Shown: in pieces, positions 1 to 64,000 of the stretch | How the letters are laid out: the number at the start of each line of letters is the position of its first letter | How positions within the stretch are numbered: position 1 is the first letter of the stretch | Assembly: GCF_004000235.1 (NCBI RefSeq) | Contig: NZ_RCIO01000001.1 | Span: forward strand, 1,240,400 to 1,304,399 | DNA length: 64,000 nucleotides | Source of the DNA: Mesorhizobium sp. Z1-4 | Lineage (GTDB): Bacteria; Pseudomonadota; Alphaproteobacteria; Rhizobiales; Rhizobiaceae | Direction of reading: 5' to 3' | Notes under the pieces: model-generated | The model's database searches: none | Told to the model about the DNA's origin: nothing | What the model saw: the letters and a program-made list of their open reading frames with translations, nothing else | Translations under genes and position numbers: made by a program

Positions 1-1
1 A

Positions 2-1396
2 GCCAAGTTCAACAATGGCGAACGCGTCGAAGGCATCATCTTCAATCAGGTCAAGGGCGGTTTCACCGTCGATCTGGACGGCGCCGTGGCGTTCCTGCCG
101 CGCAGCCAGGTCGACATCCGGCCGATCCGCGACGTCACCCCGCTGATGCACAACCCGCAGCCGTTCGAAATCCTCAAGATGGACCGCCGCCGCGGCAACA
201 TCGTGGTTTCGCGCCGCACCGTGCTCGAGGAAAGCCGCGCCGAGCAGCGCTCGGAAATCGTGCAGAACCTCGAAGAGGGCCAGGTGGTCGACGGCGTGGT
301 CAAGAACATCACCGACTACGGTGCGTTCGTCGACCTCGGCGGCATCGACGGCCTGCTGCATGTCACCGACATGGCATGGCGCCGCGTCAACCACCCGACC
401 GAAATCCTGTCCATCGGCCAGACGGTCAAGGTGCAGATCATCCGCATCAACCAGGAAACCCATCGTATCTCGCTCGGCATGAAGCAGCTCGAGAAAGATC
501 CGTGGGAAGGCATCGGCGGCAAGTATCCGATCGGCAAGCGCGTCGGCGGCAAGGTGACCAACATCACCGACTACGGCGCATTCGTCGAGCTGGAGCCAGG
601 CATCGAAGGCCTGATCCACGTTTCGGAAATGTCCTGGACGAAAAAGAACGTCCATCCGGGCAAGATCCTGTCGACGACCCAGGAAGTCGATGTGGTCGTG
701 CTCGAGGTCGACCCTCAGAAGCGCCGCATCTCGCTTGGTCTCAAGCAGACGCTCGACAATCCGTGGGAAGCCTTCGCCAACAGCCACCCGGCAGGGTCGG
801 TTGTCGAAGGCGAGGTCAAGAACAAGACCGAGTTCGGTCTGTTCATCGGCCTCGACGGCGATGTGGACGGCATGGTCCATCTCTCCGATCTCGACTGGAA
901 CCGTCCGGGCGAGCAGGTGATGGAAGAGTACAATCGCGGCGACATGGTTCAGGCACAGGTGCTTGACGTCGACGTGGAGAAAGAGCGCATCTCGCTCGGC
1001 ATCAAGCAGCTCGGCCAGGATTCGGTCGGCGCGGCGGCTGCCTCGGGCGAACTGCGCAAGAACGCAGTGGTCACGGCGGAAGTCTTGGCGGTGAAGGATG
1101 GTGGGCTTGAGGTCAAGCTCGTCGACCATGACATGGAAACCTTCATCAAGCGTTCGGACCTTTCCCGCGACCGCGACGAGCAGCGTCCGGAGCGTTTCGC
1201 GGTCGGCCAGAAGGTCGATGCCCGCGTGACCACCTTCGACAAGAAGACGCGCCGCATCACGGTCTCGATCAAGGCTCTGGAAATCGCTGAAGAGAAGGAA
1301 GCGGTCGCGCAGTTCGGTTCAACCGACTCCGGCGCTTCGCTGGGCGACATTCTGGGCGCCGCGCTCAAGAAGCAGGGCGACAAAGAAGAGAAGTAG
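2..1396 (+). CDS. rpsA: 30S ribosomal protein S1, 3' part
   Basis: The reading frame is open from base 2 to a TAG at 1394-1396, giving 464 codons without the natural start, which lies before the window. Family S1 proteins of alphaproteobacteria have about 560-570 residues, so roughly the first 100 are missing. At least four S1 (OB-fold) repeats are visible, each beginning with a G-x-V-x-x-(I/V)-x-x-(Y/F)-G-(A/L)-F-V type signature, for example near 295-345, 545-600 and 800-860, each followed by an H-V/L-S-D/E-M/L motif. S1 binds mRNA on the 30S subunit and helps start translation. The repeat number and the acidic/lysine-rich C-terminus fit S1 rather than a single-domain RNA-binding protein. 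A strong intrinsic terminator follows 31 bp after the stop. Confidence 0.97.
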   Translation, partial: AKFNNGERVEGIIFNQVKGGFTVDLDGAVAFLPRSQVDIRPIRDVTPLMHNPQPFEILKMDRRRGNIVVSRRTVLEESRAEQRSEIVQNLEEGQVVDGVVKNITDYGAFVDLGGIDGLLHVTDMAWRRVNHPTEILSIGQTVKVQIIRINQETHRISLGMKQLEKDPWEGIGGKYPIGKRVGGKVTNITDYGAFVELEPGIEGLIHVSEMSWTKKNVHPGKILSTTQEVDVVVLEVDPQKRRISLGLKQTLDNPWEAFANSHPAGSVVEGEVKNKTEFGLFIGLDGDVDGMVHLSDLDWNRPGEQVMEEYNRGDMVQAQVLDVDVEKERISLGIKQLGQDSVGAAAASGELRKNAVVTAEVLAVKDGGLEVKLVDHDMETFIKRSDLSRDRDEQRPERFAVGQKVDARVTTFDKKTRRITVSIKALEIAEEKEAVAQFGSTDSGASLGDILGAALKKQGDKEEK

Positions 1397-1427
1397 TCTC
1401 CTCCCGCTTACTGCCTGAAAGACAGAA

Positions 1428-1456
1428 CCCCGCCGGAGCGATCCGGCGGGGTTTTT
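1428..1456 (+). terminator. rpsA intrinsic terminator
   Basis: A perfect 10-bp GC-rich stem (1428-1437 with 1442-1451), a GCGA tetraloop and a run of five T at 1452-1456 lie directly after rpsA. Confidence 0.92.
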
Positions 1457-1495
1457 CGTTGGAGGAGCGATAACTCCGCTATCAGCCACGTCGGA

Positions 1496-3274
1496 TCAGT
1501 GAGCCAGCATCTCGTCCACGATCTGCTCGACGCTTAGATCGGCCGGATAATAGGTTGGCCAATTCGTCAGTTCCTCCAGAAGCCCGGCGCGGTCGTCACC
1601 CCAATAGAGGTGGTAGTGACCGGCAGCGCCCGGCGCGATTTTGTGATCGCTGAATTGAATGTATTGCGGGGCGCCCGGATCGCCGTCCGCCTTCTTGAAG
1701 ATGAACCGCACGCCGCGGTTGCCCTTCTTGTAGGTCAGGATCTCATAACCGTCGCTGGCATAACGAGCTTTGAGCGGCCTGCCTTCCTCGTAGAAGGTCA
1801 GGGTGTCGCCGTCGATGGTAATGCGCTCGACGTTTGTCCGGTAGCCGGTCTCATAGTAGGCTTTGTATTCGGCGGCCGTACGGTCGCCGTTTTGGGCCTT
1901 CTTCTCCATCACCGGGTCGAGCGTACCGTCCTGCAGATAGGGGTAAACCGACTGCCAGTCGCCTTCCCAGTCCGCCAGGGTCCGGTGCTTGATCTGGTCG
2001 TCCTCGAAGTAACCTTTGTAGATCTGATCCGCAGCGTGATCATGTGCGTGCTCATGCCTGGCTTCTTCGCCTTCGTGGACCATACCCGACGCGCCCACCG
2101 CGACGATGTTGAAGGGCTTTCCGCCGACAGCTATTTCCCCGGCCCTGGTGAACTCCGCCGCGTGAACGGCGTGTATGACGCCCTTGAGCGGGTCGGTGAC
2201 GAAGATTTCATCGCCTGCCACCGCTATGCGCGGTCGCGGATCGCTCCAATGGCCGTCCATCGAATAAGGTTCGGTCAGCTTCAGCGAATTGGCGATCTTG
2301 CCTGAAAGAACGTTGATGCGGTTCAGCTTGCCATCCTCGGTGAAGACATATGCGAATTTGGCTCGCACCGGGTCGACCGCGAAATGCACGCGGCGGGTCG
2401 GCAGCTCGATGTATCGAAACGCGTCCGTGTCTTCCGGATCAACCAGAACCAGCGCAGAGGCACCGAAATTGCCCAGGAAGTATTGCAGGCCGCGGCCGCC
2501 GAGCAATGTCGAGACCTTGCCGTCCGGCAGGCTGTCGGCATAGGCGAGATGTTCGATTTTCGGGCCCGATGAGCCCCCCTGAACAATCAGAAGTCCCGTA
2601 TCGCAAGCGATTGCGATCAGATTGCCCGATGTCGCTTCACCGTGAAGGCCAGGGCACGGTGCGTCCTCGCCAGCGGGGTGACCATCAGGTCCGAGTGTGC
2701 GAATGCCGATGGGCAGATTGGATGGGTCGGCCGGGTCGGGGATGGTGACGAGCACTTCCTCGCCCAGCGCTATCGCGACGCCGTGGTGCGGCGCGGGCGT
2801 CTTCACCTCCCGAAGTGCAGGCTTCCCGGCATGGAGGTCATTCTCTCCGGCAATGCGGACGACACCCTCGCCGTCGAAGAAAATCGCGACCTGGCCGTGA
2901 TGATCGACAATGTGAACCGGGCGCTCGCCTTCCACCGAAACGTTCAGAAGTGCCGGAACCGTGATTTCGAGGTCACCGTGATCGCCATGGTCGTCGATTT
3001 CGATTCCGGTGTCGATTGCCTGCACAATGTTGCCGTCGCGCTGGGCCGCATAGACCGTGCGGCCGCTGCCGCTGGCATGAAGTGCAGCCGGCGCTTTCAG
3101 CGTGAAGCTGCCGATTGCATCTCCGTCGGCGGCGTCGATCACGCGGACAATTGGCTCGGCATGATCGCCGACAAACAGCCGCCAGACGCTCTTGCCGCTC
3201 TCTTCGGCGCTGGCGGGCGCCATGACCACCGCCATGGCCACCGCAAGCGCCGGCACCACTCCCATACGAGTCAT
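1496..3274 (-). CDS. AztD-ZinT fusion: periplasmic zinc chaperone
   Basis: 592 residues with an N-terminal signal peptide (cleavage probably after ASA, residue 23). Residues about 28-400 resemble AztD, the beta-propeller zinc metallochaperone of Paracoccus-type azt loci: LFVGDHAE near the start, a DDHGDH segment, and the CPGLHGEATSG motif. A His-rich linker (HEHAHDH) follows. Residues 430-592 are a complete ZinT domain, with HRTLADWEGDWQSVYPYL at its start and the three metal-ligand histidines expected from E. coli ZinT at H544, H553 and H555. Both parts bind periplasmic zinc and pass it to the substrate-binding protein of a zinc ABC importer, whose gene (znuA) lies just upstream on the same strand. 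The ATG at 3274 has AAGGAG eight bases upstream, and its own Zur-like box lies before that. The two families are usually encoded separately; the fusion is read directly from one uninterrupted frame. Confidence 0.88.
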   Translation of the reverse strand: MTRMGVVPALAVAMAVVMAPASAEESGKSVWRLFVGDHAEPIVRVIDAADGDAIGSFTLKAPAALHASGSGRTVYAAQRDGNIVQAIDTGIEIDDHGDHGDLEITVPALLNVSVEGERPVHIVDHHGQVAIFFDGEGVVRIAGENDLHAGKPALREVKTPAPHHGVAIALGEEVLVTIPDPADPSNLPIGIRTLGPDGHPAGEDAPCPGLHGEATSGNLIAIACDTGLLIVQGGSSGPKIEHLAYADSLPDGKVSTLLGGRGLQYFLGNFGASALVLVDPEDTDAFRYIELPTRRVHFAVDPVRAKFAYVFTEDGKLNRINVLSGKIANSLKLTEPYSMDGHWSDPRPRIAVAGDEIFVTDPLKGVIHAVHAAEFTRAGEIAVGGKPFNIVAVGASGMVHEGEEARHEHAHDHAADQIYKGYFEDDQIKHRTLADWEGDWQSVYPYLQDGTLDPVMEKKAQNGDRTAAEYKAYYETGYRTNVERITIDGDTLTFYEEGRPLKARYASDGYEILTYKKGNRGVRFIFKKADGDPGAPQYIQFSDHKIAPGAAGHYHLYWGDDRAGLLEELTNWPTYYPADLSVEQIVDEMLAH

Positions 3275-3289
3275 CTTCGTCTCTCCTTT

Positions 3290-3304
3290 ATGTTATTACA
3301 TTAC
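3290..3304 (-). promoter_or_regulatory. Zur-like operator of the aztD-zinT fusion gene
   Basis: On the minus strand the sequence GTAATGTAATAACAT lies just upstream of the AAGGAG of the fusion gene and after the znuA terminator. It shares the GTAAT/ATTAC half-site with the boxes between znuA and znuC. The sequence is seen; binding by Zur is inferred. Confidence 0.6.
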
Positions 3305-3314
3305 TATCGCAGTT

Positions 3315-3343
3315 AAAAAGAGAGGCGGGGACCACCCCGCCTC
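3315..3343 (-). terminator. znuA terminator
   Basis: A 9-bp stem (GAGGCGGGG at 3322-3330 pairing with CCCCGCCTC at 3335-3343) with a 4-base loop is followed on the minus strand by five T residues. It separates znuA from the downstream aztD-zinT gene, which therefore needs its own promoter. Confidence 0.8.
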
Positions 3344-3377
3344 GGACTTGTCCGGCAGCCGGCCGGTTCTTCGGTCT

Positions 3378-4376
3378 CTATCCGGCTTGTGACAGACAGT
3401 CGCGCAGCGATGAGGCCATACCGCGCAGCAGTTCGAAATAGAGCTCCGGCCCGTCTTCCAGTGCCGCGCCCAGCGGGTCGAGCACGCCAGAGCCGGCACC
3501 GGTGCCTTCGGTCGCGACAGCGACGAGCTTCGGCTCGAACTGCGGCTCGGAAAACACACAGGTCGCGCCGAGTTCGCGCACCCGGGCCTGAATCTCGCGC
3601 ATGCGCTCAACGCCCGGCATCACGTCAGGATTGACCGTGATCGACCCGGCGGCCTTCAGGCCGAAGCGGGCTTCGAAATACCGGTAGGCGTCGTGGAAGA
3701 CGACGAAAGGCATGTCCTTCACCGGCTCCAGCTCGGCGGTGAGTTCGGTGGTCAGCTCGCCCAGCCGGCTGCGAAGGGCCGCAGCGTTCGCCTCATAGGC
3801 GGCGGCGTTTTCAGGATCGGCCCCGGAAAGCGCTTCGGCGATCTCGTGAACCATCGCGGCCGCGTTTTGCGGGTCGAGCCAGATGTGCATGTCGAATTCG
3901 CCATGATGGTGGCCCGCATGCGCCTCGTCGCCATGATGGTTGTCATGATCATGACCAGCCTCTTCATGTGCGTGATCATCATGGTCATGCGCATGATCGT
4001 CGTGGTCATGAGCCTCGAAAGCGCCGCCTTCGCGGAACCGCAATTTGATCAGATCGTGCGCCTCGCCGAGCTCAACGACTTTGGCATCCGAGCCCAGTGT
4101 CTCGATCGCACCGTCGAGGAATGTCTCCATCTCGTGTCCGACCCAGAAGACAAAACTGGAGGCTTCGAGTGCAGCCGCATCCGAAGGCCGCAATGCATAG
4201 GTGTGCGGCGAACCAGCGCCGCGTACGAGCAGGTGCGGTGAGCCCGTGTCGCCCATCACGCCGGCGACCAGGGAATGAATCGGCTTGATGGATGCGACCA
4301 CGCCGTCCAATGCACTGGCGGGTGCCGGGAGTACAGCGAGGGCTGCTGCGAAACAAAGGGGGCGCAGGCGGGACAT
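3378..4376 (-). CDS. znuA: Zinc ABC transporter substrate-binding protein
   Basis: 332 residues with a signal peptide (cleavage near SALD, residue 22). It belongs to the cluster A-I (ZnuA/TroA) binding proteins: H58 in SPHTY and H164 in DMHIWLDP are the conserved zinc ligands, and between them residues 121-160 form the long His/Asp-rich loop typical of ZnuA and absent from manganese-specific members. Two late cysteines (GATCVF and LRDCL) match the disulfide of E. coli ZnuA. It binds Zn2+ in the periplasm and delivers it to ZnuB-ZnuC, encoded divergently 137 bp away. The ATG at 4376 has an ACGGAG ribosome site. An AztC-type naming is possible because an AztD domain is encoded next door, but the His-rich loop and znuCB partners support ZnuA. 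Confidence 0.93.
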   Translation of the reverse strand: MSRLRPLCFAAALAVLPAPASALDGVVASIKPIHSLVAGVMGDTGSPHLLVRGAGSPHTYALRPSDAAALEASSFVFWVGHEMETFLDGAIETLGSDAKVVELGEAHDLIKLRFREGGAFEAHDHDDHAHDHDDHAHEEAGHDHDNHHGDEAHAGHHHGEFDMHIWLDPQNAAAMVHEIAEALSGADPENAAAYEANAAALRSRLGELTTELTAELEPVKDMPFVVFHDAYRYFEARFGLKAAGSITVNPDVMPGVERMREIQARVRELGATCVFSEPQFEPKLVAVATEGTGAGSGVLDPLGAALEDGPELYFELLRGMASSLRDCLSQAG

Positions 4377-4407
4377 TCAAACTCCGTTCGTATCAGGTGT
4401 CGACGAC

Positions 4408-4425
4408 ATTACGTAATAACATTAC
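4408..4425. promoter_or_regulatory. Zur-like operator 1, znuA/znuC divergent promoter
   Basis: Two overlapping inverted repeats: ATTACGTAAT (4408-4417) and GTAAT-AAC-ATTAC (4413-4425). Their position between the divergent znuA and znuC genes and the linkage to a Fur-family gene (zur) support a zinc-uptake operator. Binding is inferred. Confidence 0.65.
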
Positions 4426-4435
4426 GTTCGATTGC

Positions 4436-4448
4436 GTTACGCTATAAC
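4436..4448. promoter_or_regulatory. Zur-like operator 2, nearer znuC
   Basis: A second short inverted repeat, GTTA-CGCTA-TAAC, lies 10 bp from operator 1 on the znuC side. One box per divergent promoter would be a common layout; this one is weaker and could be part of the same extended site. Confidence 0.45.
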
Positions 4449-4513
4449 GTGTGGCATAGCCATGCACAAGCCCTTCGGAAAAAATCACCGATACATACCA
4501 ACGACCGTTGACC

Positions 4514-5386
4514 ATGCTTGACGCCAGCCGCACTGCCGCACCGCTTGTCTCGCTTTCCGGGGCGGGAGTTTTCCGCAACGGCCGCTGGCTCGTGCGCGGC
4601 GTGGACATGACAATCCGGCCGGGCGAGATCGTGACCCTGATCGGACCCAACGGCTCGGGCAAAAGCACAACCGCGCGCATGGCGACCGGCATATTGAAGC
4701 CCGACGAGGGTTCGGTTTCGCAGCGGGCGGCGCTGCGCATCGGCTATGTGCCGCAACGGCTGGCGATCGACCGGTCGCTGCCGCTTTCGGTCAGCCGGCT
4801 GATGCGCCTGACGGGCCCGACGCCGCACGAAAAAATACACACGTCACTGGCGGCCGCCGGCGTCGCGCATCTGGAAAACGCGCAGGTTCATGACCTTTCG
4901 GGCGGTGAGTTTCAACGTGTGCTCCTGGCGCGCGCGATTGCACAGGAGCCCGACCTTCTGGTCCTCGACGAACCGGTGCAGGGTGTCGATTTCAACGGCG
5001 AAGTGGCGATGTACGAGCTGATCGGCATAATCCGCGACCGAGTGGGCTGCGGTGTTCTGCTGATTTCGCACGATTTGCACGTCGTTATGGCGGCGACAGA
5101 CACGGTGATCTGCCTCAATGGCCATGTCTGTTGCTCGGGTTCGCCTGAAAACGTCGCTGCAAGTGAAGAATACCGCAGCCTGTTCGGCGCGCGGGCGGCG
5201 GAGGCAGTGGCGTTCTACCGGCATCAGCACGACCACACCCATCTGCCCGACGGGCGCGTGAAACACGCAGATGGTTCGATTACCGAGCACTGCCACCCCG
5301 AAGACGGCCACCACGATCACGGCCATGACCAAGGGCATGATCATTCAGGCGCAGCCGGGCGGGCTAATGGAGGTGGCCATGCTTGA
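4514..5386 (+). CDS. znuC: Zinc ABC transporter ATP-binding protein
   Basis: 290 residues from the ATG at 4514; a TTG two codons earlier is possible but neither has a clear ribosome site. Walker A GPNGSGKST is at residues 44-52, the signature LSGGE at 128-132, and Walker B LLVLDEP at 148-154. The C-terminal 50 residues are rich in His, as in several ZnuC proteins, and may bind zinc in the cytoplasm. It powers zinc import through ZnuB. The stop overlaps the start of znuB by eight bases, so the two are translated together, and zur follows in the same operon. Confidence 0.93.
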   Translation: MLDASRTAAPLVSLSGAGVFRNGRWLVRGVDMTIRPGEIVTLIGPNGSGKSTTARMATGILKPDEGSVSQRAALRIGYVPQRLAIDRSLPLSVSRLMRLTGPTPHEKIHTSLAAAGVAHLENAQVHDLSGGEFQRVLLARAIAQEPDLLVLDEPVQGVDFNGEVAMYELIGIIRDRVGCGVLLISHDLHVVMAATDTVICLNGHVCCSGSPENVAASEEYRSLFGARAAEAVAFYRHQHDHTHLPDGRVKHADGSITEHCHPEDGHHDHGHDQGHDHSGAAGRANGGGHA

Positions 5387-6191
5387 CGACTTCTTCACAC
5401 GCGCGCTTCTCGCCGGGATCGGCGTCGCGGCCGTTGCGGGACCGTTGGGCTGCTTCATCGTATGGCGGCGCATGGCCTATTTCGGCGACACGATGGCGCA
5501 TTCTGCGCTGCTAGGCGTTGCGGTGTCGCTGCTTTTAAGCCTCAACCTCACCGCCGGTGTGTTCGCGGTTGCCGCGCTTGTTTCAGCGGCACTGATCATC
5601 TTGCAGCGGCGGCGAGCACTGTCATCCGACTCGCTGCTGGGTATCCTTTCGCACTCGACACTGGCATTGGGGCTCGTGATGGTGGCCGCGATGAGCTGGG
5701 TGCGCATCGACCTGATGGGGCTTCTCTTCGGCGACATACTTGCCGTGTCGAAGCTTGACCTTGCAATGGTCTATGGCGGCGGTGTTCTGGTGCTGGCGGC
5801 GCTGATCTATCTGTGGCGGCCGCTGCTTGCCGGCACGGTGAGCGAAGAAGTCGCCGAGGCCGAAGGGCTGTCGCCGCGGGTGTCGCAATTCGCATTCATG
5901 CTGCTGATGGCGGCGGTCATCGCGATCGCAATGCGCATCGTCGGCGTATTGCTGATCACTTCGCTGCTGATCATCCCCGCTGCAACAGCGCGGCGTTTTG
6001 CGGCGACGCCGGAGCAGATGGCGGTGATGGCAGCGTTCGTCGGAATTCTGGCGGCCGTCGGCGGTCTGTTCGGCTCGCTGAATTACGATACGCCATCCGG
6101 CCCGTCCATCGTGGTTGCGGCGCTGGTCATATTCCTGATCAGCATGGCACCGCTCCGCAATCGCGCCCTCAAAGGAGGCCAGAAGCCATGA
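5379..6191 (+). CDS. znuB: Zinc ABC transporter permease
   Basis: 270 residues from the ATG at 5379, chosen because GGAGG lies six bases upstream and it overlaps znuC by eight bases; a longer in-frame opening (from 5271) lies inside znuC. It is an ABC-3 family membrane protein with about eight hydrophobic segments and the family motif MAYFGDTMAHSALLG near residue 31. It forms the inner-membrane channel of the ZnuABC importer. The stop overlaps the zur start (ATGA at 6188-6191). Confidence 0.93.
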   Translation: MLDDFFTRALLAGIGVAAVAGPLGCFIVWRRMAYFGDTMAHSALLGVAVSLLLSLNLTAGVFAVAALVSAALIILQRRRALSSDSLLGILSHSTLALGLVMVAAMSWVRIDLMGLLFGDILAVSKLDLAMVYGGGVLVLAALIYLWRPLLAGTVSEEVAEAEGLSPRVSQFAFMLLMAAVIAIAMRIVGVLLITSLLIIPAATARRFAATPEQMAVMAAFVGILAAVGGLFGSLNYDTPSGPSIVVAALVIFLISMAPLRNRALKGGQKP

Positions 6192-6589
6192 CCGAGGCAA
6201 CCGCGCTCACACGCAACCAGTCGCTGGTGCACAACACGCTGCGCCAGGCGGACGGCCCGCTTTCGGCCTACACCATTCTCGACCGGCTGCGCGACGACGG
6301 CTTTCGCGCGCCGCTGCAGGTCTATCGGGCGCTCGACAAACTCACCAGCCTTGGCCTGGTGCACCGGCTGGAAAGCCTGAATGCTTTCGTTGCCTGCGCC
6401 GGCGAGCACCGGCACGGCGAGAACGAGCTGATCGCTTTCGCGATCTGCGAACGCTGCGGACAGGTTGAGGAGTTCGCCGATCCGGTGGTTTGCGAACGGC
6501 TCGAGGCATGGGCCGGCGACAACGCTTTCCATGCCGACAAGACGACGATCGAAATTCGCGGCAAATGCGCTGTCTGCCGCGCCGCCTAG
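6188..6589 (+). CDS. zur: Zinc uptake regulator, Fur family
   Basis: 133 residues with a winged-helix domain followed by the Fur-family dimer domain. The conserved CERCG (about residue 88) and CAVC (near the C-terminus) pairs are the structural zinc cysteines, and HRHGENELIAF supplies regulatory-site residues. When zinc is sufficient, Zur represses uptake genes. Its place as the last gene of znuCB-zur, with Zur-like boxes ahead of the operon, implies autoregulation. ATGA overlap with znuB. Confidence 0.92.
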   Translation: MTEATALTRNQSLVHNTLRQADGPLSAYTILDRLRDDGFRAPLQVYRALDKLTSLGLVHRLESLNAFVACAGEHRHGENELIAFAICERCGQVEEFADPVVCERLEAWAGDNAFHADKTTIEIRGKCAVCRAA

Positions 6590-6694
6590 CCCGGCAGGTG
6601 GCACATGCCGGAAAACACCTTCCCGCGACGCCACGTCCCTTTGCGTTGCGGGCGAAACCGACTATGAAGCGGGTCTGACAGGACGGAGCCTGCA

Positions 6695-7669
6695 ATGACG
6701 ATGATTTCCCCGAAACCCAAGCTGGTCACCGTGTTCGGCGGGTCGGGCTTTCTTGGCCGGCACGTGGTGCAGACGCTGGCGCGGCGCGGTTATCGCGTGC
6801 GGGTGGCCGTGCGCCGGCCGGACCTTGCAAATCACGTCACCTATCTCGGCAATGTCGGCCAGATCCAGCCGGTGCAGGCCAATCTGCGCGTGCGCTGGTC
6901 GGTCGACCGTGCGGTGCAGGACGCCGATCACGTGATCAATCTGGTCGCGATCCTGTTCGAGACCGGCCGCCAGACCTTCGATGCGGTGCAGGATTTCGGC
7001 GCCCGCGCTGTGGCAGAGGCTGCCCGCGCCACCGGCGCCAAGCTGACGCATGTCTCGGCAATCGGCGCCGATGCCGACAGCGAATCGGACTATGCGCGGA
7101 CCAAGGCGCTGGGCGAACAGGCGGTGCGCGAAACCGTGCGCGACGCGCTGATCGTGCGACCTTCGATCATCTTCGGACCCGAGGATCATTTCTTCAACCG
7201 CTTTGCCAATATGGCGCGCTTCAGCCCCGTTCTGCCGCTGATCGGCGGCGGGCAGACCAAATTCCAGCCGGTCTATGTCGGTGACGTCGCGGAGGCGATC
7301 GCGCGCCATGTCGATGGCGCAATCGACGGCAAGCAGACAGTCGAGCTCGGCGGCCCGGCGGTGCTGACGTTCCGCGAGTGCATGGAGGAGATGCTTGAGG
7401 TGATCGACCGCAAGCGGCTTCTCGTCAACGTGCCGTGGCCACTGGCCCGGCTGAAGGCATCCTTCCTCGGCCTCCTGCCCAACCCGCTGCTGACGGTCGA
7501 TCAGGTGAAGCTGCTGGAGACCGACAATGTCGTGTCGGCACAAGCAGTCAAGGACAGGCGCACCATTGAGGGGCTCGGCATCAAGCCGCGCACGCTGGAA
7601 GCGATTCTTCCGACCTATCTGTGGACCTACCGGCCGGCGGGCCAGTTCACCCGCAAGGTGGAAGGCTAA
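6695..7669 (+). CDS. NDUFA9-like SDR (complex I-associated NAD(P)-binding protein)
   Basis: 324 residues. An atypical extended short-chain dehydrogenase with the N-terminal nucleotide motif VFGGSGFLGRH (residues about 13-23) and an RxxDLA cofactor-discriminating segment. The family (NAD(P)H-binding, complex I NDUFA9 subunit type) is common in alphaproteobacteria; the mitochondrial relative is a matrix-arm subunit of NADH dehydrogenase. The catalytic YxxxK is present only loosely (DYARTKALGE), so a structural role is as likely as an enzymatic one. ATG at 6695 with a GGAG-type site. A TauE-like gene follows after six bases, suggesting one transcript. Confidence 0.85.
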   Translation: MTMISPKPKLVTVFGGSGFLGRHVVQTLARRGYRVRVAVRRPDLANHVTYLGNVGQIQPVQANLRVRWSVDRAVQDADHVINLVAILFETGRQTFDAVQDFGARAVAEAARATGAKLTHVSAIGADADSESDYARTKALGEQAVRETVRDALIVRPSIIFGPEDHFFNRFANMARFSPVLPLIGGGQTKFQPVYVGDVAEAIARHVDGAIDGKQTVELGGPAVLTFRECMEEMLEVIDRKRLLVNVPWPLARLKASFLGLLPNPLLTVDQVKLLETDNVVSAQAVKDRRTIEGLGIKPRTLEAILPTYLWTYRPAGQFTRKVEG

Positions 7670-7675
7670 GGCCGC

Positions 7676-8446
7676 TTGGAAGCGCTGACGGCGCTGCTGC
7701 CGGACGCGATTTCGGCGTCAGTCGCGGCGCTGCTGATCGCCGCCTCGTTCTTTACCTCGGCATTCACAGCCGCCTTCGGGCTCGGCGGCGGCGTCGCCAT
7801 GCTGGCGCTGCTTGGTGCCTTCCTGCCGGTTTCGGCCCTCATTCCCGTCCATGGTGCAGTGCAGCTCGGCTCCAACACAGGTCGCGCCTGGCATCAGCGC
7901 GAGCACATCCGCTATTCGATCACGGTACCATTCGTGATCGGCAGCATGGCGGGAGCTGCCGTCGGCGCACTGCTTGTGGTGCAACTTCCCGACGCGGTGC
8001 TGAAGCTGGCGCTCGGCCTGTTCATCGTGGTGATCACCTGGACCAAAATTCCCGGCATCGAGAATCTGCGCGGGGCGGGGCTGGCGATAGGCAGCGGCAT
8101 CATCGCGCTTGCCAACATGTTCTTCGGCGCCACGGGGCCGCTGTTGTCCGCATTTTTCGCGCAGATCATTCCCGACGACCGCAAGGCGCTGATCGCCACG
8201 CATGCGGCGGGCATGACCGTGCAGCACGCGCTCAAGGTGATCGCATTTACGGTCGCGGGATTTGCCTTCGCGCGCTGGCTGCCGCTGGTGGCGGCAATGA
8301 TCGCCGCCGGCTATCTCGGCACCATCTCCGGCTCGCGGCTCCTCGACAAAATGCCGGAGGAGCGCTTCCGCCTTTGGTTCCGCATCGTGGTGACGCTGCT
8401 GGCGCTTGACCTGATGCGACGCGGGCTGATGGCATTTTTCGGCTAA
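7676..8446 (+). CDS. TauE/SafE family anion permease
   Basis: 256 residues from a TTG start at 7676, six bases after the upstream stop and preceded by AAGG. It contains about eight hydrophobic helices and the duplicated TauE/SafE pattern: FTSAFTAAFGLGGGVAMLALLGAFLP in the first half and NMFFGATGPLLSAFF in the second. Family members move sulfite, sulfoacetate or other small organosulfur anions across the inner membrane. The substrate cannot be told from sequence, and no sulfur-metabolism gene is nearby. Confidence 0.85.
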   Translation: MEALTALLPDAISASVAALLIAASFFTSAFTAAFGLGGGVAMLALLGAFLPVSALIPVHGAVQLGSNTGRAWHQREHIRYSITVPFVIGSMAGAAVGALLVVQLPDAVLKLALGLFIVVITWTKIPGIENLRGAGLAIGSGIIALANMFFGATGPLLSAFFAQIIPDDRKALIATHAAGMTVQHALKVIAFTVAGFAFARWLPLVAAMIAAGYLGTISGSRLLDKMPEERFRLWFRIVVTLLALDLMRRGLMAFFG

Positions 8447-8463
8447 GACGCCTCTGCGATCAA

Positions 8464-9165
8464 TCAGTCGCGCAGGAAATCTCCGTGCTGTAGCTTGTCG
8501 GCGAGAGTTGCGTCCCGATAGTCGCCAGTTGGATCAAGGCTGGGCTCCGGAAAGTCTCCCAACCAAGGCAATATCGATTTGATTGTCCCGTCGCTTGCTG
8601 GCTCGTCAGTAGTTGCAAGTGAAACGCTAAGTAGCCGAACGCCTGCTCCAAACTCAGCTTCCAAGTTAAGCGGATCGATCTGTCGAACGGTCAACGGGTC
8701 GGAGAGTTCGTCAAATGTAACGAACATTGGGTAGAGATCGGCCGGGAGTAAGCGGGAAACTTCGTCTATCTCTTCGAGCGCAGCAGATATGCTTTCTCTG
8801 GGGCCGGCGTTTGGATCGTGGGGTAAGTCCGAAAACACATTCGCGGCGACGAATTGTGCATCAGAGGCCGGGTTGTCCGACCCGGAAAGCAGAGCAAAAA
8901 GGTAGCGTCCGCCAGGCAGCTGTAAGGCAACGGCTTCGCCATTGATGGTTCGGGTTGCGACGCCGATTTCAGGTAGCAGCTGCGGCTGGTATCGAACTGT
9001 AACGCGGGTGATGCTTGAGTTCGCATGGACTCGTCCCCCAACTTCGACCGTGACGGTGACCTTCTGGTTCCAGGAGAATTCCGGCCAATAATATCTGTAG
9101 AGACCGAAAACTGCGGTCGCCAAAACAGCCAAGAACGTCAGAATGGCAAGACCGCGATTGCGCAT
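8464..9165 (-). CDS. Hypothetical membrane-anchored protein, AT-richer than neighbours
   Basis: 233 residues not recognised as a known family. Residues 6-24 form one hydrophobic segment followed by WPEFSWNQ, so this is probably an N-terminally anchored periplasmic protein or one with an uncleaved signal. The rest is predicted beta-rich (VTVTVEVGGRV, VTVRYQ) with an acidic C-terminus. GGAG lies seven bases before the ATG at 9165. It sits 26 bp downstream of the uppP stop on the same strand and is visibly less GC-rich with more relaxed codon choice, which suggests acquisition. No domain of known activity could be assigned. Confidence 0.7.
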   Translation of the reverse strand: MRNRGLAILTFLAVLATAVFGLYRYYWPEFSWNQKVTVTVEVGGRVHANSSITRVTVRYQPQLLPEIGVATRTINGEAVALQLPGGRYLFALLSGSDNPASDAQFVAANVFSDLPHDPNAGPRESISAALEEIDEVSRLLPADLYPMFVTFDELSDPLTVRQIDPLNLEAEFGAGVRLLSVSLATTDEPASDGTIKSILPWLGDFPEPSLDPTGDYRDATLADKLQHGDFLRD

Positions 9166-9191
9166 CGGAAATCTCCGAGACTAGAACGCCT

Positions 9192-9998
9192 TCAGCCCCA
9201 GACTGCGAGCGCGGCGAAGCCTGCGAGACCGACCGCTATGCGCCACCAGCCGAATAGTGCGTAGCCGCGTTTGGATACAAAGTTGAGCAGGCCACGCACC
9301 ACGATGACGGCGACCACGAAAGCGGCAACGAAGCCGGTCGCGATGATCGGCAGGTCGGCAGCGGTCAGGATGTCCATGTTCTTGAACAGATCGAGCGCGA
9401 AGGCGCCGACCATTGTGGGCATGGCGAGAAAGAACGAAAACTCGGCGGCGGAGCGCTTGTCGGTGCCCAGAAGCAGCGCGCCGACGATGGTGGAGCCGGA
9501 GCGCGACGTGCCGGGGATCATTGCCAGGCACTGAAACAGGCCAATACCCAGATAGACCTTCCAGGGGAATTTGGTGACATCGTCATAACGCGGGTTGAGC
9601 GCCCAGCTGTCGACCCACAGAAGCACGATGCCGCCCAGAACGAGCGTGGTGCAGATCAGCACCGGTGTTTCGAAAAGCACCGTCTTGATGAAATCGTGGG
9701 CCAGATAGCCGATCACCGCCGCCGGCAGGAAGGCGAGCAGGATGCCGCCCACGAAATATTGCGTGCCGCGGTCCGACGGCAGCGACACCAGCATCGACCA
9801 CAGCCGCGCGAAATAAACGCTGAGGATCGCCAGGATCGCGCCGAGCTGGATCAGCACCTCGAAAGCCTTGCCGGTCGATTCGAAACCGAGGAAATGGCCG
9901 GCGAGAAGAATGTGGCCGGTGGAGGAGACGGGAATGAACTCCGTCAGACCCTCGAGAATGCCGAGCAGGAGCGCATCGACGATCGTCTGGCTTGCCAT
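9192..9998 (-). CDS. uppP: Undecaprenyl-diphosphatase
   Basis: 268 residues, a BacA/UppP-type integral membrane phosphatase. The two family signatures are present: [18 protein letters not shown] (residues about 14-31) with the catalytic Glu/Ser/His, and [12 protein letters not shown] (residues about 160-171) with the essential Arg. It dephosphorylates undecaprenyl pyrophosphate to recycle the lipid carrier for peptidoglycan and other envelope polymers. About eight transmembrane helices and the normal family length. The ATG at 9998 follows a GGAGACTTC ribosome site. Confidence 0.95.
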
Positions 9999-10150
9999 GA
10001 AGTCTCCTCGACCGCCGCAACTTGTCAGCGCAGCCGGTGCGTCTTATAGCTCCGCACCGTGGCCAGTCCCCCCGCGCGGCTGCGGGAACGGGCCGCCGTG
10101 ACTTAGCTGCCCCACAGCCAAAAGGCCAGAGGCCTGGCCCATCGGTGTTC

Positions 10151-10840
10151 ATGCTTACGCTTTTTCATTTTCCACTGTCCGCGTCGTCCCGATTCGTCCG
10201 CCTGAGCTTCGCCGAATATGGCGAGGAGCTGTCGCTCATCGAGGAGCGAACCTGGCAGCGCCGGCCCGAATTCCTGTCGCTCAATCCGGCCGGCACAGTG
10301 CCGGTGCTCCTGGCCGAGGGCGATGTGCCTATCGTCGGTGCGCCGGTGATTGCCGAATATGTCGACGAGACGCGCGGCGCCTTCAAGCGAGACAAGCGGC
10401 TTTTCGCGGAAGACCCGTTCGAACGCGCCGAAATCCGCCGCCTGACCGACTGGTATCTCGGCAAGGCCGAGCAGGACGTGCTGCGCCATCTGGTGCGCGA
10501 GCGCGTGCTGAAGCCGCTGATGAATGACGGTGCCGGCGGTGCGCCGGACGCCAGCGTCATTCGCGCGGCGCGGGCCAATATCCGCCAGCACATGAAATAC
10601 ACCAATTATCTGGCCGGCACGCGCAACTGGCTGGCCGGCGCGCGGCTCACCTATGCCGATCTCTCGGCAGCTGCGGCACTGTCCGTGTTGGACTATCTGG
10701 GCGAGATCGACTGGGGAGCCCACAGTGCGGCCCGCGACTGGTATCAGCGCATGAAATCGCGACCCTCATTCCGGCCGCTGCTGGCCGACCGCGTGCGCGG
10801 GCTGTCGCCCGTTTCGCATTATGCGGATCTCGATTTCTGA
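10151..10840 (+). CDS. fzlA: GST-fold protein, probable FtsZ-binding FzlA
   Basis: 229 residues from the ATG at 10151; the frame is open upstream but the GST domain starts here. N-terminal thioredoxin-like GST domain ([13 protein letters not shown]) and an all-helical C-terminal domain ending in HYADLDF. Length and this C-terminal signature match FzlA of Caulobacter (230 residues), where Asp227 in the tail is needed for binding FtsZ; here the equivalent Asp is residue 226. FzlA-type proteins do not act as glutathione transferases but bend FtsZ filaments and are required for division in Caulobacter. A general glutathione S-transferase is the alternative. Confidence 0.72.
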
Positions 10841-10880
10841 TCGCAGGGCAACTGTGCTCAAATCGCCCCGGGAGCACGGC

Positions 10881-12047
10881 ATGACAAAAAGCGCCGCGAC
10901 AGGACAAGGCCTCACCCGCGATCCCGCAAAGCTACGGGCATTCGCAGAGACTGCCGCGCGGCAGGCGGGATTTGATGCTTTCGGCGTCGCGTCGCCTGCC
11001 AAACTGCCGGATATTTCGGCCAAGCTCGCCGCATTTCTCGAGCACGGCCGGCACGGCACGATGGGTTGGATGGAAGAGACCGCCGAACGGCGCGCGCATC
11101 CTCAGGCGCTTTGGCCCGAAGTGCGCAGCGTCATCCTGCTCGGCATGAATTACGGGCCCGAAACCGATCCGCTGGCGACGCTTGCGCAGAAGGACAGGGC
11201 GACGATCTCCGTTTATGCGCGAAACCGCGACTATCACGACGTCATCAAGGGCCGGCTGAAGGAAATCGCCGGGCGCTTCGCGGCGCGCTCGGGCGCGGAT
11301 GTGAAAGTGTTCGTGGACACGGCACCGGTGATGGAAAAGCCGCTCGCTGCCGCCGCCGGGCTCGGCTGGCAGGGCAAACATACCAATCTGGTGAGCCGCG
11401 ACTTCGGCTCCTGGCTTTTTCTCGGTGCGATTTTCACCACTGCCGAGCTCGAAACCGACATGCCCGAGGCCGACAGCTGCGGCTCGTGCCGCGCCTGCCT
11501 CGATATCTGCCCGACCGACGCCTTTCCCGCGCCCTACCAGCTCGATGCCCGCCGCTGCATTTCCTATCTCACCATCGAGCACAAAGGGCCGATCCCGCAT
11601 GAATTCCGTCAGGCGATGGGCAATCGCATCTATGGCTGCGACGACTGCCTGGCAGTCTGCCCGTGGAACAAGTTCGCGCAGACCGCCAGTGAAGCGAAGC
11701 TCAAGGCACGTGAGGAACTGAACGCACCCGCGCTGGACGACTTGCTCAAGCTCGACGATGCCGGTTTCCGCAGCCTGTTTTCGGGCTCGCCGGTCAAACG
11801 CATCGGCCGCGACCGCTTTGTGCGCAATGCGCTGATAGCGGCCGGCAATTCGGGGCACGATACACTTGTTCCGCACTGCGAGGCTTTGATTGCCGACCCC
11901 GAACCCGTGGTGCGCGGCGCGGCGATCTGGGCGCTGGCGCAACTGCAGCCCGAAGCAGCGGAAGGTCTGGCACGCAAGGCTGCGGCACGGGAAAGCGACC
12001 CGGACGTCAAAACAGAATGGATGCGGGCAATGGGGGCTGCAAGCTGA
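10881..12047 (+). CDS. queG: Epoxyqueuosine reductase
   Basis: 388 residues from the ATG at 10881, with GGGAG seven bases upstream. Two 4Fe-4S cluster sets are visible: C200-x2-C203-x2-C206-x3-C210 and C226 with C253-x2-C256-x3-C260. The N-terminal part is the cobalamin-binding DUF1730 region and the last 80 residues contain a HEAT-like repeat ([13 protein letters not shown]). QueG reduces epoxyqueuosine to queuosine, the last step in wobble-base modification of certain tRNAs. The stop overlaps the ATG of the next gene by one base (TGATG). Confidence 0.95.
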
Positions 12048-12916
12048 TGCGCTGGCTGATGATCGGAGCGGGATATTCGGCCCAGACCCTTGCCCGGTTG
12101 ATTGCCGGCGAGGCGGCGGCTGTATCTGGCACGACCCGGGACACAGTCAAATTCGGCGCGCTGGAGGCTTCCGGCATTTCCCCGCTGGAATTCGACGGCA
12201 GCTCGATCCCGCAAGCGCTGGCGCAGGAGATGAGCCGCGCAACGCATCTTTTGCACTCTGCTGCGCCCGGAAGCGGCTCTGACCCGCTGCTTACCTTGCT
12301 CGGTGCCTCGCTGGCAGAGGCGATGCCGAAGCTGCGCTGGGCCGGCTATCTCTCCACTGTCGGCGTTTACGGCAATCATGACGGCAACTGGGTGGACGAG
12401 GAAAGTGCTTGCCTGGCAACGTCTAAACGCGGCATCGCCCGTGTCCAGGCGGAGCGCCAGTGGCTGGATGTAGGCAAAGCCAGCGGTATCACGGTCGCCG
12501 TGCTGCGGCTTGCCGGCATTTACGGCCCTGGGCGCAACGCCTTCACCAAGCTGGAAGACGGAACCGCCCACCGCATCGTCAAGCAAGGCCAGCTTTTCAG
12601 CCGCATCCATGTCGCCGACATCGCGGCCGCGACCCGGCATCTGGCGGAATCCGGCGTGGGCGGCATCTTCAACCTCGCCGACAACGAGCCAGCGCCGCCG
12701 CAGGATGTGATCGCCTACGCAGCAGAGCTGATGGGTGTCGAGCCGCCGCCCGAAATTCCTTTCGAGGAGGCGGAAATGTCGCCGATGGCGCGCTCCTTTT
12801 ATGCCGACAGCCGCCGGGTTTCTAACGCCAGGCTCAACGCCTCCGGTTATGAGCTCAAATACCCCGACTATCGCACAGCGCTTTCGGCCATGTGGCGTGA
12901 GGGAAGCTGGCGCTGA
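12047..12916 (+). CDS. YeeZ-like NAD(P)-dependent epimerase/reductase
   Basis: 289 residues starting at the ATG that overlaps the queG stop. The Rossmann motif is MIGAGYSAQ near the N-terminus, with YLSTVGVYGNHDGNWVDE in the middle, as in the YeeZ/SDR_a5 type. A single-residue deviation from GxxGxxG in the dinucleotide loop is normal for this subgroup. The function is not established for the family; an oxidoreductase or epimerase acting on a nucleotide-linked or small sugar substrate is possible. Translational coupling to queG suggests joint expression rather than a shared pathway. Confidence 0.8.
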   Translation: MRWLMIGAGYSAQTLARLIAGEAAAVSGTTRDTVKFGALEASGISPLEFDGSSIPQALAQEMSRATHLLHSAAPGSGSDPLLTLLGASLAEAMPKLRWAGYLSTVGVYGNHDGNWVDEESACLATSKRGIARVQAERQWLDVGKASGITVAVLRLAGIYGPGRNAFTKLEDGTAHRIVKQGQLFSRIHVADIAAATRHLAESGVGGIFNLADNEPAPPQDVIAYAAELMGVEPPPEIPFEEAEMSPMARSFYADSRRVSNARLNASGYELKYPDYRTALSAMWREGSWR

Positions 12917-13002
12917 CACCGCCCGGTGCGCGGGGTCGCCCAACCGTGCTAAGATGCGAATCGAGGGCTGGTCGGGGGCTGTGATCGGTTCGGAGCGAAC
13001 TA

Positions 13003-14019
13003 TTGATCGACTTCAGGCATTTCTGGAAAGCGGTATTTCTGTTCGGTGCGCTTACGGCGACGTCGTCGGGTGTGGCTGTCGCCAAGGAACCGCTTGCCAA
13101 GACGCTGTTCGGGGCACAGCAGCTGCCGGCCGCCATCGCGCCCAAATCCTACGGCTTCTACTCCAAGGGCTGCTTTGCCGGCGGCGTCGGCATGGCGGCG
13201 GACGGGCCCAACTGGCAAGGCATGCGGCTTTCGCGCAACCGGCACTGGGGGCATCCCGAGCTTGTGCGCACTGTGGAACAGCTTTCGCGCGATGCGGCCC
13301 GAGACGGCTGGCGCGGGCTGCTGCTCGGCGACATGTCGCAGCCGCGCGGCGGACCGATGCTCACCGGCCATGCATCGCACCAGATCGGGCTCGACGCCGA
13401 CATCTGGTTCATGCCGATGCCGGACCGGCGGCTGAGCTACGACGAGCGCGAGCAGATCAGCGCCGTTTCGCTGCTCAGGCGCAATTCGCTTTATGTGGAC
13501 GACCGCAAATGGACGCCCGCGCATGAAGCTGTGTTGCGGCGCGCCGCAAGCTACGGCAATGTCGAGCGCATTCTTGTCCATCCCGGCATCAAGAAGAAGC
13601 TTTGCGATACGGTTCGCGGTGACCGCGGCTGGCTTTCCAAGGTGCGGCCGTTCTGGGGCCACGATTCGCATTTTCACATGCGTATCGGCTGCCCGGCGGG
13701 CTCGCCCGGATGCAAGGGGCAATCGGCGCCGCCGCGCGGCGACGGTTGCGACGACTCGCTTGCCTGGTGGTTTACCGAGGAACCCTGGCGACCAGCGACC
13801 GGACCGGCCAAACCCAAGGCCCGCGACGTGATGACCCTGGCGAACCTGCCCGCCGAATGCAGGGCCGTCCTTGAAGCTCCGGCGCCGGTATCGGCCGATG
13901 CAGTCACGGTGGACAGCAGCGGTGCCATTCCCATCACCACGCCCCCAGTCAGCGCACGCGCATTCGCGCCGCTTCCGGCAGTTGATATCCCGCTACCCAG
14001 CGCACGGCCGGGAAACTGA
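13003..14019 (+). CDS. mepA: Penicillin-insensitive murein endopeptidase
   Basis: 338 residues from a TTG at 13003 with GGAG seven bases upstream. A signal peptide (residues 1-27) is followed by the MepA zinc peptidase domain. The LAS-type metal ligands are present in HASHQIGLDADIWFMP (about residues 124-139) and in GHDSHFHMRIGCP (about 220-232). It cleaves D-Ala-meso-DAP cross-links in the periplasm. Paired cysteines (GCPAGSPGCKG, GDGCDD) match disulfides in E. coli MepA. A proline-rich tail of about 80 residues follows the domain and has no assignable function. Confidence 0.93.
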   Translation: MIDFRHFWKAVFLFGALTATSSGVAVAKEPLAKTLFGAQQLPAAIAPKSYGFYSKGCFAGGVGMAADGPNWQGMRLSRNRHWGHPELVRTVEQLSRDAARDGWRGLLLGDMSQPRGGPMLTGHASHQIGLDADIWFMPMPDRRLSYDEREQISAVSLLRRNSLYVDDRKWTPAHEAVLRRAASYGNVERILVHPGIKKKLCDTVRGDRGWLSKVRPFWGHDSHFHMRIGCPAGSPGCKGQSAPPRGDGCDDSLAWWFTEEPWRPATGPAKPKARDVMTLANLPAECRAVLEAPAPVSADAVTVDSSGAIPITTPPVSARAFAPLPAVDIPLPSARPGN

Positions 14020-14181
14020 CCGACAAACCCCGGCCGGAACAATATCTCCGGCGCTGATGCACCTTGCGAGAGTCTGTGATATGGCGTTCGCGCCCGATGC
14101 CGACGCGGACAATCGGGCCCGACGAAAAACGCCTGGCAGCCAGACCCGCCGTCAGCATCATGGGACGATTGCAAGCTGCAT

Positions 14182-15210
14182 ATGTTGAGACGCGACGACG
14201 AGCTTACCGGACTGGATTTTCCGGTCCTGATCGGCGACATCGGCGGCACCAATGCGCGCTTTGCCATTCTGGTCGACGCGCAGGCCGAGCCGAAGGAATT
14301 TTCTAACGTCGAGACCGCCAGCTACGGCAATATCGACGAAGCAATCCAATCTGCAATTCTCGACAAGACTGCGATCCAGCCGCGCTCTGCCGTGCTTGCA
14401 GTGGCCGGTCCGGTCAGCGGGGACGAGATCGACCTCACCAACTGCAACTGGGTGGTGCGGCCAAAGGTAATGCTCGAAAAGCTCGGGCTGTCGGATGTGG
14501 TCGTTCTCAATGATTTCGAGGCCCAGGCACTGGCCACGGTCGCTCTCGGCGAAGACAGCATGGAGCGCATCGTCGACGGCGCGGGCGATGCCTTTGGCAG
14601 CCGCGTGATCCTTGGGCCAGGCACCGGCCTCGGCGTTGCGGGCATGGTGCATGCCCGGCACATCTGGATTCCGGTGCCCGGTGAAGGCGGGCACATGGAC
14701 ATGGGCCCGCGCACGGTGCGCGACGCCGAGATCTGGCCGCATCTTGAGCCGATCGAGGGCCGGATTTCTGCCGAGCAGCTTTTGTGCGGCCGCGGACTCG
14801 TCAATATCTACCGCGCGGTTGCATCGGCGAATGGCGCCAAGCCAGCGTTTTCGACACCGGCGGAAATCACCAGCTCGGCGCTGGACGAAACAGACGCGAA
14901 CGCCGTGGAGGCACTCGACCTCTTCGTCACATGTCTGGGCAGGATCGCCGGCGATCTGGCGCTGGTTTTCATGAGCCATGGCGGCGTGTTTCTGACCGGC
15001 GGGATCGCACAGAAGATCGTGCCGGCCCTCAAGCGCGGAAACTTTCAAGCCGCGTTCGAGGACAAAGCACCGCACACCGAGCTGCTCAAGGCGATGCCGG
15101 TCTTTGTGATTACGCATCCGCGCGGCGCGCTGGCCGGACTGACTGCGTTTGCGCGCACGCCGGTCAGCTTCGGTGTGGAAACCGAAGGCCGCCGCTGGCG
15201 GCGCGACTGA
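14182..15210 (+). CDS. glk: Glucokinase
   Basis: 342 residues, ROK-unrelated bacterial glucokinase family (Glk of E. coli type). The phosphate-binding [10 protein letters not shown] is near residue 17, the ATP/sugar motif [10 protein letters not shown] near residue 148, and [10 protein letters not shown] follows. It phosphorylates glucose with ATP to glucose 6-phosphate in the cytoplasm. The ATG at 14182 follows 162 bp with no recognised gene. dapB lies 29 bp downstream and gpmA after it, all on the same strand. Confidence 0.93.
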
Positions 15211-15239
15211 CCCAACGGACGGAACCGGGGAGCGAAGCA

Positions 15240-16055
15240 ATGTCTGATATGGCACTCGCCGTTGTCGGCGCCAGCGGGCGTATGGGGCAAACGCTGATCC
15301 GCGTGATCACGGAGACAGAGGGCGTACGGCTTTCCGGTGCCGTGGAACGCCAGGGCGCGGCGGAGCTTGGCCGCGATGCGGGCGAACTGGCAGGAGTAGG
15401 CGCGCTTGGCGTCACCATTTCCGACGATCCGCTGCCGATCTTCGCGCAGGCCGAGGGTGTGCTCGATTTCACCATTCCGGCCGCCAGCGTGACCTATGCC
15501 GGATACGCCGCGCAGGCCCGTATCGCGCATATCTGCGGCACCACCGGCATGAGCGCCGAGGACGAAGCAGCTCTGGCCGCGGCCGCGCGCCACACGCCAA
15601 TCGTGAAATCCGGCAATATGAGCCTTGGCGTCAATCTGCTCGCAGTGCTCGTGGAACAGGCGGCACGGGCACTGCCCGACGACTTCGACATCGAAGTTCT
15701 GGAGATGCACCACCGTCACAAGGTGGACGCACCGTCCGGCACCGCGCTTCTGCTTGGCGAGGCTGCCGCTCATGGCCGCGCGGTCGAACTCGATAACAGC
15801 TCCGTTCGGGTGCGTGACGGCCATACCGGGCCTCGGCCCAGCGGAGCGATCGGCTTTGCCACGCTGCGCGGCGGCTCGGTTGTCGGCGACCATTCCGTCA
15901 TACTGGCCGGTCCCGGCGAACGCGTGACCCTTTCTCACAACGCCGAGGACCGCGGCATCTTCGCCCGCGGCGCGGTGCGGGCAGCGCTGTGGGCGCGCGG
16001 CGGCAAACCCGGTCTTTATTCCATGCGCGACGTGCTCGGCCTCGCGCAATCCTGA
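15240..16055 (+). CDS. dapB: 4-hydroxy-tetrahydrodipicolinate reductase
   Basis: 271 residues from the ATG at 15240, with GGGGAG upstream; the longer in-frame opening lies inside glk. The N-terminal NAD(P)-binding motif is [10 protein letters not shown], and the DapB catalytic motif is [15 protein letters not shown] (about residues 155-169) with the paired His and the Lys that bind the substrate. Second reduction step toward diaminopimelate and lysine. Length is typical. Confidence 0.95.
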
Positions 16056-16085
16056 TCCAGATCCCAATCGCGAAAGGCAAAACGC

Positions 16086-16706
16086 ATGTCCGGAACCCTC
16101 ATTCTCGTTCGTCACGGTCAGAGCGAATGGAACCTGAAAAACCTGTTCACCGGTTGGCGCGACCCGGGACTGACCGAAAAGGGCCATGAAGAGGCGAAAG
16201 CCGCCGGCCGCAAGCTGCGGGCAAAAGGGCTGAAATTCGATATCGCCTTCACCTCGGTGCTTTCCCGCGCCCAGGTGACGCTCGATCACATTCTGGAAGA
16301 GACCGGCCAGACCGGACTTGAGACGATCCGCGACCAGGCGCTGAACGAACGCGACTATGGCGACCTGTCGGGTCTCAACAAGGACGATGCGCGCAAGAAG
16401 TGGGGCGAGGAGCAGGTGCATATCTGGCGCCGTTCCTACGACACGCCACCGCCCGGCGGCGAAAGCCTGCGCGACACGGGCGCGCGGGTGTGGCCGTATT
16501 ACATGGCAGAGATACTGCCACGCGTGCTGCGCGGCGAGACCGTGCTCGTCGCCGCGCATGGCAATTCGCTGCGCTCGCTGGTGATGGCGCTGGACAGGCT
16601 TTCCGGCGACGAGATCGTGAAGGTGGAGATCGGCACCGGCGTTCCGATCGTTTACCGGCTCAATGCCGATTCCACCGTGGCATCGAAGGAAATTCTCGAA
16701 GGCTGA
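16086..16706 (+). CDS. gpmA: 2,3-bisphosphoglycerate-dependent phosphoglycerate mutase
   Basis: 206 residues. The phosphohistidine motif [10 protein letters not shown] is at residues 6-15, followed by [13 protein letters not shown] and the second catalytic histidine in [10 protein letters not shown] (about residue 158). Interconverts 2- and 3-phosphoglycerate in glycolysis. It is the shorter, roughly 206-residue form common in alphaproteobacteria, lacking the internal loop of the 250-residue E. coli enzyme. SD-like AAAGG lies about seven bases before the ATG. Separated from dapB by 30 bp. Confidence 0.94.
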
Positions 16707-16846
16707 CCCGTTCGGGGCCGCGGTACCATGCCGGCCTCGATGACCGTGCGCGGTGGCGGACGCTATGATTCGCCCGCAAGTCGGCGCAATCCGGCAGATT
16801 GGCGTTGACAGGGGGGTGCGGCCCGCTTACATCGGCGGCGCACCTA

Positions 16847-16931
16847 GCCCAGGTGGCGGAATTGGTAGACGCGCACGGTTCAGGTCCGTGTGCCGCGAGG
16901 CGTGGAGGTTCGAGTCCTCTCCTGGGCACCA
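16847..16931 (+). tRNA. tRNA-Leu (anticodon CAG)
   Basis: 85 bases that fold as a class II tRNA. The acceptor stem is GCCCAGG with CCTGGGC (16847-16853 and 16921-16927), the anticodon stem is CACGG/CCGTG around the loop TTCAGGT, a long variable arm follows, the T-loop is GTTCGAGTC, and CCA is encoded at 16929-16931. Anticodon CAG reads CUG, the dominant leucine codon in this GC-rich genome. No integrase gene or repeat of its 3' end was seen beside it. Confidence 0.97.
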
Positions 16932-17152
16932 TTCGATCTGCACTGCCAATCAGATCCGCCAGTTAAGCCTTTCCAGAGTGTTGCGCTCATTTCACCGCGC
17001 GACGCTCTACCGGCTGGCCCATCCCCTGTTACGCAAGGTACCCGAAATCCTCGGTGCGTGAAGCGCATCCCGTGCGACGCAGGTGCTTGACGCGCAGCAA
17101 GGCAGCACCGTGCGCAAAACGGGCAACGGCGCGGTGAAAAATCCGTTCTTGT

Positions 17153-17166
17153 TTGCTGCAGCACAA
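17153..17166 (+). promoter_or_regulatory. FNR/NnrR-type box ahead of the DUF1858 gene
   Basis: TTG-CTGCAGCA-CAA matches the TTG-N8-CAA core used by Crp/Fnr-type nitrogen-oxide regulators. Its centre is about 60 bp before the ATG, leaving room for a class II promoter and a short leader. Chance matches to such a short core are expected in 64 kb, so position and context carry the call. Confidence 0.5.
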
Positions 17167-17219
17167 AGTCGCGTCCGCGCGGGCATGCTTCCCTTCCACG
17201 CTCGGAGGATGTCGTTGTC

Positions 17220-17435
17220 ATGAAACTGCCCGCCATAGACCCGGACATAACCGTGGACGAGATGATGCGCCGCTGGCCGGCGACCATCCGTGTTTTCATT
17301 CGTTACAATATGCTGTGCGTCGGCTGCCCGATCGGTGATTTCCATACGCTGCCGGAAGCATGCGAAGCGCATGAACTCGACGAGGAGCTTGTGTCGCAAG
17401 CGCTGCTCGCGGCGATGTCGTCGGAGGCTGCCTGA
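17220..17435 (+). CDS. DUF1858 domain protein (small di-cysteine protein)
   Basis: 71 residues, nearly all one DUF1858 domain: DITVDEMMRRWPATIRVFIRYNMLCVGCPIGDFHTL. The CVGCP pair and a later cysteine (PEAC) are conserved in the family and are thought to be redox active or to bind metal. Such proteins are often encoded near denitrification or nitrosative-stress genes. Here the gene is convergent with an NnrR-type regulator and preceded by a TTG-N8-CAA box, so a role in the response to nitric oxide or low oxygen is inferred, not shown. GGAGG lies just upstream of the ATG at 17220. Confidence 0.85.
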   Translation: MKLPAIDPDITVDEMMRRWPATIRVFIRYNMLCVGCPIGDFHTLPEACEAHELDEELVSQALLAAMSSEAA

Positions 17436-17445
17436 CGCCTGCCGG

Positions 17446-18153
17446 CTATCTTTTGCGGCGGTTTTCCGCGACCAGCATCAGGCCATGTGCATCCGTTACC
17501 GTAACCTTCTGGCGGCCCCCGCGCACGAGACCTTCGTCTTCCCACGCGCTGAGCAGGCGGCTGACGGTATGCAGTGTAGTGCCCGTCATCTCGGCAATGT
17601 CCTGGCGGGTGATCGGGAAATCGACCTCGATGCCGTCGCCGGTCTTTCTACCGGATTGGGTGACCAGCCTCAGAATCGCATGCGCGATGCGCTGTTCCAC
17701 CTGCTCGCTCGACATGGCCATGACGCGCTCCTGCGTTTCGTGCAGGCGGGTGCCGATGGTCTGATACGCATTCGCGCCGAACCCCGGCACCCCCGACTGG
17801 AGATCGGCCCAGGCGCTATTTGGCCACGATAGCGCCACGCAGTCCACCGCGGCCACCGCCGAAGCCGGGTAGGTGCCGCGGCCCATCGCTACGGCGATGC
17901 CGAACAGCTCACCCCGGTTGATGTAACGCGCCACAACCTGATGACCTTCCGAAGAGGTCTGGACGACGCGGATATGGCCGTCGAGCAGCAGGAAAAAATG
18001 GCCGGCTTCCTCGCCCTGGGAAAAAATCTCGGCATCTTTTGCGTACCGCGCCGAGTGTGCGCCTGAAAGCACACGGTCGATTTCCTCGCCGGACAGCGAA
18101 GCGAATACCGGGATGGCCGCGATCAGCGACCTGTCGAGCGCCTGATGGGGCAT
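17446..18153 (-). CDS. nnrR: Crp/Fnr family nitrogen-oxide regulator
   Basis: 235 residues from the ATG at 18153. A longer frame to 18249 exists, but it would swallow the TTG-N8-CAA box of the divergent promoter, and family members start near DRSLIAAIPVF. A cyclic-nucleotide-like beta-roll (DAEIFSQGEEAGHFFLLLDGHIRV), a dimer helix and a C-terminal HTH with recognition helix TLHTVSRLLSAWEDEG are visible. The N-terminal cysteines of oxygen-sensing FNR are missing, which fits the NnrR/DNR group that responds to NO. It lies between pseudoazurin and DUF1858 and probably activates both and the nirK operon. Confidence 0.82.
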   Translation of the reverse strand: MPHQALDRSLIAAIPVFASLSGEEIDRVLSGAHSARYAKDAEIFSQGEEAGHFFLLLDGHIRVVQTSSEGHQVVARYINRGELFGIAVAMGRGTYPASAVAAVDCVALSWPNSAWADLQSGVPGFGANAYQTIGTRLHETQERVMAMSSEQVEQRIAHAILRLVTQSGRKTGDGIEVDFPITRQDIAEMTGTTLHTVSRLLSAWEDEGLVRGGRQKVTVTDAHGLMLVAENRRKR

Positions 18154-18199
18154 GGCCTCATGCTTTCGTGCCGCCTGTTCGGCTCTTTCTATCCGCAGT

Positions 18200-18213
18200 T
18201 TGAGATAGCGCAA
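18200..18213 (+). promoter_or_regulatory. FNR/NnrR-type box in the nnrR-pseudoazurin intergenic region
   Basis: TTG-AGATAGCG-CAA. Its centre is about 86 bp before the pseudoazurin ATG and 53 bp before the nnrR ATG, so it could serve either divergent promoter. Site binding is inferred from the core sequence and context. Confidence 0.6.
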
Positions 18214-18292
18214 ATAGCCGGGCGCCGGCGCGCGGTACTGCTCATTCAACGGTTCAGACGGGACCTATCCCGAAAACAGAAGGAAAATGAAG

Positions 18293-18736
18293 ATGAAAAC
18301 GCTGTTGGCCACCCTCGTGCTCGGCACCGCCGTCGCGTTTGCCGGCGCAGCCGGCGCCGAGGAGTTCGAAGTCAAGATGCTGAACAAGGGCGAGAAGGGC
18401 GTGATGGTCTTCGAGCCGGATCTGATCCTTGCCGCACCCGGCGACACCGTCCGCTTCGTGCCGACCGACAAGGGCCACAATGCCGAAACGATCAAAGGCA
18501 TGCTTCCTGAAGGCGCCGAACACTTCAAAAGCAAGTTCAACGAGGAATTTGTGATGACCCTCGATGCGGAAGGCATCTACGGAATCAAGTGCACGCCGCA
18601 CTATGCCATGGGAATGGTCGCCCTGATCCGTGTGGGCGAACCGGTCAACTTCGCCGAAGCTGAGGCCGTCAAGCATCCCGGCAAGGCGAAGAAGGTCTAT
18701 GCGGAGCTGTTCGGCCAAGCCGTCGCCAGCAACTAA
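18293..18736 (+). CDS. Pseudoazurin (periplasmic blue copper protein)
   Basis: 147 residues from the ATG at 18293, eight bases after AAGGA; an ATG two codons earlier is too close to that site. A signal peptide ends near AGA (residue 22). All four type 1 copper ligands are present with pseudoazurin spacing: H62 in KGHNAET, then C100, H103 and M108 in KCTPHYAMGM. Pseudoazurin carries electrons from the cytochrome bc1 branch to copper nitrite reductase, and nirK lies in the same locus. A terminator follows 15 bp after the stop. Confidence 0.95.
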   Translation: MKTLLATLVLGTAVAFAGAAGAEEFEVKMLNKGEKGVMVFEPDLILAAPGDTVRFVPTDKGHNAETIKGMLPEGAEHFKSKFNEEFVMTLDAEGIYGIKCTPHYAMGMVALIRVGEPVNFAEAEAVKHPGKAKKVYAELFGQAVASN

Positions 18737-18751
18737 CCGTAACAACTGCAC

Positions 18752-18782
18752 AAGGCCCGGTTGTCAGACCGGGCCTTATTTG
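18752..18782 (+). terminator. Pseudoazurin gene terminator
   Basis: Perfect 9-bp stem AAGGCCCGG/CCGGGCCTT (18752-18760 and 18769-18777) with an 8-base loop and a T-rich tail. It may also serve the convergent nnrS transcript. Confidence 0.85.
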
Positions 18783-18791
18783 TTTGTGCGC

Positions 18792-20039
18792 TCAGCTTAC
18801 CCGGCTGCGAAACAGGACCGGCGCAAAACGAGCTGCGAACAACAGGAATGCTCCGCTCCAGGCCGCTCCGCCGCATACGAGCATCGCCGCGTAGAGCTCA
18901 CCCGAGAACAACGCTGCGACGCGCAGGGCCGCTCCGACCGTTACAAGCACATATATGGCGACAATCCACCGGTCGGCCACGATCGCTCGGCCGGTGTGTC
19001 CGAGGCTCGCCCGCGTCATGACGGCAAGCGTCATCGTGCCTATGGCGCCGGCGGTCAGCGCGTGGACCGCAGCCTGATCGGGTACGGCCCCGCCGGCCGC
19101 CGAAAGCCCCATCAGGACTAGCGACGCGGCAAGCCAACCATATCCGAGATGCAGAATGAACAGGATGGGTTCGCGCATCGTTGCCAGACCGCGCCAACGC
19201 CAGAGCCGCGCGGCGAGCAACGCTCCGGCGGCACACAACAACATGCCGACGGTCCGCTCACCTGGAAATACGACGGTCCCGCCCATTGCCAGCGCGGTTG
19301 TGAGCAACGCTGCGTTGTCGAGAGCGCCGAACGGCGCCGGGAGAGAAGCCGCACCGCGTTTTGCCAGCCAGTTGCGGGTAAAACTCGGAACGATCCGGCC
19401 GCCGATCAGGGATATCAGCACCGCCGCGACGGCCAGTGCGAGATCCTGACCAAGATTGCCAGCCAGAACGCCGGCATTCGCGAGATGGTCGAGCGCATTC
19501 GCGAGCCCGAACAGCGAGATCATCAGCGCCACGGGCGCGTTTTTCCAGTTCCGACCGGCCGCCACCTCGCGCCATATGGCAAGGCTGAGAAGAACGGGAA
19601 AGGCGAGATCGATCATCAGGGTCAGCCAGGGGTTCGGCACGAAAAGGCATGCGACCCTGCCTGCGAGCCAGATCAATACCAGCACCAGCAGCGGGGCGCC
19701 GCTCAGCGGTAGCCGGCCCGTCCAGTTCGGCACGGCGGTCAGGGCGAAGCCGGCGATCACAGCAGCCAGGTATCCGAACAGCATCTCATGCGCATGCCAG
19801 CGCAAGCCTCCGAACGGGCCGCCGATTTCCCACCCGGAAAAATAGACCCATAACCAGGCCGGTATCGCCAGACCGGCGTGCAGCGCGGCAAGGAAGAAGA
19901 ACGGTCGAAAACCGTAATGAAGGACAGGCGGGGTCGCCCTGATACGGCCGCGCCAGTCACGGGAGAGATCGCCCGACCTGATTGCCGCGCGGGGAACGGA
20001 ACGCTCACCCTGCGCCACCCTGGGGCGATGCTGCGTCAT
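18792..20039 (-). CDS. nnrS: NnrS family heme-copper membrane protein
   Basis: 415 residues with about twelve hydrophobic helices. Family features are RxxFFLAALHAGLAIPAWLW near the N-terminus, LRWHAHEMLFGYLAAVIAGF with conserved histidines, GGRIVPSFTRNWL in the middle and MTRASLGHTGR near the end. NnrS relieves nitrosative stress and is normally under NO control. It is the last gene of a nirK-nirV-unknown-nnrS run; its ATG overlaps the preceding stop (ATGA at 20036-20039). Confidence 0.94.
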   Translation of the reverse strand: MTQHRPRVAQGERSVPRAAIRSGDLSRDWRGRIRATPPVLHYGFRPFFFLAALHAGLAIPAWLWVYFSGWEIGGPFGGLRWHAHEMLFGYLAAVIAGFALTAVPNWTGRLPLSGAPLLVLVLIWLAGRVACLFVPNPWLTLMIDLAFPVLLSLAIWREVAAGRNWKNAPVALMISLFGLANALDHLANAGVLAGNLGQDLALAVAAVLISLIGGRIVPSFTRNWLAKRGAASLPAPFGALDNAALLTTALAMGGTVVFPGERTVGMLLCAAGALLAARLWRWRGLATMREPILFILHLGYGWLAASLVLMGLSAAGGAVPDQAAVHALTAGAIGTMTLAVMTRASLGHTGRAIVADRWIVAIYVLVTVGAALRVAALFSGELYAAMLVCGGAAWSGAFLLFAARFAPVLFRSRVS

Positions 20040-20407
20040 GCGTTCGGCCGCCCGGCGGCCTGCATAGCCAGTACGGCGCCACGGGATGCGAAATCGGCGA
20101 TGTCCTGAAACAGGGCCGATACCTCCGCAAAGGCAGTGCGGTCGGGTTCGTCCGGGGTCAGTTCATCGAGTTCGCCCAGAAGGGCAAGAATGACGACGAT
20201 CGCATCCCGCATCCCGCGAGCTTCAGCAAGGCTTTTGACCCGCCGCGCCTGTTCATCCTCCGTGCCGACGCGGTCCAGCAGATCGTTTGCAGTCTGCCGG
20301 CAGCCACAGTCGAGATTGGCTTCGGCAAGTCCGCGCCGCAAGCGGCCAATGACCGTCTCGCCAGGTACCTCGGCGACCGAGCCGACTTGTGAGCGCCTGT
20401 TTCGCAC
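20036..20407 (-). CDS. Unknown 123-residue protein between nirV and nnrS
   Basis: Starts at a GTG at 20407, seven bases after AAGGA, and only four bases past the nirV stop; its stop overlaps the nnrS ATG. These junctions make it a real, translationally coupled gene. The product is mainly helical, with a GLAEANLDCGCRQTANDLLDRVG region containing a C-x-C pair and an acidic helix EDEQARRVKSLAEARGMRDAIVVILALLGELDELTPDE. No signal peptide. I do not recognise the family. The context predicts a cytoplasmic role connected with nitrite/NO metabolism. Confidence 0.75.
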   Translation of the reverse strand: MRNRRSQVGSVAEVPGETVIGRLRRGLAEANLDCGCRQTANDLLDRVGTEDEQARRVKSLAEARGMRDAIVVILALLGELDELTPDEPDRTAFAEVSALFQDIADFASRGAVLAMQAAGRPNA

Positions 20408-20411
20408 GACG

Positions 20412-21308
20412 TCATCCTTTGCCGGTACCGGAGAACATTGAGGTCAATCCGCGTTGCAGCGCGGACTTCACTTTCGCAATGAAGGCCGGTTCCTCGCGCA
20501 CCAGGCGAAAACCGAGATGGTCGGGTGGAGTGCCGACCGCGCAGCCGCCGCTCTTTCCGTCGCGCACGAAGCTCGACATATAGGTTCTATGCTGGCCTTC
20601 CATGACGTAGACGCCGCAGTTCTCGATCGCGCCTCGCACGCTTCCGTCAACCGGGTCGAGCGTCACGCGCTCGTAGCACGTCGATGTCCATTCCCAGACA
20701 TTGCCGCCGAAATCATCCATGCCGAGCGAATTCGATCCAAAGTGACCGCGCCGCTTCGGTTCGGGGTCGGGAGCCCGGTTTGCGGCAACTTCCTCGCGAT
20801 ATTGGCGCAGCCAGCGGATAGCGGGGTTCGAGGGATCGTCGGCAATGGCGGAGTATGAGTCGCCGACAAACCGCTCCGCCGACGCGACGGCGAGCTCAAG
20901 CGCCGTCGGAAGCCGCCAGCTTTGGCCGGTCGCCGCGGAATACCAGCGCGCATAGGCATGTGCGTCCAGCCAGTTGACGCCGGTGACGGGAACATCCACC
21001 TGCCCAGGCCTCGCGGCGGCTGGCTGACATGCGCCATCGTCAACGCATTCGCCATAGTCGGCAAGACTCACCTGCTGCTTCATGATGCGGAATGCATCGA
21101 CCGCCCTCACCTCGCTTGGCGCGGCAGCCGGACGCCCGTCAGCCAGAAACTCGCCGGGAAGCTGGTAGTCGATGGCCGCAGCCGGGATCTCGACGGTGAC
21201 TGCGGCATCTCGCCCGGAGGCCGGCTCGCCGGCGAGGCCGATCAACGCCACCGGTACGGCCAGCGCCGCGGCGGCACCGAGCACCGCCTCCATTACGTGA
21301 TGATGCAT
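20412..21308 (-). CDS. nirV: NirV, formylglycine-generating-enzyme-like accessory protein
   Basis: 298 residues: an N-terminal hydrophobic segment (residues 5-26) for export or anchoring, then an FGE-sulfatase domain with the motifs VPVTGVNWLDAHAYARWYSAATGQSWRLPTALE split over residues about 106-140, NSLGMDDFGGNVWEWT (about 192-207) and DHLGFRLVRE near the end. Genes of this type sit directly after nirK in many denitrifiers and are named nirV; the catalytic role is unproven. The ATG at 21308 is 55 bp from the nirK stop, and a hairpin lies in between. Confidence 0.88.
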   Translation of the reverse strand: MHHHVMEAVLGAAAALAVPVALIGLAGEPASGRDAAVTVEIPAAAIDYQLPGEFLADGRPAAAPSEVRAVDAFRIMKQQVSLADYGECVDDGACQPAAARPGQVDVPVTGVNWLDAHAYARWYSAATGQSWRLPTALELAVASAERFVGDSYSAIADDPSNPAIRWLRQYREEVAANRAPDPEPKRRGHFGSNSLGMDDFGGNVWEWTSTCYERVTLDPVDGSVRGAIENCGVYVMEGQHRTYMSSFVRDGKSGGCAVGTPPDHLGFRLVREEPAFIAKVKSALQRGLTSMFSGTGKG

Positions 21309-21326
21309 GACCGTTTCTCCGTCGCG

Positions 21327-21350
21327 GGACCCGGCCCAAGGGCCGGGTCC
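21327..21350 (-). other. nirK-nirV intergenic hairpin
   Basis: An 11-bp perfect GC-rich stem (21327-21337 with 21340-21350) with a 2-base centre and no T-tract. It could protect the 3' end of the nirK message or attenuate transcription into nirV. The structure is seen; function is inferred. Confidence 0.55.
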
Positions 21351-21363
21351 TCGTAATCGCGAC

Positions 21364-22467
21364 TCAGTTGATGGGGATCGGGCCGGGTGCTTCGACCTGC
21401 TTCATCAGATCGTCGTTCCAGTCGCCCTCGACCAGGAAGTGCGCGGTGGCGCCAAGTTCGACAGCCTCGATGAGGTTGTGGTTGACGTAGGCATACACAC
21501 CCGGCTGCAGGAAGGTGTAGAGCGCAGCGCCGGCCGAACCGCCACGGATGAACCAGGTTTCCAGGTCCTTTGCCGGCGGATTGGCGAACTTGCCTTCTTC
21601 CCAAACATAGTCGCCATGACCGCCAATGAGGTGCGGACGGGTGTCCCGGTTGGCCTGGCTGTGAACGATCAGGACCGTTTCACCCACCTTTGCCTTCATG
21701 GCGTTCTCGCCGGTCAATGCGCCCTTGGCACCGTTGAAGACAACGTGACTGGGGACCAGGCCCTTCATGACCTCAAGCGTGTCGGCATAGCTTTCGCCGT
21801 GGCTATCATAAGACTTGAAGTCACCGTTCTCGTCGCGCGGGATGTAGAAGTCGTTTTCGCCGATGTAGAACACCTTGTCATAGGCGATCGGCTCACCCTT
21901 GTCGTTCTTCAGCCCGTCGCGCGGCAACACCATGATGGTGCCGCTCATGCCCGAAACAACATGCCACGGGATCATCGGGCCTTCCGGCGCACAGTGATAG
22001 ACGAATGTGCCGGTGCGGGTAGCCTTGAACCGCAACTTGACCTGTTCACCCGGGTTGATGAGCGTCAGTGCTCCGCCACCGAGCGCGCCCGTAGCCGCAT
22101 GGAAGTCGATGTTATGCGGCATCGAGTTGCTGTCGGGGTTGATGAGGGTCAGTTCGACATAGTCCCCTTCATGCACCACCATCATGGGGCCCGGGATCGA
22201 TCCATCGAAGGTCATTCCCTGCAGGGTTGTGCCTTCATCGTCGATTACAACGGGCTTCTCCACGATCGGCATAATAAATTCGACCACCTTGGGACCGGTG
22301 GTCGCCACCTGCTCATGCGCATGAACGAAAGGCGGTGCGACGAGCGTAACCTTTTCGCGCGGCAGTGCCGCGATTTCAGTCTCATTGGCAGCAGCGGACA
22401 GAGCCGGCATCGCGGCCAACATGGCGGCAGCCGCCACTCCCATCAGTGCCTGACGACGCGTGAACAT
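21364..22467 (-). CDS. nirK: Copper-containing nitrite reductase
   Basis: 367 residues. A twin-arginine signal (TRRQALMG, cleavage near SAAAN, residue 27) exports the folded copper protein. Type 1 copper ligands: H118, C159, H169 and M174. Type 2 ligands: H123, H158 and a histidine in the C-terminal [13 protein letters not shown]. The catalytic Asp is D121 in MPHNIDFH. It reduces nitrite to nitric oxide in the periplasm. The sequence pattern is that of class I (AniA-unlike) rhizobial NirK. A TTG-N8-CAA box lies 67-80 bp upstream. Confidence 0.97.
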
Positions 22468-22533
22468 CTCGGTTCTCCTTGTGGTCCGTCATTGTTGATG
22501 GACCGAACCTAGACCTTTGCCCGCGGACGCTCT

Positions 22534-22547
22534 TTGCGATGGAACAA
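22534..22547 (-). promoter_or_regulatory. FNR/NnrR-type box of the nirK promoter
   Basis: TTG-CGATGGAA-CAA with its centre about 73 bp from the nirK start, at the distance expected for an activator site at -41 plus a leader of about 30 bases. Third such box at the start of a transcript in this locus. Confidence 0.65.
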
Positions 22548-22712
22548 ATACAACTCATTTGCGTTGCGCATGCGATGCCGCCTGCACCAGGCGCTCACCC
22601 AACATTACAGACCGATTCCATCGGTGTTCGCTGTAGGCGTTGTCTGGCCACTTTCCCGCCCCATTGCGGCGACACTCGACAGAACAACCGAATCCCCAAG
22701 GCACCTCAAATC

Positions 22713-23063
22713 ATGAATTCACGCTTTCCGCTCGCAGCGGCGACGCTCGCTCTCGTTTTGTCCGCGCCTGTCGCCGCGCACGCTCTGCCGCAATGCGGCT
22801 CCGCATCCTGGTACGCACTGCACTCACGGACCGCGTCGGGAGAAATGATGAACCCCGCCGCCATGACAGCCGCGCACCGGACGCTGCCCTTCGGCACCAA
22901 GGTTCAGGTCACCAATTCCGGCAACGGCCGTTCTGTCACAGTGCGTATCAACGACCGGGGTCCATTCATCAAAGGGCGCATCATCGACCTGTCGAAGGCC
23001 GCGGCCCGTGAACTCGGTTTCCTGCGCGCCGGCCACACCAGGATCTGCCTCGAGCACGGCTGA
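22713..23063 (+). CDS. RlpA-like double-psi beta-barrel protein
   Basis: 116 residues from the ATG at 22713. A signal peptide (cleavage near AHA, residue 23) is followed by one DPBB domain of RlpA type: [69 protein letters not shown]. It has the catalytic-site Asp of RlpA lytic transglycosylases (NDRGPF), but no SPOR domain and no lipobox. Probably acts on peptidoglycan in the periplasm; a non-enzymatic role is possible. Confidence 0.85.
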
Positions 23064-23073
23064 AGGCGAAGCA

Positions 23074-23952
23074 CTACAGCGCTGCGCGCGGCTCGGCCTT
23101 GCCGCGCACTGGAATGCCGGCGAGGAATGTCATGCCGCCATTCGGATCTGCCAGGCGTTCGTCCTCGGTCTGGTTTTCCCGCGCCGACGTGACCACAAGC
23201 CGGTCCAGCGCCGGCCCCACGAAGGCGGGACACGAGACCTGCTTCGCCGGCATGTCATATTGAGCGATCCGTTTGCCGGCCGGGTTGTAGACATCCAGAC
23301 GGGCGCAGCCCCAGCGCGCGTTCCAGATATTGCCGTCGGTATCGCAGACGGATCCGTCGATGCCGCCGCCTTTGCCACGTTCGTCGACCAGCAACGCCGG
23401 CTCCGAAGTAGGCAGGCCGGTCGCCGGATCGCATTCGACGCGAAACAGAATGTTCTTCCCGGAATCGGCGTAATAGGCGACGTCGCCTGCGGGTGAGAAA
23501 CAGATCGAATTGGGAATGCTGACATCCGGGAAAAGACGGCGCGTTTCGCCGGCGCGGTACCAGTAGATCGAGCCAGCGTGCTTTTCGGCTTTCTTGCCCA
23601 TGGTGCCAACCCACAACGCGCCTGACGGATGCACTCTGGAATCGTTGGAGCGCGTTCCAGGGCTGTCTGCTTCGATCGGCGCGACAAGCTCCAACCGGCC
23701 ACTTGCGCAGTCGCGGACATGCAGCCCGGTTTCGGTCGCCAGCAACTGGCGCCGCTCGTCCACGATCGCTATCGCCGATGCGAGCAGCGGCAGGTCGTGG
23801 GCGACTTCGGAGCGGTCCGCTAAACGATATTCGATGAGTTTGCGGCCGAGAATGTCGAGCCACCACAGTGTGTCTGTCGTGGGATCGTAGCTCGGGCCTT
23901 CGCCGAGCTCACATTGCGTGTGAGACAGTACTTCTACTTGTGCGTCCGACAT
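23074..23952 (-). CDS. SMP-30/gluconolactonase family sugar lactonase
   Basis: 292 residues from the ATG at 23952, with GGAGG upstream; a longer frame reaches 23985. A six-bladed propeller of the SGL family with ECELGEGPSYD-type start (CELGEGPSYDPTTDTLWWLDI), the metal-site segments NDSRVHPSGALWVGTMG and PNSICFSPAGDVAYYADS, and GGGIDGSVCDTDGNIWNARWG. It likely opens an aldonolactone during sugar oxidation. The adjacent SDR gene, 40 bp upstream, would supply the matching dehydrogenase. Confidence 0.88.
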   Translation of the reverse strand: MSDAQVEVLSHTQCELGEGPSYDPTTDTLWWLDILGRKLIEYRLADRSEVAHDLPLLASAIAIVDERRQLLATETGLHVRDCASGRLELVAPIEADSPGTRSNDSRVHPSGALWVGTMGKKAEKHAGSIYWYRAGETRRLFPDVSIPNSICFSPAGDVAYYADSGKNILFRVECDPATGLPTSEPALLVDERGKGGGIDGSVCDTDGNIWNARWGCARLDVYNPAGKRIAQYDMPAKQVSCPAFVGPALDRLVVTSARENQTEDERLADPNGGMTFLAGIPVRGKAEPRAAL

Positions 23953-23992
23953 TTTCTCCTCCGCATCAGCGGAGACTAGCGGCAAACGCGGC

Positions 23993-24763
23993 TCACATCA
24001 CCCCGCCATCGACGATCAGCGTCTGTGCCGTTACCGCGCCCGATGCCGCCGAGGCCAGGAACAGGCACGGGCCAACCATGTCGGCCGGCGAGAGACGCCT
24101 TTTGAGGCATTGGCGGCCCTGAACATGAGCCTCGATATCATCTTCGGTGAGCCACAGAGCCATCTGCCGGTCGGTGACCACCATCCCCGGCGCGATGGCG
24201 TTGACACGTATTCCGAAGGGGCCAAGCGCGCCGGCCATGCTCTTGGTCAGGCCGATGACACCGGCTTTCGCGGCGGCGTAGGCGGGGTATTCGCCGCCAT
24301 TCAGCATGAAGGCGATCGACGAGAAATTGACCACGGTGCCGCGGCCAGCTGCCTTCATGTCCGGCAGCGCTGCCTGGATCGTGAAAAAATGCGGCCTGAG
24401 GTTTACCGCGTGGTTCATATCCCAGCGTTCGGGGGTCACATCGGCGATGATGTCGCGGTCGTCGCGGGCCGCGTTGTTGACCAGCACCGATATGGTGCCG
24501 TGCGCACGTTGCGCCTGTGCCACTGCTTCGCGCAAGGCGCCGATGTCGGTCAGGTCTGCGTGCAGGAAAAGCGGCCTGATGCCGGTTTTCCGTTCCAGCC
24601 TGCCGCACAGCTCCTCGCTTGCGTTACGGTCGATATCCACGAACGCCACACGCGCATTCTGACGGACGAAACCTTCCGTAAGCGCCGCTCCTATGCCCGA
24701 TCCGCCGCCGGTGATCAGCACCGACGCATTCGCAAGGTCCTGGTGGAGAGGAAGTTCGTTCAC
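23993..24763 (-). CDS. SDR family sugar dehydrogenase (galactose/arabinose type)
   Basis: 256 residues with the classical SDR motifs: TGGGSGIG (residues 18-25), NNAA (about 91-94), catalytic Ser in VNFSSIAF and Y-x3-K in YPAYAAAKAG. D at the end of beta2 (VDIDRN) favours NAD. Similar SDRs oxidise aldoses such as galactose to lactones, and the partner lactonase gene lies directly downstream on the same strand. The sugar specificity is inferred only. Confidence 0.82.
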   Translation of the reverse strand: MNELPLHQDLANASVLITGGGSGIGAALTEGFVRQNARVAFVDIDRNASEELCGRLERKTGIRPLFLHADLTDIGALREAVAQAQRAHGTISVLVNNAARDDRDIIADVTPERWDMNHAVNLRPHFFTIQAALPDMKAAGRGTVVNFSSIAFMLNGGEYPAYAAAKAGVIGLTKSMAGALGPFGIRVNAIAPGMVVTDRQMALWLTEDDIEAHVQGRQCLKRRLSPADMVGPCLFLASAASGAVTAQTLIVDGGVM

Positions 24764-24781
24764 GGGTTCGGGCAGCGCCGG

Positions 24782-26131
24782 CTACGATATATTGGCGGTC
24801 TGCGGCGCACGCAGCGTGTTGCGCAGGTAACCCAGCGTCGCCTCGGCGTTGCTTGGCCTGCCGAACAGGAAGCCCTGCCCGCCGGCACAACCGAACTGTT
24901 CCAGCCTCGCCGCCTGGCCCTCATCCTCAATGCCTTCGGCGACAACATCCATGTTCAACCCTTCGCACATCGCAAGAATGGCTCGGATGATGTGTTCGGA
25001 GGGTTTGTCGTCGAGGATGGATGAGACAAAGGCGCGGTCGATCTTGAGCTTGTCGAAATTGAATTCGCGGAGCCGGCCGAGCGACGACTGGCCGGTGCCG
25101 AAATCATCCAGCGAGATGCGGGCGCCGATGCGACGTAGATCGTTGACGATCTTCTCGGCAGAGGCCGGATCGGTCATCAGACCTGTCTCGGTGATCTCCA
25201 CTTCAAGGCGACGCGGGTCGAAGCCAGTGCGGTTGAGGATCGAAAGAATTTGCAGGCCGGTGTTCTGGTCGACAAGCTGCGACGGCGACAGATTGAACGA
25301 CAGGAACAGATGTTCAGGCCATGCCCGGGCGGCCTCGGTCGCCTTGCGCAGCACCAGCTGCGACAGCGGCGCGATAATGCCGCGCTCTTCGGCGATGGGA
25401 ATGAAGGTCGCCGGCGACACAAAACCCAAGTCGCGGTCGGTCCAGCGCGCCAATGTCTCGAACCCGATCGTCTTGCGCGAAACCAGGTCGACGATTGGCT
25501 GGAAATGCGGCTCGACTTCGCCGGCCGAGACCGCTCGGCGCAGCGCCTGCTCGATGCGCGTGACGCGCTTTGCCGCCTCTTCCATTTCGCGGGTGTAGAC
25601 GACCACCCCGCCGCGGCCGGAGCGCTTGGCGTGATAAAGCGCGGTTTCGGCCTTGTTGAGCAAGTGCGCGGTGGTTTCGTCGCCGGAATAGAACAACGAA
25701 CAGCCAACCGAAGCCGACAGACGCGCCGTGCGTTCACCGATGTCGTAAGGCGCCGACAATATCTCGATCAGCATGCGGGTCTTTTGCGATATGGCATCCT
25801 CGGAAAAGACCATGGGATAAAGAAAGGCGAACTCGTCGGCACCGACACGCGCAACGGTTGCGCTGTCGTCCATCGCCGCGTTGAGGCGCAAAGCCACCTG
25901 CTGCAGGATAAAATCGCCCGCGGCGCGGCCGAACAGATCGTTGATCGGCTTAAAACCGTCGAGGTCCAGCAGGCCGACGGCAAACGGCGCCGGATCGTCC
26001 GCGCGCTCACTGATCAGCCGGTCGATCTTGTCCTGGAGGCGGCGGTGATTGCCCAAACCGGTCAGCGGATCGGTAAACTCCAGATCCGCAGGGTTCGAGG
26101 CCATCGCCCTGTTTTGTATTCTATTACTCAT
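24782..26131 (-). CDS. GGDEF-EAL protein with a degenerate cyclase motif
   Basis: 449 residues from the ATG at 26131; ATG at 26104 and TTG at 26155 are also possible. N-terminal GGDEF domain with GADEF instead of GGDEF and no RxxD inhibitory site upstream. C-terminal EAL domain with E (in FETLARW), N (NLSPSQL), E (VEITET), DD (LDDFGTG), K (KIDRAF), E (EGIED) and Q (GGQGFLFG), so the phosphodiesterase residues are in place. The likely net activity is c-di-GMP breakdown. There is no sensory or membrane domain. Confidence 0.85.
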   Translation of the reverse strand: MSNRIQNRAMASNPADLEFTDPLTGLGNHRRLQDKIDRLISERADDPAPFAVGLLDLDGFKPINDLFGRAAGDFILQQVALRLNAAMDDSATVARVGADEFAFLYPMVFSEDAISQKTRMLIEILSAPYDIGERTARLSASVGCSLFYSGDETTAHLLNKAETALYHAKRSGRGGVVVYTREMEEAAKRVTRIEQALRRAVSAGEVEPHFQPIVDLVSRKTIGFETLARWTDRDLGFVSPATFIPIAEERGIIAPLSQLVLRKATEAARAWPEHLFLSFNLSPSQLVDQNTGLQILSILNRTGFDPRRLEVEITETGLMTDPASAEKIVNDLRRIGARISLDDFGTGQSSLGRLREFNFDKLKIDRAFVSSILDDKPSEHIIRAILAMCEGLNMDVVAEGIEDEGQAARLEQFGCAGGQGFLFGRPSNAEATLGYLRNTLRAPQTANIS

Positions 26132-26225
26132 CAGACACACAGCCAGACTTCGCAATACAAACTGGTATGATGGATAACCACTTAAGATTTCGTATCAATT
26201 TGACGTGTTGTCTGCCTCGGCATTG

Positions 26226-27965
26226 CTAGCGGCCGCGAACGACGCGAAATAATTCCAGCCCGGATGCTTGATCTCTTCGGATGGGTTCGAGCCAGTCCGG
26301 TATCTGCCGGTCGGACAGGGCGGCAAGCAATCCGGCAGGAAACGCCTCTGAAAGCGTCCGTGTTTCGTCGTTGCCGCGGCAATGTGCGACAAAGCCGATC
26401 TTGAATTCCCCGATCATGGAACGCGCTGCAGCCGGGTCCGAGGTGAGGGCGCGCAGCGCTGCGAGATTGCCTTCGACGTTGCGGTGATACGGCCCTGCCA
26501 GAGCCCGATGGCCGGTATTGGCCAGCACAGCCGCGCCGAGATTGGAGATGACCAGAACGGTCGCCGGCGGGAGCGCGGCAAGAGATGCGTAGTCCGCCGC
26601 GGCATTACAGTCGCCGCCGGGCGCGGCAGCTGCAGCCGGCTCGTGCGGCCCGGCGATGCGCGCGACAGCCATGTTCCAGACGATGTTGAATGATGCCAGC
26701 CAGGCAAGCGCCAGCAGCAGCGTGTAGACCGGGCCGCCACGAATGGCAGCGACGGCGCGGGCGCGGGCAATCAGCAGGGAAAGCGGAATGGCAGCCAGTG
26801 CCACGGAGAAAATGGCGCCACGCACCTGCCACAAAGACACTGCGGCCGCGCAGGCGATCATCGCCCCGAGAATGAGTGCGCTGCGCCGCGAGCCCGGATC
26901 CAACATCGCACGCCATGCCAGAAAGGCGAGCGCGAGCACCGGCGTTGCAAAATAGCCCGCAGCCTCGCCGGGTTTGGCGGCAGAAAGACCGAGAACACCC
27001 TGCGCCTCAGAAACCCAGTCGAGCCAAAAGCGCTTCAACAGCGGGTCGAGCGAGGCATATGGATCGGCCAGGCACGCCGGAAAGGCCAGGAGCGCGACAC
27101 CGAGCGTGACCGCGCCAAGGCACGCCAGGGCAAGTGCACGCCGCTGCACAGTCACGCCGAGCGCTGTTACGAGCGCGCAGACCGCAAGGCCGAGGCCAGT
27201 GAGTATTGCGGTGCCGGCCTGGGCGCCCGACCAGGCATCGCACGCAACCGAGGCCCATAGGCGCGGCGGAAGGGTGACCACCGTGACGAGCGCGGCGGTG
27301 GCTGCAAATCCAATACCGAAACCGGCAGCTGTCTCACGCTCGGAAGCGCCATAGACCAGATAACAAAGCGCAAGTGCGGCTGCCCCCGCCGCAACCAGCG
27401 GCGCGGTTTCCATACCCACCGCCAGCGACAGGGCCGCCAGCGTGCCCGCAGCGGCGCCACCGCTCGATCCTGGCCGGGCAAGGAGCGCGGCGACCATGCC
27501 AAGCACCAATGCCAGCTGCACGTTGTGATGGTCGAAGGAGCCCGGCGCGAAGATGCCCATGAAATGCAGCGCCGCCAACGCCAGCACCACGGCGGGAAAG
27601 GCCGCCTGCGAGCCACCGATACTGCGCGCCGCCCGGGCCGTAAAATAGAGGCAGAGCGCGAGCAGCAGGCCCGGCCAGAGATAGGCTGCGATCGCCTCCG
27701 AAACAGGCCCGTTGCCCGTGACCTCCCGCATGGCGGCGATCAATATGGCGATCGGCGCATCGACAAGCCGCGACCAGTGCATTTCGAAGCCCGGTTCCGG
27801 CCCCATACGATACTGAACAAGGTCGAACCAGCCCTGCCCCGCGAGAAGGTCGCGCACCTGCACCAGCCGCATGAGACTGTCGGAATCGCCGCCGGACCGG
27901 ACAAGCTTGCTGGCGTCCTGCAGCCAACTCGCCAACAGCGAACCCGCCGCTCCCGCAAGTGCCAT
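26226..27965 (-). CDS. Polytopic GT-C-like membrane protein
   Basis: 579 residues if started at the ATG at 27965. The frame stays open to 28175, but that part overlaps the divergent gene and looks like intergenic sequence. About eleven to twelve hydrophobic helices. Near the N-terminus RSGGDSDSLMRLVQVRDLLAGQGWFDL and HWSRLVDAPIA, then FDHHNVQ between helices, resemble the GT-C fold (oligosaccharyltransferase/PMT group), in which an acidic pair in the first loop and a DHH motif contribute to the active site. A C-terminal soluble part (from about residue 465) has ISNLGAAVLANTGHRALAGPYHRN. The lipid-linked donor could come from the neighbouring GT2 enzyme. No family name can be fixed. Confidence 0.7.
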   Translation of the reverse strand: MALAGAAGSLLASWLQDASKLVRSGGDSDSLMRLVQVRDLLAGQGWFDLVQYRMGPEPGFEMHWSRLVDAPIAILIAAMREVTGNGPVSEAIAAYLWPGLLLALCLYFTARAARSIGGSQAAFPAVVLALAALHFMGIFAPGSFDHHNVQLALVLGMVAALLARPGSSGGAAAGTLAALSLAVGMETAPLVAAGAAALALCYLVYGASERETAAGFGIGFAATAALVTVVTLPPRLWASVACDAWSGAQAGTAILTGLGLAVCALVTALGVTVQRRALALACLGAVTLGVALLAFPACLADPYASLDPLLKRFWLDWVSEAQGVLGLSAAKPGEAAGYFATPVLALAFLAWRAMLDPGSRRSALILGAMIACAAAVSLWQVRGAIFSVALAAIPLSLLIARARAVAAIRGGPVYTLLLALAWLASFNIVWNMAVARIAGPHEPAAAAAPGGDCNAAADYASLAALPPATVLVISNLGAAVLANTGHRALAGPYHRNVEGNLAALRALTSDPAAARSMIGEFKIGFVAHCRGNDETRTLSEAFPAGLLAALSDRQIPDWLEPIRRDQASGLELFRVVRGR

Positions 27966-28131
27966 TGCGGCATCGGCACCGCGTGCAGCCGTCCGCGGCT
28001 CGTCTCCGCCTGTTCCGCTCGTCGATATCGCCTGCAAAAACCGGCCCCCCGCAGGGTTAAACGTAGCTTTAACCGCTTCAACAAATAGTAAAGCGCGAAG
28101 CGCGCCGGCGGCGGCGCAACCGGAGACCGTC

Positions 28132-29109
28132 ATGAGCCTTGCCATCCTGCCCGATGCCCGCATTGCGGTGCTCATCCCCTGCTACAACGAAGAGCACACG
28201 ATCGGCGAAGTGGTGAGCCGGTTTCGCGAGGCGCTGCCGGGTGCGGCCATCCATGTCTACGACAACAATTCGTCAGACCTGACGGCGCTGAAGGCACGGG
28301 CGGCGGGCGCACTTGTCGTGCGCGAGCCGCGCCAGGGCAAAGGCCATGTGGTGCGGCGCATGTTTGCCGATATCGAGGCCGACATCTACGTCATGGCCGA
28401 CGGCGACGGCACCTATGCGCCGGAAGACGCACCGCAACTCATCAATGCCCTTCTGACGGAGGGGGCGGATATGGCGGTGGGTACGCGCCGCGGCGTCGGC
28501 GACGATGCCGGACGCACCGGCCACGCCTTCGGAAACCGGTTTTTCAACGCCGTCTACCGACAGCTTTTCGGCCGCGAATTCACCGACATTCTCTCCGGGT
28601 ACCGCGCCTTCACACGCCGCTATGTGAAAAGCTTCCCGGCCGTTTCCGGGGGCTTCGAGATCGAAACCGAAATGTCGGTTCACGCATCGATGCTGAAGCT
28701 GCCCGTGTGCGAAATCGCACTCGACTACGGCCGCCGGCCGCCCGGTTCGGCCTCGAAGCTTTCGACCTTCGGGGACGGCTTCAAGATATTGTGGATGTTC
28801 GCGATGCTGATGAAGGAAACGCAGCCGCTGCGGTTCTTCGGCGCGATTTCGTGCCTTCTGCTGGCGACGAGCGTGGCGTTCATGACGCCCGTGCTGCTTG
28901 AGTATTTCACAACCGGGCTGGTGACGCGCCAGCCGACATGGGTGCTGTCGATCGGGCTGCTGCTGCTTGCCACCGTTGCATTCGCTGCCGGGCTGATCCT
29001 GGATTCAGTGGCGCGGGGCCGCGCCGAACAGAAACGGATATTCTATCTCAGCCTGGCTAGCGCCCGCGGCGACCGCGAGCGGCAGACGGAACCACGCAAG
29101 GCGGCCTGA
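28132..29109 (+). CDS. Family 2 glycosyltransferase (polyprenyl-phosphate type)
   Basis: 325 residues from the ATG at 28132 with GGAG upstream. GT2 core: IAVLIPCYNEEHTIGEVV, the nucleotide-sugar DGDGTYAPED (DxD-like) and YRAFTRRY..FPAVSGGFEIETEM. Two hydrophobic helices near the C-terminus (about 240-260 and 275-295) anchor it in the inner membrane, as in DpgS/DPM-like enzymes that move a sugar to a polyprenyl phosphate. Divergent from a GT-C-like gene, a typical donor-acceptor pair for envelope glycans. Confidence 0.85.
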   Translation: MSLAILPDARIAVLIPCYNEEHTIGEVVSRFREALPGAAIHVYDNNSSDLTALKARAAGALVVREPRQGKGHVVRRMFADIEADIYVMADGDGTYAPEDAPQLINALLTEGADMAVGTRRGVGDDAGRTGHAFGNRFFNAVYRQLFGREFTDILSGYRAFTRRYVKSFPAVSGGFEIETEMSVHASMLKLPVCEIALDYGRRPPGSASKLSTFGDGFKILWMFAMLMKETQPLRFFGAISCLLLATSVAFMTPVLLEYFTTGLVTRQPTWVLSIGLLLLATVAFAAGLILDSVARGRAEQKRIFYLSLASARGDRERQTEPRKAA

Positions 29110-29213
29110 CGGCAAACGGAAAATCATTCCTCGACGCATCCTCCCCAAGGCGCTATCTCGGCTGAAGACTGGCCAGGACGGCCGCTCTCGCCACGCTTTT
29201 CCGGGGACCCTGA

Positions 29214-30155
29214 ATGCCGTTGAAAATCGCCGTGCAGATGGATCATGTCGGCACCGTTTCGATTGCCGGCGACACGTCGTTCGCGCTTTCGCTTGAGGCG
29301 CAGCGGCGCGGACACGAGCTGTTTCACTACACGCCCGACCGGCTGACCATGGAGAACGGCCAGGTTTTTGCGCGGGTCGAGGAAATGTCGGTACGCGACG
29401 AGGCCGGCAATCACTACACGCTTGGCGAACCGGTGCGCACCGATCTGGCGGAAATGGACGTCATCCTGCTTCGGCAGGACCCGCCATTCGACATGAACTA
29501 CATCACGACGACGCATATTCTGGAGCGCATTCACCCCAAGACCCTGGTGGTGAACGACCCGGCCTGGGTGCGCAACAGTCCGGAAAAGATCTTCGTCACC
29601 GAATTTCCGGATTTGATGCCGGAAACGCTGATAACCCGAGACGCGGCCGAGGTGGCGGCGTTCCGCAAGGCTCATGGCGACATTATCGTGAAGCCGCTCT
29701 ACGGCAATGGCGGCGCCGGCATCTTCCATCTGCGGGAAGACGACCGGAACCTGTCATCGCTGCTCGAAATGTTCACGCAGATGTTCCGCGAGCCTTTCAT
29801 CGTGCAGCGTTATCTCAAAGACGTTCGCAAAGGCGACAAGCGCATCATCCTTATCGACGGCGAGCCGGTGGGCGCGATCAACCGCGTGCCGGCCGAGCAC
29901 GATTCGCGCTCCAACATGCATGTCGGCGGGCGCGCGGAAGCGACCGGGCTGACAGAACGAGAGCGCGAAATCTGCGCGCGCATCGGCCCTTCGCTCAGGG
30001 AGCGCGGCTTCATTCTAGTCGGTATCGACGTGATCGGCGACTACATGACCGAGATCAACGTCACCTCGCCCACGGGCGTGCGCGAGGTCAAACGCTTCGG
30101 CGGCGCAGATATCGCAGCTTTGTTCTGGGATGCCGTGGAAAAGCGGCGCAGCTGA
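29214..30155 (+). CDS. gshB: Glutathione synthase
   Basis: 313 residues, ATP-grasp enzyme of the prokaryotic GshB family. [26 protein letters not shown] is replaced here at its start by a typical KIAVQMDH opening; later [13 protein letters not shown] (ATP-binding loop), [23 protein letters not shown] and [19 protein letters not shown] are visible. It joins gamma-glutamylcysteine and glycine to give glutathione in the cytoplasm. Start at ATG 29214. The next gene, comM, is separated by a 169-bp region with a LexA-like box. Confidence 0.95.
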
Positions 30156-30226
30156 CCCGCTGAACCGGAACATCTGTTCCCGCTTTACAATCGGTTGCAA
30201 CCGTATTGCACCTTAACCGCTAGTTT

Positions 30227-30241
30227 GTTCTTGTATTGTTC
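30227..30241 (+). promoter_or_regulatory. LexA (SOS) box ahead of comM
   Basis: GTTC-TTGTATT-GTTC, an exact match to the direct-repeat GTTC-N7-GTTC box of alphaproteobacterial LexA. It lies 84-98 bp before the comM start in an AT-rich promoter stretch. Confidence 0.7.
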
Positions 30242-30324
30242 TTGATGCTGTGCTTCTGTGCGTTACAGGGGCTCGCGAAGAACACATCCGTGCACGTGAA
30301 AACAGGCACGGTTCGGGAGCTGCC

Positions 30325-31860
30325 ATGGTTTCTCATGTCCGTACCGTCGCGTTTCAGGGCGTCGAGGCCGTTCCGGTCGACGTGCAGGTGATGGTCGCGC
30401 CGGGCAAGGTCGGCATGCAGATCGTCGGCTTGCCCGACAAGGCGGTGGCGGAAAGCCGCGAGCGGGTGCAGGCGGCACTGCATGCATCCGGCCTTTCGAT
30501 GCCGGCGAAGCGGGTGACAGTGAACCTCGCGCCTGCGGATCTACCAAAGGAAGGCAGTCACTACGATCTGCCCATCGCGCTGGGACTGATGGCTGCGCTT
30601 GGTGCAATTCCGGGCGATTCGCTCGCCGGCTTTGTGGTTCTTGGCGAACTTTCGCTGGATGGAACGATTGCGCCGGTGGCGGGCGCGCTGCCGGCCGCAA
30701 TAGGGGCCAATGCGGACGGCCGGGGTCTGATCTGCCCGCATGGATGCGGGTCGGAAGCTGCATGGGCCGGGGCGGATATCGACATTATCGCGCCGCGCAG
30801 CCTGATCGCGGTGGCAAATCATTTCCGCGGCACACAGGTATTGTCCCGGCCGGAAGCGGCGATCCGCGAACTGGCGCGCAACCTGCCGGACCTTGCCGAT
30901 ATCAAAGGGCAGGAGAGCGCTCGGCGGGCGCTTGAGGTTGCAGCCGCCGGCGGCCACAACCTTCTCATGGTAGGGCCGCCCGGTTCGGGCAAATCCATGC
31001 TGGCGCAACGGCTGCCGTCCATCCTCCCGCCGCTGGGCGCCCCCGAGCTTCTGGAGGTTTCGATGATCGCCTCGATTGCCGGCACACTTGCCGACGGCAA
31101 GCTTTCGGACCGGCGGCCGTTTCGTGCGCCGCACCACTCGGCCTCGATGGCGGCCATGGTGGGCGGCGGCCTGCGGGTGAAGCCCGGCGAGGTGTCGCTC
31201 GCGCATTGCGGCGTGCTTTTCCTCGACGAGTTTCCCGAGTTCACGCCGCAGGTGCTCGATTCGCTCCGGCAACCGCTGGAAAGCGGCGAATGCATGATTG
31301 CGCGCGCCAACCACCGCGTGACCTATCCGGCCCGCTTTCAGCTGGTGGCGGCAATGAACCCCTGCAGGTGCGGCATGGCGGGCGAACCCGGACACCGTTG
31401 CGCGCGCGGCGCGCGTTGCCAGGCAGACTATCAGGCGCGCATTTCAGGGCCGCTGATGGACCGCATCGACCTCAGGATCGAGGTGCCTGCGGTTTCGGCA
31501 ACCGACCTCATTCGCCCGGGGCCGTCCGAAGGCAGCGCAGCCGTGGCCGAGCGCGTGGCAAGGGCACGGCACATCCAGTGCGAGCGGGCTGTCGAACTCG
31601 GCCAGGCGGCCGCCGTCACAAACGCCTCGCTATCGAATACGATGGTTGAGAAACTCGCTGCCCCGGATGCCGGTGGCGCCAGCCTGCTTGCGGATGCCAG
31701 CGAGAAATTCGGCTTTTCGGCCCGCGCCTATCACCGCATTCTCAAGGTGGCGCGGACGCTGGCCGATCTCGACGGCACAGACACCGTCGGCCGCGTTCAT
31801 TTGGCGGAGGCGATTTCGTATCGAATGGCGGGAGAGAAACTTGCCCGGCAGGCCGCCTGA
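30325..31860 (+). CDS. comM: YifB/ComM family Mg-chelatase-like AAA ATPase
   Basis: 511 residues from the ATG at 30325 with GGGAG six bases upstream. Order: N-terminal ChlI-like domain with GLPDKAVAESRERVQAAL (residues 35-52), Walker A GPPGSGKS (217-224), Walker B LFLDEFPEF, a four-cysteine segment CRCGMAGEPGHRCARGARC typical of the family, and a C-terminal helical bundle with FSARAYHRILKVARTLADL. ComM of naturally competent bacteria is a helicase that extends heteroduplex branches during recombination of incoming DNA. Comes directly after a LexA box. Confidence 0.93.
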   Translation: MVSHVRTVAFQGVEAVPVDVQVMVAPGKVGMQIVGLPDKAVAESRERVQAALHASGLSMPAKRVTVNLAPADLPKEGSHYDLPIALGLMAALGAIPGDSLAGFVVLGELSLDGTIAPVAGALPAAIGANADGRGLICPHGCGSEAAWAGADIDIIAPRSLIAVANHFRGTQVLSRPEAAIRELARNLPDLADIKGQESARRALEVAAAGGHNLLMVGPPGSGKSMLAQRLPSILPPLGAPELLEVSMIASIAGTLADGKLSDRRPFRAPHHSASMAAMVGGGLRVKPGEVSLAHCGVLFLDEFPEFTPQVLDSLRQPLESGECMIARANHRVTYPARFQLVAAMNPCRCGMAGEPGHRCARGARCQADYQARISGPLMDRIDLRIEVPAVSATDLIRPGPSEGSAAVAERVARARHIQCERAVELGQAAAVTNASLSNTMVEKLAAPDAGGASLLADASEKFGFSARAYHRILKVARTLADLDGTDTVGRVHLAEAISYRMAGEKLARQAA

Positions 31861-31883
31861 CATCGAGCGAACGAACCGGCCCG

Positions 31884-32501
31884 TCAGTCGACAGAGCCGA
31901 CCAGTGTTTCGTTTTCGTCGTGCAGCGAGACCCAGCGGCCGGTGTGATAGCTCGCCTGGCGTTTCAGGAAACGATAGCCGGTTTCGCGCCAGCCGCGAAC
32001 ATCGTCGCGCAAATTGTCCAGGATGAGGTCGCCGCGGTGCGTGCGCACCGTCAACACGGCGTGGCCTTCGCCATCGGGCTTGCGCACCACCGTGATCAGC
32101 AGGTTGGAAAGCGAGATGCCGGCCCGGTTGAGCTCGCGCCGCTTCAAAAGCGCATAGTCTTCGCAATCGCCGGCGCCGATGTCGGGGTAAGCCCAGACCT
32201 CGTCACGGCCGTAAATGTCGATATCGTTGAGCGGGCGGACACTGCGGTTGATCTCGACATTGACCGCGGCAATGCGGTCCATGATCGCCTGCGTCAGCCG
32301 CAGCGGTCCGCGGTCGCGCGGCCGCACCGCGCACTCGGCCGGGTTGGCCTTACAGAATTCGTAATGGCCGATCGGCTGGGAGGTCTGGCGGCCCGCAACC
32401 ATCGAACTGAGATCGCCCGCACCTGCCTGGCCGCAACCAAACAAGGCCAATGAAACAAGGCCGACTGCCCGCAACGCCGCGGCGCGATACCCAATACCCA
32501 T
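31884..32501 (-). CDS. Bacterial transglutaminase-like cysteine peptidase (BTLCP)
   Basis: 205 residues from the ATG at 32501; the frame extends to 32537, but that would include the CtrA-like site. N-terminal signal or lipoprotein-like segment (LVSLALFGCG, the Cys near residue 23 could be a lipobox). The BTLCP domain shows the catalytic triad: C in GAGDCEDYALLKRREL, H in GEGHAVLTVRT and D in DLILDNLRDDV. Such periplasmic proteases are widespread in Hyphomicrobiales and are often linked to surface-protein processing. Convergent with comM. Confidence 0.88.
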   Translation of the reverse strand: MGIGYRAAALRAVGLVSLALFGCGQAGAGDLSSMVAGRQTSQPIGHYEFCKANPAECAVRPRDRGPLRLTQAIMDRIAAVNVEINRSVRPLNDIDIYGRDEVWAYPDIGAGDCEDYALLKRRELNRAGISLSNLLITVVRKPDGEGHAVLTVRTHRGDLILDNLRDDVRGWRETGYRFLKRQASYHTGRWVSLHDENETLVGSVD

Positions 32502-32530
32502 GACCTCGAAACCCCGAGCCACACTCCCCG

Positions 32531-32545
32531 TTAACAAAAAATTAA
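32531..32545 (-). promoter_or_regulatory. CtrA-type box ahead of the BTLCP gene
   Basis: TTAA-CAAAAAA-TTAA fits the TTAA-N7-TTAA consensus of the cell-cycle regulator CtrA. It lies 30-44 bp before the chosen ATG. A chance match is possible because the spacer is an A-run. Confidence 0.5.
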
Positions 32546-32614
32546 GGGTGAGGACCGGCCGGAGTCAATTCGAGAGCCAAGCAAGTTGTGGGAATGGTTA
32601 CTTCCGCAGCGGCA

Positions 32615-33889
32615 TCAGGCGCGCTTGGTGGCGGGCCGCTTCTTTTGCGCCGGCTGTGTCGACTTCGCATTGGAACGGATGAAGTCCAGTATCCGCGGCG
32701 CAATATCGGCCCGGAAGCGCGACCCGTTGAACACGCCATAGTGCCCGACCTTGGGCTGCATATGGTGGGCGCGCATGCGGTCGGGGATGTTCACGCACAG
32801 ATCGTGGGCCGCCTTTGTCTGGCCGAGGCCGGAAATGTCGTCATTCTCGCCCTCGACAGTCAACAGAGCGACATTGCGCACGGCGGACGGATCGACCAGC
32901 TCGCCGCGATGGGTCATCTCGCCCTTAGGCAGTGCGTGGCGCACGAACACCGTCTCCACCGTCTGAAGGTAAAACTCTGCGGTCAGGTCCATTACCGCCA
33001 GATATTCGTCGTAGAACTCGCGGTGTTTCTCGGCTGAATCGCCATCGTCCTTCACGAGATGCATGAAGAAATCCTTATGGGCGATCAGATGGCGGTCGAG
33101 ATTCATGCTCATGAAGCCGGAGAGCTGCAGGAAGCCGGGGTAGACAGGCCGGCCGAAGCCCGGATGCGGCCAGGGAACGGTGGTGATGACACTGTCACGA
33201 AACCAGTCCGTGCCCTTTTCTTCCGCCAGCAGGTTCACGGCGGTCGGGTTGCGCCTGGTGTCGATCGGGCCACCCATCAGGGTCATCGTGGCAGGTGCGG
33301 CTTCGTCGCCCCGCGCCTCCATGACCGAAACCGCGGAAAGCACCGGCACGGAAGGCTGGCACACGGCAATGACATGCGTGTCCGGCCCCAGCCAGCGCAG
33401 CATGTCGATGACGTAGTCGACATAGTCATCGAGATCGAAAGGGCCATCCGCAAGCGGCACCATACGCGCGTCGGTCCAGTCGGTGATGAACACCTCGGCG
33501 CTCGGCAGAAACGTCTCCACCGTTCCGCGCAGAAGTGTGGCGTAGTGGCCCGACATCGGAGCAACGATCAGTATTTTGGGATCGGGGCGGCGGTCGGCGG
33601 GCAAATTGCGTTCGAAATGGATCAAGTTGCAGAACGGCTTCGACCAGACGGTCTTTTCCTTTACGGGCACACGAACGAAATCGACCCTGGTTTCCGTGAT
33701 ACCGAACTCAGGCTTTGCGTAGCGGCGGGTGGTACGCTCGAAAAGTTCGGCGGCGCCTGCAACCGAGCGTCCGAAACTGGTTTGCGAAGCCGGGTTGAGC
33801 GGGTGGCTGTAGAAAAGCTTCACCGCGTCGGCCAGCGCCCGATAGGGTTGCAGCGCGGCATGGTTGAGCTCGTACATCTGGTAGAACAT
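32615..33889 (-). CDS. phaZ: Intracellular polyhydroxyalkanoate depolymerase
   Basis: 424 residues from the ATG at 33889; an in-frame start at 33928 is less likely. The PhaZ family domain has FYQMYELNHAALQPYRALADA at the start and a lipase-box-like HVIAVCQPSVPVLSA in which the nucleophile is Cys, as in Ralstonia PhaZ1. A conserved Asp in VEGENDDISG and His in PKVGHYGVFNG complete the catalytic set. It breaks down poly-3-hydroxybutyrate granules. The C-terminus (AQKKRPATKRA) is lysine-rich and may help bind granules. Confidence 0.93.
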   Translation of the reverse strand: MFYQMYELNHAALQPYRALADAVKLFYSHPLNPASQTSFGRSVAGAAELFERTTRRYAKPEFGITETRVDFVRVPVKEKTVWSKPFCNLIHFERNLPADRRPDPKILIVAPMSGHYATLLRGTVETFLPSAEVFITDWTDARMVPLADGPFDLDDYVDYVIDMLRWLGPDTHVIAVCQPSVPVLSAVSVMEARGDEAAPATMTLMGGPIDTRRNPTAVNLLAEEKGTDWFRDSVITTVPWPHPGFGRPVYPGFLQLSGFMSMNLDRHLIAHKDFFMHLVKDDGDSAEKHREFYDEYLAVMDLTAEFYLQTVETVFVRHALPKGEMTHRGELVDPSAVRNVALLTVEGENDDISGLGQTKAAHDLCVNIPDRMRAHHMQPKVGHYGVFNGSRFRADIAPRILDFIRSNAKSTQPAQKKRPATKRA

Positions 33890-33980
33890 TGCGCTTCTTA
33901 ACCCCAGTCGCCGTCCGGCATATGCCAAAAATGCGCGGATTCAGCCCGGCATTTGTTATGTGGCAAAGCTATGCGCAGAT

Positions 33981-33994
33981 TTGCTGCGGCGCAA
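33981..33994 (-). promoter_or_regulatory. Possible FNR-type box upstream of phaZ
   Basis: TTG-CTGCGGCG-CAA, 12 of 14 bases identical to the box ahead of the DUF1858 gene. Its centre is about 99 bp before the phaZ ATG. The core is short and may be coincidental. Confidence 0.25.
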
Positions 33995-34036
33995 CAAGAA
34001 ACGGCGGAATGGGCAATATCGGGATCAAAACGGCAC

Positions 34037-34609
34037 TTAATCGAACGAAAACTGCATGATAAGCCGCTCATCCGGCTCAATTCCGTGTGGAATTTCCGCC
34101 CAAAACGCCTCTGCTAGACAAGGCGGCGCATCGGCCACCGGCAATTCGCGGAATCCCTGCGATTCGTAGAACGGCTGGTTAAACGGCACCGTTCTGAAGG
34201 TTGTCAGGCTGACGCCGCGAACGCCGGCTTTCATGCCGTGGGCAAGTACCGCCTGCACGAGCGCACCTCCCAGTCCTTTGCGGCCATGGGCGGGATCGAC
34301 CGCCAGTTCACGCAGATGAAGGTAGTCCGCCAGTGGTCGCGCCAAGGCGAATCCGACGGGGGACCCGTCCGTATCCGCGGCCACGTAGACGCTGCCGCCA
34401 TCCAGGACAGCACGCAGCTGCTCCACATTATCGAAACCGTCCTCGGCGATCCGCGGATAGCCGTGGGTTGCGAAAAGCCGCCCGGCTGCATTTTCGACCT
34501 CGACGAGGCGCGGATGATCAGCCGGCGTTCCGGCACGAATGAGATATCCCGGTGGGCAATCAAAGCGGCCTCTGGCCGGCAGCGGCGTGGCGCCGCCGCC
34601 CGGTGTCAC
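34037..34609 (-). CDS. GNAT family N-acetyltransferase
   Basis: 190 residues from a GTG at 34609 that overlaps the stop of the DUF1330 gene (GTGA). The GNAT fold is shown by LRELAVDPAHGRKGLGGALVQAVLAHGMKAG (the RKGLGG loop binds acetyl-CoA) and FNQPFYESQGFREL. The first 18 residues are Gly/Pro-rich, so an internal start near YLIRAGT is possible. The acceptor substrate is unknown. Confidence 0.82.
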   Translation of the reverse strand: MTPGGGATPLPARGRFDCPPGYLIRAGTPADHPRLVEVENAAGRLFATHGYPRIAEDGFDNVEQLRAVLDGGSVYVAADTDGSPVGFALARPLADYLHLRELAVDPAHGRKGLGGALVQAVLAHGMKAGVRGVSLTTFRTVPFNQPFYESQGFRELPVADAPPCLAEAFWAEIPHGIEPDERLIMQFSFD

Positions 34610-34899
34610 CCTTCGAAACCCTCGACCACCACCATTTCAGCGTCCGCAACTTCCTGCCGGATGGCCTTCGCGGCCTGATACTCAGCCGAGTTGTAGCAGT
34701 CGACCGCGGCCTGATGGGACGGGAACTCGATCACGACATTGCGGGCGCGCACTGCTCCTTCCAGAGCGGTGTATTCGCCGCCGCGCGCCAGAAACCGCGC
34801 GCCGAAGCGTTCGAAGGCCGGTTTCGCGGTCGACACATAGTCCTTGTAGCGCTCCGGGTCGCGCACATCGACACGTGCAATCCAGTAACCTTTGGGCAT
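34606..34899 (-). CDS. DUF1330 domain protein
   Basis: 97 residues from the ATG at 34899 with AGGGGAAAG upstream. The whole protein is one DUF1330 (dimeric alpha/beta-barrel) domain: MPKGYWIARVDVRDPERYKDY and VVIEFPSHQAAVDCYNSAEYQAAKAIR. Biochemical function of the family is not established. It lies 25 bp downstream of pyrF, a pairing often seen in rhizobia. Confidence 0.9.
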   Translation of the reverse strand: MPKGYWIARVDVRDPERYKDYVSTAKPAFERFGARFLARGGEYTALEGAVRARNVVIEFPSHQAAVDCYNSAEYQAAKAIRQEVADAEMVVVEGFEG

Positions 34900-34924
34900 G
34901 TCTTTCCCCTGCATTCGCGCCGCG

Positions 34925-35629
34925 CTACGCGGCGGCCATCTCTTCCAGAATTGCGGCAGCGGCAGCCTTGTGATCGGCCGCGGCAACCACCGGCCGCGCG
35001 ACCACAAGGTGACTTGCGCCGGCGCGCAGCGCATCTGCCGGCGTGGCGATGCGCTTCTGGTCGCCGGCGTCGGCGCCCGTCGGCCTGATGCCGGGCGTTA
35101 CCACCGCCATTTGCGGACCGACGATAGCGCGCAGCCGTGCGGCTTCGGGCGCGGCACATACGATGCCGCCCATCCCGGCCTCACGGGCCTGCCCGGCGCG
35201 GCGCGCGGTCAGCGTCGCTGCGGCTTCGGCATAGCCAGCCTCGGCGAGATCGGAATCGTCCATGGAGGTCAGAACTGTAACGCCAAGCAGGCACAGGCCC
35301 GACCCGCTTGCTGCGGCCACAGCGGCGCGCATCGCCTTCGGGTAGGCATGGATGGTGAGCATGTTGACGCCCAGTCGCGCGACGCTTTCGACGCCCTTGG
35401 CCACCGTATTGTCGATGTCGAGCAGCTTGAGGTCGAGAAACACCTTCTTGCCGTCCTCGACGAGATCGCGCGCCAGCTCAAAGCCGCCGGCATATGCAAG
35501 CTGGTAGCCGATCTTGTAGAAACCGGCCGTTTCGCCGAGCGTTTCGATAACCTGCTCGGCTTCGGCAATGCTTGGCACGTCGAGCCCGACAATCAGCCGG
35601 TCGCGCATTTCGTTCTGTATCACCATCAT
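34925..35629 (-). CDS. pyrF: Orotidine 5'-phosphate decarboxylase
   Basis: 234 residues. GLDVPS at the start of the barrel, the catalytic [13 protein letters not shown] (D-x-K-x-x-D), [11 protein letters not shown] and [10 protein letters not shown] for phosphate binding. Converts OMP to UMP in pyrimidine synthesis. The ATG at 35629 overlaps the preceding stop (ATGA), with a second ATG directly following. Confidence 0.95.
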
Positions 35630-36216
35630 ATTTCCACCCTCGTGCTCAGGAGTCGCGCATGTTCAATCAGCGAGCGGCACAGCCGCTGCATGCCCTTGCT
35701 CAGCCGCTCGGCAACGAAATTGCCGTCTTCGTCAAATGCTTCGGCCCCGTTAGGCACCGAAACCTGCGGCGCAATCACTTCCATCTGGATATGCGCCAGA
35801 ACCGCGCGCAGATGGTTGGCGCTGCGGATGCCTGCGAAATGTCCGTCCGAGGACGAGCAAATGCCAACAGCCCGCCCCGAATAGGGCTTCAGCGGCTTGC
35901 CGCCATCCTGGCTGATGCGGCTGACCCAATCGATGGTGTTCTTCAGGAGAGGCGGCATCGAGCCGTTATATTCCGGCGTACAGATGAGAACCGCATCATG
36001 GGCTGCGAAAAGCCGCGCCAGCTTGTAGGCGTTTTCGGGAATGCCCTTCTCCGCCTCCAGATCCTCGTCCATGATCGGCAAAGGGTAATCCGCAAGCGAA
36101 ATGCGGGTTACGTCGGCGCCCTGCTTCGCCAGTTCATGCTGTGCGATATCTGCGGTCTTGCCGGAATAGGCGCCGGATCGGATCGACCCTGCGAAAACGA
36201 GAATCTTCGGTATCAT
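35626..36216 (-). CDS. NADPH-dependent FMN reductase (ChrR-like)
   Basis: 196 residues from the ATG at 36216. Flavodoxin-like fold: [18 protein letters not shown] (FMN phosphate loop), [22 protein letters not shown] and [17 protein letters not shown]. Reduces FMN, quinones or chromate using NAD(P)H; the natural substrate cannot be told. Overlaps pyrF by four bases and lies 47 bp after pmtA, so it belongs to the same run. Confidence 0.88.
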
Positions 36217-36263
36217 GTGCAGATATTCACCCTCGCGTGCTTGCGGGCGCAAACCCGGTGAGA

Positions 36264-36887
36264 TCAGTGGCGCGCCGTCGGCAGCACCGGCTCGCCCCTC
36301 GAATACAGCCAAAGCGTCGTCGGCGGAATGTTCCGCAAGATGAAGTCGAACCGCGTAACCCGGTAGTTGCCCTTGCCGGGCGGCACCGGAGAAAGCGGGC
36401 CATAGGTGAGCTGAACGATGGGCCGGCCGGGGTTCAGGCGATCAAGCAGATGTTCGACGTAGCGAACCCGCTGTTCGACCGGAAAATTCAGCAGGGGCAC
36501 GCCGGAAACAATCGAATCGAACGTCTGGTTTGCCCTTTCGCCCAAGGTCTTCTCAAGATCGAAGGCGTCGCCCTGGATCACATCGACCTCGGGAAAATGC
36601 GTTCTGAGATGCGCCACGAAATCGGGCGAATATTCAATCGCGGTCAGCCGCTCCGGGGCTATGCCGTGTTCCAGAATCGCGCGGGTGATCACGCCTGTGC
36701 CGGGCCCGAGTTCAAGCACCGGCAAATCTGAATTCGGGTCGGTCACGCTTGCCATGCGCCGTGCGGTCACGCCACTTGTCGGCACAATTGCGCCAACGGC
36801 CTTCGGTCCACCCACCCAACCGCGGAAGAAGCGCAGTTCCTCATCGAAGCGCGCCGCAAACTTCCGCAAACCTGGGTGAAGGGTCAT
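36264..36887 (-). CDS. pmtA: Phosphatidylethanolamine N-methyltransferase
   Basis: 207 residues with the SAM motif VLELGPGTGVIT (residues about 57-68), AIEYSPDF and IVSGVPLLNFP. Sequence and place after dnaJ match the rhizobial PmtA type (soluble class I methyltransferase), which makes phosphatidylcholine by three methylations at the inner membrane. Final segment FDFILRNIPPTTLWLY is typical. Confidence 0.9.
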   Translation of the reverse strand: MTLHPGLRKFAARFDEELRFFRGWVGGPKAVGAIVPTSGVTARRMASVTDPNSDLPVLELGPGTGVITRAILEHGIAPERLTAIEYSPDFVAHLRTHFPEVDVIQGDAFDLEKTLGERANQTFDSIVSGVPLLNFPVEQRVRYVEHLLDRLNPGRPIVQLTYGPLSPVPPGKGNYRVTRFDFILRNIPPTTLWLYSRGEPVLPTARH

Positions 36888-36966
36888 GAACGCTCTCCTC
36901 GTGCCGCCGCTGACCGGATTGACATGTACATATGCGCTGCCGCTGGGGAAGCAAGCGATTCCGCCG

Positions 36967-38100
36967 CTATTCCCCGAACGATTCCAGGAAATCCTTCATC
37001 CGCGAGAAGAAGCCGGCCGACTGCGGGCTGTTTTCCTTGGATGAGAGCTGTTCGAATTCCTCGAGCAGCTCACGCTGACGCTTCGACAGATTCTGCGGCG
37101 TTTCGACAGATACCTGGATGTAGAGATCGCCAACCTGCGGCTGGCGCAGAATGGGCATGCCCTTGCCCTTGAGGCGGAACTGGCGGCCGTTCTGGGATCC
37201 CTCGGGCACTTTCACGCGCGTCTGCGTGCCATCGAGCGTGGTGACTTCGAATGCACCGCCGAGAGCGGCTGTGGTCATCGAGATCGGCACTTTGCAATAA
37301 AGATCGGAGCCGTCGCGCTGGAAGAATTCATGCGGTTTGACCGACAGGAAGATATAGAGATCGCCGCTTGGCGCGCCACGCAGGCCGGCTTCCCCCTCGC
37401 CTGCGAGGCGAATACGCGTGCCATCCTCGATGCCAGCAGGAATATTGACCGAAAGCGACCGGTCCTCGGTCACCCGGCCCTGGCCGGAACATTTCGGACA
37501 GGGGTCGGTGATCGTCTGGCCGCGCCCCTGACATTGCGGGCAGGCGCGTTCGATCGAAAAGAACCCCTGAGCCGCGCGCACGCGGCCGTGGCCCTGACAC
37601 ATGGCGCATGTGGTCGGCGACGTGCCCGGCTTGGCACCCGAGCCGGAACAATCGGTGCACTGGATGGAGCTCGGCACGTGAATTTGCGCCGTCTTGCCGG
37701 TGAAGGCCTCTTCGAGCGAGATCTCCATATTGTAGCGAAGGTCGGCGCCACGCTCGCGTCCGCCTGAGGAACGACGACGCCCGCCGCCCATCATGTCGCC
37801 GAATATATCCTCGAAAATATCGGCAAATCCGCCGGCACCGCCAAAGCCATGGCCGCCACCGCCGCCCATGCCGCCATTTTCAAACGCGGCATGGCCGAAG
37901 CGATCGTAGGCGGCGCGCTTTTGGGGGTCTTTCAGAACCTCATAAGCCTCGCCGACTTCCTTGAACTTGCGCTCGGCCTCGGCATCGTCGGGATTGCGGT
38001 CAGGGTGAAAGCGCATCGCCTGCTTGCGGAACGCTGCCTTCAGCTCCTTTTCATCCGCGCCTTTCGCGACGCCCAATGTCTCGTAGAAATCTGCCTTCAT
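36967..38100 (-). CDS. dnaJ: Chaperone protein DnaJ
   Basis: 377 residues from the ATG at 38100; an upstream in-frame start is ruled out by the conserved beginning ([10 protein letters not shown]). Type I DnaJ: J domain with HPD (FHPDRNPDD), a G/F-rich linker, four CxxCxGxG zinc motifs ([32 protein letters not shown]) and the C-terminal substrate domains. Stimulates DnaK ATPase. It is the usual next gene after dnaK, but here an acyltransferase gene lies between the two. Confidence 0.97.
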
Positions 38101-38242
38101 CACATCCCAGAACGGTAAGTGCGGCCGATCAGTCTCGCGCCGTGGCGCCGAGCACCCAATCAAGCCAAGGATTTAGTGATCCCGGCGCGCGTATGCCATA
38201 GATTGAGCACCAAAGTGTAGGTTTTTTTGTACTGCCCGCGGT

Positions 38243-39373
38243 TCAGGACGCGCCCGAGACCGCATTGCCGACGGCGGGTTCGCTGTTGGCCGGACGCCGC
38301 TGGCCCGAAGCAGGGCTGAAAATGCGGTTTACCCAGCGGGACGCCGGCGTTTCGAACCAATGGAACGAGACCAGCGATACAGCGAAGACCGCAATCACCG
38401 CCAGCGGCAGATACAGGTAAAAATTCATCACTCCAGCGGGTTCCACAATCAGGCGCCACACGCCGCCGAAAGCCAGCGCGCCGACCACCGGGTGGATCAG
38501 ATAGATCGAGAACGACACCCGGCCGAGCGGGTCGAACACTCCGAGGAACCGTGCCCCTTCGGGCGCGTCGCTTTCGGCAACGGCGGCCTGGTAGATCGCC
38601 AGGGCCAGCAACAGCAGCACGAGATAGGACGCACCGACGATGCACATAGCCGCCAGCGAACAGCCAAAGGTCAGCCAGGCGCAGCGGTGGCTGGCGGAGA
38701 CCAAGACGCGCCGCCGCGCCGCCATCGCAACTGCGGCACCGACCGCGAAGTCGGCAAATGCACGAAATGCGCCCCATGTGTCGGCATAGAACCAGCGCTC
38801 GAACGGCATCAGGCCAGAGGCGGTGGCGATTTCAAGCAAAAGGCACGAAACGGCGACGAGCCCAAGCAGGCCAGTTATGCCGCCCCAGCGGTAGGCGATG
38901 ACAATAACCGGCAGCGCGAGGTAGCAGAACCATTCGGCCGACAGCGTCCAGCCGACATAGTTGAATGTCAGGGTTTCGGTGAACCCCCAGCCCTGGATCA
39001 GGATCAGATTCGCCGGGAGCGCGGAGAAGGCGTAGCGCTCCGGCGAACGCGTTTCATAAACGCCGAAATGGACTGCCAGCGCCAGAACAACGAAAAAGCC
39101 GAGCGTTGCCAGGTAGAGCGGATAGAAACGCGCGACCCGGCGAATGAGAAAGCGGCCATAGCTGCCGCGCTCGGTCAAAAGCCGGTCGGCATATCGCTCC
39201 ATGATCAGGAAACCCGAGATCATGAAGAACATGTCCATGAGCGGAAGCAGGCTGAGCAGCAGCTCCGTCGCGTGGACGGCGCTTGGCGGACCGTAGTTCA
39301 GGAAATGGAACACCATAACCAGAACCGCCGCCGCGATACGCCAGAACTCAAGTATCCGGTATCTGTCCGCCAT
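38243..39373 (-). CDS. Acyltransferase family 3 membrane protein (OafA/YrhL type)
   Basis: 376 residues from the ATG at 39373 with GAGGG upstream. Ten or so hydrophobic helices; RILEFWRIAAAVLVMVFHFLN (R-x10-H motif at the start), FFMISGFLIMERYADR and SFSIYLIHPVVGAL. O-acylates cell-surface polysaccharide or lipid. Lies between dnaK and dnaJ on the same strand. In other rhizobia the two chaperone genes are normally adjacent, so this gene is probably an insertion. Confidence 0.88.
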   Translation of the reverse strand: MADRYRILEFWRIAAAVLVMVFHFLNYGPPSAVHATELLLSLLPLMDMFFMISGFLIMERYADRLLTERGSYGRFLIRRVARFYPLYLATLGFFVVLALAVHFGVYETRSPERYAFSALPANLILIQGWGFTETLTFNYVGWTLSAEWFCYLALPVIVIAYRWGGITGLLGLVAVSCLLLEIATASGLMPFERWFYADTWGAFRAFADFAVGAAVAMAARRRVLVSASHRCAWLTFGCSLAAMCIVGASYLVLLLLALAIYQAAVAESDAPEGARFLGVFDPLGRVSFSIYLIHPVVGALAFGGVWRLIVEPAGVMNFYLYLPLAVIAVFAVSLVSFHWFETPASRWVNRIFSPASGQRRPANSEPAVGNAVSGAS

Positions 39374-39484
39374 CCCCGCCCTCGTCTGCAGCGGCCTCCG
39401 CGAACCGCTACCCACTACTAACGTTTCCGGCAGGGCATGTGTGGATTGACTTGAGCTGCAGTTAACGCGGCCGCGCGCAGATAC

Positions 39485-39510
39485 AAAAAAGCCCGGCTGA
39501 GCCGGGCTTT
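39485..39510 (-). terminator. dnaK terminator
   Basis: A 10-bp stem (39488-39497 with 39501-39510) with loop TGA, followed on the minus strand by a run of T. It is 20 bp after the dnaK stop. Confidence 0.85.
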
Positions 39511-39529
39511 CTTGTTTGTTCTCAGGTTG

Positions 39530-41443
<1,914 letters not shown>

Positions 41444-41558
41444 GGCTCATATCTCCGCTAGGCAGGCTTTCAGGACCCCATCAGGCGTTCCAGGCGAAAG
41501 CCCCGTTCACACGAAATACCGCTTCAGCGGCCGATTTGCCGGCTGCGCGGTGTTGCGG

Positions 41559-41590
41559 CGTATATAAGTAGGAGGGTTTTGCCATGCAAG
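41559..41590 (-). promoter_or_regulatory. Heat-shock (RpoH) promoter of dnaK
   Basis: On the minus strand CTTGCA is followed, after 16 bases, by CTTATATACG, which fits the alphaproteobacterial RpoH pattern CTTG..-N16/17-CYTATNTNNG in every fixed position of the -10 element. It lies about 115 bp before the ATG. Confidence 0.75.
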
Positions 41591-41724
41591 GCGGCAATGG
41601 GCTGCTTTGACGCCCGAAAAGAACCCAAAAACGCGGCCAGGCGGGCCATGTACTTCAGGGGCGGCGCGAAGCCACCCCTGAAACCAATCCGATCACCGGC
41701 ATTGCCGGGCCAAGGTAGAGCGAA

Positions 41725-43704
41725 TCAGCCGATCACGCCGCCGCCCGACTTGGTAACCACCACGACCGAGGGACGCACGGGCATGGCCGCGTCGAAATCG
41801 GGCCAGCGGGTCGCCGGGTTTTCATAGGTGGCAAGGCCCTCGTCGCCCGGGTGCTGAACGGCGAGGAACAGCGTGTCGCCCGAGGGGTTGAACAGCGGGC
41901 CGCACATTTCGGCACCCACCGGCACACGGTAAAAGAGCCGCGAGGTGCCCCGCGCCGCGCCTTCTGTATCGACTGCCCACAGGCCGTCTGTGCGTCCGGT
42001 CTTGGAACCGCTGTTGCCGTCGGTCGAAACCCAGAGGCGGCCGGCGGTGTCGATGGCACAGTTGTCGGGCATGCCGAACCAGCCGTTTTCGGTGGTGGCG
42101 GATGAGAAGGTTGCGCCCACCTCGGCGATCGAAGGATCACCACATTTGAGAAGGATATCCCAGGTCGAGCGCGTGGCCGCGAAGTCACCGCCGCTTTCGG
42201 CAATTTCGATGATATGGCCGAAAGCGTTGTCGGCGCGCGGATTGGCCGGGTTCTCGTCGCCCTCCTTGCGGCGGGTGTTGTTGGTCAGCATGACATAGAC
42301 CTTGCCGGTGCGCTGATTTGGCTGCACGTCTTCCGGGCGGTCCATCTTGGTCGCGCCAAGAAGATCAGCGGCGCGGCGGGTTTCGATCACCACATCGGCC
42401 TGGCTGTTGAAGCCGTTTGCCGCCGTCAGCGGCCCTTCGCCATGCACCAGCGGCAGCCAGTCGAGCGAGCCATCGGCATTGAACCGCGCGACATAAAGCG
42501 TGCCCTCGTCGAGCAGGTCCATATTGGCGGCGCGATCCGACGCGTCGTAGCGGCCCGCAGTGACGAATTTGTAGACATAGTCAAAACGCTCGTCGTCGCC
42601 CGAATAGACCACGACACGGCCGTCGCCGTTTACGATGGTTTCGCAGCCCTCGTGCTTCACCCGGCCGATCGCCGTGCGCTTTTTCGGAACCGAATTCGGG
42701 TCCTCGACATCCACTTCGACGATCCAGCCGAAACGGTTGGCCTCGTTCGGCTCCTTGGCGATGTCGAAACGGTCGTGAAAATTGCCCCAGTTGTACCAGC
42801 CGCCGGGAACGCCGATGCGCTCGTAGTTGGCGGCTTCGGGATGATCGGCCGGCAACTCGCCCTTGAAGTAACCGTGGAAGTTTTCCTCGGCCATCAGATA
42901 GGTGCCCCACGGCGTGACGCCGCCGGCGCAGTTGTTGAGCGTTCCAAACACCTTGCGACCACTCGGGTCGGCGTTGGTCTTCAGCCGGTCATGGCCGGCT
43001 GCAGGGCCGGTAAGCTCCATCTCGGTGTCCGGCGTGATACGGCGGTTTTTGGTGCCGTCGAACACCGGCGCCCATTTGCCGTCGGTGCGGCGGATTTCGA
43101 TGATGGTGCCGCCATGGGCCGCCATTTCGATGTCCACGATTTCCTTCGTGAACTCGCCCATCACGACCTTGTCCTTGCCTTCGCTGTCCTTCTCGACCTT
43201 GGCCCAGCCGGGGAACATCAGCTCGGCGTTTGTGTATTCGTGATTGACAAGAAGGAGGCCGTGATCGGAGTTGCCGTCGATCGGCACGAAGCCGATATAG
43301 TCATTATTGTAGCCGAACTGCCGGGCCTGCTTCTCAGCGGTCTGGGCCGTCGGGTCGAAATCGGGCGAATCGGCGAACACCTTGTCGCCCCAGCGCAGCA
43401 ATATCTCGGCATCATAACCTTCGGCGACGTGGTGGTTTTCGTCGACGCCGGCCGTCACTTCCGGGAAATCGAAGACCGAGCCGGCCGCGGCATGCGCTTC
43501 GCGCGCGCTCAGCAGCGCAAGCGGGCTGACAGTCGCGCCGATCGCGGCGACAGCGAGCGACCCGCCCAGAAAGCCGCGGCGCGAATAGCGCGTGTTGATG
43601 ACATCGCCCATTGTCGGGTTGCGGGAGGTGTTGCGGCCGACATCCTCCGATTCCTCGCGGATTTCGGTCGGCGTTTTGAAGTCGGGTGAAACGTGCTTGT
43701 TCAT
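41725..43704 (-). CDS. phoX: PhoX family alkaline phosphatase
   Basis: 659 residues from the ATG at 43704, nine bases after AAGG; in-frame ATGs at 43713 and 43761 also exist. Twin-arginine signal SRRGFLGG at residues 41-48, so the protein is exported folded, as for calcium/iron PhoX enzymes. Domain of DUF839 type with NHEYTNAELMFPGW, LNNCAGGVTPWGTYLMAEE, GCETIVNGDGRVVVYSGDD and MPDNCAIDTAGRLWVSTDGN. Releases phosphate from organic esters in the periplasm. A Pho box lies upstream. Confidence 0.92.
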   Translation of the reverse strand: MNKHVSPDFKTPTEIREESEDVGRNTSRNPTMGDVINTRYSRRGFLGGSLAVAAIGATVSPLALLSAREAHAAAGSVFDFPEVTAGVDENHHVAEGYDAEILLRWGDKVFADSPDFDPTAQTAEKQARQFGYNNDYIGFVPIDGNSDHGLLLVNHEYTNAELMFPGWAKVEKDSEGKDKVVMGEFTKEIVDIEMAAHGGTIIEIRRTDGKWAPVFDGTKNRRITPDTEMELTGPAAGHDRLKTNADPSGRKVFGTLNNCAGGVTPWGTYLMAEENFHGYFKGELPADHPEAANYERIGVPGGWYNWGNFHDRFDIAKEPNEANRFGWIVEVDVEDPNSVPKKRTAIGRVKHEGCETIVNGDGRVVVYSGDDERFDYVYKFVTAGRYDASDRAANMDLLDEGTLYVARFNADGSLDWLPLVHGEGPLTAANGFNSQADVVIETRRAADLLGATKMDRPEDVQPNQRTGKVYVMLTNNTRRKEGDENPANPRADNAFGHIIEIAESGGDFAATRSTWDILLKCGDPSIAEVGATFSSATTENGWFGMPDNCAIDTAGRLWVSTDGNSGSKTGRTDGLWAVDTEGAARGTSRLFYRVPVGAEMCGPLFNPSGDTLFLAVQHPGDEGLATYENPATRWPDFDAAMPVRPSVVVVTKSGGGVIG

Positions 43705-43770
43705 CGGTTGCATCCTTGGTTGCGTTGCGCCTGGGATGCCCGCTATCAAGCGCAGCCACATTTCAAACCG

Positions 43771-43788
43771 ATGACAAAACCATGACGG
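43771..43788 (-). promoter_or_regulatory. Pho box ahead of phoX
   Basis: CCGTCAT-GGTT-TTGTCAT: two 7-bp direct repeats spaced by four bases, differing by one base each from the PhoB consensus CTGTCAT. 67-84 bp before the phoX start. Confidence 0.7.
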
Positions 43789-43810
43789 CAGGCTGCAATT
43801 TTCGCTGCCG

Positions 43811-44797
43811 TCAGACCTGTTGCCAGCCGCCGCTCCCGGCTGCGCGGTAAATCGCGTCGATGGCTTTCTGGTTCAGGACAGAGTCCTCCAGCGTGAAATA
43901 ATCGGCTTCCTCGCCAGCCGCGCGGCGTGCAAACGCTTCGACCTGCAGCCGGTACTGTTTCGCAGCTGGAAAGCGGAACTGCTGCGTGGAGGCATGGCCG
44001 GCATCGTGCAATTCGACACGGTGATGGTCATAGCTGCCGGCGTTGAACGGCGCGACAACTTCGATGAACCCTTTGTCCCCGTGAAAGACCATGTGCTGGC
44101 GCAGGGCCATCTGGGTGGAGCAGTAGAAGGTGAGTTCGAACGCGCCGAAATCGGCCTTCACGCTCGCATAGACGTCGGTGCCGAATTTGGGGTCTCGGTC
44201 CACCCTTGCCTGAATGCGGGCCGGCTCGGCCCCGGTGACGAAGCGCGTGGTCACGGTCGGGTAAACCCCGATGTCGGGCAGCGCGCCGCCACCGAGTTCG
44301 GGCTGATTGCGCATATTGGCCGGATCGACGTTGAAGTAGCTGAACGCTCCCTGCACATGGCGCAGCCTGCCGATGGCGCCGCCCTGCACCAGTTCGCGGA
44401 CCTTGAGCCATTGCGGGTGATAGGTGACCATGAAGGCTTCCGACACGACCACATTGTTGCGGTCGCGCGCCGCGATCACCTGAGAGATGTCTTCGGCGTT
44501 CAGTGCCAGCGGCTTCTCGACCAGCACATGCTTGCCGGCATCGGCCGCCTTCACTGCCCATTTGACATGCTGCGAGGTGGGAAGCGGAATATAGACGCCG
44601 TCGATCGTGTCCGACGCCAGCATCGCCTCGTAGGACCCGAATGCGTGCGGTGCCCCGGCACACTCGGCCAGCGCCCGCGCCTTCGCCTCGTCACGGCTGG
44701 CAATCGCCGACAGCACGCCGTTTTCGGCGTCCTGGATCGCCGGAATGAGCTGCTCACGCGCGATCTTGGCGGTGGAGAGAATGCCCCATCGAAACAT
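43811..44797 (-). CDS. Gfo/Idh/MocA family oxidoreductase
   Basis: 328 residues from the ATG at 44797. N-terminal Rossmann fold ([19 protein letters not shown]), catalytic-motif [14 protein letters not shown] (the EKP loop) and a C-terminal alpha/beta domain. Similar to dehydrogenases of sugars and inositols (D-xylose 1-dehydrogenase-like). Substrate unknown. Stands alone on its transcript. Confidence 0.85.
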
Positions 44798-44966
44798 ATT
44801 GCGGCCCCGACCCAATTCGCGGCGAACCTAGCGCGGGGTTCTGGAGAAGGCCAGCGGTGGTCGCGCGTCGTCTGCTGCGCGTGTGGTCGAAATCGCCGTC
44901 GTTTTGTAGCGGACATCGGCCAGACGCTTGGGACATGCCCAAGGGTCACGGCGGAGCGGTCGTTCG

Positions 44967-45335
44967 CTACGCGGTGAGCGCCGTCAGCAAGCCAGCGGCA
45001 GCACAGCTCCAGATGATGCTGCGCGAGAGCGCGTTGCTAAACTCGTTGCGCGGGTGGCGCTCATAGAGCCAATGCAGGAAGCCGTGCAGCACGCAGAAGC
45101 CGCCGAACAGCAGGCTGAAGAGATTGCTCCCGGCATAGGCGCTCGCCACGCCCCAGATCAGCAGGCCGAACAGCGGCATATGAAGCCAGAAGAACCAGAG
45201 CATCGCTGTCCGTTCCTCGACTTTTTCGAGGATCGGGAAGATGCGCTATTCGTGGCAGCGCACCGCATCCATTTCGTGGAGAAAAAACAATGCCGCCGCG
45301 ACAAGCAGCGCCACGAAATGGAATTCGAGGCTCAT
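44967..45335 (-). pseudogene. Four-helix membrane protein gene (DUF6713-like) with an internal TAG
   Basis: The gene starts with an ATG at 45335 that overlaps the pheT stop (ATGA at 45332-45335). The frame codes M-S-L-E-F-H-F then FFLHEMDAVRCHE, meets TAG at 45248-45246 (codon 30), and continues RIFPILEKVEERTAMLWFFW to a normal stop at 44967 (122 codons in total). The remaining part shows three hydrophobic helices and is intact. The family motif is HEMDAVRxHEW, so the TAG replaces a conserved tryptophan (TGG to TAG, one base). A real nonsense mutation, a sequencing error or readthrough are possible; no other damage is seen. Fragment 44967-45203 could be translated from an internal ATG, but lacks the first helix. 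Confidence 0.75.
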
Positions 45336-47779
45336 CCCCTCAGCACACCGCCGGTCTGCTTGGTGACATTGTCGACGATCTTCGCGGCCAGCGCCTCGAA
45401 ATCCTCGTCGGTCAGCGTCTTTTCGACTGGCTGGATGGCAACCTCGATGGCGAGCGACTTCTTGCCCTCGCCGAGCGATGCGCCCTCAAACAGGTCGAAC
45501 ACGCGCACGCCGGTGATCAGCTTCTTATCGGCACCGGCGGCGGCACGGACGAGCTTCGCAGCCTCCACGCCGGCATCGACGACGAAAGCGAAGTCGCGCT
45601 TCACCGCCTGCAGCGGCGAGATGTCGAGCCGCGGCTTGGTGCGGGTCGCCTTGGCCTTCGGCTCGGGGATCGCATCGACATAAACCTCGAAGCCGCAAAG
45701 CGGGCCTTCGACATCGAGCGCCTCAAGCGTGCGCGGATGCAGTTCGCCGAACGTGCCGAGCACGTTTTTCGGGCCCAACTTGATCACGCCGGAGCGGCCG
45801 GGGTGATACCAGGCGGGACCGCCGGGCTCGATCTGCAGATTGGCGACGGGGGCGCCGCAGGCTTCGAGCGCCGCCAGCGCATCAGCTTTGGCGTCGAACA
45901 CGCCGACCGGCTGCGCATTGCCTGCCCAGTGCCGGCCCTGCCCGTCCATCTGGGCGGTGCCGCGCCGCACACCGGCGGCTACACGGCGCTGACCTTCGGG
46001 CTCGTCACTTTCATAAGTGCCCGACACCTCGAACAGTGCGACATCGGAGAAGCCATGATTGGCATTGCGCTGCGCGGCGGAAATCAGCCCAGGCAGCAGC
46101 GAGGGCCGCATGTCCGACATGTCGGCGGCAATCGGGTTCGACAGGCGCAGCCCGTCCTGGCCGCCGCCGAACAGCTCGGCATGCGCATGCGGGATGAACG
46201 ACCAGGTGACGGCCTCCATCATGCCGCGCGCGGCAAGCGCGCGTTTGGCGTTGCGGGTTCTGACCTGCAGCGTCGTCAGCGTGCGGCCGTTCACAGCGTC
46301 GTGGCTGACCATCGGCTGCGGGTCGATCTCGTTGACGCCGTGAATGCGCATCACCTCTTCGACCAGATCGGCCTTGCCTTCCACATCGGGACGCCATGAC
46401 GGCACGACGAAGCGCACGGTGTCGCCGTCTTCGCTGCCCTTCGGCGTGAAGCCGAGCCGCTTGAGGATTGCGATGCTCTCGTCGCGGCCGATATCGAGGC
46501 CGGTCAGGCGCTTTGTCTCGGCCAGTGGGAAATCGACCTCGAGATAATGGTGGCCGGTAGAGCCGACGGTTTCGCCCTCGATCGAGGTCGGGTTGCCGAG
46601 CACGATCTCAGCTTCGGTCGGCTCGCCGCCGCAAAGCTCCATGACGAGGCGCGTGCCGAGATCGACGCCCGGCACCATGAATTCAGGATCGACACCGCGC
46701 TCGAAGCGGTAGCGCGCATCGGTGATGATGCCGAGATCGCGCCCGGTGCGGGCCGTGGTCAGCGGATCCCAAAGCGCGGACTCCACCAGTACGTCTGTCG
46801 TGTTTTCGTCGCAGCCCGAGAGCTCGCCACCCATGATGCCGGCAATCGATTCGACGCCATTGTCGTCGGCGATCACGCATTGGCCTTCAGCCATTTCGTA
46901 TTCGCGGCCATCGAGCGCCAGCACCTTTTCGCCGGCGCGCGCCGAACGCACGACGAGATTGCCCTTCACCTTCGCCGCGTCGAACACATGCAGCGGGCGG
47001 CCGCGATCGAAGGTGGCGTAGTTGGTGATGTCGACCAGCGCGGTGATGGGACGCAGGCCGATTGCGATCAGCCGCTGCTGCAGCCATTTCGGCGACGGCC
47101 CGTTCTTCACGCCGCGCACCATGCGCAGGGCGAAACCCGGACACATGTCCGGTTCCTCGATCGTCACCTTGACCGGGCATTCGCCTTTGCCGGTGACAGG
47201 CGCTACCGTCCCGTCCTTCAGCGTGCCTAGACCCGCGGCAGCGAGGTCCCGTGCAATGCCGTAGACGCCGGTGGCGTCAGGCCGGTTGGGGGTGAGGCCG
47301 ATCTCGATTACCGGATCGTCGAGTTTGGCCCAGGCCGCGAAGGAGGTGCCGACCGGCGCGTCCTGATCAATGTCGATGATGCCGTCATGCTCGTCGGAGA
47401 GCATCAGCTCGCGCTCGGAACACATCATGCCATGGCTTTCGACACCGCGGATCTTGCCGACGGAAAGCGTGACGTCGATGCCGGGCACGTAAGTGCCGGG
47501 AGCAGCGAAGGCGCCAACAAGGCCCGCCCGCGCATTGGGCGCGCCGCAGACGACCTGGATCGGATCGCCGGTGCCGGTATCGACCGAGAGCACGCGCAGG
47601 CGGTCGGCGTCCGGATGCTGCTCGGCCGTGAGCACTTTGGCGATCACGAACGGCTTGAGTGCCGCCTTGTCGTCGACGGACTCGACTTCGAGGCCGATCA
47701 TGGTCAGCTTCTCGACGATTTCGTCCAGCGTGGCGTCGGTCTCAAGGTGATCCTTGAGCCAGGAAAGGGTGAATTTCAT
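45332..47779 (-). CDS. pheT: Phenylalanine-tRNA ligase beta subunit
   Basis: 815 residues from the ATG at 47779; the frame stays open to 48271 but that overlaps pheS. Domains in order: N-terminal ([21 protein letters not shown]), tRNA-binding OB domain (about 40-150, with [15 protein letters not shown]), B3/4 editing domain (about 205-400), B5, the class II core and the C-terminal ferredoxin-like anticodon-binding domain ([17 protein letters not shown]). Forms a heterotetramer with PheS. Starts 11 bp after pheS. Confidence 0.97.
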
Positions 47780-47790
47780 CGATATGTTCC

Positions 47791-48888
47791 TTAGCTGCTC
47801 AGACCGCCGAAAAGGGTCGGCATGTCGAGCGGGCGGAAGCCGTAATGCGACAGCCAGCGCACATCGGCGTCGAAGAAGGCGCGCAAATCCGGCATGCCGT
47901 ATTTCAGCATTGCGATGCGGTCGATGCCCATGCCCCAGGCGAAACCCTGATATTCGTCGGGATCGAGCCCGCCGAAGCGCAGCACGTTGGGGTGGACCAT
48001 GCCGCAGCCCAGAATCTCCATCCAGTCGTTGCCCTGGCCGAACAGCACCTCGCCCGGCCGCGAGCGGTCGCACTGAATGTCGACTTCCAGCGACGGCTCG
48101 GTGAAGGGGAAGAAGCTCGGGCGGAAGCGCATATTGAGCGACGGCACTTCGAAGAACGCCTTGCAGAACTCGGTGAGCACCCACTTCATGTTGGCGACAT
48201 TGGCCGTTTTGTCGATCACCAGCCCTTCGAGCTGATGGAACATCGGCGAGTGGGTTGCGTCGAAGTCGCAACGATAGGTCTTGCCCGGAATGACGATGCG
48301 GATCGGCGGCTCCTGCGCTTCCATGGTGCGGATCTGCACCGGCGAGGTATGCGTGCGCAGAAGGCGCGCCTCGTCGCGCTCGCCCTTCTCCAGGAAGAAG
48401 GTGTCATGCATTTCGCGCGCCGGGTGGCCTTCGGGGAAGTTGAGCGCAGTGAAGTTGTAATAGTCGGTTTCGATGTCCGGGCCTTCGGCGATGGCGAAGC
48501 CCAGATCGCCGAAGATGGCGGCGATTTCGTCCATCACCTGGGTGATTGGGTGAATGCGCCCGCGCTCGGCCGGCGTCTGGCGAACGGGCAGCGTGACGTC
48601 GAGCATCTCGCGCGCCAGCCTGGCGTCGATTGCAGCGTCGCGCAGGGTGGCACGGCGTTCGCTCAGCGCATCGCCGATGCGGTTCTTGAGGCCGTTGATC
48701 GCCGGGCCGAAGCTCTGCCGCTCTTCCGGCGTCATGGAACCGAGCGACTTCAGGCGCTCCGATACGGAGCCCTTCTTGCCGAGTGCGGCGACACGCACGG
48801 CCTCGATCGCCTGCTCGTCGCCCGCCGCCGCGATTTCGGCCAGCAGCGTCTCTTCGAGCGCTTTCAGATCAGTCATCAATTCGGTCAC
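47791..48888 (-). CDS. pheS: Phenylalanine-tRNA ligase alpha subunit
   Basis: 365 residues from the GTG at 48888; the ATG four codons later (48876) is equally possible as the ribosome site is weak for both. Class II synthetase: coiled-coil N-terminus, [13 protein letters not shown], motif 2 region [11 protein letters not shown] and motif 3 [17 protein letters not shown]. Charges tRNA-Phe with PheT. Confidence 0.97.
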
Positions 48889-48936
48889 GGTCTCATTGCC
48901 TCGGCTTGGACCCTCATGCGAGGCCCGTTAACAAGC

Positions 48937-48969
48937 AAAAACCCGCGCCGGCCCAGCCAGCGCGGGTTT
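48937..48969 (-). terminator. rplT terminator
   Basis: On the minus strand, AAACCCGCG (48961-48969) pairs with CGCGGGTTT (48939-48947), followed by T-rich sequence. It separates rplT from pheS. Confidence 0.8.
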
Positions 48970-49007
48970 CCCAAATCAGATTTTCGAATGCTTGGGAAGG
49001 CGCTAGC

Positions 49008-49409
49008 TTAAGCTACAGCGCTTTCAAAAGCGTTCGGCGTCGTGTCTTTCAGATAGGCGAGCGCGGTTTTGGCCTGCGCAACGACCGCGGCGAATGCCTG
49101 CGGCTCGTGGATCGCCATGTCGGAAAGCACCTTGCGGTCGATCTCGATGCCGGCCTTGTTGAGGCCGTCGATCAGGCGGCCATAGGTGAGGCCGTGTTCG
49201 CGCGCCGCGGCGTTGATACGCTGGATCCACAGAGCGCGGAAATTGCGCTTGCGGGCCTTGCGGTCGCGGTAGGCGTACTGCATCGACTTTTCGACCGCCT
49301 GCTTGGCGGTGCGGATGGTGTTCTTGCGGCGGCCGTAGAAACCCTTGGCCTGACCGAGAACCTTTTTGTGCTTGGCGTGGGCGGTAACGCCTCTTTTTAC
49401 GCGTGCCAT
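49008..49409 (-). CDS. rplT: 50S ribosomal protein L20
   Basis: 133 residues, typical bL20: [29 protein letters not shown] at the N-terminus and [24 protein letters not shown]. Assembly protein of the large subunit. 36 bp after rpmI. Confidence 0.98.
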
Positions 49410-49445
49410 GTCATGATCTCCTTAAAAGCTCGGTTCCGTTGCGGC

Positions 49446-49655
49446 TCAGAGGCCGCCGCCGTTGGGCAGATAGTTCTTGACGACCTTGCGGGCGTCCGGC
49501 TCAGCCAGAACCATCATGCCGCGCGCGTCGCGGATGAACTTGTTGGAACGCTTGATCATGCCGTGGCGCTTGCCCTGTGCAGCAACCTTGACCTTGCCGG
49601 TCCCGGTGATCTTGAAACGCTTCTTGGCAGAAGACTTGGTCTTCATCTTGGGCAT
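49446..49655 (-). CDS. rpmI: 50S ribosomal protein L35
   Basis: 69 residues, bL35 family: [20 protein letters not shown], many Lys/Arg. GGAG is eight bases before the ATG at 49655. The 282 bp between infC and this gene contain no recognised gene apart from a short GTTGCG/CGCAAC hairpin near 49900; a leader for L20-mediated control is a possibility. Confidence 0.97.
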
Positions 49656-49937
49656 TTTGCTGACTCCGTTTTAGGCGCTCACGCAAGTCCGCTGTGCGGG
49701 CGGCTCCGCGAGGGCGCCGGATCGCCGGCGGCGGCACTCCTAGAGGTCCCTGTCGTGCCTTCCGGCACTCCACGCCTCTTGCTGGCCGCTTCTCGCTTCG
49801 CTCGTGGCTTTTGTGAGCTTAAGCATTAAGAACCGCCACGGCATGCCCTGCCGGACGGTTCGGAACGCGGCCTTATATCGATGCGTTGCGAAAAGCGCAA
49901 CAGGCCGTGACTGTGATTCTGAGCGGCGAAGGGGGCG

Positions 49938-50474
49938 CTATTTCGGCGCCAGCACCATCATCATCTGGCGGCCTTCGAGCTTCGGCTCGGCTTCCACCTT
50001 GGCGATCTCTCCGACTTCCTCGCGCACGCGGTTGAGCAACTGCATGCCGAGTTCCAGATGGGCCATCTCGCGGCCGCGGAAACGCAGCGTGAGCTTGACC
50101 TTGTCGCCCTCGTCAAAGAAACGGCGCACCGCCTTCATCTTCACCTCGTAATCATGGGTGTCGATGTTGGGACGCATCTTGATCTCTTTGATGTCGATGG
50201 TCTTTTGCTTTTTGCGGGCCTCGGCAGCCTTCTTCTGGCCCTGATATTTCAGCTTGCCCAGATCGGTGATCTTGCACACCGGCGGCTGCGCGTTGGGCGA
50301 AATCTCCACCAGGTCGAGCCCGGCGTCTTCGGCCATGTTGAGTGCTTCGTCGATGTCGACGACGCCCTTGTTGTTGCCCTCATCGTCGATGAGCTGAACC
50401 CGCGGGACGCGGATGTCGCGGTTGGCGCGCGGTCCTTCCTTGACCGGTGCGGCGGCTTTGAATGGTCTGCGAAT
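49938..50474 (-). CDS. infC: Translation initiation factor IF-3, AUU start
   Basis: 178 residues from the ATT at 50474-50472, eight bases after AGGAGA. The first residues [32 protein letters not shown] match the N-terminus of alphaproteobacterial IF-3, while the only in-frame ATG-type opening (50579) is too far upstream and has no ribosome site. N- and C-domains are complete ([22 protein letters not shown]). AUU is the known start of infC in E. coli and lets IF-3 repress its own translation by rejecting non-standard start codons. Confidence 0.93.
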
Positions 50475-50681
50475 GGTCGTTGTCTCCTTCTGCCGTTGAC
50501 CCTGAATCGCTTGGGCGCCCGGACGATGCCGAACGCAAGGCGCGCAATGTGGTGGCAGCGCCCGGCAAGTCAATAGCATAGTTTGCGCGCGGAATCATTA
50601 TTTCGGCCCGGGATGCGCCACAAACACGGCTCTTCACCGGCGCAGCCGAACATGCGATAGGCGCTGCCGGAGGCTTTCTGC

Positions 50682-51455
50682 ATGAATCCCGAACAGAGCG
50701 AAACCATCGAGGTCGCCGGCAACGCCATCGCAGTCAGGCACCGGCCGGGCAAGGTGCCGGGTCTGGTGTGGCTTGGCGGCTACAAGTCCGACATGGCCGG
50801 CACCAAGGCAGATACGCTTGATCAATGGGCCGGCGAGAACGGCCTTGCCTTCACCCGGCATGACTATTCCGGTCACGGCGTGTCGGGCGGCCGCTTCGAG
50901 GACGGCACGATTTCGCGCTGGCTCAACGAAAGCCTTGCCGTGTTCGAACGCTTCACCACCGGTCCGCAAATTCTCGTCGGATCCTCGATGGGCGGCTGGA
51001 TCGCACTGCGCATGGCGCAGGAGCTGGCCAAGGCGGGCAAGAGCGACCGGCTGGCCGGCATGCTGCTTATTGCGCCGGCGCCCGATTTCACGGTGGAGCT
51101 GATGGAGCCGGAACTGACCGGGGCGCTGCGGCATGAACTCGAAACGAAGGGCTATCTCGAAGAGGCGTCCGAATATTCCGACGAACCCAACGTCTACACA
51201 AAGGCGCTGTTCGAGGACGGGCGAAGGAACCGCGTTCTGACCGGGGTCATCGACACGCATTGCCCGGTGCACATCCTGCAGGGCAAAGCCGACCCCGACG
51301 TGCCTTACACGCATGCACAGAAGCTGGTGGAGCACCTTTCCGCCGACGACGTGACGCTGACGCTGGTGCGCGACGGCGACCACCGGCTGTCGCGGCCGCA
51401 GGATTTGGAACTTCTGACACGCACCGCTCAAGGCCTGGTTCGACAACTTCCATGA
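50682..51455 (+). CDS. Alpha/beta hydrolase
   Basis: 257 residues with the nucleophile elbow GSSMGGW (about residues 105-111), acid Asp in LQGKADPDVP and His in VRDGDHRLSRP. Similar to small esterases and ABHD10-like thioesterases. The substrate is unknown. GGAGG lies shortly before the ATG at 50682. Its stop overlaps the start of the BenE gene (ATGA). Confidence 0.85.
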   Translation: MNPEQSETIEVAGNAIAVRHRPGKVPGLVWLGGYKSDMAGTKADTLDQWAGENGLAFTRHDYSGHGVSGGRFEDGTISRWLNESLAVFERFTTGPQILVGSSMGGWIALRMAQELAKAGKSDRLAGMLLIAPAPDFTVELMEPELTGALRHELETKGYLEEASEYSDEPNVYTKALFEDGRRNRVLTGVIDTHCPVHILQGKADPDVPYTHAQKLVEHLSADDVTLTLVRDGDHRLSRPQDLELLTRTAQGLVRQLP

Positions 51456-52612
51456 CGACGCGGCTATCGATCCCGGCCGCGGCGCTGGTGGCGGCCATCG
51501 TCGGTTTCGGCGGCACACTGGCGCTCATCATCGCCGCCGCGGATACGCTTGGCGCCAGCCGCGAACAGACCGCGAGCTGGGTGACGGCGGTCTGTCTCGC
51601 GCTGGCAGTGGAGACCGCATATCTGTCATGGCGCACGAGAATGCCTGTGGTAACGGCATGGTCGACGCCCGGCCTGGCGTTGCTTGCGGCAGCCGGCGGC
51701 TTCACCATGAACGACGCAGTTGGCGCCTTCATCATGGTTGCTCTGCTTTTGATCGTGACCGGAACGATCCGGCCGCTTTCACGCCTTGTCGGGCGCATTC
51801 CGGGCTCGCTGTCATCGGGCATGCTGGCCGGCATTCTCGTTTCCTTCGCCATAGGAGCGGTCAAGGCTGCGGGTTCCGACCCGCTGCTGGTCTTGCCCCT
51901 GGCCGCCCTGTTTTTTGTCGTCAGGCTATTCAATCCCGCGCTCTCGGTGCTTTCCGTTCTGGTGGCGGGCGTCGTGCTCGCCTGGGCGCTCGGCCGGGTG
52001 GACGCCTTTCCCGAACCGGAGCTTTCGACGCTCGTCTTTACCGAGCCAAGCTTTTCGCTCGCCGGCTTCTTCGGCCTTGCGCTGCCGATCTATCTGGTAA
52101 CGATGGCGTCGCAGAACCTTGCCGGCATCGCGGTACTCAGGGCGGCCGGCTACGAGCCGCCGTCCGGGCTGCTCGTCTGGTTTACCGGCGCCGTCTCGCT
52201 GCTTTCAGCGCCTTTCAATGCCGTGACAACGAACCTGGCAGCGATTTCCGCGGCGATCTGCACCGGACCGGACGCGCATCCCGACCCCGCGGAACGCTGG
52301 AAAACAGGACCGTACTATGCGCTTTGGTATCTGATATTCGCATTGTTCGGCGCTTCGCTTGTAGCGCTGTTCGACGCCTTGCCGCCGCAGCTGATCATTC
52401 TGGTTGCCGGACTGGGCTTGCTCGCGCCGCTTGCCAACGCACTGACAATGGCGCTCGGCATCGCCGGATTGCGCACCGCGGCGGTGGTCGCCTTTGCCGT
52501 CACCGCGTCTGGTGTCACCATTGCCGGAATCGGTTCCGCGTTCTGGGGTCTGATGGCCGGGCTTATTGTGGCGGCATTGGATACAGCCGGAAAACACTTT
52601 CTAAAACAATAG
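51452..52612 (+). CDS. BenE family benzoate/aromatic acid transporter
   Basis: 386 residues from the ATG at 51452; the longer frame to 51260 overlaps the hydrolase. BenE domain with about twelve helices: FGGTLALIIAAADTLGASREQTASW, RMPVVTAWSTPGLALLA and FNAVTTNLAAISAAICTGPDAHPDPAERWKTG. Proton symporters for benzoate-like acids. No aromatic degradation gene is nearby, so substrate is uncertain. Coupled to the hydrolase. Confidence 0.88.
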   Translation: MTTRLSIPAAALVAAIVGFGGTLALIIAAADTLGASREQTASWVTAVCLALAVETAYLSWRTRMPVVTAWSTPGLALLAAAGGFTMNDAVGAFIMVALLLIVTGTIRPLSRLVGRIPGSLSSGMLAGILVSFAIGAVKAAGSDPLLVLPLAALFFVVRLFNPALSVLSVLVAGVVLAWALGRVDAFPEPELSTLVFTEPSFSLAGFFGLALPIYLVTMASQNLAGIAVLRAAGYEPPSGLLVWFTGAVSLLSAPFNAVTTNLAAISAAICTGPDAHPDPAERWKTGPYYALWYLIFALFGASLVALFDALPPQLIILVAGLGLLAPLANALTMALGIAGLRTAAVVAFAVTASGVTIAGIGSAFWGLMAGLIVAALDTAGKHFLKQ

Positions 52613-52719
52613 CTTGGCGGATTTGTTCGAATCCGTCATTGAAACAGACAGACCCCGTTCCCATCTCGAATTCATGCAGCCACGACCGGCTGCCCAGCAC
52701 TGACAGGGAACGGGTAACG

Positions 52720-53169
52720 ATGACCAATTCCGCATTGATACGTCCTGCCTGGACGCCAGCCACCATCGCGCTGATGGTGATCGGCTTCATGGTGTTTTGG
52801 CCGCTCGGCCTTGCCATGCTCGCCTACATTCTGTGGGGCGACCGCCTCGACGGTTTCAAGCGCGATGTAAACAAGGCCACCGACGGCATGTTCGCAAATT
52901 GCCGCCGCGGCCATCACCGCGGGTATCATGCCCGCACCGGCAATGTCGCTTTCGACGACTGGCGCGCGAAGGAACTCGAGCGGATCGAGGAAGAGCGCCG
53001 CAAGCTCGACGAGATGCGCGAACAGTTCGACGACTATCTGCGCGAGCTGCGCCGGGCCAAAGATCAGGACGAGTTCGACCGCTTCATGGCCGAGCGCTCC
53101 AAATCCACCCCCGCCACGACTTCGAAAAAGAAGAAGGGTGACAAGGGCGAAGGCCTGCTCGACGACTGA
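52720..53169 (+). CDS. DUF2852 domain protein
   Basis: 149 residues from the ATG at 52720. One or two hydrophobic helices (TIALMVIGFMVFWPLGLAMLAYILWG) followed by a charged coiled-coil (ELERIEEERRKLDEMREQFDDYLRELRRAKDQDEFDRFM) and a lysine-rich tail. Membrane-anchored small protein common in Hyphomicrobiales, function unknown. Followed by a terminator. Confidence 0.88.
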   Translation: MTNSALIRPAWTPATIALMVIGFMVFWPLGLAMLAYILWGDRLDGFKRDVNKATDGMFANCRRGHHRGYHARTGNVAFDDWRAKELERIEEERRKLDEMREQFDDYLRELRRAKDQDEFDRFMAERSKSTPATTSKKKKGDKGEGLLDD

Positions 53170-53196
53170 ACGTCAAACCTCCAGTCAAGGTGAAAG

Positions 53197-53222
53197 ACGG
53201 CGCCGCAGGGCGCCGTTTTTCG
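53197..53222 (+). terminator. Terminator after the DUF2852 gene
   Basis: 8-bp stem ACGGCGCC/GGCGCCGT (53197-53204, 53209-53216), loop GCAG, then a T-run. Confidence 0.87.
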
Positions 53223-53260
53223 TTGAAGGCGATTCCCGGCGAATCGCCTAGATTGAACCC

Positions 53261-54013
53261 ATGAGCTTTGCGTTTCTGCGCCAGAAGAAAGATGCGGCCA
53301 TGCCGCTGACGCGCGACCACGAGGTCGGCGGACGCACTCTGCCGCTCCGGATCGTCGAAAACGACCGCGCCACCCGGCTGACGCTTCGCATCGCCTCGGG
53401 CGGAACCGGGCTTCGCGTGACCGTGCCGCCCGGTGTATCCACTCGCGAGGTCGACCGGTTTCTGGAACGCAATCGCGGCTGGCTGGAGCAGCGGCTTGCC
53501 AAGCTGCCGGACCAGCCACAGGTGCGGCCGGGCATCAAGATTCCGTTGCGTGGCGTGCCGCACCTTATCGTTCATGAACCCGGCAAGCGCGGCATGGCCG
53601 AAACAGGGCACACCGATGACGGGCCTGTGCTCATCGTGCATGGCGACCGCCGTTTCCTGCAACGCCGCGTCGCCGATTTCCTGAAACGCGAAGCCAAACG
53701 CGAGATCGAAGCGCTCGTTGCCAGACATACAGCCACCGTTGGCCGACGGGCGAAATCGGTGCGTTTCAAGGATACGAGCTCGCGCTGGGGGTCATGCACC
53801 TCCGACGGCGCACTCTCCTTTTCGTGGCGCATCGCGATGGCACCCGGCACGGTGATCGACTATCTGGTCGCGCATGAAGTGGCGCATCTGATCGAGATGA
53901 ACCACGGACCTAAATTCTGGAAGCTGTGCCGCGAGCTTTGCCCGCGCACCGACGAGGCCAAGGCCTGGCTCAAACGCAACGGCCCGGCGCTTCAGGCAAT
54001 CGGGTTCGGGTAG
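53261..54013 (+). CDS. M48/YgjP-type metallopeptidase with rebuilt 3' end
   Basis: 250 residues. YgjP-like (DUF45/M48) zinc peptidase with H205-E206-V-A-H209 and H215 (MNHGPKFW) as metal ligands, preceded by SRWGSCTSDGALSFSWRI. Substrate unknown. The last 33 bp before the final codon (53977-54009) recur at 54855-54887, so the original end of this gene is now behind an 878-bp insert; copy 2 continues GGC TGA, copy 1 continues GGG TAG, and the encoded C-terminus is unchanged. Its TAG together with the next bases forms the AGGAG site of the inserted gene. Confidence 0.9.
   Translation: MSFAFLRQKKDAAMPLTRDHEVGGRTLPLRIVENDRATRLTLRIASGGTGLRVTVPPGVSTREVDRFLERNRGWLEQRLAKLPDQPQVRPGIKIPLRGVPHLIVHEPGKRGMAETGHTDDGPVLIVHGDRRFLQRRVADFLKREAKREIEALVARHTATVGRRAKSVRFKDTSSRWGSCTSDGALSFSWRIAMAPGTVIDYLVAHEVAHLIEMNHGPKFWKLCRELCPRTDEAKAWLKRNGPALQAIGFG
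53977..54009 (+). repeat. 33-bp direct repeat, copy 1 (3' end of the M48 gene)
   Basis: Identical to 54855-54887 over all 33 bases. Left boundary of the insert. Confidence 0.95.
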
Positions 54014-54023
54014 GAGCGCAAAA

Positions 54024-54626
54024 GTGCAGAACTTATTAGCACTTCCCTATGAACTGCAGATAGTGCTGGTCGCTGGCTATTTGGGATACAAGGTTTCTTC
54101 AGGTGGAAGGGATAAATCATATAGGGCAGAAGATGTTCTCCTGCAAATACTTACGTTTGGATTGATAGCGCGCTCGGCTTCTTTGATCATTGCTCCCGAC
54201 CTAGAAAATATCGCCGCCGCCGCCGCAATTTCGATCGGTATCTCAGTTTCTACTGGAGCCTTTTGGCGAGGTGTCATTGCGCAATACGCCGTCAGGACGG
54301 TCCAGTTTCTTCGCATTTATCGTGACGACCATGAACCCACTGCCTGGGCATCACTGACCTCCGCGAGAGCGAAGTGGACGTTCATTCAGGTTCACGTGAG
54401 AGACGGCCGTGTACTCGAGAGTGTATTCGCAACAATACCTTCTCAAGGCCGCCCAAGTCGGGAAATTACGCTGAACGAGGACGGCGTTGTCCTGTATGTG
54501 ACGGCAATCTATTCAGCTGCGGGTGAAAGGACGCCGCAGGTGATAAAAGGTAACGACAACGATTTCATCGTTACGTTCATCCCCCGATCAGAGATCCAGC
54601 AAATCGAAGTGGGTTGGAAGAAATAG
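54024..54626 (+). CDS. DUF6338-like membrane protein in the insert
   Basis: 200 residues from a GTG at 54024; AGGAG (54012-54016) overlaps the stop codon of the M48 gene, so it is probably translated from the same transcript. Three hydrophobic segments (about residues 8-22, 40-58 and 64-84) precede a soluble domain with AKWTFIQVHVRDGRVLESVFATIPSQGRP, ITLNEDGVVLYVTAIYSA and VTFIPRSEIQQIEVGW. This matches the general layout of DUF6338 proteins. Biochemical role unknown. Codon choice differs from its neighbours, supporting transfer. Confidence 0.75.
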   Translation: MQNLLALPYELQIVLVAGYLGYKVSSGGRDKSYRAEDVLLQILTFGLIARSASLIIAPDLENIAAAAAISIGISVSTGAFWRGVIAQYAVRTVQFLRIYRDDHEPTAWASLTSARAKWTFIQVHVRDGRVLESVFATIPSQGRPSREITLNEDGVVLYVTAIYSAAGERTPQVIKGNDNDFIVTFIPRSEIQQIEVGWKK

Positions 54627-54627
54627 T

Positions 54628-54765
54628 TCATTTCTTTGGTGGTGGTGGCGGTGCTCCTGAACCTGTTGTTGTAGGTTGAGCAGAACTTTGGCCATGACCA
54701 CCTCCGGACGGAGAGCGCCCTGTGCTCGAACGGCCTGATCCTTGATTTCCAGTTCTTGGGGGCAT
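54628..54765 (-). CDS. Small Pro/Gly/Ser-rich ORF convergent with the DUF6338-like gene
   Basis: 45 codons from ATG at 54765. The product begins MPPRTGNQGSGRSSTGRSPS and ends with TTTGSGAPPPPPKK, so it is low in complexity, basic and without hydrophobic segments. Stop codons of the two genes are one base apart. Ribosome site is weak (GGGAAA). An AT-rich stretch (54785-54830) upstream could be a promoter. Supported only by its clean frame, tail composition and position; possibly a partner of the DUF6338-like protein. Confidence 0.4.
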   Translation of the reverse strand: MPPRTGNQGSGRSSTGRSPSGGGHGQSSAQPTTTGSGAPPPPPKK

Positions 54766-54854
54766 CGTCTTTGTTTCCCGAATCGAAACTATGTTATTTT
54801 AGCATGTAATTTTCCGTAACGCAGACTTTCGTCGCTGAGTTTCTAGCCCAAGCA

Positions 54855-54887
54855 CAACGGCCCGGCGCTTCAGGCAATCGGGTTCGG
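54855..54887 (+). repeat. 33-bp direct repeat, copy 2
   Basis: Identical to 53977-54009. Followed by GGC TGA-type codons in the M48 frame (TGA at 54889-54891), apparently the original end of that gene. Confidence 0.95.
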
Positions 54888-54895
54888 CTGACCCG

Positions 54896-55990
54896 TCAGC
54901 GGCCCGCCAAGCCGTTCATGCCCGGCAGGATGTTACGCGCGATCGCGAAGACAATCAGCAGTGCGGGAATGGCGATGAAGCCGCCGATTGGGCCCCACAG
55001 CCAGATCCAGAACGCCAGCGCTAAAAGCACCAAAAACGGATTGAGCGTCATGGTGCGGCCGATCACCATCGGCGTCACAAACTGCGCCTCGATCAGATTG
55101 ACGCCGAGATAGGCGAGCGGCGGCAGGATGCTGTCGGTAATCGTGGAGCCGATCGACAGGCCGACTGCGAACATAATGACCGCCATCACGACCGGGCCAA
55201 TATAGATGACGAAATTCAGCAGGCCGGCGAGAGCGCCCCAAAGCAGCGGCGAGGGAACCCCGATGAGCCAAAGCACCAGCGCAACGGCGGCCCCTAGCCC
55301 GACATTGATCGCAGTGATCGACAGCAGATAGCGCGAAACCAGCGTTTCCACGTCGCGGAAGATGTGGGCCACGCGCCAGCGCAGGCGGCGATTGACGCAG
55401 ATGCGCAGCAGCGTGAGACGAATGTCGTTGCGGGTGGCAACGAAGAAATAGAGGCTCGCCATGAAAAGCAGCATCTGCGCGACCAGCGCCGGCGCCAGCA
55501 CAGCGACATCCTCGACGCCCGCGCCTTCCTGCTCGACCTTCAGCGTGGAGGTGGAGCCGCCCATCAGCGAACCCATCTCTTCCTGAAGGTTTTTCAGCGC
55601 ATTGATCGGCCCGCGCAACTCGGCGAGGTGGATTTGCAGGCGGTTCCAGATGCGCGGCAGCTCACCTGCCCAGAAGGAAAGCGGGCCCATCAGCGCAATC
55701 GCAAGCAGGCACACCACCACGACAAACAAAAGCACGACCGCGGCCGAGGACAGCCAGCTCGGCGTACCGCGCCGCTCAAGCCAGGTTGCGACCGGGCCCA
55801 GCATCAGGCCGACCGTTACCGCCAGCGCGACCGGCATCAGGATGAATGCTCCCGCATGAAGCGCGAAGATGGCGCCAATCACGCCGAGCAATATGACTGC
55901 AGCCGACGATGCGCGACCGAGCAGGACGTCGATGTCGACCCTGAGCGGCACACGAGCGATCGGCGGGAGTTTGGTCTCGGGCTTCTTCAT
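54896..55990 (-). CDS. AI-2E/PerM family permease
   Basis: 364 residues with about eight hydrophobic helices; family region GALAGLLNFVIYIGPVVMAVIMFAVGL and late GPIGGFIAIPALLIVFAIARNI. Members transport autoinducer-2, sodium/protons or other small solutes; the substrate is open here. Divergent from the lipoprotein gene. Confidence 0.88.
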   Translation of the reverse strand: MKKPETKLPPIARVPLRVDIDVLLGRASSAAVILLGVIGAIFALHAGAFILMPVALAVTVGLMLGPVATWLERRGTPSWLSSAAVVLLFVVVVCLLAIALMGPLSFWAGELPRIWNRLQIHLAELRGPINALKNLQEEMGSLMGGSTSTLKVEQEGAGVEDVAVLAPALVAQMLLFMASLYFFVATRNDIRLTLLRICVNRRLRWRVAHIFRDVETLVSRYLLSITAINVGLGAAVALVLWLIGVPSPLLWGALAGLLNFVIYIGPVVMAVIMFAVGLSIGSTITDSILPPLAYLGVNLIEAQFVTPMVIGRTMTLNPFLVLLALAFWIWLWGPIGGFIAIPALLIVFAIARNILPGMNGLAGR

Positions 55991-56043
55991 CTGGCAGCTC
56001 GATTGAACGCGAATTGGGGCCGGATAACGACCCGCGCCCCAAC

Positions 56044-56071
56044 TTCACATTGCGGACCGTGCCTGTATAAA
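56044..56071 (+). promoter_or_regulatory. Possible sigma-70 promoter of the lipoprotein gene
   Basis: TTCACA (56044-56049), 16 bases, TATAAA (56066-56071), about 30 bp before the TTG start. Confidence 0.35.
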
Positions 56072-56099
56072 TACCCCGAATAAAGCGGAGGCGTCCCTT

Positions 56100-56672
56100 T
56101 TGAATAAGAAATTCATGTTCTTGACTGCGCTTGGCCTGCTTGTCGCAGCTTGTCAGGCGCCGCAAAGCGTACAGGATTTCTCCAACAAACAAATGGGCCG
56201 CTATGCCGTCGGCAAATCCTACGCGCAAGTCGCTTCCACGCCCGACTTCGAGGAAGATTCGCTTGGCCGCGTGAAACTTTACGGCGAGCCGATCGGCTCA
56301 TTCGTGCTTGCCTCGGGCCAGATCGTGCACCGGCACATCAAGCGCTATGCTGCCGGCGGCGTCAGCACGGATTTCGGCTTTATCCGGCAGAGCGAAAAGC
56401 TGCGTTACCAATATCGCCTGGCCTATTTTCTGGTCGGACAGGATGGCGTTGTGAAGGACATGGCGCTCGGCACGGTGCCCGGGGAAACCAACAAATGCGT
56501 CGGCTATTTCTTCGGTATCGTCCAGAATTGCGAAGGTGGCGAAACGCCTGCGCAATCGCTGGCGATTTTCGATCAGGTGGTGCGTACGCAGAACGGCCAG
56601 CCGATCAGTGCCTGGGGACCGCCGGCGACGGCACCTGCCCCTCCTTCGGCCGCTGCAGCGGGCAGCGGCTGA
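56100..56672 (+). CDS. Hypothetical lipoprotein
   Basis: 190 residues from a TTG at 56100 that has GGAGG eight bases upstream. Signal peptide with lipobox LVAAC (C18), so it is lipid-anchored. The mature part includes MGRYAVGKSYAQVASTPDFEEDSLGRVKLYGEPIGSFVLASG, two more cysteines (NKCVGYFFG and QNCEGG), and a Pro/Ala-rich tail. I do not recognise a domain. Located before trpF, separated by 40 bp. Confidence 0.75.
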   Translation: MNKKFMFLTALGLLVAACQAPQSVQDFSNKQMGRYAVGKSYAQVASTPDFEEDSLGRVKLYGEPIGSFVLASGQIVHRHIKRYAAGGVSTDFGFIRQSEKLRYQYRLAYFLVGQDGVVKDMALGTVPGETNKCVGYFFGIVQNCEGGETPAQSLAIFDQVVRTQNGQPISAWGPPATAPAPPSAAAAGSG

Positions 56673-56712
56673 ATCTCGACACCGGCCCAAGGGCATTGTA
56701 TTTGCTTGTCTC

Positions 56713-57372
56713 ATGGCGCTCGACATCAAAATCTGCGGCCTGAAAACGCCCGAAACCATCGCCGCCGCGCTTGACGGCGGCGCCAGCCATATAGGTTTCA
56801 TCTTTTTCGCCAAAAGCCCGCGCTATCTGGCTCCCGAACTCGCGGGCGACCTCAGGCTTGCCGCGCGGGGCCAGGCGGATGCGGTGGCCGTCACCGTGGA
56901 TGCCGACAACGCGTTTCTCGACGAGATCGTGCTCGCCATGTCGCCCGACATGCTGCAGCTCCACGGCCGCGAAACGCCGGAACGGGTGGCAGCGATCCGC
57001 GCGCGCTACAGCCTCCCAGTGATGAAGGCGTTCTCCGTTTCGGAAGCCGGCGATCTCGACAGGATCGCCGCATATCGCGACGTGGCCGACCGGTTTCTGC
57101 TCGATGCCAAGCCGCCGAAAGGCTCCGAGCTTCCGGGCGGCAACGGTGTCACCTTCGACTGGCGCATACTCACCGCCCTTGACGCGGATATCGACTACAT
57201 GCTTTCCGGAGGGCTCAACGCCGCCAATATCGGCGAGGCCCTGCAACTGGCGAACCCGCCCGGGATAGACATTTCCTCCGGCGTCGAAAGTGCGCCGGGC
57301 GTCAAGGATGTGGGGCTGATCAGAGATTTCTTCGGGGCCGTGCAGGAAGCGCAATCGACAAGCGCAGCCTGA
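56713..57372 (+). CDS. trpF: Phosphoribosylanthranilate isomerase
   Basis: 219 residues from the ATG at 56713. [11 protein letters not shown] (catalytic Cys near residue 7), [27 protein letters not shown] and [11 protein letters not shown]; Asp in [10 protein letters not shown] binds phosphate. Tryptophan biosynthesis, step 3. First of trpF-trpB-...-trpA. Confidence 0.95.
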
Positions 57373-57400
57373 CTGGCCCGAACAGCCAGGAGGCCGGGCC

Positions 57401-58621
57401 ATGAATAAGCCGGCATTGCCGAATTCCTTCCGCAACGGACCCGACGAACAGGGAATGTTCGGCATGTTCGGAGGCCGTTTCGTCGCCGAAACGCTGATGC
57501 CGCTGATCCTGGATCTCGAAAACCACTGGAACGAGGCCAAGAACGACCCCGCATTCAAGGCCGAGATCGAGCAGCTCAACAAACACTATACGGGCCGGCC
57601 CTCGCCGCTCTATTTCGCCGAAAGGCTGACGGAGCATCTCGGCGGCGCAAAGATCTATTTCAAGCGTGACGAGCTGAACCACACAGGCTCGCACAAGATC
57701 AACAATTGCCTCGGCCAGATCCTGCTCGCCAGGCGCATGGGCAAGAAGCGCATCATCGCCGAGACGGGTGCCGGGCAGCATGGCGTTGCCTCCGCCACGG
57801 TCGCAGCGCGCTTCGGTTATCCCTGCGTGGTCTATATGGGTGCCACCGACGTGGAACGTCAGGCGCCCAACGTGTTCCGCATGAAGCTGCTCGGTGCGGA
57901 GGTGCGCCCTGTGACGTCGGGCCACGGCACTCTCAAGGACGCGATGAACGAGGCGCTGCGCGACTGGGTGACCAATGTCGAGGACACCTATTATCTCATC
58001 GGCACCGCCGCCGGCCCGCACCCGTATCCGGAGCTCGTGCGCGAGTTCCAATCGGTGATCGGGCGCGAGGTGCGCGAGCAAATGAAGGAAGCCGAAGGAC
58101 GACTGCCCGATATGCTGGTTGCGGCTGTCGGCGGCGGCTCCAACGCCATTGGTCTTTTCCATCCGTTCCTGGACGATGAGGACGTGCAGATCGTGGGCGT
58201 GGAAGCCGGCGGTAAGGGACTTTCGGGCGAGGAGCATTGCGCCTCGCTGACGGCCGGACGGCCGGGCGTGCTGCATGGCAACCGCACCTATCTGCTGCAG
58301 AATGAAGACGGCCAGATCAATGAGGGCCACTCGATTTCGGCCGGGCTCGACTATCCCGGCATCGGTCCTGAGCATTCCTGGCTGAAGGATAGCGGCCGGG
58401 TGGACTATGTGCCGATCATGGACGACGAGGCGCTGGAGGCGTTCCAGCTGCTCACCCGTCTCGAGGGCATCATCCCGGCGCTGGAGCCGGCCCATGCGCT
58501 GGCCGAGGTGGTCAAGCGGGCGCCGAAAATGGCGAAAGACCAGATCATCGTGATGAACCTCTGCGGCCGCGGCGACAAGGATGTGTTCACGGTCGGCAAG
58601 ATTCTCGGACATGAGCTATAA
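57401..58621 (+). CDS. trpB: Tryptophan synthase beta chain
   Basis: 406 residues. PLP lysine in [19 protein letters not shown] (Lys near 93), [18 protein letters not shown] (PLP phosphate). Makes tryptophan from indole and serine. 28 bp after trpF. Confidence 0.97.
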
Positions 58622-58659
58622 TACGGGCGTTGAGCAAGCAGCCGGGAGGCAAGCCAGCC

Positions 58660-58899
58660 ATGTTCGAGATTTACCGTTCGAAGCAGAACCCGCAGCATTA
58701 TGTGGCGATACGCGCGGACGATACGCGCGAAAATCCGAAAGGTATCCGCGAAAGCCGCAACCTTGCGCTGATGACGCGGATCGAGGACGACGACGCCAAA
58801 CGCATCGCCTTCGACGGCGGCGAGGCCATGAGCCGGATCGCCCGCGACGGCTTCTATGCATTCGCCGTGACCATACAGGTGCGCGAGGGCGTGGAATGA
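58660..58899 (+). CDS. Small protein of unknown function between trpB and trpA
   Basis: 79 residues from the ATG at 58660 with GGGAGG eleven bases upstream. MFEIYRSKQNPQHYVAIRADDTRENPKGI and RIAFDGGEAMSRIARDGFYAF; no signal or membrane helix. Function unknown. Its stop overlaps the next gene (ATGA at 58896-58899), so both are co-translated. Confidence 0.75.
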   Translation: MFEIYRSKQNPQHYVAIRADDTRENPKGIRESRNLALMTRIEDDDAKRIAFDGGEAMSRIARDGFYAFAVTIQVREGVE

Positions 58900-59168
58900 T
58901 CGAGCTTTTCGTGGTCTATGCCAGCCCCGAGGAAGCGCAGGATCAGTCGCGGCAGGTGATCGAGGCCGGTCTCGCCAACTCCGCGATCATGGTCGGTGCA
59001 CGGGCGCAAAGTCACTGGAGCCACCTGGACGAAGCCGCGACTTTGGCGGTCTACAAGATCTATGACGACGAAACCGCACCGGCGGCAGCCGCCTTCATTG
59101 CCGAAATTCACCCGAGCGAGGAACCGGAAATCCTTCGCGGATCCTCGGGTAACGGTTCGGGACGCTAG
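58896..59168 (+). CDS. CutA-like small protein
   Basis: 90 residues. The pattern VVYASPEEAQDQSRQVIEAGLANSAIMVGARAQSHW..LAVYKIYDDE..IAEIHPSEEPEIL follows the CutA1 fold (ferredoxin-like, with the IHP-x-E-x-PEI end). Genuine CutA1 binds copper and is linked to divalent-cation tolerance or signalling. Similarity is by pattern only. Coupled to the preceding gene, 18 bp before trpA. Confidence 0.6.
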   Translation: MIELFVVYASPEEAQDQSRQVIEAGLANSAIMVGARAQSHWSHLDEAATLAVYKIYDDETAPAAAAFIAEIHPSEEPEILRGSSGNGSGR

Positions 59169-59186
59169 AGCTCACGGGAAAACCGC

Positions 59187-60026
59187 ATGACCACACGCAT
59201 TGACCGCCGCTTTGCGGCACTGAAGGCCGAGGGCCGGCCGGGGCTCGTCACCTATTTCATGGGCGGCGATCCCGACTATGAGACCTCGCTGTCGATTATG
59301 AAGGCACTGCCCAAAGCGGGTGCCGACGTTATCGAGCTCGGTATGCCCTTTTCGGACCCGATGGCCGACGGACCGGCGATCCAGGCGGCGGGCCTGCGCG
59401 CACTCAAGGGCGGGCAGACACTGGCCAAGACGCTGGCGATGGCCGCGGACTTCCGCAAGCACGATGAAGACACGCCGATCGTGATGATGGGCTATTACAA
59501 TCCGATCTATGTCTACGGCGTCGAGCGGTTCCTGACGGACGCCAAGGCTTCCGGCGTCGACGGGCTGATCGTGGTCGACCTGCCGCCGGAGATGGATGAG
59601 GAATTGTGCGTTCCCGCACTCAAGGCCGGGCTCAACTTCATTCGCCTGGCAACGCCGACAACCGACGAAAAGCGCATGCCGGCAGTTCTCAGCAACACAT
59701 CCGGCTTCGTCTATTATGTGTCGATGACCGGCATCACTGGTTCTGCGCTGCCCGATACCACAAAGGTCGGCGCGGCGGTGGACCGCATCAAGGCCCACAC
59801 CGACCTGCCGGTCTGCGTGGGCTTCGGCGTCAAGACGTCCGAGCAGGCACGCGCAATCGGGGCATCGGCGGACGGCGTGGTGGTGGGGACCGCCATCGTG
59901 AACGCGGTGGCAAACGTGCTCACCGCCGACGGCAGGAAAACGGCCGATCCCGCAGAGGCGGTGGCGACACTGGTCGGAGGCCTCGCACAGGGCGTGCGTC
60001 AGGCCCGCCTTGCCGCCGCCCAATAG
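59187..60026 (+). CDS. trpA: Tryptophan synthase alpha chain
   Basis: 279 residues. [17 protein letters not shown] with catalytic Glu/Asp, [26 protein letters not shown] and [10 protein letters not shown]. Splits indole-3-glycerol phosphate; partner of TrpB. Confidence 0.97.
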
Positions 60027-60071
60027 TTTCTTCATGTATCGCCGCAGCGTATCCGCGAAGGGAGACCGCAT

Positions 60072-61013
60072 ATGAACTGGATCACCAACTTCGTCCGGCC
60101 GAAGATCAACTCGATCCTCGGGCGGCGGGACATGCCGGAAAATCTCTGGATCAAGGACCCCGAAACCGGGGAGATGGTGTTCCACAAGGACCTGGAGGAA
60201 AACCAATTCGTTATTCCTTCCTCCGGCCACCACATGCGCATTTCGGCCATGGAGCGGCTGGAGCATTTTTTCGACAATGGCGCTTTCGAGACGCTCGATA
60301 TTCCGAAAGTGGTCGCGGACCCGCTGCGGTTCCGTGACGAAAAGCGTTATGTCGACCGCCTGAAAGAGGCGCGCAGCAAGACCGCTCTCGAAGACGCCGT
60401 GCTTGCCGCACAAGGTACGATCGAAGAGCTGCCGATTGTCGCGGTGGTTCAGGACTTTGCCTTTATGGGCGGCTCGCTCGGCATGGCAGCGGGCGAAACC
60501 ATCATCAAGGCGTTCGAGACCGCTCTTGCGGAGAAGCGTCCGCTGGTTCTGTTCGCCGCGTCGGGTGGCGCGCGCATGCAGGAAGGCATCCTTTCGCTCA
60601 TGCAGCTTCCGCGCACGACCGTTGCCCTCGACCGCCTGAAAGAGGCCGGGCTGCCCTATATTGTCGTTCTGACCAACCCGACCACCGGCGGCGTGACGGC
60701 GTCCTACGCCATGCTGGGCGACATACACATCGCCGAACCCGGTGCACTGATCGGCTTTGCCGGCCCCCGTGTGATCGAGCAGACGATCCGGGAAAAGCTG
60801 CCGGAAGGCTTTCAGCGCGCGGAATATCTGATGGAACACGGCATGGTCGACATGGTCGTGTCGCGGCTGGAAATGAAGGCAACTGTCGCGCGGCTGCTGC
60901 GGATGCTCCTGAAGTCGCCCCTGCCCGAGACGGCAGATGCCGAACCGCAGGAGCCGGAAGCGCCCGCACTGCCGGCGCCCCAAGCCGCGAGCGAGCAACC
61001 GGCGGCCCAGTGA
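60072..61013 (+). CDS. accD: Acetyl-CoA carboxylase carboxyltransferase beta subunit
   Basis: 313 residues. Crotonase-like core with [37 protein letters not shown] and [16 protein letters not shown]. Transfers carboxyl to acetyl-CoA to start fatty acid synthesis, together with AccA. The four zinc-ribbon cysteines of E. coli AccD correspond here to D29, T32, I48 and S51, so the ribbon cannot bind zinc the same way. A Pro/Glu/Ala-rich tail follows the domain. Confidence 0.95.
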
Positions 61014-61062
61014 CCGCGACAATTGCTAATCCAACCCGCCTGCCATCGAGCGAGTATTATTT

Positions 61063-62394
61063 ATGACGACGCTCACCGCCGAGCAGGAAATCGATCGGCT
61101 GATGTCGCTGCATCAGAAGGGCATCGACCTTTCGCTCGACCGCATCAGGCGGCTGCTTGAACAACTCGGCCATCCCGAGCGGCGACTGCCTCCGGTAATC
61201 CACATCGCCGGCACCAACGGCAAAGGCTCGGCGGTAGCGTTCTCGCGCGCACTTCTGGAGGCAGCCGGCTACACGGTGCATGCGCACACCTCGCCGCATC
61301 TCGTGCGCTGGCACGAGCGCTACAGGATCGCGGAAAAGGGCGGCGGACGGCTTGTCTCCGACGCCGTGCTGGCTGACGCCATCCACCGTGCCGCGGACGC
61401 CAATGGCGACAACCCGGCCACAGTGTTTGAAATCCTGACCGCCGTCGCTTTTCTGCTGTTTTCCGAACATGAAGCCGATGCCACGATCATGGAGGTCGGA
61501 CTTGGCGGGCGTTTCGACGCCACCAATGTCATCGACAATCCCGCCGTGTCGGTAATCATGCCCATTTCGCTCGATCACGAGGCTTATCTCGGCGACCGGG
61601 TCGAGCTCATTGCCGCGGAGAAGGCGGGCATCATCAAACCCGGTGTTCCCGTGGTGATCGGCGCGCAGCAAAGCGAGACCGCACGGGACGTATTGATCGA
61701 GACTGCGGCGCGGGTGGGTGCGCCGGCCATCGTCTACGGCACCGACTTTCTCGCCCATGAAGAAAACGGGCGGCTGATCTATCAGGATGAACACGGGCTG
61801 ATGGACATCGTACTGCCGCGTCTGCAGGGACGGCATCAGATTGCCAATGCGGCGGCTGCCATCGCGGCGGTTCGGACCGCCGGTTTTGCCATCGATGCCG
61901 AAGTCGCCGACCGGGCCATGAGCAGCGTGAGCTGGCCGGGACGGCTGCAGAAGCTGCCTGAGGGGCGGCTTTGGGACAATGCGCCCGAAGGAGCGGAAAT
62001 CTGGATCGATGGCGGACACAATCCCGGCGCCGGGCTCGTGATCGCCGAGGCACTGGCCGGCGAGGAAGAACGGTTTTCGCGGCCGCTGTTCCTGATTGCC
62101 GGCATGTTGAACACCAAGGACCAGAGCGGGTTTTTCCGGGCGTTCGAAGACATGGCGCGCCATGTCTATACCGTGCCGGTCGAATCCAGCGACGCCGGCG
62201 TGCAACCGTCGGAGCTCGCCGTTCAGGCCATGGAGGCGGGGCTGTCGGCCGAGCCGGTTGCGTCGGTCGAAAATGCACTGAAGCTGTTGCGCGATACCTG
62301 GGACGAGGAAGAAGCTCCGCCGCGCGTCCTGATCTGCGGGTCGCTTTATCTCATCGGCGCGGTGCTGGAAGCCAACGGCACGCTGCCCGCATAA
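61063..62394 (+). CDS. folC: Folylpolyglutamate synthase/dihydrofolate synthase
   Basis: 443 residues. Mur ligase-like: HIAGTNGKGSAVAF (P-loop), TSPHLVRWHERYRI, LGGRFDATNVID and SLDHEAYLGD. Joins glutamate to dihydropteroate and extends polyglutamate on folates. 49 bp after accD, as in other rhizobia. Confidence 0.95.
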   Translation: MTTLTAEQEIDRLMSLHQKGIDLSLDRIRRLLEQLGHPERRLPPVIHIAGTNGKGSAVAFSRALLEAAGYTVHAHTSPHLVRWHERYRIAEKGGGRLVSDAVLADAIHRAADANGDNPATVFEILTAVAFLLFSEHEADATIMEVGLGGRFDATNVIDNPAVSVIMPISLDHEAYLGDRVELIAAEKAGIIKPGVPVVIGAQQSETARDVLIETAARVGAPAIVYGTDFLAHEENGRLIYQDEHGLMDIVLPRLQGRHQIANAAAAIAAVRTAGFAIDAEVADRAMSSVSWPGRLQKLPEGRLWDNAPEGAEIWIDGGHNPGAGLVIAEALAGEEERFSRPLFLIAGMLNTKDQSGFFRAFEDMARHVYTVPVESSDAGVQPSELAVQAMEAGLSAEPVASVENALKLLRDTWDEEEAPPRVLICGSLYLIGAVLEANGTLPA

Positions 62395-62399
62395 ACGGA

Positions 62400-62425
62400 A
62401 AACGCGGCGGGAATTCTCCCGCCGC
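62400..62425 (-). terminator. trxA terminator (also faces folC)
   Basis: 9-bp stem GCGGCGGGA/TCCCGCCGC (62404-62412 and 62417-62425) with a 4-base loop; T residues follow on the minus strand. Confidence 0.75.
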
Positions 62426-62452
62426 GCCGGTATTCAGCAAATTTGAAGTCGA

Positions 62453-62776
62453 TCAGCCGACCGCGCCGCCAATCCAGGCCGAGAGAGCCGTCTTGGGAGC
62501 GGCGCCGACTTTCATGTCAGCGACTTCACCGCCCTTGAAGAGCATGAGCGTCGGGATGGAGCGCACGCCATACTGCGCTGCGAGCTCGGGATTTTCGTCA
62601 ATATTGAGCTTGGCGACCTTGATCTTGCCGTTCATCTCGGTGGCGATCTCATCCAGCGAGGGGGCGATCATCTTGCACGGGCCGCACCAATCGGCCCAGA
62701 AATCCACGACGACCGGCTCGGCGGCGTCCAACACTTCGCTCTTGAAGCTGTTGTTGTCGACTTTTACGGTGGCCAT
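62453..62776 (-). CDS. trxA: Thioredoxin
   Basis: 107 residues from the ATG at 62776 with AAGGAG eight bases upstream. Active site W30-C31-G-P-C34. General disulfide reductant in the cytoplasm. Downstream of addA on the same strand. Confidence 0.96.
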
Positions 62777-62851
62777 TGACGGCACTCCTTGCATGTTCCG
62801 AAGTTGATCCAGATGTGGGCTTTCAGGCGCGCTCCGTCAAGCGGCAGCAAG

Positions 62852-64000
62852 TCACGGGGTGGTGAGCGCCGCAAGCGCCGCGTCAAGCGCCTGCGGTTCG
62901 AGCGGGATAAAGATCGGGCCCTCCGTAAAAAGGAGCGCGGCGCGCACCGTGCGCCCGGGATAAACCGGCTCGAGCAGGGCGCGGTAGACCGCAAGCTGCC
63001 GCACGTGGTTTTCCGGCACTTCCGCCGCATTGCGCGGCACCACGCGCCCGGTCTTGTAGTCGACGATCAACACCTCATTCTCCGAAACCGCGAGCCGGTC
63101 GACCTTGCCCGACACCGACCAGCTGCGTCCGCCAACCTCGATCTCGCCCATCAGCGAAACTTCCGCGCGGGAGCCGGGCGCAAACACATCAGCGAAGGCG
63201 GGATCCGACAAAATCGCGCCGACCGATTCGGCCAGACGGTCGCGCTCGGCCTGCGGCCAGGCCGACGCAACACTGCTCAGATAGCGGGCAAGCGCAGCCG
63301 GCCGTTCCTTCTCCGGCACGGACGGCAGAAGCTGCAAGAGCCGGTGGATCGCGATTCCGCGGGCCTGCGCGAGCGAAGGCTCGCGTACCGGATCGAGCAC
63401 CGGGGACGCGCCCGTTCCGGCAGGCTCCGCATTCCCGTCTTCGACCATCAGGCCGGTGCCGGAGGGGCGGAGCGGCGGCGGAAGCTTCGGGGCCGCCGGC
63501 AAAGGACCGAGGGGATCGGGGGCGGCAGCCACGGCCGGCGGCTCGACGACCGGAATGTTGCCCACCGTGGCATCTGTGCCATCAAAGGGTGTGTACCGGA
63601 AGCGCAGAACGGGCGCGTCCGAGCCCTGCCTTTCGCGTGTTTCGGTGTAGTCGGAACCCTTGAGCGCAGCTTCCACCATGCCATGCCAGGAAAGCGCGGG
63701 GCGGCCGCGAACGCCGTGATATCCGCATACGATCAGCCGATCCTCGGCGCGCGTCATGCCGACGTAAAGCAGGCGCCGGTATTCTTCTTCGGCGGCGTCA
63801 CGGATCGCCGTGCCCCGGCCTTTCGCAAAGGGATTTGCGGCACCCGGGCCGGCGCGCCACAGGTAGCCCTCGCCCTTCCAGCGGCCGTTTCGGGAGCGAA
63901 ACGGCATAAGCACCGGAAGGTGTTGCGTATGAAACGCCTCGCTGCCCGGGTCGACCAGAAAAACGATCGGGGCCTCCAGCCCCTTGGAGGCGTGGACTGT
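62852..64000 (-). CDS. addA: Double-strand break repair helicase AddA, C-terminal part
   Basis: 382 codons to the stop at 62852; the frame continues past the window end. It opens within the UvrD-type motif TVHASKGLE and continues with EEEYRRLLYVGMTRAEDRLIV (motif VI). The C-terminal PD-(D/E)XK nuclease domain shows the DR of SVSGKVDRL, D-Y-K in VLIVDYKTGR and QLAVYRALLEPVYP. It forms the AddAB helicase-nuclease that resects broken DNA. Confidence 0.92.
   Translation of the reverse strand, partial: TVHASKGLEAPIVFLVDPGSEAFHTQHLPVLMPFRSRNGRWKGEGYLWRAGPGAANPFAKGRGTAIRDAAEEEYRRLLYVGMTRAEDRLIVCGYHGVRGRPALSWHGMVEAALKGSDYTETRERQGSDAPVLRFRYTPFDGTDATVGNIPVVEPPAVAAAPDPLGPLPAAPKLPPPLRPSGTGLMVEDGNAEPAGTGASPVLDPVREPSLAQARGIAIHRLLQLLPSVPEKERPAALARYLSSVASAWPQAERDRLAESVGAILSDPAFADVFAPGSRAEVSLMGEIEVGGRSWSVSGKVDRLAVSENEVLIVDYKTGRVVPRNAAEVPENHVRQLAVYRALLEPVYPGRTVRAALLFTEGPIFIPLEPQALDAALAALTTP

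Follow-up and report, generated by a model that had tools for sequence, protein, structure and literature searches.

Three proline-rich small proteins have been detected by mass spectrometry in Pseudomonas stutzeri, where a DUF6338 gene belongs to the same predicted operon, and the available sections of that report describe them as confined to P. stutzeri and not conserved beyond it (PMC10433244). Small predicted inner-membrane proteins carried by phages are also known from the exclusion morons of the HK97 gp15 type (accessible part of PMC10883804). The family phrog_12870 was likewise defined from phage proteins; within the limited literature covered, one paper was found for DUF6338 and none for phrog_12870, and, within the literature on Sm-like membrane proteins, the part of PMC11607428 available concerns an unrelated two-helix protein.

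The locus described here lies in a 64,000-nucleotide stretch of the Mesorhizobium sp. Z1-4 genome (hereafter the window), in which two genes are inserted behind ygjP, the gene for a YgjP-like metallopeptidase. The larger inserted gene encodes a protein matching phrog_12870, but the window copy is lone and chromosomal, and the microprotein encoded beside it is absent from the PHROG model. The locus differs from the P. stutzeri system in that the window protein has no significant match to DUF6338 (PF19865) and the microprotein gene is convergent, although the small proteins end alike (SPPPKKR for the small ORF of the DUF6338 locus L105 and PPPPPKK in the window). The likeness to HK97 gp15 is drawn by analogy, with no claim of sequence kinship, and the locus differs from it in consisting of a two-gene pair with a barrel domain. 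As in the remnants of integrated prophages and islands, a gene-end repeat is found on both sides, the gene is restored and relatives have an empty site; in contrast to such remnants, the insert carries no recombinase, only 845 bp separate the exact copies, and the protein-coding target was not seen as a recurrent site among 394 genomes of the family.

Insertion into the last codon of ygjP in one lineage

The features of the locus, in window coordinates, are as follows.

53261..54013, forward strand: host gene, a YgjP-like metallopeptidase of 250 aa that now ends GGG TAG (Pfam PF01863, E 1.4e-56; ORF).
53965..54009, forward strand: repeat copy 1 (attL-like), 45 bp, the right-hand 33 bp of which (53977-54009) equal copy 2 exactly.
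54012..54016, forward strand: AGGAG, the likely ribosome-binding site of the larger gene, judged from its sequence.
54024..54626, forward strand: phrog_12870-family protein of 200 aa with a GTG start (PHROG E 1.5e-19, models and fold comparison).
54628..54765, reverse strand: convergent Pro/Gly-rich microprotein of 45 aa, ending APPPPPKK (ORF, recurrence beside relatives).
54766..54842, no strand assigned: AT-richer stretch of 77 bp upstream of the microprotein start (sequence).
54843..54887, forward strand: repeat copy 2 (attR-like), with four transitions relative to copy 1 in its outer 12 bp (54843-54854) and an identical inner 33 bp.
54888..54891, forward strand: C TGA, the rest of the original last codon and the original ygjP stop, matching the single site of L003.
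54896..55990, reverse strand: AI-2E family transporter, the convergent flanking gene (Pfam PF01594, E 1.5e-38).

The original prediction described an exact 33-bp duplication of the ygjP end, and positions 53977-54009 and 54855-54887 were found to be identical at 33/33 bp, with a repeat unit of 878 bp and 845 bp between the exact copies. That length holds for the exact core; the full repeat extends leftward to 45 bp at 91% identity, and its four mismatches, all of them transitions, fall within the outer 12 bp of copy 2. Allowing up to three mismatches, 32 of the 33 repeat bases were found at only two sites in the window, and at none in 100 shuffles. The end of copy 1 gives ygjP the codons GGG TAG, and copy 2 runs into C TGA, four bases before the end of the AI-2E gene (54896). 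ygjP recovers both its frame and its stop, exactly at the last codon. The single site of the nearest relative (L003, from genome G005) ends ...GGGTTCGGC TGA. Since G005 has GGC TGA at the position at which the window has GGG TAG, copy 2 leads into the original stop, and the proposal that TAG is the new stop and TGA the original one, four bases from the next gene, agrees with both the sequence and G005.

In three of five congeners (G005, G001 and G002), ygjP adjoins the AI-2E gene, the gene end is present once and there is no insert; in the other two (G003 and G004), the AI-2E gene was not found beside ygjP within the stretch examined. This is the single-copy empty site in close relatives that the original prediction called for, and the insert was therefore gained in this lineage, at the last codon of ygjP, and is not ancestral. 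It is present once in its genome. A scan of 394 genomes of the family with a pattern for the ygjP end gave a match in 128 of them, and two neighbouring copies were found in this genome alone, with no second insertion at ygjP in the 394. Two matches were also recorded in G458, G460, G505 and G565, on separate contigs or hundreds of kilobases apart, and at least one match in each of these genomes has three mismatches.

The DNA between the copies is AT-richer, as originally noted: the GC content of the insert is 0.503, as against 0.630 for the window, and all 1264 tiled windows of insert length exceed the insert value, the lowest (0.507) being tiles that probably overlap the insert. The insert is compact, with little besides two genes and its ends, and, as was also originally noted, it contains no recombinase. 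Copy 1 is separated from the start of the larger gene by only 14 bp; the AGGAG shares bases with the new ygjP stop and precedes the GTG start by 7 nt. There is thus no space for a promoter ahead of the larger gene, which suggests that it is read from the ygjP transcript. The stop of the microprotein gene lies one base from that of the larger gene, and the 77-bp stretch at 54766..54842 is the only space in the insert for a promoter of the microprotein gene. A promoter scan identified none in this stretch; its one promoter-like site falls within the larger gene (0.6 expected). A single tRNA gene was found in the window, for tRNA-Leu at 16847-16931, far from the insert, and the integration target is therefore not a tRNA.

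Mode of arrival of the insert

The outer 12 bp of copy 2 are informative about the way in which the insert arrived. Only 411 of 87,663 control 30-mers extend as well (0.47%, P 0.0047), three of the 87,663 match that well with transitions only, and at a codon that reads AAA in copy 1, copy 2 has AAG, as do G005 and G002. Because these 12 bp have diverged, and by transitions only, the arriving DNA seems to have carried its own ygjP end; comparison of the two copies suggests that the element probably brought a diverged version of this gene end, in the manner of an attP. The divergence speaks more for site-specific integration at the 3' end of a gene than for break repair or transposition, and it adds to the case for 3'-end integration already made in the original prediction.

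A double-strand break with staggered ends within the last part of ygjP, at which non-homologous end joining captured a fragment and duplicated the overhang, would also yield an exact duplication without a recombinase and would explain the absence of a second insertion, and the genome does contain a Ku gene (E 1.0e-46). However, such a repair event would not predict the 12 further diverged bp with their four transitions, or that the last codon and stop are exactly restored, and it would be unusual for a captured piece of DNA to hold a whole two-gene module with margins of just 14 bp and 77 bp. We therefore regard break repair as distinctly unlikely.

The insert contains no transposase ORF, and no pair of terminal inverted repeats was found at its ends among the 25 longest of 29 pairs; a transposon origin was rejected on these grounds. 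The argument from the 33-bp length does not hold for every transposon, since target duplications of 8-514 bp are given for IS1549 and IS1634 in the part of PMC2266710 available. Transposition with an unusually long target duplication of this kind would nevertheless leave the outer 12 diverged bp unexplained, and we consider it very improbable.

The source of the arriving DNA was sought in several ways. No match to the gene end was found in viral contigs, phages or plasmids (exact patterns gave 0 matches in viral contigs), the 45-bp end matched no phage or plasmid DNA record, and the insert DNA had no match in phages and plasmids; a loose pattern for the ygjP end gave too many chance matches. 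These searches bear on a single crossover of the RecA type, in which a circular DNA with a ygjP end would have integrated through the 33 bp of homology. This would require no recombinase, and a perfectly matched stretch of 33 bp comes close to the shortest that homologous recombination can use, but it would require a circle bearing both the module and the gene end, and the 45 bp were found in no plasmid or phage record. Little credence can be given to such a crossover.

Alternatively, the 845-bp insert may be a complete mobile element devoid of an integrase and served by a recombinase in trans. Its compactness, with two genes and ends, would fit such an element, and ten tyrosine-recombinase matches are present elsewhere in the genome, all outside the window. 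However, there is one copy in the genome, no second att-like site was found there or in the 394 family genomes, and the other loci with the module lack flanking repeats, so that as a separate explanation it is improbable, to much the same degree as the RecA-type crossover. It is a variant of the best explanation and is compatible with the formation of an att pair.

The original prediction also called for a search for further copies of the larger gene behind unrelated genes with duplicated ends, and none came to light: of 14 phrog_12870-type loci tested, a flanking repeat was present at the window locus only (0/13 at the others), and none of the other family genomes among the 394 has two neighbouring ygjP ends. 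The possibility that the module spreads generally by duplicating gene ends was rejected, with a repeat in 1/14 loci and nothing similar in a separate repeat search. No paper linking ygjP with prophage integration was found in the literature covered, and the available part of a study of integration hot spots in Sinorhizobium (PMC11476347) contains no M48 or YgjP term.

The phrog_12870 gene and its proline-rich neighbour

The protein encoded by the larger gene matches phrog_12870 (PHROGs v4) over residues 3-196 (profile positions 5-201 of 210, E 1.5e-19), as do its relatives from L036 and L091. It has hydrophobic stretches, with predicted N-terminal helices at residues 9-26, 35-59 and 63-95, and a predicted Sm/LSm-like barrel at about residues 102-200 (structure model with pLDDT 79.2 and pTM 0.48). 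Fold comparison of the barrel gave Sm/LSm or spliceosome entries throughout the 50 matches listed, with Z values of up to 7.2 and an rmsd of 1.9 over 59 residues for 4emh_A; the tool calls this level common, and the Sm/LSm likeness is therefore taken only as a lead. The best Foldseek match had an E value of 0.051, with none below 0.001, and a profile search of solved structures gave unrelated molecules (best E 0.18).

The designation of this gene as DUF6338-like was only partly sustained. The window protein itself has no Pfam match at E values of up to 1, PF19865 included, and the kinship is seen only through relatives, with sub-threshold matches to PF19865 for L036 (E 4.6e-5; 23.5 bits, under the 26.5-bit cut-off) and L091 (E 0.12). 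These profile matches suggest that phrog_12870 is a distant relative of DUF6338. Neither insert protein matched a PADLOC-DB model at E values of up to 1, and viral-contig protein searches with the window protein and with L077 gave no match.

The convergent 45-codon ORF noted in the original prediction is matched by similar ORFs beside most relatives of the larger gene. Two similar convergent ORFs, both ending GDRPPPPRR, are present in L036, and the codon differences over the last 21 codons of the window copy and the two L036 copies are 6/6/11, 4/7/12 and 6/5/12 at positions 1/2/3. This concentration at third codon positions is the pattern of coding sequence. A strict microprotein criterion, drawn up once the first 13 loci were known, was passed by 9/13 phrog_12870 loci and 11/840 control ORFs (13/842 before the removal of two rows repeating the same loci). 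With the criterion unchanged, two of four later loci passed (L123 and L126); L127 has a similar ORF without the basic tail and L128 has no microprotein. By a criterion of composition only, likewise drawn up with those first loci known, a convergent ORF was found for 13/17 phrog_12870 genes (L126 only through an inner start) and 81/818 controls, a set that includes spurious antisense ORFs (Fisher 3.5e-10), and the microprotein was missing in 4/17 loci. The phrog_12870 set leaves out L089 (cut by an IS3 element) and L090 and L124 (at the end of a record or contig).

As in P. stutzeri, a Pro/Gly-rich small ORF is found on the same strand at 8/12 DUF6338 loci, compared with 79/818 controls (3.7e-6); on the opposite strand, 6/12 DUF6338 genes and 81/818 controls passed. 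This set excludes L110 and L114-L118 (partial, sub-cut-off or second pieces), and retains L109 (broken frame), L112 (uncertain ORF) and L113, scored as misses; L104, which does have a small ORF, was scored as a miss in the composition test solely because of an upstream start that makes this ORF too long. Since counterparts recur beside both families (13/17 as against 81/818, and 8/12 as against 79/818), the 45-codon ORF is in all probability a genuine gene. The recurrent two-ORF module and its many phage relatives were missing from the original prediction.

Two further observations concern the small ORFs. The same-strand Pro/Gly-rich ORFs in L101-L108 and L111 overlap or closely follow the DUF6338 genes, and YQP and PPKGGSGVP motifs are common in them. 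On the small plasmid CP081163 (L119:3268-3771), several convergent proline-rich ORFs ending PPPKPKR or PPPPKR lie behind a phrog_12870-like gene.

Genomic settings, possible function and significance

The phrog_12870 family is rare, being present in 4/101, 6/397 and 4/279 genomes in three surveys, that of the window included. A link to phages, by neighbouring phage genes or location on a viral contig, was recognised for 8/17 loci. Relatives lie among phage structural genes, as the window copy does not: L040, L041 and L123 have a head-tail adaptor gene upstream, L092 has a major head gene and L127 a tail gene, and terminase and minor-tail genes lie near L076. A phage transposase is found near L075, L091 sits on a viral contig, and in the congener G002 a copy with 28% identity is set in a phage-like neighbourhood.

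Other relatives have neighbours of another kind. A caspase-DEAD helicase gene lies 8 bp upstream of the phrog_12870 gene in L036 and 9 bp upstream in plasmid NZ_CP088097 (L089), and QatA and QatB adjoin the L036 gene; L036:4891-9033, with the helicase, the phrog_12870 gene, two tandem proline-rich ORFs and QatA/QatB, is a possible defence island. A fixed operon with the helicase was rejected, as no such neighbour is annotated in seven other plasmid records with the helicase; a PHROGs scan of eight helicase neighbours from six of these seven gave no phrog_12870 match, and the L094 proteins upstream of the helicase are not similar to the window protein. On two plasmids, a 201-aa protein that is not phrog_12870 directly precedes the helicase (L094:2388-2993 and L095:2390-2995), and relatives of the helicase have TIR-domain and caspase genes as neighbours (L095:1-3000 and L094:7177-9053).

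These settings leave more than one function to be weighed. In a toxin-antitoxin-like unit, the membrane protein would harm the cell and the proline-rich microprotein would restrain it. Two small adjacent genes kept together in two orientations, in phages and in chromosomes, would suit such a unit, as would the repetition of the microprotein in L036 (two) and L119 (several). Against this, the larger gene follows the direction of the structural genes in the phage loci, and 3/17 loci show no sign of a partner (L043 and L128; under the strict rule, others). We consider such a unit rather unlikely, and superinfection exclusion, inferred by analogy with HK97 gp15, is the preferred function.

Our best reading, which we hold with slightly more conviction than doubt, is that a phage-type "moron" pair, which may form an exclusion module, was stranded behind ygjP by integration of the att type. 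Four steps would be involved. With the greatest confidence, the repeats would be an attL/attR pair produced by site-specific recombination of the element's diverged ygjP end into ygjP. The element would be a phage, a satellite or something similar, reduced to its cargo or served by a recombinase in trans. The larger gene would be read from the ygjP transcript, and the microprotein would be produced from a separate promoter in the 77-bp stretch ahead of copy 2. With the least confidence, the products may form a membrane-bound phage-exclusion pair in which the microprotein attaches through its PPPPKK tail to the barrel of the larger protein.

Taken by itself, the insertion is a tidy but unremarkable trace of integration at the end of a gene, by a mechanism of a known kind; the module is the new part and matters more. 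A microprotein usually missed by annotation recurs beside two related families of uncharacterised membrane proteins, and the module is found in phages, plasmids and chromosomes, in either orientation. That the partnership is kept in both gene orientations speaks for a function as a protein and against an antisense RNA. It is possible, if on balance doubtful, that phrog_12870, DUF6338 and their microproteins constitute one widespread and unrecognised two-component system, with a membrane-anchored Sm-like barrel and, as its partner, the conserved PPPP[KR][KR] tail of a disordered microprotein, that would be a moron in phages and a candidate defence gene in plasmids and chromosomes, and in which a protein partnership, not an antisense RNA, would be what is conserved. 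The proline-rich small proteins of P. stutzeri gain a wider family context, and two uncharacterised families gain a testable partner and a testable binding motif.
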